Assembly (NCBI GenBank): GCA_903881565.1
Contig: CAIRTR010000302.1
Span: 1 to 36,061 of the forward strand
Direction of reading: 5' to 3'
DNA length: 36,061 bases
Origin: Oligoflexia bacterium
Lineage (GTDB): Bacteria; Bdellovibrionota; UBA1018
Part shown: positions 1 to 36,061 of the stretch, piece by piece
Numbering within the stretch: position 1 is the first letter of the stretch
Layout of the letters: the number at the start of each line of letters is the position of its first letter
The notes under the pieces: model-generated
The model's input: the letters and a program-made list of their open reading frames with translations, nothing else
The model's database searches: none
Told to the model about the DNA's origin: nothing
Translations under genes and position numbers: made by a program

Positions 1-1
1 C

Positions 2-1297
2 TGCCAGGAAAAGGCCCTTGAGCTCCTCAAGAATAACCCTTGCGTGTTTTTGACCGGACTTGCAGGAACCGGAAAATCGCATCTCATCGGGCAGTATATT
101 TCAAAGTTTTCAAAAAGCCCTGTCATTTTAGCCTCGACAGGCGCGGCGGCCGTGCTCATCGGTGGTCGGACGTTTCATAGTTTTTTTGGATTAGGAATTC
201 TCGAGGGTGGTCCCGAAAAGGCGGTCGAAGCGGCACTCCAGCGAAAGCCCGTCGTTAAGCGCATTCGAAAAGCTGAAGAAGTCATTATCGATGAGATCTC
301 TATGCTTCGCGGAACGGATCTTGAGGCCGCTGAAAAAGTCGCTCGCTTAAGTCGCAAAGATCCGCGGCCTTGGGGGGGCTTGAAGGTTCATGTCGTGGGG
401 GATTTTGCACAGCTCCCACCAGTTCCCGATGCCAAGGGCAACCGTGATTGGGCTTTTCGCTCGGCGGTTTGGAAAGAATCAGGATTTAAGCCCGCTTATT
501 TGCGCGAGATTGTCAGGACACGCGAGAACGAGTTTTTGGCCATTCTCAACGAAGTGAGACATGGTCGCTCGACTCCTGCCGTGGCGGATTATCTGGAGAG
601 CCATCGAATTCAAGCGGGAGAAAAAGAGGGATGTACGCATCTTTTTCCACATCGAACAACGGTTGAGAATTTCAATCTAAAGAAATTAGAGAACGTTCGC
701 GGAAAAGTGCTCTCGCTCGAAACAAAATACAGCGGGGACAAAGTCGGAATTGAAGCTTTGAAAAGAAACGCGCCGATCCCTGAAGTCTTGCAGTTAAAAG
801 AAGGCGCGCTGGTCATGCTCAGGCAAAATGATCCGGCCGGCCGCTGGGTGAATGGCAGTCTCGCCACGGTCACCAAAATTGATGATGAAGCCATCACCGT
901 GGAGTTGTCAGACGGCGATGAAGAGGAGATTGTTCCCGCGACGTTTAAGCACGTGAACGCTGAAGGCGTTGAAATCGCGTGCGCGACCAATTTTCCGCTG
1001 AACCTCGCTTGGGCTACGACGATTCACAAAAGTCAGGGCTGTACTCTGGATCGTGTCGTTATGGATCTTCGAGGACTTTGGGAGCCGGGGCACGCCTACA
1101 CGGCCCTCTCGCGGGTTCGTTCGGGAAAAGGGCTTTTTATCACGGGATGGACGCCGGCTTCGATTCGCGCCGATGCTGAAGTTCTGGCACTTTATGCAGG
1201 TCTTGAAGGGCGTACAGACATTGATTTAGGTTCGGAGTATTCGCAAGAGTCCGAGTACGCAGATCTCGATGATGCTAATCTTGAGCAAGACCCGTGA
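2..1297 (+). CDS. PIF1-family ATP-dependent DNA helicase (5' end outside window)
   Basis: Superfamily 1B DNA helicase of the PIF1/RecD2-like group, expected to unwind DNA 5' to 3' with ATP. The reading frame is open back to base 2. The residues before the first possible start (GTG at 44), including QEKALELLKNNPCVFL, match the usual PIF1 lead-in, so the true start lies to the left and the copy is partial. Visible motifs are Walker A GLAGTGKS, Walker B with IIDEISML, the VGDFAQLPPV motif, and the C-terminal ATTIHKSQG and YTALSRVRSG motifs. The last 25 or so residues are acidic (D/E/S rich). The 3' end overlaps the convergent YjbQ-family gene by 23 bases. Known: PIF1-like helicases act on G-quadruplexes and replication intermediates. 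Its role here cannot be read from the sequence. Confidence 0.9.
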   Translation, partial: CQEKALELLKNNPCVFLTGLAGTGKSHLIGQYISKFSKSPVILASTGAAAVLIGGRTFHSFFGLGILEGGPEKAVEAALQRKPVVKRIRKAEEVIIDEISMLRGTDLEAAEKVARLSRKDPRPWGGLKVHVVGDFAQLPPVPDAKGNRDWAFRSAVWKESGFKPAYLREIVRTRENEFLAILNEVRHGRSTPAVADYLESHRIQAGEKEGCTHLFPHRTTVENFNLKKLENVRGKVLSLETKYSGDKVGIEALKRNAPIPEVLQLKEGALVMLRQNDPAGRWVNGSLATVTKIDDEAITVELSDGDEEEIVPATFKHVNAEGVEIACATNFPLNLAWATTIHKSQGCTLDRVVMDLRGLWEPGHAYTALSRVRSGKGLFITGWTPASIRADAEVLALYAGLEGRTDIDLGSEYSQESEYADLDDANLEQDP

Positions 1298-1796
1298 TTT
1301 TGACTAAGATGCGTTTATTGCGACATCCGTCAAATTCTGCATAAAAAATCTGCTGCCAAGTTCCGAAATCCAAGTGCCCGTGCGTGATGGGCGCAGTCAG
1401 AGAGTGATTGGTGAGAAAACTCTTGAGGTGCGCGTCTCCGTTGTCTTCTCCGGTTTGATGATGATGATATTTTTCGCCGTAGGGGGCCAGGTTCTCGATC
1501 CATTTTGCGATGTCCTTGAGTAGCCCGCTCTCCGCATCGTTCACATACACGCCCGCCGTGATGTGCATGACGCTCACGAAGCAGAAGCCATCGATTACTT
1601 TTGAGCGATCCAAAATGTGTTCGATGTTTTCCGTGATATTGATCAAGCCGTAGCGTTTGGGTGTCTCGATGTGGATGTATTCGGTGTGGTGAATGGTCGG
1701 GAGTTTCTCAACGTGCGAGATGAGCTCGTATTTTTTGAAGCCGGGGCAGGAGTGGGCGTCGAGGATCCAGTCACTTTGTTTTGGGGGCTTTAGCAT
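1275..1796 (-). CDS. YjbQ/UPF0047 family protein
   Basis: Small cytosolic protein of the YjbQ (UPF0047, COG0432) family. Some members have thiamine-phosphate synthase side activity, but the physiological role is not settled. The diagnostic stretches are present: MHITAGVYVNDAE, the His-rich HHHQTGEDNGDAHLK and the C-terminal LDFGTWQQIFYAEFDG followed by RILVKITG. The ATG at 1796 is preferred. A TTG at 1859 would add 21 residues, and neither start has a clear Shine-Dalgarno. Even from 1796 (173 residues) it has about 35 more N-terminal residues than usual members. It converges on the helicase gene and overlaps it by 23 coding bases. tRNA-Arg lies just upstream on the other strand. Confidence 0.85.
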   Translation of the reverse strand: MLKPPKQSDWILDAHSCPGFKKYELISHVEKLPTIHHTEYIHIETPKRYGLINITENIEHILDRSKVIDGFCFVSVMHITAGVYVNDAESGLLKDIAKWIENLAPYGEKYHHHQTGEDNGDAHLKSFLTNHSLTAPITHGHLDFGTWQQIFYAEFDGCRNKRILVKITGLAQD

Positions 1797-1874
1797 ATGG
1801 TCGAGGTTATACCGGGGGGGCTTGCGGTGGGAAGAGGTTAAATTCCCTTTAGATTTCAAATCTTAAAGATAGGC

Positions 1875-1903
1875 TTGCGCTCCGCTCCGTGATCGTGTAA
1901 TCA
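1875..1903 (+). promoter_or_regulatory. putative promoter of tRNA-Arg
   Basis: TTGCGC at 1875-1880 and TAATCA at 1898-1903 are separated by exactly 17 bases, and the mature tRNA begins 22 bases after the -10. The -35 hexamer TTGCGC recurs in two other candidate promoters in this window. It is a match to sigma-70 spacing only; no start site is known. Confidence 0.35.
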
Positions 1904-1925
1904 AAAGCTTCTTCTCGATATAGGT

Positions 1926-2003
1926 GGACCCATAGCTCAGTTGGATTAGAGCGCCACACTACGGATGTGGAGGTCAGAGGTTCGAACCCTCTTGGGTCCG
2001 CCA
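1926..2003 (+). tRNA. tRNA-Arg (anticodon ACG)
   Basis: Complete cloverleaf of 78 bases with CCA encoded. The acceptor stem GGACCCA pairs with TGGGTCC, followed by discriminator G and CCA at 2001-2003. The D arm is GCTC/GAGC. The anticodon stem CCACA/TGTGG encloses the loop CTACGGA, giving anticodon ACG. The T stem AGAGG/CCTCT encloses TTCGAAC. In bacteria A34 of this tRNA is normally edited to inosine by TadA so that it reads CGU, CGC and CGA codons. It stands alone, ending 7 bases before the 3' end of the convergent L,D-transpeptidase gene. Confidence 0.97.
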
Positions 2004-2009
2004 TACATA

Positions 2010-2897
2010 TCAAAGCGGCTTCTTAACCCCAAACTCTTCAAAACAATCCACGCCATCGCATGAAGGCCAGATCAAAGGCTGTCCGCGGCGAGCGTGGCCA
2101 TAACCCTTGTAAGTCCCCTTACTGATGGCAAGCGCGTCGCCCAAGTCAGATTCAATTTGCTCATTGATCCACTCAGGATCAAGGCCCTTGTTTTCGAAAG
2201 CGACGCGGGCGGCTTTGCTGCCGCTACCATAGATGTGAATGACGGCGCTCCCTTGAACGCGGTTCACGACGTTGTCAAAAATCTCCATCGAAGTGGGAAA
2301 AGTCACTCTTACGCAACCCTTTGAAGCAGCGCTCCCGAGTTCATTGTAATGAGGGGTGGAGTGAATGAAAAAGGGGCCGTGAACATTTAGCGCCCAAAAC
2401 ATGGGCGAATTTTGGTACTTGGCTGATTTGTGAAACGGAAAGGGTTTGAATGTTTTATCTTTCCCACGACGTTTCTCGATATTAAGCGGAAAAGTACCTT
2501 CAATCGTAGTCTTGGGTGCTCTCGCGGTTGAGGCGACATAGACATTGGCGATTTGACCATCGATCGTGACGAGAACGAATTCCTTTTTTATCCCAAAACC
2601 CTTCGGACTTTTAAATACTTCGACGACCATTCGATAGGATGCAGGTCCAGTAATATTTTTGTCAGATTCGCGCAAGGTGCGGAGCGCGGGATTATCTTCT
2701 TTTGCAGAGGACAAGGTTTCGGTGTGATACTTTGCGACCCCTTTGAGTTGGTCATCCAGCATTTCGGCCAGGATTTCGGTGGGACTCATTTCGTCGTCAG
2801 ACGAGTTTTCCATGGGTTGAGCCTTTGCTGTCGAGGCGTGGGTTGCGGCGGTCATTGCAAAAACAAGTGTAGCCAGTCGAAGTAAAGATGAACTCAT
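2010..2897 (-). CDS. secreted L,D-transpeptidase (YkuD domain)
   Basis: Periplasmic enzyme of the ErfK/YbiS/YkuD family that makes 3-3 peptidoglycan cross-links or attaches proteins to peptidoglycan through a cysteine. It has an N-terminal signal peptide (hydrophobic stretch after MSSSLLR, ending near ASTAKA). The catalytic motif is HSTPHYNELG...SKGCVRV, with Cys about residue 195. The ATG at 2897 is chosen because GGAGG lies 8 bases upstream; a TTG further out at 2912 would bury that site. The C-terminal 70 residues after the domain are not recognised. In the upstream spacer TGAGTCATAACTCA (2940-2953) is an imperfect palindrome beside a TTGAGT -35-like box, possibly an operator. In predatory relatives such enzymes remodel self or prey walls; that is inference only here. 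Confidence 0.88.
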   Translation of the reverse strand: MSSSLLRLATLVFAMTAATHASTAKAQPMENSSDDEMSPTEILAEMLDDQLKGVAKYHTETLSSAKEDNPALRTLRESDKNITGPASYRMVVEVFKSPKGFGIKKEFVLVTIDGQIANVYVASTARAPKTTIEGTFPLNIEKRRGKDKTFKPFPFHKSAKYQNSPMFWALNVHGPFFIHSTPHYNELGSAASKGCVRVTFPTSMEIFDNVVNRVQGSAVIHIYGSGSKAARVAFENKGLDPEWINEQIESDLGDALAISKGTYKGYGHARRGQPLIWPSCDGVDCFEEFGVKKPL

Positions 2898-3005
2898 TGA
2901 AAAAGCCTCCAAATAAGCCGAACGTTATAGATGACGCAATGAGTCATAACTCAAGACAGAGCGGGTGTCTAGGGAAAAAGAGAGTATTCATCGGATTGGG
3001 TGATT

Positions 3006-3203
3006 CTAGTTAAATTTCACGCCTGGATCTGGCGGGCAGCCCGGGCAGGCGGCACTCACTTGTCTTGCGATATATTGCCAGAGACCCAGAATCGACTTGC
3101 GGAAAACTGTAGCAATGATCGCAACCACGCTGACAGCAAGGAGAACTGCCAAGACGTATTCAACAACGGCTTGGCCTTGATCATCATGAAAAAAATTTCT
3201 CAC
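3006..3203 (-). CDS. Flp/Tad-type small pilin-like protein
   Basis: A 65-residue protein with the type IVb (Flp) prepilin signature. A short N-terminus with a DDQG end is followed by GQAVVEY, matching the G-XXXX-EY cleavage pattern, and then a hydrophobic helix of about 20 residues (VLAVLLAVSVVAIIATVF). Known Flp pilins are cut after the G by a TadV/PilD-like peptidase and assembled by Tad machinery, none of which is in this window. The tail contains a CPGC pair, unusual for Flp pilins. The start is GTG at 3203 and no convincing Shine-Dalgarno is visible. Only 29 bases separate it from the divergent TlpA-like gene, so promoters must overlap coding sequence. It could instead be a TadE-like minor pseudopilin. 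Confidence 0.68.
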   Translation of the reverse strand: MRNFFHDDQGQAVVEYVLAVLLAVSVVAIIATVFRKSILGLWQYIARQVSAACPGCPPDPGVKFN

Positions 3204-3232
3204 TTATCCATTTTAAGGTAGAGTTCGAGCAT

Positions 3233-3805
3233 ATGGCAAGATCCCTTTGGAAAGTATTCGTCCCCGTCCTGGTCGTCTTGAGCCTTGTATTTGTGACGCT
3301 CTCCGTATTGAAATCTCAAATGAAAAGGCCCCTAAACTCTGCGGGAGATGCCAATAGCCTGGCTGTTGCCGAAATTCGAGTGGGATCAACCCTTGAAGAC
3401 CTGTCTTTTGAAAGACTCGGAGCGCCTCCGCTGCGCCTTTCAGAGCTGAAAGCCAAAGTGGTTCTCGTGAATTTTTGGGCAACTTGGTGCGATGCCTGCG
3501 TGGTTGAGATGCCTTCGATTTTAGCGCTCTGGAAGAAATATCATGCGCAGGGCTTCGAAGTGATTTCCGTGAACGTGGATGAAAATCCTGAAGCGGTCGT
3601 CCCGAGGGCTGTGGCGGCCATGAAACTTGAGTTTCCAGTCGCCGTCGATCGGGGATCGAAACTTTCGGAGCGGTTTGATGTCCATGCGATTCCGCTAACG
3701 GTTATCCTGGATCGTAACCGTAAGATTCTGGCCGTTGAAGACGGTGAGCGGGACTGGAATGGTAAAAAAGTTCAAACCCTACTCGAAGGATGGCTGGCTC
3801 AATGA
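3233..3805 (+). CDS. TlpA/ResA-like membrane-anchored thioredoxin
   Basis: Thiol-disulfide oxidoreductase of the TlpA/ResA family, held to the inner membrane by an N-terminal helix (residues about 8-26) with the thioredoxin domain outside. The active site is WCDAC (Cys86 and Cys89) in the context LVNFWATWCDAC. The cis-Pro loop is in DVHAIPLTVILD. WCDAC differs from the WCxPC common in this family, so its redox potential may differ. Known members reduce apocytochrome c or other periplasmic disulfides. The stop codon overlaps the start of the following PAP2-type gene as ATGA, suggesting translational coupling. The start is ATG at 3233, with only a weak AAGG-like site upstream. Confidence 0.88.
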   Translation: MARSLWKVFVPVLVVLSLVFVTLSVLKSQMKRPLNSAGDANSLAVAEIRVGSTLEDLSFERLGAPPLRLSELKAKVVLVNFWATWCDACVVEMPSILALWKKYHAQGFEVISVNVDENPEAVVPRAVAAMKLEFPVAVDRGSKLSERFDVHAIPLTVILDRNRKILAVEDGERDWNGKKVQTLLEGWLAQ

Positions 3806-4518
3806 ATTCTGAACCTCAATCGCAGCAAACAGCGCAGTTTGCGCCGGCTTTGCGATGGACCCTGCCTCTTTTTGTGACCCGTGAGAACCGCTTTGTCGCC
3901 GGTGTTGTTGTTTTTGCGATTGCTGCTTTTCTTTACATAACTTCAAATTGGATTCATTTTTATCCGCCACTCGTCTTACCCATGACTCCCTTGGATTCAG
4001 CGGTTCCTTTTGTCCCGGAGACGATTTGGCTTTATGTGGGAGAGTATTTTCTCTTCCTGACCGTTTTTATCATCGCGCGAAACATGGAGAATCTGAATCG
4101 GTATCTGTACTCGATTCTGGCGGTCCATATCATAACAGCCGTTATTTTCTGGATGTGGCCCACCACCTATCCGCGGGAGCTCTTTCCTTTGCCTTCGAAT
4201 CTGGACCCCTTTACGTTTTCGGTATTTGATGGCATTCGCAAAACCGACACACCTGCGAGCTGTTGCCCGAGTTTACACGTCACGTGTGTGTATCTTTCCT
4301 CCTTTTTGTTTCTGGATGAAAAGAAGGGGAAAAAGCGTATCACTTTTTGGATCTACTTCGTCTGGGCCACGGTCATTTCGGCTTCAACGCTTACGACCAA
4401 GCAGCATTATTTTGTCGATATCGTGATGGGCCTTGGGCTGGCTTTGGGGATCTATTATCTCGTCCATCGACGAATCGTATTTACCACGCGAATCGGTAGT
4501 AAGCTTCTTCAAAGCTAG
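3802..4518 (+). CDS. PAP2-superfamily membrane phosphatase/transferase
   Basis: Integral membrane protein of 238 residues with about six hydrophobic segments. It carries the PAP2 signature CCPSLHVTCVY (His about residue 159) and, 40 residues later, STLTTKQHYFVDIVMG (His about 202, Asp about 206). These are the catalytic His-His-Asp set of the branch that includes inositol-phosphorylceramide synthase-like proteins. The basic first motif (KxxxxxxRP) of bacterial PAP2 phosphatases is not visible. The substrate would be a phospholipid, sphingolipid or polyprenyl phosphate and cannot be named. The start at 3802 (ATGA overlap with the thioredoxin gene) is preferred over ATG 3790, where AAGG directly abuts the codon. 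The last 38 coding bases overlap the convergent hutI. Confidence 0.8.
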   Translation: MNSEPQSQQTAQFAPALRWTLPLFVTRENRFVAGVVVFAIAAFLYITSNWIHFYPPLVLPMTPLDSAVPFVPETIWLYVGEYFLFLTVFIIARNMENLNRYLYSILAVHIITAVIFWMWPTTYPRELFPLPSNLDPFTFSVFDGIRKTDTPASCCPSLHVTCVYLSSFLFLDEKKGKKRITFWIYFVWATVISASTLTTKQHYFVDIVMGLGLALGIYYLVHRRIVFTTRIGSKLLQS

Positions 4519-5707
4519 AAAACGGCAAGACTGCGAAATCCGCGTCTTTTCCCTTTTCCAAGGAACCCTTTCGCGATTGAAGCCCTAAAGCCTTAGCCCC
4601 TGAATAGGTGACTGCCGACAGAATTTCGGCGCGGCTCATCCCCAGATAAAGGGCTGCGATGGTCATAATCGTGGGCAACGATAAACACATGCAGGTGCCG
4701 GGGTTGAAATCAGTAGCGAGTGCTACACACGCCCCAGCCTCAATGAGTTTTCGAGCCGGTGCATGGGGGGCCTTTAGATAAAACGCGGTCCCGGGCAACA
4801 AAACCGCAACCGTATTTGAGGGGGCGAGTTTGGTGATGCTGCGGTCGGAGATTCGGAGCAAATGATCGGCTGAAAGTGAGCCCAGCTCTGCCGCAAGTGC
4901 GGCCGATTCGGTGTTCGCAAGCTCATCGGCGTGCATGCGAGTTTGCAGTCGGAGCGCGCGAGCCTTTTGAAGAATCGCTCGACCTTCAGCAAGCGTATAA
5001 TAGCCCGCATCGATAAAGACGTCGCAACAATCAGCAAGTTTCTTGCGAGCGACTTCGGGAAGCATGTGTTCTAGAATCTCGCGCATATACGCCTCTCGAG
5101 ACTGCTCAGGCGGGAACGCGTGCGCTCCTAAGAAAGTCGATGAAAAGGTATATTCAGGAAACCGCGTCTTAAGCCGCTTGATCACGCTCAAGATTTTGAG
5201 TTCAGTTTCGAAGTCGAGGCCATATCCACTTTTGATCTCAAAGGTACGCACGCCGTACGACGCAGACTTCTTGACCCGCTCAACCGCAAGAGCTTCAAGC
5301 TGCTTTTCGGTGGCTTCGCGAGTTGCGCGAACGGTCTTGAGAATTCCTCCGCCTTTTTCGGCAATTTGTTGATAGGTAGCGCCCCCACAGCGTGCGGCAA
5401 ACTCGTCAGCCCGGTTTCCCGCAAAAACAAGGTGGGTGTGACAGTCTACGAACCCTGGGATGAGGGAGTGCTTCATTCGCAAATTCTTCTTCGGAATTTT
5501 CGCAAATCGCCTTGGAAGCTCGGAGGTCTTGCCTGTCCAAATAACTTTATGGGGAAGGGTTTTGCCTTGTACGACCTTGGTCGAATAGACCAAAGCGCCA
5601 TCGGGGATCGCGCCTAGATCCTCTTCCGTAATGTGCCGGCCATCTTTTTGCGAGACCCCGGCCCCCGTGATCAATTCACTTGCGTGAATGAGTGCTCGAA
5701 GTTTCAT
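4481..5707 (-). CDS. hutI: imidazolonepropionase HutI
   Basis: Third enzyme of histidine degradation. It hydrolyses imidazolone-5-propionate to N-formimino-L-glutamate in the cytosol. It has 408 residues, the usual length. The amidohydrolase metal motif CHTH follows IPGFVD, and [19 protein letters not shown] is characteristic of HutI. Further metal and substrate residues lie in [24 protein letters not shown] and [11 protein letters not shown]. The start at 5707 is chosen because its ATG overlaps the hutU stop as ATGA, which implies co-translation downstream of hutU. A longer form from 5767 would overlap hutU by 60 bases more. The 3' end overlaps the PAP2-type gene by 38 bases. Confidence 0.96.
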
Positions 5708-7395
5708 GTTTTTAGCATCGGAATTTTTCCGCCTCGCGCAGCAAACGTGGTTTGTGCGATTTCGCATGAGCGCTCATAACCTGCATCCGCGTGGCGAATG
5801 ATGCCCATGCCGGGGTCTGAATTAAGCACCCGAGTCAGGCGCCAATCTGCATCGACAGTTCCATCCGCGACTACGACCATGCCGGCGTGGATGGAGTAAC
5901 CTATGCCCACGCCCCCACCGTGATGCACACTTACCCACGACGCACCGTTGACGGAGTTCACAAGTGCATTGAGGATCGGCCAATCAGCCACGGCGTCGCT
6001 GCCGTCTTTCATTCCTTCGGTTTCGCGATTAGGGGATGCGACCGAGCCGCAATCCAGGTGGTCACGACCAATAACGATCGGAGCTTTGACTTTGCCTTTT
6101 CTCACCAAGTCATTGAAGAGAAGGCCAGCCTTTTCGCGCTGACCATAACCCAACCAGCAGATGCGCGCGGGCAAACCTTGATAAGCGATTCGCTCTTGCG
6201 CCATTTTTATCCAGCGCGCGAGCCCGTGGTCTTCAGGAAAAAGCTCTTGGAGTGCATCATCCGTGACTTTGATGTCAGCGGGATCACCCGAGAGCGCGAC
6301 CCAACGAAACGGGCCTCGACCCTCACAAAACTGGGGCCGAATATAAGCGGGCACAAATCCCGGAAAATCAAACGCGTTCTTTACGCCCGCCTTCACGGCT
6401 TGCGCGCGAATATTGTTTCCGTAATCAAAGACGTGGGCGCCGCGCTTTTTGAACTCAAGCATGGCTTCAACATGTTTTCCCATGCTCGCAATCGAGCGCT
6501 CGATATATTGTTTAGGATCGCGTTTACGTAATTCCTCAGCCTCTGGGATCGTAAGCCCTGTGGGGATATAACCATTGAGTTCATCGTGGGCAGAGGTTTG
6601 GTCGGTCACAAGGTCTGGGAGGAAATCGCGCTTGAGTAACTCCCATAAAACTTCAGCAGCGTTCCCCACGATCCCGATACTAAGTCCTTTTTTTTCGGCC
6701 TGTGCTGCGCGAACGCGCAGGAGGGCATCGTCGAGCGAGGCTGCAAGTTCGTCAAGGTAACGCGTTTCGAGCCTGCGCTTTACACGGGAGGGATCAACTT
6801 CAATGTTCAGCGAAACAGCACCGGCCATCGACGCGGCAAGGGGTTGAGCGCCACCCATTCCTCCAAGGCCGGCGGTGAGAATGACTTTTCCAGCGAGACT
6901 GCCATTGTAATGTTGGCGTCCCGCCTCGGCAAACGTTTCGTACGTGCCTTGGATAATGCCTTGTGTACCGATGTAGATCCAAGATCCAGCCGTCATTTGG
7001 CCGTACATCATCAGACCTTTGTGTTCGAGGTCGCGAAAATGCTCCCAAGTCGCCCAGTGAGGAACGAGCATGCTATTGGAGAGAAGAACACGAGGAGCAA
7101 GGGGATGAGTGGGGAGTACCGCCACGGGTTTTCCACTTTGTATAAGGAGGGTTTGATCGGATTCAAGGTTCTTCAGGCTCTCGACGATCGCATCAAAACA
7201 TTCCCAATTGCGCGCAGCTTTTCCGCTGCCGCCGTAGACAACGAGATCCTCGGGCCGTTCAGCCACATCGGGGTCGAGATTGTTCATCAGCATGCGAAGT
7301 GCGGCTTCTTGGTGCCAACCTTTGCATTGAAGGGTTGTTCCACGAGTTGCACGGATAATTCGTTTGGGTTCTGAGGTAGGTGACATGGAAAGCAT
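5704..7395 (-). CDS. hutU: urocanate hydratase HutU
   Basis: Second enzyme of histidine degradation, converting urocanate to imidazolone propionate with tightly bound NAD+. It has 563 residues, full length. The NAD-binding segment [15 protein letters not shown] and the active-site segment [18 protein letters not shown] (catalytic Cys) are intact, and the N-terminal [19 protein letters not shown] is typical. Start candidates are ATG 7395 and ATG 7386, neither with a strong Shine-Dalgarno. Reading further upstream would run through the repeat region and is unlikely. It is first in a two-gene unit with hutI. Histidine ammonia-lyase (hutH), which makes urocanate, is not in the window and must be elsewhere or absent. 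The control region is probably the repeat cluster at 7421-7486. Confidence 0.95.
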
Positions 7396-7420
7396 CTTAG
7401 CGCGGGTGGGTTCGGACGAC

Positions 7421-7486
7421 AAGGGTGTCAAATTCGATAAATTGCCACCCTTTTTACCGTCAAATTTCATTAAAAGGGTGGCAATT
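7421..7486. promoter_or_regulatory. three-half-site operator-like region with 15-bp inverted repeat
   Basis: Three copies of a half-site lie between divergent hutU and the ATPase gene. Copy 1 is AAGGGTGTCAAATT (+, 7421-7434). Copy 2 is AAAAGGGTGGCAATT on the minus strand (7440-7454). Copy 3 is the same on plus (7472-7486). Copies 2 and 3 form a perfect 15-bp inverted repeat with a 17-base loop. On minus, TTGACG within the loop is 17 bases from a poor -10 (TTATCG) pointing at hutU. On plus, TATACT at 7486-7491 overlaps the right arm and points at the ATPase. The arrangement suits a repressor site shared by both genes, but a structured RNA leader is also possible. Confidence 0.6.
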
Positions 7487-7527
7487 ATACTTCTATGGCT
7501 CTAATATAGGAACGGAGGGATCCTCTT

Positions 7528-8700
7528 ATGGTACATTCACGGCTGCGACATGCGGAAAAGCCCATTCGAGATCTGGCAAAGTTTTGGCCGGTCGTCGGAG
7601 TTGTTGGACTTAGGCAGTGCGGAAAAACCACCCTGCTTGAAAAGAATCTGCAGTTGCCGAATTTCCTCTCTTTTGATGATGAGGAGGTGCGAGATGAGGC
7701 GCAGGCCTCGGGAAAAGTATTCTTGTCTCGACACACTCCTCCCCTTGCGCTTGATGAGGTTCAAAAAGTTCCGGAGATCTTCGACGCGATAAAGCATAAA
7801 GTGGATCGTAAACGAATTCCGGGTCAGTTCTATTTGACGGGCAGTGTGAGGTTTACAAGTCTTGAAGCTGTTCGGGAGTCCCTTACCGGTCGCATCGGAT
7901 TGTTGCATCTTCATCCTTTTACATTAGCGGAAGCGCACAAAAAGGAATTGATTGATATTCAGACAGTTCCCAAGCACTCACCTCGTTTTAGCATTGAAGA
8001 GTTTTCGCAAAACATGGCTCTCGGCGGCTTGCCTGTTCCATTATTCACACGAGACATCAAACAGCGATGGAACTATTTTGATCAGTGGGTTCAAACACTT
8101 TTGTTGCGAGATTTACGGCGGTTGATTCCGGGGCGGTATGATCCAGAGCTTGCGCAACAGCTTTTACAGGGAATTGGAAAGATATTGCTCAATGGTGAAT
8201 TGCCTACCTATCGAACACTCCCGTGGCCAGCGGCAAAGATTGGGAAATATCTTTTAGCATTCGAGAACTGCTTTGTTCTGCGCAAAATCAATCCTCACCC
8301 GGCAGGTGTAGGGCAGCCCGCATACTATTTTGGAGATTCAGGCCTTGCTTGGTTCTTTATGAATCAGGCCAAGGGCGAAGAAGGTAGTCTCAGTTTAGCC
8401 CGCCACTTCCTTTTGAATGAGATCTTTTCGGGAATCGAGTATAATCAGGCTCCCGTTCAAAATACGATCACCTATTTCAAACACGGAAAATCAAAACCGG
8501 TGGACCTCATCTGGAACGATGTACCTATGAAGATGGTGCTATCGACACGGCTCACTCAGCTGGGTTGGGAAGAGCGCGCACTCCATGGCGCGATGAAAGC
8601 GCTTAAACAGAAAACCGCATACCTCATTGCGCCTGTGGAAAAGTCTCATCCTGCCAACCGAAAAGAAATTGGCGTTCTGCCCTGGTCAGCTTGGAGTTAG
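7528..8700 (+). CDS. AAA_14/DUF4143 ATPase
   Basis: ATPase of the ATP_bind AAA_14 family with a C-terminal DUF4143 domain, 390 residues. The P-loop is GLRQCGKTT (family usually GxRxxGKTT), Walker B is LALDEVQKVP, and sensor 1 is FYLTGSVRF. The family arrangement follows with PFTLAEA and then LLLRDLRRL, LLNGELPTYRTL, YLLAFENCFVLRKI and a nuclease-like YYFGDSGLAWFF region. The family has no settled function; members are mobile and often single. Start ATG 7528 has GGAGGG 8 bases upstream. It is divergent from hutU and shares its unusual repeat-bearing spacer. No partner gene follows in the same direction within 160 bases. Confidence 0.88.
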   Translation: MVHSRLRHAEKPIRDLAKFWPVVGVVGLRQCGKTTLLEKNLQLPNFLSFDDEEVRDEAQASGKVFLSRHTPPLALDEVQKVPEIFDAIKHKVDRKRIPGQFYLTGSVRFTSLEAVRESLTGRIGLLHLHPFTLAEAHKKELIDIQTVPKHSPRFSIEEFSQNMALGGLPVPLFTRDIKQRWNYFDQWVQTLLLRDLRRLIPGRYDPELAQQLLQGIGKILLNGELPTYRTLPWPAAKIGKYLLAFENCFVLRKINPHPAGVGQPAYYFGDSGLAWFFMNQAKGEEGSLSLARHFLLNEIFSGIEYNQAPVQNTITYFKHGKSKPVDLIWNDVPMKMVLSTRLTQLGWEERALHGAMKALKQKTAYLIAPVEKSHPANRKEIGVLPWSAWS

Positions 8701-8797
8701 TGTAAATTGGTGCCAAGGTTTTGACGGAAACCACCTCAAATTGCCGCTGATTTCTATACTTTCTCAAGAATCATGTGGTCCATCCCATAAAAACAGT

Positions 8798-8824
8798 TAA
8801 GATTTATATGACTGCGGTCGATAA
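8798..8824 (+). promoter_or_regulatory. putative sigma-28 (FliA-type) promoter
   Basis: TAAGATTT (8798-8805), an 11-base spacer and GTCGATAA (8817-8824). Against the FliA consensus TAAAGTTT-N11-GCCGATAA this is 6/8 and 7/8 with exact spacing. The start codon of the large secreted protein lies 44 bases downstream of the -10, with AAGGGAG in between. The rest of the 8701-8868 spacer shows no gene, only a weak GGTTT/AAACC hairpin near 8718-8733. Confidence 0.5.
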
Positions 8825-8868
8825 AAGTGAAGACGCGTTTATCAGCGCGAGTCAAGGGAGAATGACCT

Positions 8869-11800
8869 ATGTTCGCACGTAAAAATATTCTGGTGGTCTT
8901 GGTAATACTTGCAGCTCTTATGAGCGCAGCGCTCGGATGGGCGGATGATGTGCCGGGAGCGATACATGGTCTAAAAAGATTTAGAGACTCAACCAACGGC
9001 AATAGCGTCGGCTTGTGCTCGCAGTTTTACGACAGTGCAGAAAAAGGTAATACATCAGGGCTGAAAGGCTGTGTGACCCAGCAAGAAGGTGTGCAGCAAC
9101 GCCAGGCAGAACAAACAAGCACGGCCCTCGGCGCCGCGCTCACGAAAGACACATTTAGAGGTGTGAACCCAGCAGAGGTTGCCGCCTTAATAAACGACCC
9201 GGAAGTTAAAGCCGCTTTTAAAGCCGGAGTGGCGCGAGGTCGGTCTACTCAAATAGACAAACCCGTGTGGACTGAAGCCGAACAAAAGTTTAACGAAAAA
9301 TTAAAAGGCCTCGTGTGCAAAGAAACAAACTTAAGCGCTTCAAAATGCGCGGCTCTCAATGTAGGCGGGGTTTTTACTCCCGCCTTCGATCTAGTTAATA
9401 CGCAAAACACCTTAAGAGATATTCAGCAAATAAAACAAGGTCTCGGCATGGTGACTCCTCCTGCCGGTTCTGGTGGGGCCTCCGTAGCGGGAAAAACTGA
9501 TGTTGCTAAGACCGTGGCTCAGGGAAGTCCCAAGAAGTTGAAAAAGGGTAAACCTGGAAACAGCGACTCCAGTTCAAGTGATTCAGATGATGCAGTTGGT
9601 GTGTCATCTGCTCTTGGCAACCAGGTTATGAGTGAGCTCGGCGCTGCTTATGGAAAAGACAAGACGGTAAAAAAAGAGGACTGTGGTTTTATTCCAATCT
9701 CCGGGACTCTTTGTAAGGGTGCAAAATACTATTCAGATGAGTCAGGATTGAAACTCATTGATGATGTCTTTTATGAGTTAAATAAGCCCGATCTCGTCTC
9801 GGACATAAAGCAGTTTTTGGGTGATCTCTTCATGGAGAATTATCTTCAACAAGTGGTGATGGATGGAGATGTGGCCAACCTCGGCACTCGCGTGGAAGAG
9901 CTGGGCAAAGCTGCGTCTTGTATGGGAGGTGTGAGTGCGGCAAAAGCGATGGCTGCAAAGATTCCCAACTTTTCAGCGGTACCCGAGGGGTCAGAAATTT
10001 ACGGTAAGGTCGCTCAATCTCGACAATCCGAAATGGTTCTAGCCTCTCATTGTAGCGATGCGATCGAAGATCGCTTAGCCGCCCTTCGACAGGAATTGGG
10101 GCTTGAATTTACAAATTCCAAAGGAAAAACCGAAAGCACTGAGGCTCATGCACTCATAACCGAAGAGGATATGGAGATATTGTACGGCGATGGAAAATCC
10201 GAAAGTGCAGTAGGCGCTGTAGGTCAAGGGGCGCGCAAAGTGGGTGTCGCGGTTTTGGATGGTTTGCTTTCGGGTCCGGGATTGAGGCAGTTCCTAAAAG
10301 AGTTTCCAGCAGTCAATCATTTTAAGGAGATGGGTAAGGCAAAGTGTAGTGGACTTTCTACGCTTGCGAACTCAGGCGATATGGCCAATCAAAATCAGAA
10401 ACCTGATTATGACGAAAATGGATTTGATAAAAATAGCGGAGCTTCAAGAATTTCCTATTGCCGCAATGTGATGAGCGAGTTTTCGGCACTTTCTGAAGAA
10501 CTTAATGGGCTTTACTCTTCATATCCAGAAATGGGTGACCTCATTCCTGGCGGAAAAGGAAAGACAGTCAAATCAAGTTTGGCGAAGGCGTCTTCGGAGT
10601 TGCATCCACGTGTTAAGGGTTATGACCTTAACTTCAATCGCAAGAACAATTCAGAACTTCTTGATGCCAACGGCGGCCTCAACTCTTGTATGAATCGATT
10701 CTTAAAGGACCCTGCTAAGCCACAAGAAGGTTTTGTTCCTGTCGGGGAAAAAGCGCTCGCGGCAGCGGCAGCGGGTGTTTCTCAGACAAACAAAACTCGT
10801 CAGGGAACGTTCTTGGCACAGTTGCGTACGATTTGTAAAAATCCTGAAGAATATGTAGAAGCAGCGGTGAGCAATCCCGCACTCATGGGCGCCTACTTCA
10901 ATTGCGAGCGAAAACCCTTTGGGGCGCTCTATGGTGCTTTGGGATTTTCAGCCGAAACAGCCAGCGTGTTTCCTAAGGAGTTTTTGCCAGCCCGTATTGA
11001 CGCTAAGACGTGTGATTCGAGAACAAACTCAGCGCGACTCGCATGTCGAATGAAGACAAAGGCAACCGACACCCAAAAAATGAAAGAGCTTGCAGGTCAC
11101 CTTATCGGAGTCGGAATGGACTCGTTCTTCCTTGCGGGTGGTGTTTTTGGTGGCGCCGGAGGAGCGGCAGGAAAATTAACGACAAAGGTAGTCGCAAAAA
11201 ATGTGCTTCATAACTCGGTCGTGGGTTTTGGGATGATGGAAGCCATGGGATTAATGGGTCCTAGTCAGCGGCAAATTCTGGATCAGATTAGCCGTGATAA
11301 AGCAGTCTATTACGGAGGGGGTGGTGGTGACTCGTCTACGCTCGGCAATGCGACCGCTTCTGAGGAAAAGATCGCAAAGAGCACTCCTCATCTGGACAAT
11401 ATTTACAAAAGTATTGGGATGGCATTGCCCTTCAGTTTCCATGGGGGCGCTCCAAAAGTTGAAACAGTTAAGTATAAGATGCCTGCTCCGGACGTGGCGA
11501 ATTTAGGCCGCGCAATTCGAGATAATAAGATTGATATAAGATCAGTTGAAGAGGATTTGGCTAAGTGGAAAGCGGACCTGACGCGCGAGAAAAGAACAGA
11601 GGCTCCTGGACGTGAAGCAGGAGATGCAAAGGCACGTTGGGCGCGAATCCAAGGCAATATCGACGCGATTCAAGGAATCGTGGATGCGGAAAAAGCAAGT
11701 CAAGCGACAGCAAGAAGGGGAACAATTGACGGCGCACGAACGGCGGCCCTCGATGCAGCACACCAAGAGGTGGCTTCGGCTGGCAAAGTTAAGGGTGGAT

Positions 11801-12273
11801 CCAAGAAGAAGATCGATGCTGGAAAACGCTTTAGAGATGAAGCGGTGCTCGTGGATAAAGCGATGGCAGACCGCGAAAGTGCCCAGCTTGCGGGAGATGC
11901 AGAGCGAGTAAAAGCATTGGATGCAAAGATTCAAGGGCATCTAAAAAAGATTGATGGCATCGCAAAGGGTGACTCAAACCTTGTAGCCGCGGCAGCAACG
12001 GTTAGAAAGGCTGCTGTCGAGTCCGAGCGAATTTTAGAGCCCGAGTTTGCTAAGCTCAAGGGTGAGAAACCTCTTCATGAAATGAGCGCCGAACATATCG
12101 CCGAAGTGAAGGCCAAGTATAAAGAAGTGCTCGAAGATGCTCACTCGAAGTTCCCGGGAGAAGAAATCGAAGCGCTTCAGATTGTCGACATTCTCGCCAA
12201 TCGCGACAAGATGAGCGTAAAAGATATCAAAGAGTACTTCGCAAAGCTTTATCGTGAAGGCTGTAAGCGCTAA
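8869..12273 (+). CDS. large secreted protein of unknown function (1134 aa)
   Basis: Not recognised. A clear signal peptide (MFARKN, hydrophobic core, AALGWAD) sends it across the inner membrane. Residues about 27-230 are A/K/Q rich with several cysteines. A low-complexity Ser/Asp linker (SDSSSSDSDD) follows near 235. Residues about 250-720 hold many Cys residues in a probable folded domain. A Gly/Ala-rich hydrophobic stretch near 744-775 (FFLAGGVFGGAGGAAG) could be a membrane-insertion helix. From about 885 to the end it is charged, Ala/Lys/Glu rich and likely coiled coil, ending in a single Cys. Start ATG 8869 has AAGGGAG 9 bases upstream. The leader carries a sigma-28-like promoter, which suggests expression with motility genes. 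A secreted effector or surface protein is possible but unproven. Confidence 0.85.
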   Translation: MFARKNILVVLVILAALMSAALGWADDVPGAIHGLKRFRDSTNGNSVGLCSQFYDSAEKGNTSGLKGCVTQQEGVQQRQAEQTSTALGAALTKDTFRGVNPAEVAALINDPEVKAAFKAGVARGRSTQIDKPVWTEAEQKFNEKLKGLVCKETNLSASKCAALNVGGVFTPAFDLVNTQNTLRDIQQIKQGLGMVTPPAGSGGASVAGKTDVAKTVAQGSPKKLKKGKPGNSDSSSSDSDDAVGVSSALGNQVMSELGAAYGKDKTVKKEDCGFIPISGTLCKGAKYYSDESGLKLIDDVFYELNKPDLVSDIKQFLGDLFMENYLQQVVMDGDVANLGTRVEELGKAASCMGGVSAAKAMAAKIPNFSAVPEGSEIYGKVAQSRQSEMVLASHCSDAIEDRLAALRQELGLEFTNSKGKTESTEAHALITEEDMEILYGDGKSESAVGAVGQGARKVGVAVLDGLLSGPGLRQFLKEFPAVNHFKEMGKAKCSGLSTLANSGDMANQNQKPDYDENGFDKNSGASRISYCRNVMSEFSALSEELNGLYSSYPEMGDLIPGGKGKTVKSSLAKASSELHPRVKGYDLNFNRKNNSELLDANGGLNSCMNRFLKDPAKPQEGFVPVGEKALAAAAAGVSQTNKTRQGTFLAQLRTICKNPEEYVEAAVSNPALMGAYFNCERKPFGALYGALGFSAETASVFPKEFLPARIDAKTCDSRTNSARLACRMKTKATDTQKMKELAGHLIGVGMDSFFLAGGVFGGAGGAAGKLTTKVVAKNVLHNSVVGFGMMEAMGLMGPSQRQILDQISRDKAVYYGGGGGDSSTLGNATASEEKIAKSTPHLDNIYKSIGMALPFSFHGGAPKVETVKYKMPAPDVANLGRAIRDNKIDIRSVEEDLAKWKADLTREKRTEAPGREAGDAKARWARIQGNIDAIQGIVDAEKASQATARRGTIDGARTAALDAAHQEVASAGKVKGGSKKKIDAGKRFRDEAVLVDKAMADRESAQLAGDAERVKALDAKIQGHLKKIDGIAKGDSNLVAAAATVRKAAVESERILEPEFAKLKGEKPLHEMSAEHIAEVKAKYKEVLEDAHSKFPGEEIEALQIVDILANRDKMSVKDIKEYFAKLYREGCKR

Positions 12274-12280
12274 GGCTTAC
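12263..12280. terminator. hairpin between convergent genes
   Basis: GTAAGC (12263-12268), loop GCTAAG, GCTTAC (12275-12280). The stem spans the stop codons of both convergent genes, which are 3 bases apart, so one structure could end both transcripts. The stem is short and there is no proper T tract on plus; on minus it is not followed by T's either. Function is uncertain. Confidence 0.35.
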
Positions 12281-13143
12281 TGAAAAAGGCACGGGTCGGA
12301 TTGCTCAGTGAGGTCCTCTTTGTCTTTTGCCTTGAACGGGTTTTTGGCTGAAGCGTCGCGCGTAATTTTCGCGTCAGCCCACCATGAATCAAAAAGTGAT
12401 TTACTGGAGGCATCTAGGAAGTTGTACATCGGGTAAGCGTAGACGCCTTCAGATTCCTTGATACGCGTTTCCACTTCGTAGAAGCCATACTCGGATGGCG
12501 TATTGGGTGAAACGACAATCGTCGAACCGATGAGATCCCCCGTCTTGAGTTGCTGGCCGAGTTGTACGACGGGATTGCGAACATGGACATATTTAATGAG
12601 AAAGTTTCTGCCGTAGCGAACGAACACGCCCTCGGTCTCACCGGCGTCAGAGGCGATGCCGGAGATGGGTTGAATATATACCACCATGCCCTCTGCGAGC
12701 GCGTAGACGGGGTCGTGCGACTTCGTCAAATGCAGTTCTGTTTCAGTGGCGACCTCTTCAAATCCCCCGCCGTTTTCCATGATGCCGAAAACACCGATCG
12801 CTTTAAGGTTGGCAGAGTTCACGGGATAGTCCCATTTGAACACGAGCGCGGGTGAATCGACGGTGTCGGGAACAAAGGGATAAGATTTGCACGAGGAATT
12901 CTGTCCATTGCCCGAGCCACCGCTGTGATAGTCGGAGCTTGGCCTTGGAGAAGGTGAAATTTCATTGAGTTCAAGCTTTTTGGTTGCAGGTCCGCCGGAC
13001 GGGCTCGTAGAAGGGTGGGCTCCAGGAACACTTCCTGTAATAGAAAACGAAGAGCCTGTGAGCGTTGTTTGCTCGCAACCCATTAAAACTAAAGATAAAG
13101 CCAAGAATAGCCAAAAGCCTGATTGAGTTGTTTTCCCCTGCAT
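12277..13143 (-). CDS. lipoprotein with degenerate M23/LytM-like domain
   Basis: Outer- or inner-membrane lipoprotein of 288 residues. The lipobox is LMGC with lipidated Cys23. Residues about 24-90 form a Ser/Pro/Gly-rich linker. The C-terminal half resembles the LytM/M23 duplicated-hybrid-motif fold: DPVYALAEGMVVYIQP, YGRNFLIKYVHVRNPVVQLG, then LKTGDLIGS. The metal ligands of active M23 peptidases are not preserved: the usual HLHFEVR is replaced by YGFYEVETR and the HxxxD motif is not evident. It is therefore probably a non-catalytic regulator or binding protein, like EnvC/NlpD-type factors. ATG 13143 has AGGGGGT 7 bases upstream. It converges on the 1134-residue protein. Confidence 0.72.
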   Translation of the reverse strand: MQGKTTQSGFWLFLALSLVLMGCEQTTLTGSSFSITGSVPGAHPSTSPSGGPATKKLELNEISPSPRPSSDYHSGGSGNGQNSSCKSYPFVPDTVDSPALVFKWDYPVNSANLKAIGVFGIMENGGGFEEVATETELHLTKSHDPVYALAEGMVVYIQPISGIASDAGETEGVFVRYGRNFLIKYVHVRNPVVQLGQQLKTGDLIGSTIVVSPNTPSEYGFYEVETRIKESEGVYAYPMYNFLDASSKSLFDSWWADAKITRDASAKNPFKAKDKEDLTEQSDPCLFQ

Positions 13144-13172
13144 ATCGGACCCCCTAGACCTAATATACGACT

Positions 13173-13202
13173 ATTATAGTATGGTTTTAGCGCGTCGCGC
13201 AA
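13173..13202 (-). promoter_or_regulatory. putative sigma-70 promoter of the M23-like lipoprotein
   Basis: On the minus strand a perfect -10 TATAAT (13178-13173) lies 18 bases from TTGCGC (13202-13197). The predicted start would leave a leader of about 23 bases containing the Shine-Dalgarno AGGGGGT. The -10 sits within ACTATTATAGT, a small palindrome. Confidence 0.5.
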
Positions 13203-13280
13203 GGGCAATGTAGACTCATGAAACTATTAAGTAAAAAAACATATTGAAATACTCAGGTATATCTGGTATTGCTATGCGTC

Positions 13281-14075
13281 ATGAAAGCTGGTGTGGTCTC
13301 CAAAACTCTCACTCTTCTGTTCTTGGCTCTGAGCCCGTTGCTTTACTTGAAGCAATCGCGTGCACAAGATTACACTCCACCTCCTGTTTGTGAGCGGACC
13401 CCTAAAGATCTTCGCACGATGGCTTTTAACTCAGATTTTAGACTGAGTTTTGACAATGATGGAGGGATCCTCAATCGCGGTGTGTGCTGGTGGCACGCGC
13501 GGTTCCAGCGAGCGGCATGGACCTTAAGTGAGTTTCGGCCAGATCAGCCTAAGCCGTCGGCGGAACAAGCAGCGCGAATTATCGACAAAATTGCCACGAT
13601 GTCTGGCTTTGTTGAGATTCCAGGTTATAAGAACTTCAAAACATTTTCGGCGGATTTTCATCGACTCATTCAAGCGCGTCTCGAAGCTTGGCAAATAAGA
13701 GACGCCACACTGGGGTTCGCATGGATCGAGGGACTTGCCGGAGATTCCAGTCTTCCAGCCGATGAGCTTCTTAAAACGATGGACACGGTTTTTGATCGAG
13801 TTGTTAAGCAGAGGGAAATCGTTGTCCTCAAAATGCAGGTTTCAGGGATGCGTGCCCATGCCTGGCTCCTCGTGGATATGCACGAGACTCTTAGTGGGTA
13901 TGACTTAGAGATTATCGATTCGAATTATGCCTCAAAAACCTACATCATACACTATCGTATCGGAGACGAAACAATCGCTCGAGTTTATCCCCGGGAGGTC
14001 AGATTCATCCCGCACATCATCTATGAAGATGATCAAGAGCGCTTGGATCGGGTCGTCCGCCGCGATTGTCGTTAA
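13281..14075 (+). CDS. secreted protein with papain-like Cys-His-Asp arrangement, unknown function
   Basis: No family recognised with certainty. It has 264 residues, with a signal peptide (hydrophobic residues 8-23, then SRAQD). The layout resembles a papain- or transglutaminase-like cysteine hydrolase. Cys69 is in NRGVCWWHARFQRAA at the start of a helix, His193 in MRAHAWLLVDMH on a strand, and Asp213 in LEIIDSNY. The order and spacing fit a catalytic triad; this is inference from pattern, with no known relative named. ATG 13281 is chosen (signal peptide starts there); a TTG 12 bases upstream is in frame. TTGAAA (13244) and TATTGC (13267) 17 bases apart could be a promoter giving a very short leader. 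The stop is 3 bases from the convergent GNAT gene. Confidence 0.72.
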   Translation: MKAGVVSKTLTLLFLALSPLLYLKQSRAQDYTPPPVCERTPKDLRTMAFNSDFRLSFDNDGGILNRGVCWWHARFQRAAWTLSEFRPDQPKPSAEQAARIIDKIATMSGFVEIPGYKNFKTFSADFHRLIQARLEAWQIRDATLGFAWIEGLAGDSSLPADELLKTMDTVFDRVVKQREIVVLKMQVSGMRAHAWLLVDMHETLSGYDLEIIDSNYASKTYIIHYRIGDETIARVYPREVRFIPHIIYEDDQERLDRVVRRDCR

Positions 14076-14078
14076 CGT

Positions 14079-15254
14079 CTAAAGCATTGCAAGTTCAGGG
14101 TGGGCAATGCGGCCATCTATCTTTTCAACTTCAGATTCTTTGCCAGGCCAGTTTGCCGTGTATAAGACAGCGCGATACTCCATCACCCTAAAGTGCTTCT
14201 TTACGGCTTGAAGAAGTGGATTGCGTTCCGAAAACCCCAAAGCGAGATATGACCAGCCTTTATCGAGCGAAAAGCGGTGGGCTGCGGAAACCAGCGTGAT
14301 AAAAACGTCCTCATTCAGATCGTCTATGGCAATGTGTGAGAGATAAGCGTGAGGGAAAACGCAGCCGATATCAGGAAGCTTGGGCAGGCCAAGCAGGGGC
14401 CCGAAAATATTGATCAAGGGACGGGCTACCCTCATCCACCCCGAATAGCCTCGCACCACGGATTGTTTGAAAGCCATTTGGTTCCAGATCGCAAGACAGC
14501 CGACAATAGCTCCATTTTGAACGGCGACAAAAAAATCCTCGATTCTTAAGCCGCGACAACGAAGAGGATCAACCAGGTTTTGTTCCGTCCACACGGGCGT
14601 AAACTGAAACCGTTTTCCGTTTCTTTGCAGGCATTGAACAATCTGGGAAAGATCAGAAAATGTTGCTGAGCGAATTTTAAAGTCTCGCATTTTCGTGGAA
14701 AAGTTTCGTGACAATATCCGCCTTCGAGAAAGCGGCAGTGCCAGCGTCGAAAAAACCTCACGCTCGTGATAGGTCGGGAAACCTTTAACTCGATTCGATC
14801 CTAAATAGCGCCGGGCAGCGATGTTATCTTCGATGATGGTCGTGATAAAGAAGGGAGGCGGATCCGTTTCCTTTTGATAGAGCTTAAGTGAAAGCTCAAA
14901 GGAGCGAACGGGAACGCCTCTTTTTTTCTGATATTCGCGTGCGACGCGCATCTGACTATAATATCCGATCTTGCGCTGCTCGCCGTTTATCCAGGCTACG
15001 AAGTCGGCACGGCTTCCCATCCCAACAATACGGTGAGTGTGAGGCTCCCGAACGGCATAAGTTTGGTGGGTGTCCCCTTCAACCGTTGAAGCTTCAAAAA
15101 AACTAGGCTCCCTCTCGAAAGTTAAGGAGACCGAGCCTGGCATCTCGGTTTCGCGAAGCAGCTGTCTTATGCTCTCGTCTTCTTCTGGGCCTGCGACGAG
15201 GTGCTCTAGGTCGTGAGATGAGAGTTTGTTTAGGGGGGATTCAAATTCTTTCAT
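14079..15254 (-). CDS. tandem GNAT-fold N-acyltransferase
   Basis: Cytosolic protein of 391 residues with two GNAT-like halves. The first (about 60-195) has HRIVGMGSRADFVAWING, a strand YYSQMRVAREYQKKRGV corresponding to the acyl-CoA pyrophosphate loop, and FFITTIIEDNIAARRYL. The second (about 205-375) begins FKIRSATFSDLSQIVQ and includes FFVAVQNGAIVGCLAIWNQ and AYLSHIAIDDLNED. Known GNATs move an acyl group from acyl-CoA or acyl-ACP to an amine. The substrate here is unknown. ATG 15254 is chosen; the divergent GNAT-like gene starts only 35 bases away, so both probably share one control region and pathway. Confidence 0.78.
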   Translation of the reverse strand: MKEFESPLNKLSSHDLEHLVAGPEEDESIRQLLRETEMPGSVSLTFEREPSFFEASTVEGDTHQTYAVREPHTHRIVGMGSRADFVAWINGEQRKIGYYSQMRVAREYQKKRGVPVRSFELSLKLYQKETDPPPFFITTIIEDNIAARRYLGSNRVKGFPTYHEREVFSTLALPLSRRRILSRNFSTKMRDFKIRSATFSDLSQIVQCLQRNGKRFQFTPVWTEQNLVDPLRCRGLRIEDFFVAVQNGAIVGCLAIWNQMAFKQSVVRGYSGWMRVARPLINIFGPLLGLPKLPDIGCVFPHAYLSHIAIDDLNEDVFITLVSAAHRFSLDKGWSYLALGFSERNPLLQAVKKHFRVMEYRAVLYTANWPGKESEVEKIDGRIAHPELAML

Positions 15255-15288
15255 TTTACGGTCCAACACGATTAAGCTAGAACTTATT

Positions 15289-16029
15289 ATGACCTTTACT
15301 AAACGAACGCTCAAGGCTGAGCTTCGAAAAATATCCGATCTCACGGTCTCTCAGAAGAATAGCATGTGGGAAGTTTTTTGTCGTTATTACGACAACGCCA
15401 GTCGCGAAGCTTTTGAGAGGGATCTTGAGCAAAAAACGGAGGTTATTCTTCTAAAGGATGTGAAGGAGGGCAGTATTCAGGGGTTTTCAACCCTTCACTT
15501 TTCAAAACGGATTCACGAGGGAAAGCGCGTCGCGGTGGTATTTTCGGGGGACACTGTGATTGAGAAAAGGTACTGGGGACAGTCGGCGCTTCAGTGGAGG
15601 TTCTTTTTCTATGTTATCCGCAAAAAATTGACACACCCCTTTCATCGGACTTACTGGTTTCTGATCTCAAAGGGTTACAAAACATACCTGTTGCTGACGC
15701 GTAACTTTGTTGAATATTGGCCGCGCTATGAAGAGCCGACTCCTCCCTGGCAGTTGAGTCTCATTGACACGCTCTCGCGTGAGCGGTTTTCCGGTGCGTG
15801 GGTGCCAGAACGAGGTGTAATCGACTTTAAGGGCACCAAGGATATCCTACGAGAAAGTATCGCTCCAATCAGAGAGGAGCTGCTCAAAGTTCCCGACATT
15901 CGATTCTTTGTCGAAAAGAATCCGGGACACGGTAAAGGCGACGAGCTCTGTTGTCTGGGGCGAGTAGATTCAAGAATGGCTCAGGTTTATCCTCGGAAAA
16001 TCATTAAAAGGCTCTTAAGAAAAAATTGA
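15289..16029 (+). CDS. GNAT-like protein of unknown function
   Basis: A 246-residue cytosolic protein. The central part resembles a GNAT fold: GFSTLHFSK, a strand VAVVFSGDTVIEKRYWG, an aromatic helix ALQWRFFFYVI, then YWFLISKGYKTYLLLTRNF. Motifs such as EEPTPPWQLSLIDTL are distinctive but I cannot tie them to a named activity. It faces away from the tandem GNAT gene across 34 bases. It is followed after 69 bases by the radical SAM/MMPL operon in the same direction and may be its first member. Start ATG 15289 lacks a clear Shine-Dalgarno (TAGAACTT upstream). An acyltransferase acting on a lipid or peptide substrate is the working guess. Confidence 0.62.
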   Translation: MTFTKRTLKAELRKISDLTVSQKNSMWEVFCRYYDNASREAFERDLEQKTEVILLKDVKEGSIQGFSTLHFSKRIHEGKRVAVVFSGDTVIEKRYWGQSALQWRFFFYVIRKKLTHPFHRTYWFLISKGYKTYLLLTRNFVEYWPRYEEPTPPWQLSLIDTLSRERFSGAWVPERGVIDFKGTKDILRESIAPIREELLKVPDIRFFVEKNPGHGKGDELCCLGRVDSRMAQVYPRKIIKRLLRKN

Positions 16030-16051
16030 AATTGGGTTGAACTCAGATATC

Positions 16052-16075
16052 ATTTTAGCAGTTAGAAGCTAAAAT
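16052..16075. other. AT-rich hairpin ahead of the radical SAM/MMPL operon
   Basis: ATTTTAGC (16052-16059), 8-base loop, GCTAAAAT (16068-16075), followed by TTAG. It lies between the GNAT-like gene and the secreted-protein gene at 16099. It could be a weak terminator or attenuator, or an operator. No -10/-35 pair is convincing here. Confidence 0.35.
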
Positions 16076-16098
16076 TTAGATACAAAAAGGAGTTACGG

Positions 16099-17547
16099 AT
16101 GGGCAAGTTTTTGACGGTTCTCATGGGGGTATCATTGCTATTGAGTTCAAACCCAGTGCTCGCTGACAAGGCAGTGGCAAAAGCCTATCGAGCAGCTGAT
16201 CTCACCGCATTTCCCTGGCTAACCGAAGCGCAATATCAGAAACAAAAGACGGTGGCTGTTCAACGCGGAAGTCGCGGCGTGGCCTCCTCTTCAGAGTTGA
16301 GTGATGATCTTTTGAGTCCCGAGTTCAAAGCATTTCGCACCAAGTTTTTTGCAACCCAAACTGCGAATCAGCTCCATCAGTTGATCAATGAATCGGATGC
16401 CGGTTTTGATGCCTATCCCAATGACCTAAAATTTTTCCTTTCGAATCTAAGTGTGATGAAGACTTACCGCGGAATTCTGTTCCGCGCAAAACCACTCGTT
16501 TCACCAGTGCCCGTCGTACATAGCATGATCTTAAGCTGGCTGCGTATGTTGGTGACCAGCACTCAAGTGGGGCTTCCTACCGGCCAATGGAAAGCCGGAA
16601 TTGCCTACATAACGGAACCACCCGAAGAGCAGGTTGCTTACATCAAGACTGAAGATGATTTGGCGCATTTCTTCTCTGATGAACTTTATCCCGCGATGTT
16701 GAAGTCTGCGACGCGCCTTCAGGGCCTGAATCTTGATAAACCCATCATTTGGGATAACCAAATGCTTTACGGCACCGCAAGTTTTCAAGACAGCCTTGAT
16801 CGTTACTTTTTGATCGACCAAGCGGAACTAAATGCTGCCCTCTCCATGGTTCACGGGAACTTGAATGGGATTGCAGCATTGTCAGCCTATCGCATTTCGG
16901 ATTCATTCAAGGCGATGGAGAAGCTTGGTTTTCTCTACGGCTTTGATGGCTTCAAATTTGGAGTTGAAGGCGGACCCGCTCGCGATCGCGTTGAAGTGAT
17001 CAAGAAACTTAAAAACTACCTCGTTTTAAGAGATCCTGCATGGATGAAGCTTTCGTTCAAGCACTTGCAAGAATCCACCTGGCGCGCTGGCCTCGTTTGG
17101 CAGGAGCTCAAGGACAAGCCTCGTTCCAATCGCATGGTTTTTAGAAATGCCGTCTTCTCGGCTTGGAATCGTGAAATCGATCTGAACTTCGGGACGATGG
17201 AATCTTTGATGAAGGGCAAGACCGTTGTTCGCAGTGCGATCACGGGCGAGACCCTCACGGTAGATCTTCAAGCGTTTTTCGACAATCCTCCACAAGATCT
17301 GAAAGCCTTGTTGCCCACAGCTTTTGAAGAAGGTCCGAAGATGATAAAAAAAGGCTCGGGCGCTTTCAAAGGCGAAAAATATCGAAACTACTTTGAAGGC
17401 CAAGCAACGGCTTGGAACGTTGAGCTTTATAAGAAGTACTTTCCTGACCTTAAATCCAGCGGCGATATCCCAAGCGCGTACCGCATTCTGACCCAAGCGT
17501 GGGGCGGCGGATTGCCTGCAGGAGCACTTGGGGCTGCTATTTTTTGA
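16099..17547 (+). CDS. secreted protein of unknown function, first gene of radical SAM/MMPL operon
   Basis: Not recognised. It has 482 residues with a signal peptide (MGKFLTVLMG, hydrophobic core, SNPVLAD), so a periplasmic or exported product. The body is largely helical and aromatic-rich, with no lipobox and no transmembrane helix after the signal. The C-terminus is Gly/Ala rich (WGGGLPAGALGAAIF). Start ATG 16099 is well supported by AAGGAG with 7 bases spacing. Its TGA overlaps the TTG start of the first radical SAM gene, so the two are translationally coupled. MMPL/RND exporters often have periplasmic partners, and by position this protein could be one. That role is inferred from context only. 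Confidence 0.78.
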   Translation: MGKFLTVLMGVSLLLSSNPVLADKAVAKAYRAADLTAFPWLTEAQYQKQKTVAVQRGSRGVASSSELSDDLLSPEFKAFRTKFFATQTANQLHQLINESDAGFDAYPNDLKFFLSNLSVMKTYRGILFRAKPLVSPVPVVHSMILSWLRMLVTSTQVGLPTGQWKAGIAYITEPPEEQVAYIKTEDDLAHFFSDELYPAMLKSATRLQGLNLDKPIIWDNQMLYGTASFQDSLDRYFLIDQAELNAALSMVHGNLNGIAALSAYRISDSFKAMEKLGFLYGFDGFKFGVEGGPARDRVEVIKKLKNYLVLRDPAWMKLSFKHLQESTWRAGLVWQELKDKPRSNRMVFRNAVFSAWNREIDLNFGTMESLMKGKTVVRSAITGETLTVDLQAFFDNPPQDLKALLPTAFEEGPKMIKKGSGAFKGEKYRNYFEGQATAWNVELYKKYFPDLKSSGDIPSAYRILTQAWGGGLPAGALGAAIF

Positions 17548-18917
17548 TCCCCTTTCGGCTCACCTTAGTTCATCCCTGTATTGGTCGGCGTCAAGGCCAG
17601 AGCTATATCAAGCTCTGGCAGATGGAACCATTGCCTCCCGCCGTCATCGCGACACTCACGCCGAAGGATGTTAAGGTCAGATTTTACGATGATCGAATGG
17701 AGCAGATCCCGTTTGATGAAGCGACGGATCTCGTGGCGATTTCGGTAGAGACCTATACTGCAAAGCGGGCCTATCAAATTGCGACAGAATTTCGCAAGCG
17801 TGGCGTCCCCGTGATCATGGGAGGATTTCATGCATCTCTTTGCCCTGATGAAGTCTCAAAGTACGCTGAATCCGTTGTCATAGGCGAAGCAGAGGATCTT
17901 TGGGAGCAGGTCATTGAGGACTATCGCACGGGGAAGCCCAAACGTTTCTATAAATCCGAAACCCGGCCGAAGCTGGATGGATCAATTCCGGATCGCAGTA
18001 TTTTTCAGGGGAAAAAATACCTGCCCGTTCATCTGATTGAGGCGGGACGAGGCTGTCCCCTTCATTGCGAGTTTTGCGTGATCCAGACGATGTTTGGTCA
18101 AACTCAGAACTCACGCCCTGTGGAACAGATTCTGCGAGAGCTACATGCGGTCAAAGACCGCAAAAAACTTGTCTTCTTCATTGATGACAACGTGATTTCA
18201 CACCCAGGTCGAGCCAAGGAGTTTTTCAGGCAGCTCATCCCGCTTAAGTTACGTTGGGTCAGTCAAGCCACGATCAATGCCGCTCAAGATGAAGAGTTAT
18301 TGGCCTTAATGGCCCAAAGCGGCTGCCAGGGAGTTTTGGTTGGGTTTGAAAGCATGGAGCCCAAGAATCTTGCGCAAATGGGAAAACAGGTCAATTTGCG
18401 CTCGCAAGGCGGCTACGAGCAGGCGCTTCAAAACTTTGCGCGGCACCGGATTCGGGTCTACGGAACTTTCGTTTTTGGATACGATCACGACACACCCGAG
18501 ACGTTTGAGAAGGCCCTGGACTTATCATTAAGGCATGGCTTTTTTCTCACGGGCTTCAATCACCTTACGCCCTTTCCAGGAACGGAACTCTATAGTCGCT
18601 TGGAGCGAGAAGGCCGACTGCTCTATGACCGTTGGTGGATGGATGATCGCTACAGTTACAATATGCTGCCGTTCAAGACGCTGGGGATGGCTCCAGAGGA
18701 CGTTCAACGTCATTGCGTGCTGACTCGAAAGCGATTCTATTCAGTACCCGGAATTTTGCGTCGCTCTATCCATCCGGTGAATCGCTTTGATCCTTATATG
18801 TTCATGCAGTTTCTCTCGATTAACTTCATGCACTTAGTTGAGGTGAATGTTCGTAATCACTATCCCCTAGGGGATCAGAGTTTTCAGGGCCCTCTGCTTG
18901 AGGTGCGGGATACTTGA
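17544..18917 (+). CDS. B12-binding-domain radical SAM protein 1
   Basis: Radical SAM enzyme of the class with an N-terminal cobalamin-binding domain, 457 residues. The N-terminal Rossmann-like part is MIPFRLTLVHP, VRFYDDRMEQIPFDEATDLV, VIMGGFHASLCPDE and VIGEAEDLWEQV. The DxHxxG cobalamin ligand motif is absent, as in many class B enzymes. The 4Fe-4S motif CxxxCxxC is GCPLHCEFC (about residues 171-178). Then come FFIDDNV, GVLVGFESM and YGTFVFGYDHDTPETF. Known relatives methylate or rearrange unactivated carbons in lipids, tetrapyrroles and natural products. The start is taken as TTG 17544, overlapping the previous stop as TTGA, because residues from there fit the family N-terminus. Confidence 0.88.
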   Translation: MIPFRLTLVHPCIGRRQGQSYIKLWQMEPLPPAVIATLTPKDVKVRFYDDRMEQIPFDEATDLVAISVETYTAKRAYQIATEFRKRGVPVIMGGFHASLCPDEVSKYAESVVIGEAEDLWEQVIEDYRTGKPKRFYKSETRPKLDGSIPDRSIFQGKKYLPVHLIEAGRGCPLHCEFCVIQTMFGQTQNSRPVEQILRELHAVKDRKKLVFFIDDNVISHPGRAKEFFRQLIPLKLRWVSQATINAAQDEELLALMAQSGCQGVLVGFESMEPKNLAQMGKQVNLRSQGGYEQALQNFARHRIRVYGTFVFGYDHDTPETFEKALDLSLRHGFFLTGFNHLTPFPGTELYSRLEREGRLLYDRWWMDDRYSYNMLPFKTLGMAPEDVQRHCVLTRKRFYSVPGILRRSIHPVNRFDPYMFMQFLSINFMHLVEVNVRNHYPLGDQSFQGPLLEVRDT

Positions 18918-21133
18918 AACCGCTTCGTTGGATACAAAAAACTCTGTTTGTTGGTTTCCGCCTTGCGCTTTGGCATCCTAAAACGGTGCTGAGTGCTTTG
19001 GTGCTGGCCCTTGCTCTATCCGTCGTCCCGATCTCCAGAATCAGCTACCTTCTTTCGATTGATGACATGATCGACGCGGATTTTTCGAGTACGCCGCTCT
19101 TGAATCGACTACATTCGGAATTCAAAGAAGCGCACACGTTTCTCATGTTTTTCAAGCGGAAAGACGGGAAACCGCTTGAACTAACTGAAGCCTGTGCGAT
19201 GCGCCGTTGGCTCGCTAAAGTTTCTGCAGAAATGCCCGAGGTCACACGAACGTTCTCTTCATTTTCCATTCGTAAGCCGAGTTGGGATGGGAGTCATCTT
19301 TGGTTTCCTCCCGTTTTAGATTTGGAATGTGATCAAATCAAACGATTTACTTTGCTTAGCAAGGACTCGATGGAGACTTTGGCTCAGTCACCATGGGGGG
19401 GCATTCTTGTCTCTCGTGATCGCAATGATCTGGTGGCCGAGATCTCTCTTCGTCCGGTTTCCAAAAATGGAAGGTTTGGAAGTTTCGATCCAGAGTTTCC
19501 CGTAAAAGTGATGGAGGATTTCGAACAAACTGTTTTGGCGAAAAATCCCGCGACCCAAGTGGCTTGGACCGGTACCTCCGCTTATGAGCATTTTATCAAA
19601 GTGGGCTATGACCGGTTCAATGTTTTAAATCTGATCATGGTGATCTTCGTTATTGTGCTCATTCGTTTGACCTTTGGGACCTTTCGCGCGGCCGGAGTTT
19701 TTCTAGGGAGCATCATTGCGGCTGCCATCCTATTGCATGGGATCATAGGGGTTTGGATTGGGTCGCTTGACTTGCTCTCGAATACGCTTTTCATGATGCT
19801 CATTGTGAGCACCATCGAAGACTTCATTTATCTCTCCTATTTACAAATCGAAGGCATAAAGGTGCACGCCCATTGGCGCACTTCATTTCGGAAACTCTTG
19901 GTGTCCACCTTTTTTACCTCCTTCACGACTATTGTGGGTTTTGGCTCCCTGGCGGCTTCTGATCTAGGTATCGTTCGAAGGTTTGGGGTCTTTGCTGCCT
20001 CGGGGGCTTTTCTCGAGTGGCTCATGCTCTTTATTGTGTTACCTTCTTTTCTTCAGCTTGTGCCGAGCTGGCGAAGTTGGGTCAACCCTGAGCGGGCAAT
20101 TCTTCTGCGTTGGGTTCAGAAAATCACGGTTTGGAGAATTCCAAACCCCCTTGTCCGAGTGTTACTTGTTATTTTCGCTTTTGCTGCTTATGGATCGTTT
20201 CACCTGAATCTTCTTGATTCGCCCAGTTCAGTCTTTCCAGAGAATCATCCCTTTAGAGCGGTGGATCGATACTTTTCGAGTACTCGTGATGTCACCGGAA
20301 ACGCTAGTTTGGTATTCAACGTCCCTGCAGAGAGGGGCAAGAACCAAGAAATTCTCCAGAAAGTCTCCCGTCTCGACAACGTGGCTTTTTCGGAAAATCC
20401 GTTTGCCGTCGAAGCCTACTTTTCACACGGGATGCCACCGCTCCTAGGCGAGGCGATTACACGAAGTTGGCGGGATACGGAAGTGAGTCAGCGGATGATC
20501 TCTAAAGGTGGCGTGGAGCGGGCGATTCTCTATATCCGAAGGTACGACGTCGCGAGTGTGAATCGGCTGAGGGCTGAGGTTGAAAGAATTTGCTCCAAAG
20601 GTGAATGTGAGATCGGCGGAACTTTGGTTTCATATTCCGAATTCGGCGATCGGATTCTGACCACCCTCTTTTCAAGCTTGGGCTTGAGTATGATTCTTGT
20701 GATGTTGATTTTGGTTTGGCTTGCTTGGGAGATGGGGCATCGAGCGTTGTTGCCCATTCTGATCTCCGCTCTTTGGGGACCTGCGGCGATGATGGCCGTG
20801 ATGTGGGCGTTTCAGGTTCCGATAAATCTGTTCACCTGCTTGTGTGCCTCCGCGTTGTTGGGTCTGACGGGCGACAATACTATTCAGTTCCTATTTGGGA
20901 AAAGTGTTCTTCATGAAAGCGTTTCAAAATTAGGGAGTGCTTCGATTCTTGTGGCCTTGATCATGGCAACCTTGTGTCTCACTTTTCTTTTTGCCTATTT
21001 TTCGCCGGCTCGCACACTGGGGGTTCTCATGATGGTGGGTTTCGTTGTAGGCTTGATTGGAGATTATTGGATCCTTCAGGGCCTTTTGCCCCGAACTCAA
21101 TTTCGGCCTGAAGTTCAAAAGGAGAGTCGATGA
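18914..21133 (+). CDS. MMPL-family RND exporter
   Basis: Inner-membrane RND-superfamily protein of 739 residues in the MMPL/HpnN-like group, which use proton motive force to move lipids and other hydrophobic molecules. The layout is two-fold: TM1 near residues 20-40, a periplasmic domain to about 230, a block of five TM helices (about 230-400), a second periplasmic domain (about 410-580) and a final block (about 580-725). Each half has one RND helix bundle, as expected for a duplicated fold. The segment ALLGLTGDNTIQFLFG matches the conserved TM4-type motif region. It starts with TTG, overlapping the upstream stop as TTGA, and ends overlapping the next gene as ATGA. It sits between two B12/radical SAM genes, which suggests the exported compound is their product. 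Confidence 0.88.
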   Translation: MKPLRWIQKTLFVGFRLALWHPKTVLSALVLALALSVVPISRISYLLSIDDMIDADFSSTPLLNRLHSEFKEAHTFLMFFKRKDGKPLELTEACAMRRWLAKVSAEMPEVTRTFSSFSIRKPSWDGSHLWFPPVLDLECDQIKRFTLLSKDSMETLAQSPWGGILVSRDRNDLVAEISLRPVSKNGRFGSFDPEFPVKVMEDFEQTVLAKNPATQVAWTGTSAYEHFIKVGYDRFNVLNLIMVIFVIVLIRLTFGTFRAAGVFLGSIIAAAILLHGIIGVWIGSLDLLSNTLFMMLIVSTIEDFIYLSYLQIEGIKVHAHWRTSFRKLLVSTFFTSFTTIVGFGSLAASDLGIVRRFGVFAASGAFLEWLMLFIVLPSFLQLVPSWRSWVNPERAILLRWVQKITVWRIPNPLVRVLLVIFAFAAYGSFHLNLLDSPSSVFPENHPFRAVDRYFSSTRDVTGNASLVFNVPAERGKNQEILQKVSRLDNVAFSENPFAVEAYFSHGMPPLLGEAITRSWRDTEVSQRMISKGGVERAILYIRRYDVASVNRLRAEVERICSKGECEIGGTLVSYSEFGDRILTTLFSSLGLSMILVMLILVWLAWEMGHRALLPILISALWGPAAMMAVMWAFQVPINLFTCLCASALLGLTGDNTIQFLFGKSVLHESVSKLGSASILVALIMATLCLTFLFAYFSPARTLGVLMMVGFVVGLIGDYWILQGLLPRTQFRPEVQKESR

Positions 21134-22599
21134 TTTGGTTTTATCAGTATCCGAATTACTGGTTTTCAGTGTTGGCTTCTCTCGTTCTCATTATCGTGGG
21201 CTTTAGGGTCTATCGAATTCGCTCTCGGGAGTCGGGCCTGATAGGGTCGTACATTGAGGGTAGCTCTAGAAAACCACTTCGGATTTTACTGATTCACCCT
21301 CAACATCGAATTCAGCGTCATGGTACAGGTGTCTACAAGAAGTATCTTCGTTATGCGCCCGTGACGATGCCCACCCTTGCCGCCCTTGTTCCGAAAGACC
21401 GGGATGTTCAGATTCAAGTGATCGATGAAATGGTGGAAACAATCGATTTTGACTTAGAGGCCGATATCTTGGGTGTAACTTCAATTACCAGTACAGCTCC
21501 AAGAGCCTATGAAATAGCCAAGCACTTTAAGAAAAAGGGGGCTTACACCGTTATGGGCGGACCCCATGCGACCCTCCTGACCGATGAAGCATTGGAAAAT
21601 GTGGATACCGTGATTCGAGGCTATGCTGAAACCTCGTGGCCACAGTTTATTAGAGACTTTCAGGATCAAAAACAAAAGCGGCTTTACGAGGGGAACCTCT
21701 CTCCGATTCGCGATGTGATTGTTTCTCCTGATCGGCGATTCATCAAGCGATCAGGGTACGTGGCCTGCGACACGGTTGAGATGAGTCGAGGATGTTCAAA
21801 GCGCTGTGATTTTTGCGTGACCCATCACTTACATAATGCTTTTGTCACCAAGGATATTAAGCAGGTGATCAATGAGATTCGCTCGCTCCCCGGGCGAATC
21901 GTGACGTTTTTGGATCCTAATCTCATTGGAAACGTTGCTTTTGCCAAAGAGTTTTTCACGGAACTTGCGAAACTCAATAAGTATTGGGCGGGCAGCGTTT
22001 CGATTGATGTTCTGGAGCATCCAGAGCTGCTTGATCTCATGGTTAAGAGCGGGGGCCGCGGTTTTCTCATTGGCTTTGAATCCTTGGATCAAGCGGCCTT
22101 GGACAGTGCGAACAAAAGCTTCAGCAAAGTTTCTCGATATGCGGATGCGATTGCGACTCTTCACAGAAAAGGGATCATGGTTCAGGGGAGTTTTGTGTTT
22201 GGGTTTGATGTGGACACGCGAGACACCTTTGATCAGGTGCTGGATTTTGTGGTGCGGGCCAAAATCGATCTCCCGCAGTTTACGATCTATACGCCGTTTC
22301 CCGGGACTGCCGCCTATACACGGTTGCATAAAGAAGGGCGCATTTTGACAAAAGATTGGTCGCGCTACAACGGGCATGAAGTTGTGTTTCAGCCCAAGAA
22401 CATGTCTCCCCAGGAGCTTTTCGACGGAGTCTCTCGAGTGTGGGCTGAGGCCTATTCGCTCCCTTCAATAGCAAAGCGCCTGACCGACCCTCCGTATCTT
22501 CTAAAGCCGATTACCCTTTTGTCGAATCTCAATTTTAGGGCCTTTATGCGTCGGGTTCACATCGAGGAGGCTGGGCACATTTTTCGGCCAGAAGCGTAA
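21130..22599 (+). CDS. membrane-anchored B12-binding-domain radical SAM protein 2
   Basis: Second radical SAM/cobalamin-type enzyme, 489 residues. Unlike the first, it opens with a hydrophobic helix (about residues 7-26, YWFSVLASLVLIIVGF) and a basic stretch, so it is probably tethered to the inner membrane with the catalytic part in the cytosol. The cobalamin-type domain is ILLIHPQHR, VIDEMVETIDFDLEADILG, YTVMGGPHATLLTDEA and VIRGYAETSWPQF. The cluster motif is GCSKRCDFC (about 221-228), followed by VTFLDPNLIG, GFLIGFESL and QGSFVFGFDVDTRDTF. It is a paralogue of the first enzyme by layout, not a close copy. ATG overlaps the exporter stop (ATGA). A membrane tether beside an exporter suggests a lipid substrate. 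Confidence 0.87.
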   Translation: MIWFYQYPNYWFSVLASLVLIIVGFRVYRIRSRESGLIGSYIEGSSRKPLRILLIHPQHRIQRHGTGVYKKYLRYAPVTMPTLAALVPKDRDVQIQVIDEMVETIDFDLEADILGVTSITSTAPRAYEIAKHFKKKGAYTVMGGPHATLLTDEALENVDTVIRGYAETSWPQFIRDFQDQKQKRLYEGNLSPIRDVIVSPDRRFIKRSGYVACDTVEMSRGCSKRCDFCVTHHLHNAFVTKDIKQVINEIRSLPGRIVTFLDPNLIGNVAFAKEFFTELAKLNKYWAGSVSIDVLEHPELLDLMVKSGGRGFLIGFESLDQAALDSANKSFSKVSRYADAIATLHRKGIMVQGSFVFGFDVDTRDTFDQVLDFVVRAKIDLPQFTIYTPFPGTAAYTRLHKEGRILTKDWSRYNGHEVVFQPKNMSPQELFDGVSRVWAEAYSLPSIAKRLTDPPYLLKPITLLSNLNFRAFMRRVHIEEAGHIFRPEA

Positions 22600-22641
22600 A
22601 GGGACCGCTAAAAAAACAAAAATGATAACAAAATATATTAG

Positions 22642-22670
22642 TTGCGCGCCGTGTCGCTCCAGCTTATTGT
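22642..22670 (+). promoter_or_regulatory. putative promoter of the 220-residue secreted protein
   Basis: TTGCGC (22642-22647), 17 bases, TATTGT (22665-22670); start codon 24 bases further with GGGAGAA between. The same -35 hexamer occurs before tRNA-Arg and the M23-like lipoprotein. Spacing is good, the -10 is 4/6. Confidence 0.35.
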
Positions 22671-22694
22671 GCGCTCCACATAGGGAGAACAGGC

Positions 22695-23357
22695 ATGTTT
22701 CATACTCTTATTTTGTGTTTAGGTTTTTTCGTGACTGCCTCAACGACTTTTGCCGCAGAAAAGCAAAGCGTTTCGCTGAAGGCCAGCGTCATCTACTCCA
22801 TGGATCGGGTCCATTTTTCAACGCCTGAACCCCCCTGTCCCCCACTGGGTTGTGATTATTATTACGTTAAGAAAAAAAAGGTGGGGAGTTTGTCTGGAAA
22901 GCTCACCATCAACGAAGATGGCCAATCGGCTTCTTTGGAATTTAATAACAAGTCTTACCCTGTCGAACTCAAGAGCTTCTCGACGATCCCAAATACGGGT
23001 ATTTTTGGGTGGTTTCACACACAAAGGCCGAAGCTCACGTTTTCGATTTCTCCAGATGCCGTTAAAGACGTTATGACTCGAATTATTGAGCAGGTTGTCT
23101 TTTTGACAAAATTCTCCAGCGGGGCGCCACTTTTCATAAGTCAGCACCAACTCCTCAGTAAGTTGAATCGCTATATGGCTTATGATTCACAGGGGAGTTA
23201 CGAGTTTTCAGCTTCCTACTCTCGCCAGTGGAGTGGATGGCACTCCACAATCCAAGACAACACCATCACGAATGTTCAATTTCCAGGTGATGATCCGACT
23301 GACGAAGATCACTTCGAATTCGTGATGGATGTGGGTAATAAAGTGAAGGCCGAATAA
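22695..23357 (+). CDS. secreted protein of unknown function (220 aa)
   Basis: Not recognised. It has a signal peptide with core LILCLGFFVTA ending STTFAAE. The mature part is rich in Ser, Thr and aromatic residues with a likely beta structure. It contains a CPPLGC pair (possible disulfide), a KKKK patch and an acidic C-terminus. There is no lipobox. GGGAGAA lies 7 bases before ATG 22695. It follows the radical SAM/MMPL operon after 95 bases and has a candidate promoter of its own, so membership in that operon is unclear. A hairpin covers its stop codon. Confidence 0.75.
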   Translation: MFHTLILCLGFFVTASTTFAAEKQSVSLKASVIYSMDRVHFSTPEPPCPPLGCDYYYVKKKKVGSLSGKLTINEDGQSASLEFNNKSYPVELKSFSTIPNTGIFGWFHTQRPKLTFSISPDAVKDVMTRIIEQVVFLTKFSSGAPLFISQHQLLSKLNRYMAYDSQGSYEFSASYSRQWSGWHSTIQDNTITNVQFPGDDPTDEDHFEFVMDVGNKVKAE

Positions 23358-23365
23358 TCGGCCTT
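23346..23365. terminator. perfect hairpin over the stop codon, convergent junction
   Basis: AAGGCCGA (23346-23353), loop ATAA, TCGGCCTT (23358-23365). It is a GC-rich 8-bp perfect stem whose loop contains the TAA stop of the plus-strand gene. The minus-strand gene ends at 23364, inside the stem. No T tract follows on plus, so intrinsic termination is not assured. It may serve both directions. Confidence 0.5.
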
Positions 23366-24755
23366 AAGGCATCAGCTTGCCCTCGTGGGTGAAGGTATAG
23401 TTTTGCTCTTCAGCAAATGTCTCTTGAACGAGGGAGCATCCGCCGAGTTCTTTGATTTTTGAATCAAGCCTACTCCACAACAAAGTCTGCTCAAGCGCTT
23501 CCAGGGAGTAGATCGTTTTTAGTTTTCCGAACACATTGCTTTTATCATGGGCCAGTCCGAGTTTTAGGTCACTACAGTGTGAATTCAGAAGTGCGTCTGA
23601 CAAGTAGAGGACTGCCAGGTCAATGGTACTTCGTCCTGTGTTCTTAGTTTGCGCTTCTGGGGTCCCTAAAAGCGAATCCCATAGGGAAGCCGGCCAAAGC
23701 AGGTTTTCTGAGGGGACCTTGATGAGTTTTTGCCACAGGAACAGGTTGTTGTAGGGATCGTCAGCATGATCGAGAAATTTATTTTCGGTTGGAAACATGA
23801 GGTAAGCATGAGCGGGCTCGATGATTTTCACGGGGACATTAACGGTGCGCAATACGTGCATGAACAAGCTTGCGGTTCCATGGCAACCTGCGGTCCAGTT
23901 TCGTTTAACTCCGTACATCGCATCATTGGTGGTGCAGGCGGTTCCCATCAGGACACTGCTAATCGGAGGCAAACCCGCATAGCCCCAGAAGTGCTGTGCG
24001 TTCGAGAGTGAGAAGCCCCCGAGGTAATGGGTCATCCTTTTCGTCCAGTCAATGAAACTGTTAATTGTTTCCTTTCGAGTGTCTTGAATAATTTTTTCGG
24101 AAAAGAGAAACTTCAAGGTGTAGAGGGGGTCCGTGGGCAGGCCCCAAAAGCGGATCTGGTATCCAGTAAAGCTCGCGCCGTTAAGGGTTTGCTTAGTAAA
24201 GCCGGAATAAATTCGGCTGTCGAACAAGAGGGCCAGGTTCTCGGGCGTTTCAGCTTTGACTTTCCACTTCACAAAATTGCCGGCTTCCATGACCAAGCTC
24301 ACCGCGATGTTTTTGATGTACAAGGTCCACATGTCGCTTGCGCTGAGGATCGTCGCTGGAAAATCACCGGGCTTTAGAAAAGCGGCGTTCATGTTCTGGG
24401 CAGGGGTCGGATCCCCATATCCCGGGGGAAAAGAACTATGCTCGCCTTGCACCCATTTCCAGACGACTTCGAATGCGACTTTTAAATCATTTTTTTGAGC
24501 CGACGACCATGAAGGCCAACTCAGCGGACCGGTGGCGGTTTCCCAAGTGATCGCTTCTGCGATTTTTGGATTCCTATTCAGGAAGCTGCTTAGGTCTGGG
24601 GGCATTGTGAACAGGGCCGGGTTGATGCCTGTGCGAGCTGGGGTGAGTTGTTGCGATTGCGAGGTGGGAGATTGAGTGTTGTTTGCAGCAGCAAAGCACG
24701 GCTGCGTGAGTGAAAGAGCGCTTAAGATGAGAATCCCGAAAAGGTGTAGATTCAA
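23364..24755 (-). CDS. secreted transglutaminase-like protein
   Basis: Exported protein of 463 residues with a signal peptide (LFGILILSALSL, then CFAA). The second half has a transglutaminase/protease-like core. Cys291 is in WTAGCHGTASLFMHVLR, followed by VPVKIIEPAHAYLMF with His316, then a candidate Asp at 332 in DHADDPYN. This matches the C-H-D order of the transglutaminase-like superfamily. Whether it cross-links, cleaves or is inactive cannot be told. Residues 25-60 are a Gln/Ser/Thr-rich linker. The start is TTG 24755, preceded by AGGGGGAG at close spacing; no ATG lies near the signal peptide. It converges with the 220-residue secreted protein and overlaps its hairpin. The 237-base spacer upstream shows no other gene. 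Confidence 0.75.
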   Translation of the reverse strand: MNLHLFGILILSALSLTQPCFAAANNTQSPTSQSQQLTPARTGINPALFTMPPDLSSFLNRNPKIAEAITWETATGPLSWPSWSSAQKNDLKVAFEVVWKWVQGEHSSFPPGYGDPTPAQNMNAAFLKPGDFPATILSASDMWTLYIKNIAVSLVMEAGNFVKWKVKAETPENLALLFDSRIYSGFTKQTLNGASFTGYQIRFWGLPTDPLYTLKFLFSEKIIQDTRKETINSFIDWTKRMTHYLGGFSLSNAQHFWGYAGLPPISSVLMGTACTTNDAMYGVKRNWTAGCHGTASLFMHVLRTVNVPVKIIEPAHAYLMFPTENKFLDHADDPYNNLFLWQKLIKVPSENLLWPASLWDSLLGTPEAQTKNTGRSTIDLAVLYLSDALLNSHCSDLKLGLAHDKSNVFGKLKTIYSLEALEQTLLWSRLDSKIKELGGCSLVQETFAEEQNYTFTHEGKLMP

Positions 24756-24992
24756 TTTCTCCCCCTAAGTTTCAAGTCCTTATGACCGACCCTATTAGGT
24801 TATCGCGCCCAAGAACCGGATACAATTGTGTCACCGCGGACAGGCCTTCTTCTATGGAGTGTTTGTTGGGGGCGTTTTATTGACTTAACTGACTTGAATT
24901 ATTGGCCTTTTATACGCTGCGCGTAGCTCAAATAAATTCCTAATGTCCTCGGCCCCTTCTACCGATCCCTAAGTACTAGGAGGACCATGGAT

Positions 24993-25484
24993 ATGGTCTG
25001 GGATATACCGCCAAAAGGACTTCAGGCTTACGTTTCACGTCTCAAAGAAATCAAAGCAAACGAGCGCGAAAAAGCACGAAACCGACCTCAAATCGATTTA
25101 AAACGAGTACGGGCCGAACTCTATCTGCCCCAAGAAAACGAGTCTGGCACAAGGCCTGGCGCTGATGCGCCTGTGCAGTGCGACATCGTCAATGCTCAGG
25201 TTTTTCTAACCGACATTTCCTCCGTGGGAATGCATCTATTCTCCGAAGCACCCCTTACCGTTGGCCAAATTCTTGAGGCCGTTATCCTCGACCCGATTGA
25301 GACCCAGGTTTATGGCCAGGTGATTTCTTGCAAGAATGTCCTGCTGGGAAGTCGCGTCTTTTCAGCCAACCCTTTTCCCTATCGGGCGAGCTTGAAGTTC
25401 TATTTTGCTTCTCCCGAAGGGCAAGCTGCGTTTAAGAAATACTGTGCCGATTTAGCCATGAATTACATGGGCGGCCGAGCCTAA
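24993..25484 (+). CDS. PilZ-domain protein
   Basis: Cytosolic protein of 163 residues with a PilZ-like domain that probably binds cyclic di-GMP. Arginines in RPQIDLKRVRAELY take the place of the RxxxR motif, and FLTDISSVGMHLF fits the D/NxSxxG motif. They are separated by about 55 residues, longer than usual. The tail SPEGQAAFKKYCADLAMNYM is helical. Two in-frame ATGs exist. The second (24993) is chosen because AGGAGG at 24978-24983 is 9 bases from it but only 3 from the first (24987). It precedes the xdh operon by 66 bases on the same strand, but no functional link is evident. The RxxxR fit is loose, so binding is not certain. Confidence 0.7.
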   Translation: MVWDIPPKGLQAYVSRLKEIKANEREKARNRPQIDLKRVRAELYLPQENESGTRPGADAPVQCDIVNAQVFLTDISSVGMHLFSEAPLTVGQILEAVILDPIETQVYGQVISCKNVLLGSRVFSANPFPYRASLKFYFASPEGQAAFKKYCADLAMNYMGGRA

Positions 25485-25550
25485 TCTACAGCCTTTTTAG
25501 CTGCACTATTGCCCCCAACTGCGGTACTGCTTTTGACAGGAAAACACCGC

Positions 25551-27770
25551 ATGTTAAAATCGACCTTTGTTGGAAAATCGGTTCCTCGTAAAGAAGCGTT
25601 GAGCAAGATTACGGGAGCAGCCAAGTACATTGATGACCTGAGCTTTCCGGGAATGATCCACGGCGTGACCGTGCGAAGTCCGGTGGCGCGCGGGCGGCTG
25701 AAGAAGATTTCGTTTGAGGGCGATTTGCCGTGGAACGAGATCACGCAAGTCACAGCAAAGGACATCCCCGGCGAAAACTGTGTCGCCGTCATTCTCAAAG
25801 AGCAGCCCATGCTCGTGGATGGCATGATCAATCATCCCGAAGAGCCCATTGTGCTCCTCGCCCACCCAGATCGCGCACTGCTTGAAAAAGCGCGCAAGAA
25901 TGTGAAATTTGAAATCGAAGCTCTGCCCTCTGTATTGAGTATCGACGACGCGCTGTCAAAGAAGGCCGTGGTTTGGGGCAGTGATAATATTCTAAAATCT
26001 TACCTTGTTGAAAAAGGTGACATCTCTCAGGCGTTTGCCGAGGCCGACCTCATCGTTGAAGGCGAATACACCACCGGCGCTCAAGAGCAGCTCTACATCG
26101 AACCCAACGGAATGATCGCAGTCGCCAATCCCAAAGACGGCGTCACCGTTTGGGGCTCTTTGCAGTGTCCGTTTTATGTGCACAAAGCGCTGAAGACTCT
26201 TTTTGGTTTACCGGATGATAAAATCAGGGTCATCCAAGTTGAAACAGGCGGAGGCTTTGGCGGTAAAGAAGACTATCCGTCTTTAATTGCGGGCCATGCG
26301 GCCCTCTTGGCTTGGAAATCAGGCCGCCCCGTCAAAATTATTTATGATCGCGCCGAAGACATGGCTGCAACCACGAAGCGTCACCCCTCGCGCACGCGCC
26401 ACAAAACGGCTGTAACAAAAGAAGGCAAAATCCTAGGCATGGACATCGATTTTGTCCTGGATGGCGGTGCCTATCTCACGCTCTCGTCCGTTGTGCTTTC
26501 GCGCGGAACGATTCACGCACCGGGTCCCTATGTTGTCCCCCATGTACGAATCAAAAGTGCGGCTGTCGCCACGAACACGCCACCTCATGGGGCTTTTCGC
26601 GGCTTTGGCGCGCCTCAAAGTATTTTCGCGCTTGAGCGACACCTGGATGTCGTGGCTGCTCGTTTAGGTCTGAGTCCTGAGGAGATTCGGCGTCGCAACT
26701 TCATTCATCAGGGTCAGCAAACGGCGACTTCTCAAACGATTAAAGAGCCCGTGGATTTTGATAAACTCATGGATCGCGCTTTTGAGATGAGTCATTATCA
26801 CTCGAAAATAAAGCGCTTTGAGATCGAAAACAAAACAAGCCCCATAAAAAAGGGAATCGGTTTTGCCGCCTTCATGCATGGCTCAGGCTTCACGGGCTCA
26901 GGTGAAGTTTATCTGGCTTCTGTTGCGGGTGTGGAAGCGACCTCCGAAGGACGAATTCGCGTCTTGGCTTCAAGCACAGAGATTGGTCAGGGCAAGAATA
27001 CCGTATTTGCGCAAATCGTCGCAGATGCGCTGTGTGTGGACGTAGGCCTGGTGGATGTGGCGCAACCGGATACGTCGGTGGTCCCTAATAGTGGACCCAC
27101 GGTGGCCTCACGAACGACGAGCGTCGTTGGAAAATTGGTTGAAGATGCCGCCAAAGGATTGCAAGCAACGTTGCGGCAAAGTGGTTTTTTGGGCGAGAGC
27201 TATACGAGCGCACAGTTTCAAGAAGCCTGTCTTGTGTATTTGGAAAAATTTGGGAGTCTCAAGACCCTCAGTCAATACAAAGCCCCTCCTGGAATTTTTT
27301 GGGATGACGAAAAATATCGAGGCGATGCCTACGGGACGTTTGCCTGGGCCGTTTATGTCGCTGAAGTCAGCGTTGATACCCGTACCTTTGAAGTGAAGGT
27401 TGACGACTTCGTCGCTGTTCAAGAGATTGGTCGTGTGGTCAATCCACTTTTGGCTCAGGGTCAAATTGAAGGCGGTGTGATTCAAGCTTTAGGATACGCG
27501 ATTTATGAAAACGTCATTTGGAAAGACGGCCGCATGGCCAATAATCGCATGACCAATTACATCATCCCCACGACGATGGATGTTCCGCGTGTGCAAGTCC
27601 ATTTTGAAGAAGTTCCCTATGCCTACGGGGCTGCAGGATCTAAGGGGATCGGCGAACTTCCGATGGATGGTCCGGCACCTGCTGTAATTAATGCCATTGC
27701 CCACGCAACGGGCGGGGATTTTAAACATATTCCACTGATGCCTGAAGATTTGATGAGGATACTCACATGA
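25551..27770 (+). CDS. xanthine dehydrogenase, molybdenum-binding subunit
   Basis: Large catalytic subunit (739 residues) of a three-subunit xanthine dehydrogenase, which oxidises hypoxanthine and xanthine to urate. Molybdopterin-binding and active-site segments are intact. TGGGFGGKE near 231-239 ends in the Glu that contacts purine in xanthine-type enzymes. GAFRGFGAPQ near 346-355 has the substrate Arg. GSKGIGELP near 696-704 has the general base Glu. The Glu and Arg favour xanthine over aldehyde as substrate (known from bovine and Rhodobacter enzymes). ATG 25551 is chosen, with ACAGGA about 10 bases upstream; a longer form from 25509 has no support. Its stop overlaps the next gene as ATGA, the first link of a tightly coupled operon. 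Confidence 0.93.
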   Translation: MLKSTFVGKSVPRKEALSKITGAAKYIDDLSFPGMIHGVTVRSPVARGRLKKISFEGDLPWNEITQVTAKDIPGENCVAVILKEQPMLVDGMINHPEEPIVLLAHPDRALLEKARKNVKFEIEALPSVLSIDDALSKKAVVWGSDNILKSYLVEKGDISQAFAEADLIVEGEYTTGAQEQLYIEPNGMIAVANPKDGVTVWGSLQCPFYVHKALKTLFGLPDDKIRVIQVETGGGFGGKEDYPSLIAGHAALLAWKSGRPVKIIYDRAEDMAATTKRHPSRTRHKTAVTKEGKILGMDIDFVLDGGAYLTLSSVVLSRGTIHAPGPYVVPHVRIKSAAVATNTPPHGAFRGFGAPQSIFALERHLDVVAARLGLSPEEIRRRNFIHQGQQTATSQTIKEPVDFDKLMDRAFEMSHYHSKIKRFEIENKTSPIKKGIGFAAFMHGSGFTGSGEVYLASVAGVEATSEGRIRVLASSTEIGQGKNTVFAQIVADALCVDVGLVDVAQPDTSVVPNSGPTVASRTTSVVGKLVEDAAKGLQATLRQSGFLGESYTSAQFQEACLVYLEKFGSLKTLSQYKAPPGIFWDDEKYRGDAYGTFAWAVYVAEVSVDTRTFEVKVDDFVAVQEIGRVVNPLLAQGQIEGGVIQALGYAIYENVIWKDGRMANNRMTNYIIPTTMDVPRVQVHFEEVPYAYGAAGSKGIGELPMDGPAPAVINAIAHATGGDFKHIPLMPEDLMRILT

Positions 27771-28222
27771 AACCTACCCACTTTGTTTTGAATGGCAAAA
27801 AGACGGAAATCGCTTCACCCCCCATGAGCAGGCTTCTGGATGTCTTGCGCGAAGAACTGCATTTGACAGGCACCAAAGAAGGCTGCGGCGAAGGTGAGTG
27901 CGGGGCCTGCAGTGTTCTCATTGACGGTGAGGTCGTGAATAGTTGTCTGGTTCCACTCGCTCAGGTCGAGGGGGCTGAAGTGCGGACGATTGAAGGTGTT
28001 ATTGAAGATCCTCGTTTTAAGGTGCTGCAAAGCGAATTTGTTGCGCACGGGGGGGCACAATGCGGGATCTGCACCCCAGGGATGATTGTTTCGAGCGCAA
28101 GCTTGCTTGAGAAAAATCCACATCCAAGGCGTGACGAGATTGAAAACGCACTGGCGGGTAATTTGTGTCGCTGTACCGGGTATTCTAAGATCATTGATTC
28201 AGTGGAGGCGGCATCCAAATGA
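27767..28222 (+). CDS. xanthine dehydrogenase, 2Fe-2S subunit
   Basis: Electron-transfer subunit, 151 residues, normal length. The plant-type ferredoxin cluster is bound by EGCGEGECGACSVLIDGEVVNSC. The second, helical cluster is bound by AQCGICTPGM and NLCRCTGY. All eight cysteines are present. It passes electrons from the Mo site to FAD. It overlaps both neighbours by 4 bases as ATGA, so subunits are probably made in balance. Gene letters for the three subunits differ among species, so none is given. Confidence 0.95.
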   Translation: MKPTHFVLNGKKTEIASPPMSRLLDVLREELHLTGTKEGCGEGECGACSVLIDGEVVNSCLVPLAQVEGAEVRTIEGVIEDPRFKVLQSEFVAHGGAQCGICTPGMIVSSASLLEKNPHPRRDEIENALAGNLCRCTGYSKIIDSVEAASK

Positions 28223-29097
28223 AAACCAATGCTGCTGAATTTGATCTTCGCACTCCAGCGACACTTGGCGAAGCGCTCGCTTTACTGGGAGAACCTCAGG
28301 GTAAGTGGCGTCCGTTCGCAGGCGGAACAGACCTCATGGTTCTTTTGGAGTCAGGCAATTTAATGCACAAGAATTTTGTGAATCTGCGAGGATTTAAAGA
28401 GCTTCGAGGTATCGAAGTTTCGCCTCAGTTTGTGGTTCTTGGAGCCCTGACTACGTTTTCCGCAATTCAGGAAAATGAATTGATTAAAAAGGAGTTTCCT
28501 TGTCTGGTTCAGGCGGCCGCTCAGGTTGGGGCGATTGCGATTCAGAATCGAGGAACCATCGGCGGAAATATTGGCAACGCGTCGCCTGCCGCGGATTCGC
28601 CCCCTGCACTTTTGATTTACGACGCTGAGATTGAGTTGATGAGTACCTCTGGGGCGCGCTGGGTCTCTTACGATAGTTTTCATACGGGATATAAAAAGAC
28701 ACTGCTAGGCGCGGGAGAGTTGATTTCTAAAATTCGCTTGCCTCGTACTACACGTGCCTCGGGAAGAACCGTTCACTATTTTCGAAAAGTAGGCGCCAGA
28801 AAAGCCCAGGCGATTTCGAAGGTCAGTGTCGCTGGATGGGCTCACGTAGAAAAGGGCGTTATCAAAGAAGTGCGTTTGGCTCTGGGGAGCGTTGCTCCCA
28901 CCGTGGTTCGTGGAAAAAATACCGAAAACTTATTGAAAGGGAAGGTCCTGTCGCCCGCTCTTTATGAAGAGGCTCGCAGTATTTTAGGGGGCGAGATTTC
29001 GCCTATCTCCGACATTCGATCCACCGACGTTTATCGAAAACGAATCGCACAAAACCTCTTAAGTGAGTTCCTCGAGCATGTGGGATTGGATCAGTAA
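28219..29097 (+). CDS. xanthine dehydrogenase, FAD-binding subunit
   Basis: FAD subunit of the CoxM/XdhB-like family, 292 residues. The FAD-binding motifs are RPFAGGTDLMVLLE near 31-44 and QNRGTIGGNIGNASPAADSP near 109-128. The C-terminal substrate-side domain is complete (LGSVAPTVVRGKNTE). It hands electrons to NAD+ or another acceptor. It starts with ATGA overlap on the 2Fe-2S gene, and its last 20 bases overlap the start of the XdhC-type gene. Confidence 0.94.
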   Translation: MKTNAAEFDLRTPATLGEALALLGEPQGKWRPFAGGTDLMVLLESGNLMHKNFVNLRGFKELRGIEVSPQFVVLGALTTFSAIQENELIKKEFPCLVQAAAQVGAIAIQNRGTIGGNIGNASPAADSPPALLIYDAEIELMSTSGARWVSYDSFHTGYKKTLLGAGELISKIRLPRTTRASGRTVHYFRKVGARKAQAISKVSVAGWAHVEKGVIKEVRLALGSVAPTVVRGKNTENLLKGKVLSPALYEEARSILGGEISPISDIRSTDVYRKRIAQNLLSEFLEHVGLDQ

Positions 29098-29863
29098 ACT
29101 CAGCCAGCTCAGACAGCAAGGAACCCCTGCGGTTCTCGTTACCGTTTCACAGGTGAGTGGTTCTGCGCCCCGAGAAATCGGCGCTAAGATGATCGTTTTG
29201 GAGAAAGGAAAATTCTTTGGAACCATCGGTGGCGGTCGCCTTGAGGAGTTGGCTTTGCAAGACGCTCAGAAAACTTTTACAGCGGGTAAAGCGCAGTCGA
29301 TTCGATATCCGCTAGGCGCAAAGACCGGGCAATGTTGTGGAGGGGTGGTGGAACTGCTTATGGAAGTCATGAATACAGGACCTTTATTGTATATTTTTGG
29401 GGCAGGCCATGTGGGGCAAGCGGTATGCCGAACTTTCGTAGGAACACCGTTTCAAATTCACGTCATTGATGAGCGCGAGGAGTGGGTAAATTCTGATCAA
29501 ATTCCTCCAGAAGTAATTCGGCATCACTGTCCTTCGGGCGAATGGGATGATTTTGTTAAAGAAGCTATTTGGGATGATCAACGAGTTTACGTTGCAATCT
29601 TGACACACCGACATGACCTGGATCAGGAAATTTGTTCAAAGCTCCTTAACCATCCCCGCCGTTTTCTTGGTATGATAGGAAGCAGTTCAAAATGGAGTCG
29701 GATTCAAGAAAGACTGCTTCAGAAAGGGGCAACACAATCCGATCTAAACCAAGTGCGGTGTCCGATGGGTTTGTCGATTGGCGGCAAGGCCCCGCAGGAG
29801 ATCGCAATCAGCCTGGCGGCGGAGGTTTTAAGCATTCACTATGGAACAAATCACAAGCACTGA
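29078..29863 (+). CDS. XdhC-family molybdenum cofactor maturation factor
   Basis: XdhC/CoxI-family protein of 261 residues. XdhC binds molybdenum cofactor, helps its sulfuration and inserts it into xanthine dehydrogenase. The N-terminal domain has SGSAPREIGAKMIV and GTIGGGRLEE. The C-terminal Rossmann domain has LLYIFGAGHVGQAV, and LTHRHDLDQEI, FLGMIGSSSK and PMGLSIGGKAPQEIAIS follow. ATG 29078 is chosen over GTG 29063; both overlap the FAD-subunit gene. It overlaps the next gene by 23 bases. Placement directly after the three subunit genes fits the role. Confidence 0.9.
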   Translation: MWDWISKLSQLRQQGTPAVLVTVSQVSGSAPREIGAKMIVLEKGKFFGTIGGGRLEELALQDAQKTFTAGKAQSIRYPLGAKTGQCCGGVVELLMEVMNTGPLLYIFGAGHVGQAVCRTFVGTPFQIHVIDEREEWVNSDQIPPEVIRHHCPSGEWDDFVKEAIWDDQRVYVAILTHRHDLDQEICSKLLNHPRRFLGMIGSSSKWSRIQERLLQKGATQSDLNQVRCPMGLSIGGKAPQEIAISLAAEVLSIHYGTNHKH

Positions 29864-30554
29864 AACCGAGAAGCAACATGAGAGTCGTCGATATGGAATG
29901 ATCCTTTTAGCGGGCGGAGCCGGCACGCGAATGGATTGCCCTAAGGGGCTTTTGCCTTTTTCAGGAAAGCCTTGGGTCCTGGAGCAAATCAATCGCTTCA
30001 GGAATGTCGGAGGTCGGACGGTCGTGGTGGTCCTGGGGAACAAGAGTTCCAAGTACCTTTCCGATATCCCGGATTTTAAGTACGCGCTCGACACCGTGTA
30101 TGAGTATCGCGGAATGAATCTTAAAGTTGTGGTGAATAAGAATTTCGAATCCGGACAGTTTTCCTCGCTGCAGGCTGGAATTCGGGGTCTTTTTGATGGG
30201 AAAGATTCGGCATGTTTTCTTTCAACTGTGGATACGCCGCTCGGAGGTCCTGAGGCTTATCGCTCTTTAGAGACCAACATATCGGAGTTCCCAAACCTTC
30301 AGGCTGTAGTGCCTGAAGTTCAGGGTAAAGGCGGGCATCCCATCTTATTGAGTCGAACATTTGCTCTCTCTCTTTTGAGTCTTGACCCGTGGGCCGAAAC
30401 CTCGCGCTTGGACTCGATCTTGAGGATGGCGCCGTGGGAGAAGGTCAGGCGCGTTCCAGTTGGGGATCCCTTGATCACGCTCAATATCAATACCCCAGAG
30501 GATTGGCGTACATTTGTCGCGTCTTGTGAGAAGAAGCCGCGGCCGTTTTCTTAG
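29841..30554 (+). CDS. MobA/MocA-like molybdenum cofactor nucleotidyltransferase
   Basis: Nucleotidyltransferase of 237 residues in the MobA/MocA family, which converts Mo-molybdopterin to the cytosine (MocA) or guanine (MobA) dinucleotide form. The P-loop-like start is LLAGGAGTRMDCPKGLLPF. ESGQFSSLQAGI and LSTVDTPLGGPE carry nucleotide- and metal-binding residues, with KGGHPILL later. Bacterial xanthine dehydrogenases can use either form, so CTP versus GTP is left open. ATG 29841 overlaps the XdhC-type gene by 23 bases. The 3' end overlaps leuS by 4 bases on the other strand. It is the last gene of the operon. Confidence 0.85.
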   Translation: MEQITSTETEKQHESRRYGMILLAGGAGTRMDCPKGLLPFSGKPWVLEQINRFRNVGGRTVVVVLGNKSSKYLSDIPDFKYALDTVYEYRGMNLKVVVNKNFESGQFSSLQAGIRGLFDGKDSACFLSTVDTPLGGPEAYRSLETNISEFPNLQAVVPEVQGKGGHPILLSRTFALSLLSLDPWAETSRLDSILRMAPWEKVRRVPVGDPLITLNINTPEDWRTFVASCEKKPRPFS

Positions 30555-33028
30555 TTCGCCACGAAGTTGAGAATCTTATCTTTCACGAAGATCACCTTCT
30601 TTATGGTCTTGCCCTGCAATTGATTGGCAACTGTGGGGAGCTCACGAGCCAACTTTTCAACCGTAGCTTGATCTGAGCCGGGTTCAATCTCAACCATGCC
30701 ACGAGTTTTCCCCATGACTTGAATAGCAAGTTGAATGAGATCGTCTTTGGCAATCGCCGGATCAAACGTGGGCCAGGGCTCAAAAGTGAGCTCGGACTTT
30801 TCGCCCATGCGATGCCAGAGTTCTTCGGCCAGATGAGGGGCGAGAGGATTCAAGAGCTGGATGAAGGGCCTCATGCAGGCACGGGGTTTTAGAGTGGCTT
30901 TGGTCATGTGGTTCATGAACACCATCAGTGAGCTAATTGCCGTATTGAATCGCAGGTTCTCAATGTCTTCAGTGACCTTCTTGATGGTCTTGTGAGTGAT
31001 TTTGAGATCTTCAGCCGAAGGAGCTTCATCACTGAGCGTGAGCTTGATGGTGGAGTTTTCGGAGAAAGGTGCATCATCTGAATCATCGGTAAACGCACGC
31101 CACGTGCGTTGAACAAAACGATACACGCCTTCAATGGCAGACGTGTTCCAGGGTTTGTCGCGCTCCAGCGGTCCCATGAACATTTCGTACATGCGAAGGG
31201 TGTCGGCTCCATACTTTTCGACCACGACATCAGGGTTGATGACGTTGCCGCGGGATTTGGACATTTTTTCGCCGTCTTCGCCCAGGATCATTCCTTGGTG
31301 AACGAGGCGCTGAAAGGGTTCGTCGTGAGTCACAAGGCCTGCATCGTAAAGAACTTTCGTCCAAAACCGTGCGTAGAGCAAATGTCCCACGGCGTGTTCG
31401 GGTCCACCCAGATAAAGATCCACGGGGAGCCAGTATTTTTCAGCTTCTTTTCCCCAGGGTTCATTGTCGTTTGTCGGATCGCAGTAACGCAAGAAGTACC
31501 AAGACGAGCCCGCACTGCCAGGCATTGTGTCCGTTTCGCGAACTGCGGGTTTTCCGGTTTTGGGATCGACCGTATTGAGCCACTCGGTGATCGCAGCAAG
31601 AGGGCTCTCGCCGGTGCCGGTCGGTTCGTAACTTTTGACATCGGGAAGAAGAACAGGCAGTTGATCAATGGGGAGAGCTTGTGTCGGCCCATCTTTGTCA
31701 CCCAGATGAATAATGGGAAACGGCTCGCCCCAATAGCGTTGGCGAGAAAAAAGCCAGTCGCGCAGTTTGTACTGGATGCTGCTTTTTCCGAAGCCGTTTT
31801 TCTCCGCAAATTCGATCGTTGCTTGAGTGGCTTTTTCGGTGGTCATCCCAGTGATGAAACCCGAGTTCACTGAGATCCCGTCGCCTGAGAAAACCTTTTC
31901 AATGGGAGATTCAGCGGTATCAGCGGGATTTGCGAGATCCTTAACGACCTTCCGAATCGGAATTTGAAACGTATGCGCAAATTCCCAGTCACGTTCATCG
32001 TGACCTGGAACGGCCATGATGGCGCCCGTACCGTAACCCATCATGACGTAATCCGCGATCCAGACCGGGATTTTTTCTCCCGAGAATGGATTTAGCGCGT
32101 AGGCGCCCGTGAATTCGCCTGTCTTTTTCTTTCCCGCTTCTTCACTTCTACGGGCCATCTCAGATTTTTGGGCCGCAAGCGTTTGATAAGATTTCACAGC
32201 CGCTTTTTGGCCTGCGGTCGTGATCTCTTCAACCAGGGGGTGCTCAGGAGCGAGTACCATGAAGGTTGCGCCGAAAATGGTATCGGGGCGAGTGGTGAAG
32301 ATTTCGATTTCGCTTGTGTGGCCTTCGATCTTGAAGCGCGCTTGAAGGCCTACGCTTTTTCCAATCCAGTTTCGTTGCAGTTCTTTGGTGCCTTCAGGCC
32401 AATCGAGTTTATCGAGGTCTTTTAAGAGGCGTTCAGCGTAATCCGTGATCTTGAGCATCCATTGTTTCATGGGCACGCGAAACACAGGGTGTCCGCCACG
32501 CTCCGATTTTCCGTCGACCACTTCTTCATTGGCCAAAACTGTTTTAAGGACCGGGCACCAATTGACGGGAACTTCTTTTTGGTAGGCAAGACCGCGCTCG
32601 TAAAGCTTGAGAAAAATAAATTGCGTCCATTTGAAATAGTTCGGATCACAAGTCGCGATCTCTCTCGTCCAATCGTAACTAAAGCCCAGGGATTTAAGCT
32701 GGCGCTTGAAGGTTTCCATCGCGGCTTTCGTCGTAATCGCCGGATGCACGCCCGTTTGAAGCGCATATTGTTCGGCAGGTAAGCCAAACGCATCCCAACC
32801 CATCGGGTGAAGGACGTTAAAGCCTTTTGCCCGTTTATAACGCGATAAGATGTCAGTTGCCGTATAGCCTTCGGGGTGTCCTACATGCAGCCCTGAGCTG
32901 CTGGGATAGGGAAACATATCCAGGATGTAGTATTTGGGCTTTGAGCTCTTGTTCTCCGCTTTGAAAACCTGCTTTTCATCCCAAGTTTGCTGCCATTTAG
33001 TTTCGATGAGTTTATGGTTGTAGGACAT
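30551..33028 (-). CDS. leuS: leucyl-tRNA synthetase
   Basis: Class I aminoacyl-tRNA synthetase that charges tRNA-Leu, 825 residues. HIGH-type motif HVGH is at residues 48-51 (FPYPSSSGLHVGH). The CP1 editing domain is present (TTRPDTIFGATF and YGTGAIMAVPGHDERDW). The leucine-specific and KMSKS regions are intact (GEDGEKMSKSRGNV), and the C-terminal anticodon-binding part ends with FVKDKILNFVAN. ATG 33028 is the family-consistent start. A longer form from 33148 would overlap the divergent gene. No Shine-Dalgarno is visible upstream. Only 23 bases separate it from the divergent MnmD-like gene. Confidence 0.97.
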   Translation of the reverse strand: MSYNHKLIETKWQQTWDEKQVFKAENKSSKPKYYILDMFPYPSSSGLHVGHPEGYTATDILSRYKRAKGFNVLHPMGWDAFGLPAEQYALQTGVHPAITTKAAMETFKRQLKSLGFSYDWTREIATCDPNYFKWTQFIFLKLYERGLAYQKEVPVNWCPVLKTVLANEEVVDGKSERGGHPVFRVPMKQWMLKITDYAERLLKDLDKLDWPEGTKELQRNWIGKSVGLQARFKIEGHTSEIEIFTTRPDTIFGATFMVLAPEHPLVEEITTAGQKAAVKSYQTLAAQKSEMARRSEEAGKKKTGEFTGAYALNPFSGEKIPVWIADYVMMGYGTGAIMAVPGHDERDWEFAHTFQIPIRKVVKDLANPADTAESPIEKVFSGDGISVNSGFITGMTTEKATQATIEFAEKNGFGKSSIQYKLRDWLFSRQRYWGEPFPIIHLGDKDGPTQALPIDQLPVLLPDVKSYEPTGTGESPLAAITEWLNTVDPKTGKPAVRETDTMPGSAGSSWYFLRYCDPTNDNEPWGKEAEKYWLPVDLYLGGPEHAVGHLLYARFWTKVLYDAGLVTHDEPFQRLVHQGMILGEDGEKMSKSRGNVINPDVVVEKYGADTLRMYEMFMGPLERDKPWNTSAIEGVYRFVQRTWRAFTDDSDDAPFSENSTIKLTLSDEAPSAEDLKITHKTIKKVTEDIENLRFNTAISSLMVFMNHMTKATLKPRACMRPFIQLLNPLAPHLAEELWHRMGEKSELTFEPWPTFDPAIAKDDLIQLAIQVMGKTRGMVEIEPGSDQATVEKLARELPTVANQLQGKTIKKVIFVKDKILNFVAN

Positions 33029-33051
33029 AGGAAATACTTTATATTTGCAAC

Positions 33052-33903
33052 GTGGCAAACGCAACGAGTGACACCCATGAGCCTGTGATTTTTGACAACG
33101 GCACGACTTCGATGCGCGATCTCGCCACCGGTGAAGCGATGCATTCACGAATTGGGCCTTGGGCCGAGGCTCAGGCGCTTCATATTGTGCCTTCGGGCTT
33201 GAGGGAGCGCTTGTCGGAGGGTTCGGTATCGGCGCCGTTGGTTGTATGGGATGTGGGCTTAGGAATTGCTGCCAATGCTTTGGCGGCGATTCAATGCGCG
33301 CGTGCGGTTTCAGGGGGGTCGAGCGGGGCTGCGCGTGGGCTAACGCTTTTGTCTTTTGAGCGGGATTTATCGCCGTTGAGGCAGGCGCTGGAGGAGCTCG
33401 CGAGGTTTCCCTATTTAGCGGAGTTTGAGGGGCCAGTGGGGGAGTTGCTGTCGTCGCGTGAGTGGCGGTCTTCTGAAGGCGGATGTGAAATCAATTGGCG
33501 CCTCTTCGAAGGTGACTTCTTTTCATTGGGATTAGAAAGTTTGCCAAAACCTGACATTATTTTTTATGATTTTTATTCGCCTAAAACCGCGCCTCATCTT
33601 TGGACGTATAAGGGGTTTGAGCGATTGTTTAAGTTAAGTGCGCCGGGGGCGACGATGTGTACCTATAGCGCAGCAACTTGGGTGCGCTCCGCGCTCTTGC
33701 TTGCGGGGTTTCATGTGGGCTATGGGCCGATGACGGATGCAAAAATGGAGTCGACGGTGGCGTCGCTTTCGCGTGAGAACTTAGCGCGGCCTTTGGATCA
33801 GCGGTGGTTGGATCGCCTGGGTCGTTCGGGTAGGCCATGGCCTGATGATTGGGATGGGGAGGATGGTCTTAAAAGGATCGCAGAAATTCTGCGCCCCTTT
33901 TGA
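33052..33903 (+). CDS. MnmD-like SAM-dependent methyltransferase (tRNA wobble uridine type)
   Basis: Predicted methyltransferase of the MnmC N-domain (MnmD/DUF752) family, which methylates 5-aminomethyl-2-thiouridine at tRNA position 34. The SAM site is VVWDVGLGIAANALAAI. The family-typical PDIIFYDFYSPKTAPHLWT and GATMCTYSAATWVRSALLLAGF are present, with FDNGTTSMRDLATGEAMHS as N-terminal signature. There is no oxidoreductase (MnmC2) half. GTG 33052 keeps the full signature; ATG 33112 is the alternative. The gene is GC-rich. Its TGA is shared with a following ATG (TGATG) that opens the broken winged-helix gene. CGCAGAA/TTCTGCG (33879-33893) is a palindrome near its end. Confidence 0.82.
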   Translation: MANATSDTHEPVIFDNGTTSMRDLATGEAMHSRIGPWAEAQALHIVPSGLRERLSEGSVSAPLVVWDVGLGIAANALAAIQCARAVSGGSSGAARGLTLLSFERDLSPLRQALEELARFPYLAEFEGPVGELLSSREWRSSEGGCEINWRLFEGDFFSLGLESLPKPDIIFYDFYSPKTAPHLWTYKGFERLFKLSAPGATMCTYSAATWVRSALLLAGFHVGYGPMTDAKMESTVASLSRENLARPLDQRWLDRLGRSGRPWPDDWDGEDGLKRIAEILRPF

Positions 33904-33959
33904 TGCTGGGTGCGTTAAATAGGGGTTGAGGCCTTTACAATATTAGTGGTCATATAACC
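33894..33959 (+). repeat. direct repeat copy A (66 bp)
   Basis: About 90% identical to 35071-35136 in the same orientation, with four mismatches and two single-base gaps. It spans the last codons of the MnmD-like gene, the TGATG junction and the 5' end of the winged-helix gene. It ends in the imperfect palindrome GGTCATATAACC. See findings for the two readings (duplicated gene fragment or regulatory element). Confidence 0.85.
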
Positions 33960-34199
33960 AATATGTTTGGTGTTCCTCTCTTTTCTGTCCAAAAACAGCT
34001 CCTAAGATTCGAAGCGGGTGGCATCCTAGTCAGCCAATTGAAAGGCAAGACTCGCATGTTCTATTGGAATCCCCGGTTTCCGCTAAAGAGCGAGCTTCGA
34101 TCATTCTTAAAACGAGCGATCGAATTGCTGCCCGAGACTGAGAAGGAAAAATATTTTACGGGCCGACGTCGCCCTCGCAGGACAGGTAAGCCCTTGTGA
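33903..34199 (+). pseudogene. winged-helix DNA-binding protein, 5' end disrupted
   Basis: From ATG 33963 the frame encodes 78 residues typical of a small winged-helix regulator family ending in a basic RRRPRRTGKPL. FGVPLFSVQKQLLRFEAGGILV is the recognition-helix and wing region (given here in two parts: FGVPLFSVQKQ and LLRFEAGGILV), then TRMFYWNPRFPL. Family members normally have about 30 more residues in front. ATG 33903, in TGATG overlap with the MnmD-like stop, reads MLGALNRG and then stops. The frame that joins the domain can be read back only to a TGA at 33927 (LYNISGHITNMFG). So the first helix is lost by frameshift and probably deletion. A shortened product from 33963 may still be made. 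Confidence 0.6.
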
Positions 34200-34261
34200 A
34201 ATATAGAATTGGCAAAGACCCCACCATAGAGGAGATTGCCGCCGTACGAGATGACTTTTAG
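34196..34261 (+). pseudogene. short remnant after winged-helix gene
   Basis: GTG 34196 overlaps the winged-helix stop (GTGA) and opens a 21-residue frame (KYRIGKDPTIEEIAAVRDDF) that ends at TAG 34259-34261. The coupled start and ordered sequence suggest the beginning of a second operon gene whose remainder was lost. No family can be named. Confidence 0.35.
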
Positions 34262-34427
34262 TGACTGGAAAAGTCAGGTCGGCTCTTATGAAGAGAAATC
34301 CAGAGATCACCTTTTGGCGCTCACTACCCCACCCTGGAGTGGAGGACTTCAGCTGATGATCGGTACGGATCAGAAAACACTCATCCTTGATGACGACCAG
34401 ATGAAGTATACATTTACGAAGAAGTAG
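34251..34427 (+). CDS. small hypothetical protein (58 aa)
   Basis: Frame from ATG 34251 encodes MTFSDWKSQVGSYEEKSRDH and continues to KYTFTKK. It is charged, has no signal peptide or membrane helix and is not recognised. GGAG lies 16 bases upstream, too far for a normal Shine-Dalgarno. It overlaps the preceding short remnant in another frame. It could be a real small gene or chance coding in decayed sequence. Confidence 0.35.
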   Translation: MTFSDWKSQVGSYEEKSRDHLLALTTPPWSGGLQLMIGTDQKTLILDDDQMKYTFTKK

Positions 34428-34461
34428 GAAGTAGCGAAGTTTAAATGGTCCTTGGCAGGAT

Positions 34462-34698
34462 TTAGATAGCTTTCTTGAAACGCCGAAGGCCATCCGCAAT
34501 CAATAGGCGCATAAAAACTTGGTAAGGAAGGCCCTTGTCGAGCGCCACGGACTTAAGTTCCCTTAGCAGCTCTTCTTCTAGCGCAATGCTGGTCGGCTTA
34601 CGCCTTGCGCCCTTTAAGCGTTTCATGCCCTCAATGATGGCTTTGGTATCAAAGTCGACGGTGTCGTATTCTTTAAGTTTCTTTGCGTAAGTTTTCAT
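34462..34698 (-). CDS. brnA: BrnA-like antitoxin
   Basis: Second gene of a BrnT/BrnA type II toxin-antitoxin pair, 78 residues. The N-terminal half is charged (KTYAKKLKEYDTVDFDTK) and the C-terminal half is a ribbon-helix-helix-like DNA-binding segment (PTSIALEEELLRELKSVA then GLPYQVFMRLLIADGLRRF). BrnA neutralises BrnT and represses the shared promoter. ATG 34698 is preceded by AGGAAAAGAG. It overlaps the toxin gene by 26 bases. It is longer at the front than the bare RHH domain, as is usual for BrnA. Confidence 0.8.
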   Translation of the reverse strand: MKTYAKKLKEYDTVDFDTKAIIEGMKRLKGARRKPTSIALEEELLRELKSVALDKGLPYQVFMRLLIADGLRRFKKAI

Positions 34699-35017
34699 AA
34701 AGTCTCTTTTCCTTTTGATTTGCGACTCTTGTACTGATCGCTCTGACTCGTCCTTCACGAATCGTAAAAACAATCGAAACGATTCTTCCCTCAGTTGATG
34801 GACCCACAATACAAAGGCGTTCCTCTCTCACTTGCGGACTAATCTGTCGTCCGATGGGGATGGCCATCCCGATATAAAACACAGATTCGACTTCGTCCGG
34901 CAACACGCCGTGCTTTACCGCGCTCTTTGATAAATTGCCGGCGTCCCACTCGAATTCAACGTTCTGAGCTTGAATTAGCCAATAATAGAGCCAAGCTATA
35001 AACTCAAATTGTCCCAT
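34673..35017 (-). CDS. brnT: BrnT-like toxin
   Basis: Ribonuclease toxin of the BrnT (RelE-fold) family, 114 residues. The family core is FEWDAGNLSKSAVKHGV, then DEVESVF, and later REERLCIVG, IVSIVFTIREGRVRAISTRVANQKE with the conserved Arg/Ser/Arg residues (RAISTR) and E. BrnT proteins normally start near the FEWD motif. Here about 19 extra residues (IAWLYYWLIQ) precede it, hydrophobic and unusual. No in-frame start codon lies closer, so ATG 35017 stands. Its promoter puts the transcription start at about that codon. It overlaps brnA by 26 bases. Confidence 0.82.
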   Translation of the reverse strand: MGQFEFIAWLYYWLIQAQNVEFEWDAGNLSKSAVKHGVLPDEVESVFYIGMAIPIGRQISPQVREERLCIVGPSTEGRIVSIVFTIREGRVRAISTRVANQKEKRLYENLRKET

Positions 35018-35024
35018 CTATTAC

Positions 35025-35054
35025 ACTATAGTACACTATACTAGTGATTGTCAA
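35025..35054 (-). promoter_or_regulatory. brnTA promoter/operator, predicted leaderless
   Basis: On minus, perfect -35 TTGACA (35054-35049), 18-base spacer, -10 TATAGT (35030-35025). The start codon A is at 35017, about 7 bases past the -10, where transcription would begin, so the mRNA would be leaderless. TATAGTGTA occurs twice in tandem here (a nine-base repeat), and CTAGTATAG is partly symmetric. These are likely BrnA operator sites. Confidence 0.6.
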
Positions 35055-35058
35055 CGCT

Positions 35059-35079
35059 AAGGGGATCCGACCCCTTTTT
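35059..35079 (+). terminator. GC hairpin with T tract
   Basis: AAGGGG (35059-35064), loop ATCCGA, CCCCTT (35071-35076), then TTT. It is intrinsic-terminator-like on plus, but no intact plus-strand gene lies just upstream. It may protect the brnT promoter from read-through or be the tail of a lost gene. Its right arm is the first part of repeat copy B. Confidence 0.45.
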
Positions 35080-35136
35080 GATGCTGGGTGCGTTAAAGGG
35101 GGCTGAGGTGTTTACAATATTAGTGGTCATATAACC
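35071..35136 (+). repeat. direct repeat copy B (66 bp)
   Basis: Second copy of the element at 33894-33959. It keeps the TGATG start context and reads MLGALKGAEVFTILVVI from ATG 35081 before a TAA in the palindrome. After GGTCATATAACC similarity persists weakly (GATCTGTTT against AATATGTTT) and then ends. Confidence 0.85.
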
Positions 35137-35545
35137 GATCTGTTTTTCATTTCGTCAAAGATATGAAAATCACGTTTTACGTTCCATGCCTTTGCAAAAC
35201 TTGCATAGGCCAAACGCGCAAGCTCTGTCGGTGTCAAATCTCTGTTTTGATTAAGCGTCGTCGCAGGGTCAAGTTTGGTACTTGCAGTGCCGTTCCGATA
35301 AAGCGCTCGTCACTTGATTGCCATTGGGATATCGCCTCCCAAAATCGACGCACTTTTTCGTTTTCAATGAGCGACACGATCTTGGACAAGCGATCCAAAT
35401 TAATGAGTCTCCCGTGGACCTCAATCCAATCTGTGAGGAGTCCAAGCACCCGATAATCCTCATCGCAAATCCCCTCGATTGAGGCCGAAAAAAGTACGTC
35501 TTCGATGTTGAAAAAATTCTTTGATGACTCCCTTGCGCTTTTCCC
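35127..35545 (-). pseudogene. frameshifted gene remnant of unknown family
   Basis: Two minus-strand frames join into one plausible protein. The upstream part runs from about 35540 to 35290 (FFNIEDVLFSASIEGICDED then YRVLGLLTDWIEVHGRLINL and IENEKVRRFWEAISQWQSSD). The downstream part is shifted by one base (TTLNQNRDLTPTELARLAYA then SFAKAWNVKRDFHIFDEM) and stops at 35127. Neither part has a start codon with a ribosome site, and the front end meets the TAA of the repeat protein in the same frame. So both ends look cut, and one indel near 35234-35300 breaks the middle. The family is not recognised. It fills most of the stretch without an intact gene at 35018-35545. Confidence 0.55.
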
Positions 35546-36061
35546 TTAAGGCGAAGTCACCACGCCGTTATCGCTAGAACTCAGTCCCGATACCGCGACA
35601 AATTTATGATTGCCAAAGACAATCCCATACCAAGCCCCAGAACTTCGAGAAAGGGTCCTGGCCGTCCACGTGATACCATCGGGTGAAGTCGCTGCTTTAT
35701 CTCCATTGTGAGTGAGTGTGACAAAGGTTCCGTCACCGTAGGCTACTGAGACCCAAGTATCGGAACTCGGCAGATTCCGCATGGTCCAGTTTATGCCATC
35801 TGGCGAGCTTGCCGCGCACCCGACTGATGGACCGCAGGCTTCGGACGTAGTCGCAACAAACATCCCGTTACCGTAGGTGATGGCATTCCAAGTCAAATTG
35901 GAGGGGAGCGTGCGATCCACCCACGTTGTGCCATCGACTGAAGTGGTCACTTTAGTTGAATGTCCGCCAAGAACCGCAAAAACGCCTCCGCCAAAAGTGG
36001 CCGCATTCCAGGCGCCTGTGGTGGGCATGTCGTGCTCCGTCCACGTTACGCCGTCCGGCGA
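35546..36061 (-). CDS. propeller-like repeat protein (5' end outside window, ends mid-repeat)
   Basis: Open to the right edge (reads SPDGVTWTEHDMPTTG from 36061), so the start lies outside. Units of about 40-48 residues repeat the pattern W-x-x-(V/I/A)-x-(Y/F)-G-x-G-x-F-V-A, then a SPDG-x-x-W-T and a loop ending RTLPS. Four units are visible. This resembles BNR/sialidase-type beta-propeller blades found in large secreted or cell-surface proteins. The last unit stops at GVVTSP, exactly where DG-x-x-W should follow, and the TAA is followed in frame by the remnant described above. The C-terminus therefore looks truncated by rearrangement. Confidence 0.75.
   Translation of the reverse strand, partial: SPDGVTWTEHDMPTTGAWNAATFGGGVFAVLGGHSTKVTTSVDGTTWVDRTLPSNLTWNAITYGNGMFVATTSEACGPSVGCAASSPDGINWTMRNLPSSDTWVSVAYGDGTFVTLTHNGDKAATSPDGITWTARTLSRSSGAWYGIVFGNHKFVAVSGLSSSDNGVVTSP

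Follow-up and report, generated by a model that had tools for sequence, protein, structure and literature searches.

A secreted protein and an MMPL-type exporter form a near-obligate pair in a recurrent gene cluster family of the Bdellovibrionota that may produce a tailored acyl-amide lipid

Little is known, to our knowledge, of the way in which pumps of the MMPL group pass their cargo on through the periplasm of Gram-negative bacteria. Among the closest described systems are the aryl polyene clusters, for which an RND exporter and Lol-like partners have been proposed to serve an outer-membrane lipid (PMC8253772), and an ornithine lipid pathway in which the GH3-like enzyme OlsH makes N-acyl ornithine from a free fatty acid and ATP (PMC12493201). 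Methylation at unreactive carbon or phosphorus, ring contraction and ring formation are among the reactions of known B12/radical SAM enzymes (PMC13331322). Here we describe a locus in which an exporter of the MMPL group stands between two genes for such enzymes, behind a gene for a secreted protein.

The window, by which we mean the whole 36,061-nucleotide stretch analysed, is contig CAIRTR010000302.1 (C302) of assembly GCA_903881565.1 from an Oligoflexia bacterium (UBA1018, Bdellovibrionota). Four open reading frames follow one another on its + strand: SEC, a 482-residue protein with a Sec signal peptide and no lipobox (16099-17547), the cobalamin-binding radical SAM enzyme RS1 (17544-18917), the RND/HAE3-type exporter MMPL (18914-21133) and a second cobalamin-binding radical SAM enzyme, RS2 (21130-22599). 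A preliminary description of this DNA held the four genes to be coupled by 4-base overlaps, and this is borne out: all four frames are open and the overlaps are exactly TTGA, TTGA and ATGA in that order, with RS1 and MMPL starting at the TTG and RS2 at the ATG of their respective overlaps. Two predicted acyltransferase genes lie upstream, GNATp on the + strand (15289-16029) and GNATm on the - strand (14079-15344 as the longest open reading frame, although an ATG near 15254 is the likelier start). A scan for promoters and terminators found such sites no more numerous than in shuffled sequence. Elsewhere in the window, positions 8869-12273 encode a 1134-residue secreted protein with low-complexity stretches, of unassigned kind, and the region 3' of the operon (25509-30554) appears by eye to hold a molybdenum hydroxylase set with large, iron-sulfur and FAD subunits and XdhC-like and MobA-like proteins.

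The strongest association that we observed is between SEC and MMPL. In 369 genomes of the phylum Bdellovibrionota, SEC homologs are found in 65 and members of the MMPL subfamily (E < 1e-40) in 64, and the two occur together in 62 genomes compared with 11.3 expected (hypergeometric 4e-64, a value not corrected for kinship). A set of 37 further genomes together with that of the window organism contains 47 MMPL copies, of which 42 lie at most 10.5 kb from a SEC gene and 30 stand right next to one; many of the genomes compared are metagenome-assembled, and a broken contig may have hidden or divided a cluster. Where a genome holds two or three copies of SEC, an equal number of MMPL copies often lies alongside. 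The adjacent pairs are divergent in 11 cases, co-directional in 7 and convergent in 7, so the link outlives rearrangement, which indicates that the tie is functional and not just an inherited gene order. SEC and the MMPL subfamily are thus a near-obligate pair.

The leading gene had been described as encoding a secreted protein of no known family, and our searches agree. Neither the SEC sequence against the Pfam, NCBIfam and PDB sequence families nor a 40-member SEC profile against Pfam and PDB gave a credible match. All 40 SEC homologs have a signal-like N-terminal segment and none has a lipobox. An AlphaFold2 model built from nine sequences (mean pLDDT 74.9, pTM 0.79) is helical for the most part, with a small C-terminal part that contains beta structure, and its best fold match in the PDB (E 0.35, TM 0.14) amounts to no match. 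SEC is therefore a protein family of its own, and nothing in Pfam or among PDB folds resembles it credibly enough to place it with LolA/LolB-like partners. One low-sensitivity scan beyond the phylum, run with a 6-row alignment, returned 8 loci, so an absence of SEC outside the phylum is tentative. We put forward tentatively that SEC founds a class of periplasmic lipid carriers with a new fold and is the obligate partner of this MMPL subfamily and a functional counterpart of LolA and ApeL, serving a modular family of B12/radical SAM-tailored acyl-amide lipids in the Bdellovibrionota. Several charged residues are invariant across the SEC homologs, and SEC could also be an enzyme instead of a carrier.

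The assignment of the exporter to the MMPL group stands. It matches PF03176 with 48 bits (cut-off 20.5) and its hydropathy is consistent with about 12 transmembrane segments in an RND layout, which places it in the MMPL/HAE3 class. In 33 aligned members D303 in the TM4 region, G653-D654 in the TM10 region and a C560/C565 pair are all invariant.

Hopanoids had been named among the cargoes of known MMPL exporters, and an operon devoted to hopanoids or related triterpenoids, which HpnJ/HpnR-like radical SAM enzymes would modify and an HpnN-like pump export, would account for the low-scoring matches of RS1 and RS2 to HpnJ and HpnR and for a squalene-cyclase-like protein encoded in the genome. These scores fall far below the curated cut-offs, however, at 89 of 578 bits for HpnJ and 20.8 of 751.85 bits for MMPL on the HpnN model, and another transporter of the same genome, on contig C131, resembles HpnN far more (259.5 bits). 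The cyclase-like protein is encoded outside the cluster, scores below cut-offs and has a signal peptide. We consider hopanoid cargo very improbable. The two genes concerned are observations in their own right. The cyclase-like protein (L095:7834-9774, - strand, G000 contig C323) has 647 residues, a DTDDT motif and an apparent signal peptide, is matched best by tetrahymanol synthase (425.6 bits, cut-off 500) and is possibly a secreted cyclase relative. The other (L097:825-5588, G000 contig C131) encodes an HpnN/BstA-like MMPL transporter near a protein that looks by eye to be of the MCE/MlaD type, and is a separate lipid transport locus.

That the operon encodes two B12/radical SAM enzymes is supported by the domains of both, with the refinement that these are paralogs sharing 35% identity. 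RS2 matches both the radical SAM family PF04055 and the B12-binding family PF02310 over the cut-offs. RS1 exceeds the cut-off for PF04055 and scores 29.2 bits on PF02310, slightly under the cut-off of 32.1. The CX3CX2C motif is intact in each (at C171 in RS1 and C222 in RS2), and with this motif and the two domains both belong to the cobalamin-dependent radical SAM class. The genome also encodes a B12-dependent methionine synthase activation domain, which makes cobalamin use plausible. Orthologs of RS1 are 65% identical at locus L078 and 60-61% identical at L079 and L080; those of RS2 are found in genomes G040 and G041 only, at 62-63% identity. RS2 begins with a 48-residue extension containing a transmembrane helix (21130-21275) that is missing from both orthologs (L079/L080, G040/G041). 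This helix would place RS2 at the membrane, and the protein is possibly a membrane-anchored B12/radical SAM enzyme.

Five supported paralog clades were resolved in a tree built from 46 radical SAM proteins. RS1 and RS2 are represented in the window and a third paralog, RS3, on contig C314 of the same organism; the RS4 and RS5 clades are pairs in other genomes, often beside Rieske and desaturase genes. Against the NCBIfam equivalog models for HpnJ, HpnR, BchE, PhpK and the ladderane radical SAM enzyme, RS1 and RS2 scored far below cut-offs throughout, the best value being that of RS2 on BchE (102 bits, cut-off 481.35); RS1 reached 68 bits on the ladderane-type TIGR04072 (cut-off 360). At two other loci (L041:16486-17646 and L046:4096-5274) we noted a PF04055 protein with no B12-binding match, whose gene directly precedes three to four B12/radical SAM paralogs of the same cluster.

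GNAT-type genes had been reported upstream of the operon, an assignment that holds for GNATp by predicted fold and less firmly for GNATm, where it is a matter of a sub-threshold sequence match. Profile searches of Pfam, NCBIfam and PDB with the two proteins gave nothing usable. An AlphaFold2 model of GNATp from three sequences (pLDDT 77.5) gave 224 Foldseek matches at E <=0.001 and resembles AAC(2')-like GNAT proteins (E 3e-7) with a moderate TM of 0.42-0.56, which supports a GNAT fold. GNATm, a predicted tandem GNAT-type acyltransferase, has no Pfam match above cut-off and no convincing match among PDB profiles, and shows a weak GNAT likeness through Acetyltransf_1 at E 0.067. GNATp is kept across the cluster family: 81 of the 369 genomes have it. 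Among the 65 SEC genomes it is found in 46 (14.3 expected), and the 16 genomes with RS1-like genes at E < 1e-100 all carry it (3.5 expected). The excess holds within the largest family alone, at 27 compared with 13.6 expected for SEC and 13 compared with 5.3 for RS1-like genes. GNATm homologs lie at 13 of 40 SEC loci, and the ortholog in the L078 cluster is 46% identical.

Throughout the phylum, homologs of the six genes are found repeatedly in one another's company. At 40 SEC loci, within a distance of about 10 kb, we counted MMPL at 34, GNATp at 23, a GH3 enzyme at 22, Rieske oxygenases at 16 and 9, an NqrB-like/FG-GAP/UnbV protein at 15, PAP2 at 13 and B12/radical SAM genes at 12, and fatty acid desaturases of three types, AurF-like diiron proteins and a fatty acid hydroxylase were also recurrent. 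At L078, in an Oligoflexia MAG that belongs to the window organism's family, MMPL, GH3, GNATp, RS1, GNATm, RS3 and SEC lie within 11 kb. The window locus itself has no GH3 gene. RS3 and GH3 of the window organism adjoin on contig C314 (at about 17094-20147), and their L078 counterparts are 76% and 52% identical to them, respectively. Comparison with relatives thus suggests that the window locus is one half of a split cluster set, the other genes of which lie on C314. In another family, L079 and L080 hold RS2, GH3, RS1, GNATm and RS3 together.

This comparison alters how the operon should be viewed. Its exact four-gene layout is not conserved, and an exporter between two radical SAM genes was found in the window genome and in none of the relatives compared. 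It could be argued from this that the four genes are neighbours with unrelated jobs, coupled in translation by chance. All of the partners are recurrently co-localised, however, and the co-occurrence statistics speak against chance; for SEC-MMPL and for RS1-GNATm-GH3-RS3 such an explanation is largely excluded, and overall we give it hardly any credence. The scattering that the preliminary description named as a refutation is therefore seen for the gene order, while the RS1 and RS2 orthologs still share loci with GH3 and GNATm (L079, L080). The GNAT genes do belong to the pathway, and the conserved unit is not the operon but SEC-MMPL with GNATp, GNATm and GH3. From the sequence comparisons, the radical SAM genes form a tailoring set that varies and changes its place within a cluster family that is recurrent in the Bdellovibrionota and previously had no name.

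The GH3 protein gives the best indication of chemistry. It matches PF03321, PF23571 and PF23572 over the cut-offs, as well as the plant GH3.12 and JAR1 structures, and is the only strong GH3 match in the window organism's genome. Its nucleotide motifs (TSGST..K.IPY, ATEG and RYxxxD) are intact and recognisable in 18 homologs, the first reading RSGGATSTNKMIPY in the window organism, and these features assign it to the GH3 acyl-amide synthetases. Its only NCBIfam match is OlsH (NF052613) at 33.7 bits, under a cut-off of 620; it does not qualify as an OlsH, and ornithine is not implied. Because acyltransferases and many chain-modifying enzymes accompany GH3, the product is most likely an N-acyl amide lipid, and the desaturases, fatty acid hydroxylase, PAP2, Rieske and AurF-type proteins of sister clusters point to an acyl chain.

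We therefore lean slightly towards a pathway for an N-acyl amide lipid that is tailored by B12/radical SAM enzymes and exported by MMPL with SEC as its periplasmic partner. In the cytoplasm, GH3 would use ATP to activate a fatty or other acyl acid and join it to an amino acid or amine, and GNATp and GNATm would add further acyl groups. RS1, RS2 (putatively membrane-anchored here) and RS3 would act on unreactive carbons in the chain or the headgroup, C-methylation being the likeliest reaction and ring formation a possible one. MMPL would then move the finished amphiphile over the inner membrane, and SEC may receive, carry or finish the product in the periplasm on its way to the outer membrane or the outside. 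The product, its substrate, the reaction of each radical SAM enzyme, the carrier role of SEC and the final location are what we infer from sequence and from analogy. Of the claims made earlier, a pathway that modifies and exports an envelope lipid or small molecule still fits best, now refined to a SEC-MMPL pair with GNATs and GH3.

The same genes could instead make a freely secreted small molecule (an antibiotic, predation factor or signal), with MMPL as an efflux pump and SEC as a processing enzyme or binding protein. The tailoring enzymes differ strongly among genomes, as they do in clusters for natural products, secondary metabolism typically employs proteins of the AurF, Rieske and UnbV-like types, and the invariant charged residues of SEC would be expected of an enzyme. 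Against this, no PKS/NRPS core is present among the families identified at SEC loci, a lipid is the better fit to the HAE3/MMPL class and to the abundance of enzymes that modify fatty acids, and SEC is tied to MMPL as tightly as a transport partner would be; a secreted small molecule is a serious contender that we nevertheless judge unlikely. Enediyne clusters typically encode UnbU and UnbV as separate proteins, and a 927-residue fusion of an NqrB/RnfD-like membrane domain, FG-GAP repeats and ASPIC/UnbV at L067:4937-7717 and 14 further SEC loci is therefore a lead.

Peptides, nucleosides and sugars are further substrates of B12/radical SAM enzymes, and the enzymes of this family might modify a ribosomal peptide, or SEC itself, with MMPL exporting the modified peptide. 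Some B12/radical SAM C-methyltransferases do act on RiPPs, and rSAM_ocin_1 and ApyD are among the low-scoring matches. In a peptide pathway, however, GH3, desaturases and PAP2 would be out of place, neither a gene for a precursor peptide nor a recognition element stood out among the genes inspected, and a radical SAM gene is present at just 12 of the 40 SEC loci, which leaves a peptide substrate quite improbable.

On the preferred reading of a tailored acyl-amide lipid, the family points to a range of probable acyl-amide products, and to five paralogous B12/radical SAM enzymes, in a phylum to which predatory bacteria belong. For the study of MMPL handover, a clean system is offered by a pump that is matched one-to-one with a periplasmic partner in >60 species.

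The layout had been thought to correspond to no described system, and our search of the open-licence literature for GH3, MMPL, radical SAM and Bdellovibrio likewise found no description that matches it. The closest comparison is with ApeM/ApeL/ApeN of the aryl polyene clusters, which share with this family an arrangement in which an unusual-lipid cluster (the lipid being putative here) includes an RND exporter of its own and periplasmic partners dedicated to it. Unlike those clusters, no ketosynthase/ACP core was identified in the present family, and SEC has no recognisable family or PDB fold whereas ApeL and ApeN resemble LolA and LolB. With the planctomycete OlsH/OlsI pathway the family has in common a GH3-like enzyme with conserved nucleotide motifs and a (here predicted) amide-forming step, but GH3 is distant from the OlsH model and the cluster adds GNATs, B12/radical SAM enzymes, MMPL and SEC. 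The ladderane-type TIGR04072 enzymes and BchE are B12/radical SAM proteins acting on a lipid or ring, as RS1 and RS2 may also do, although RS1 attains 68 of 360 and RS2 102 of 481.35 bits on these models. The hopanoid system differs in that its curated models are missed widely and a better HpnN-like gene lies elsewhere in the genome, but HpnN with HpnJ and HpnR offers the same combination of an MMPL/HAE3 exporter with lipid modification by B12/radical SAM enzymes that we predict for this family.
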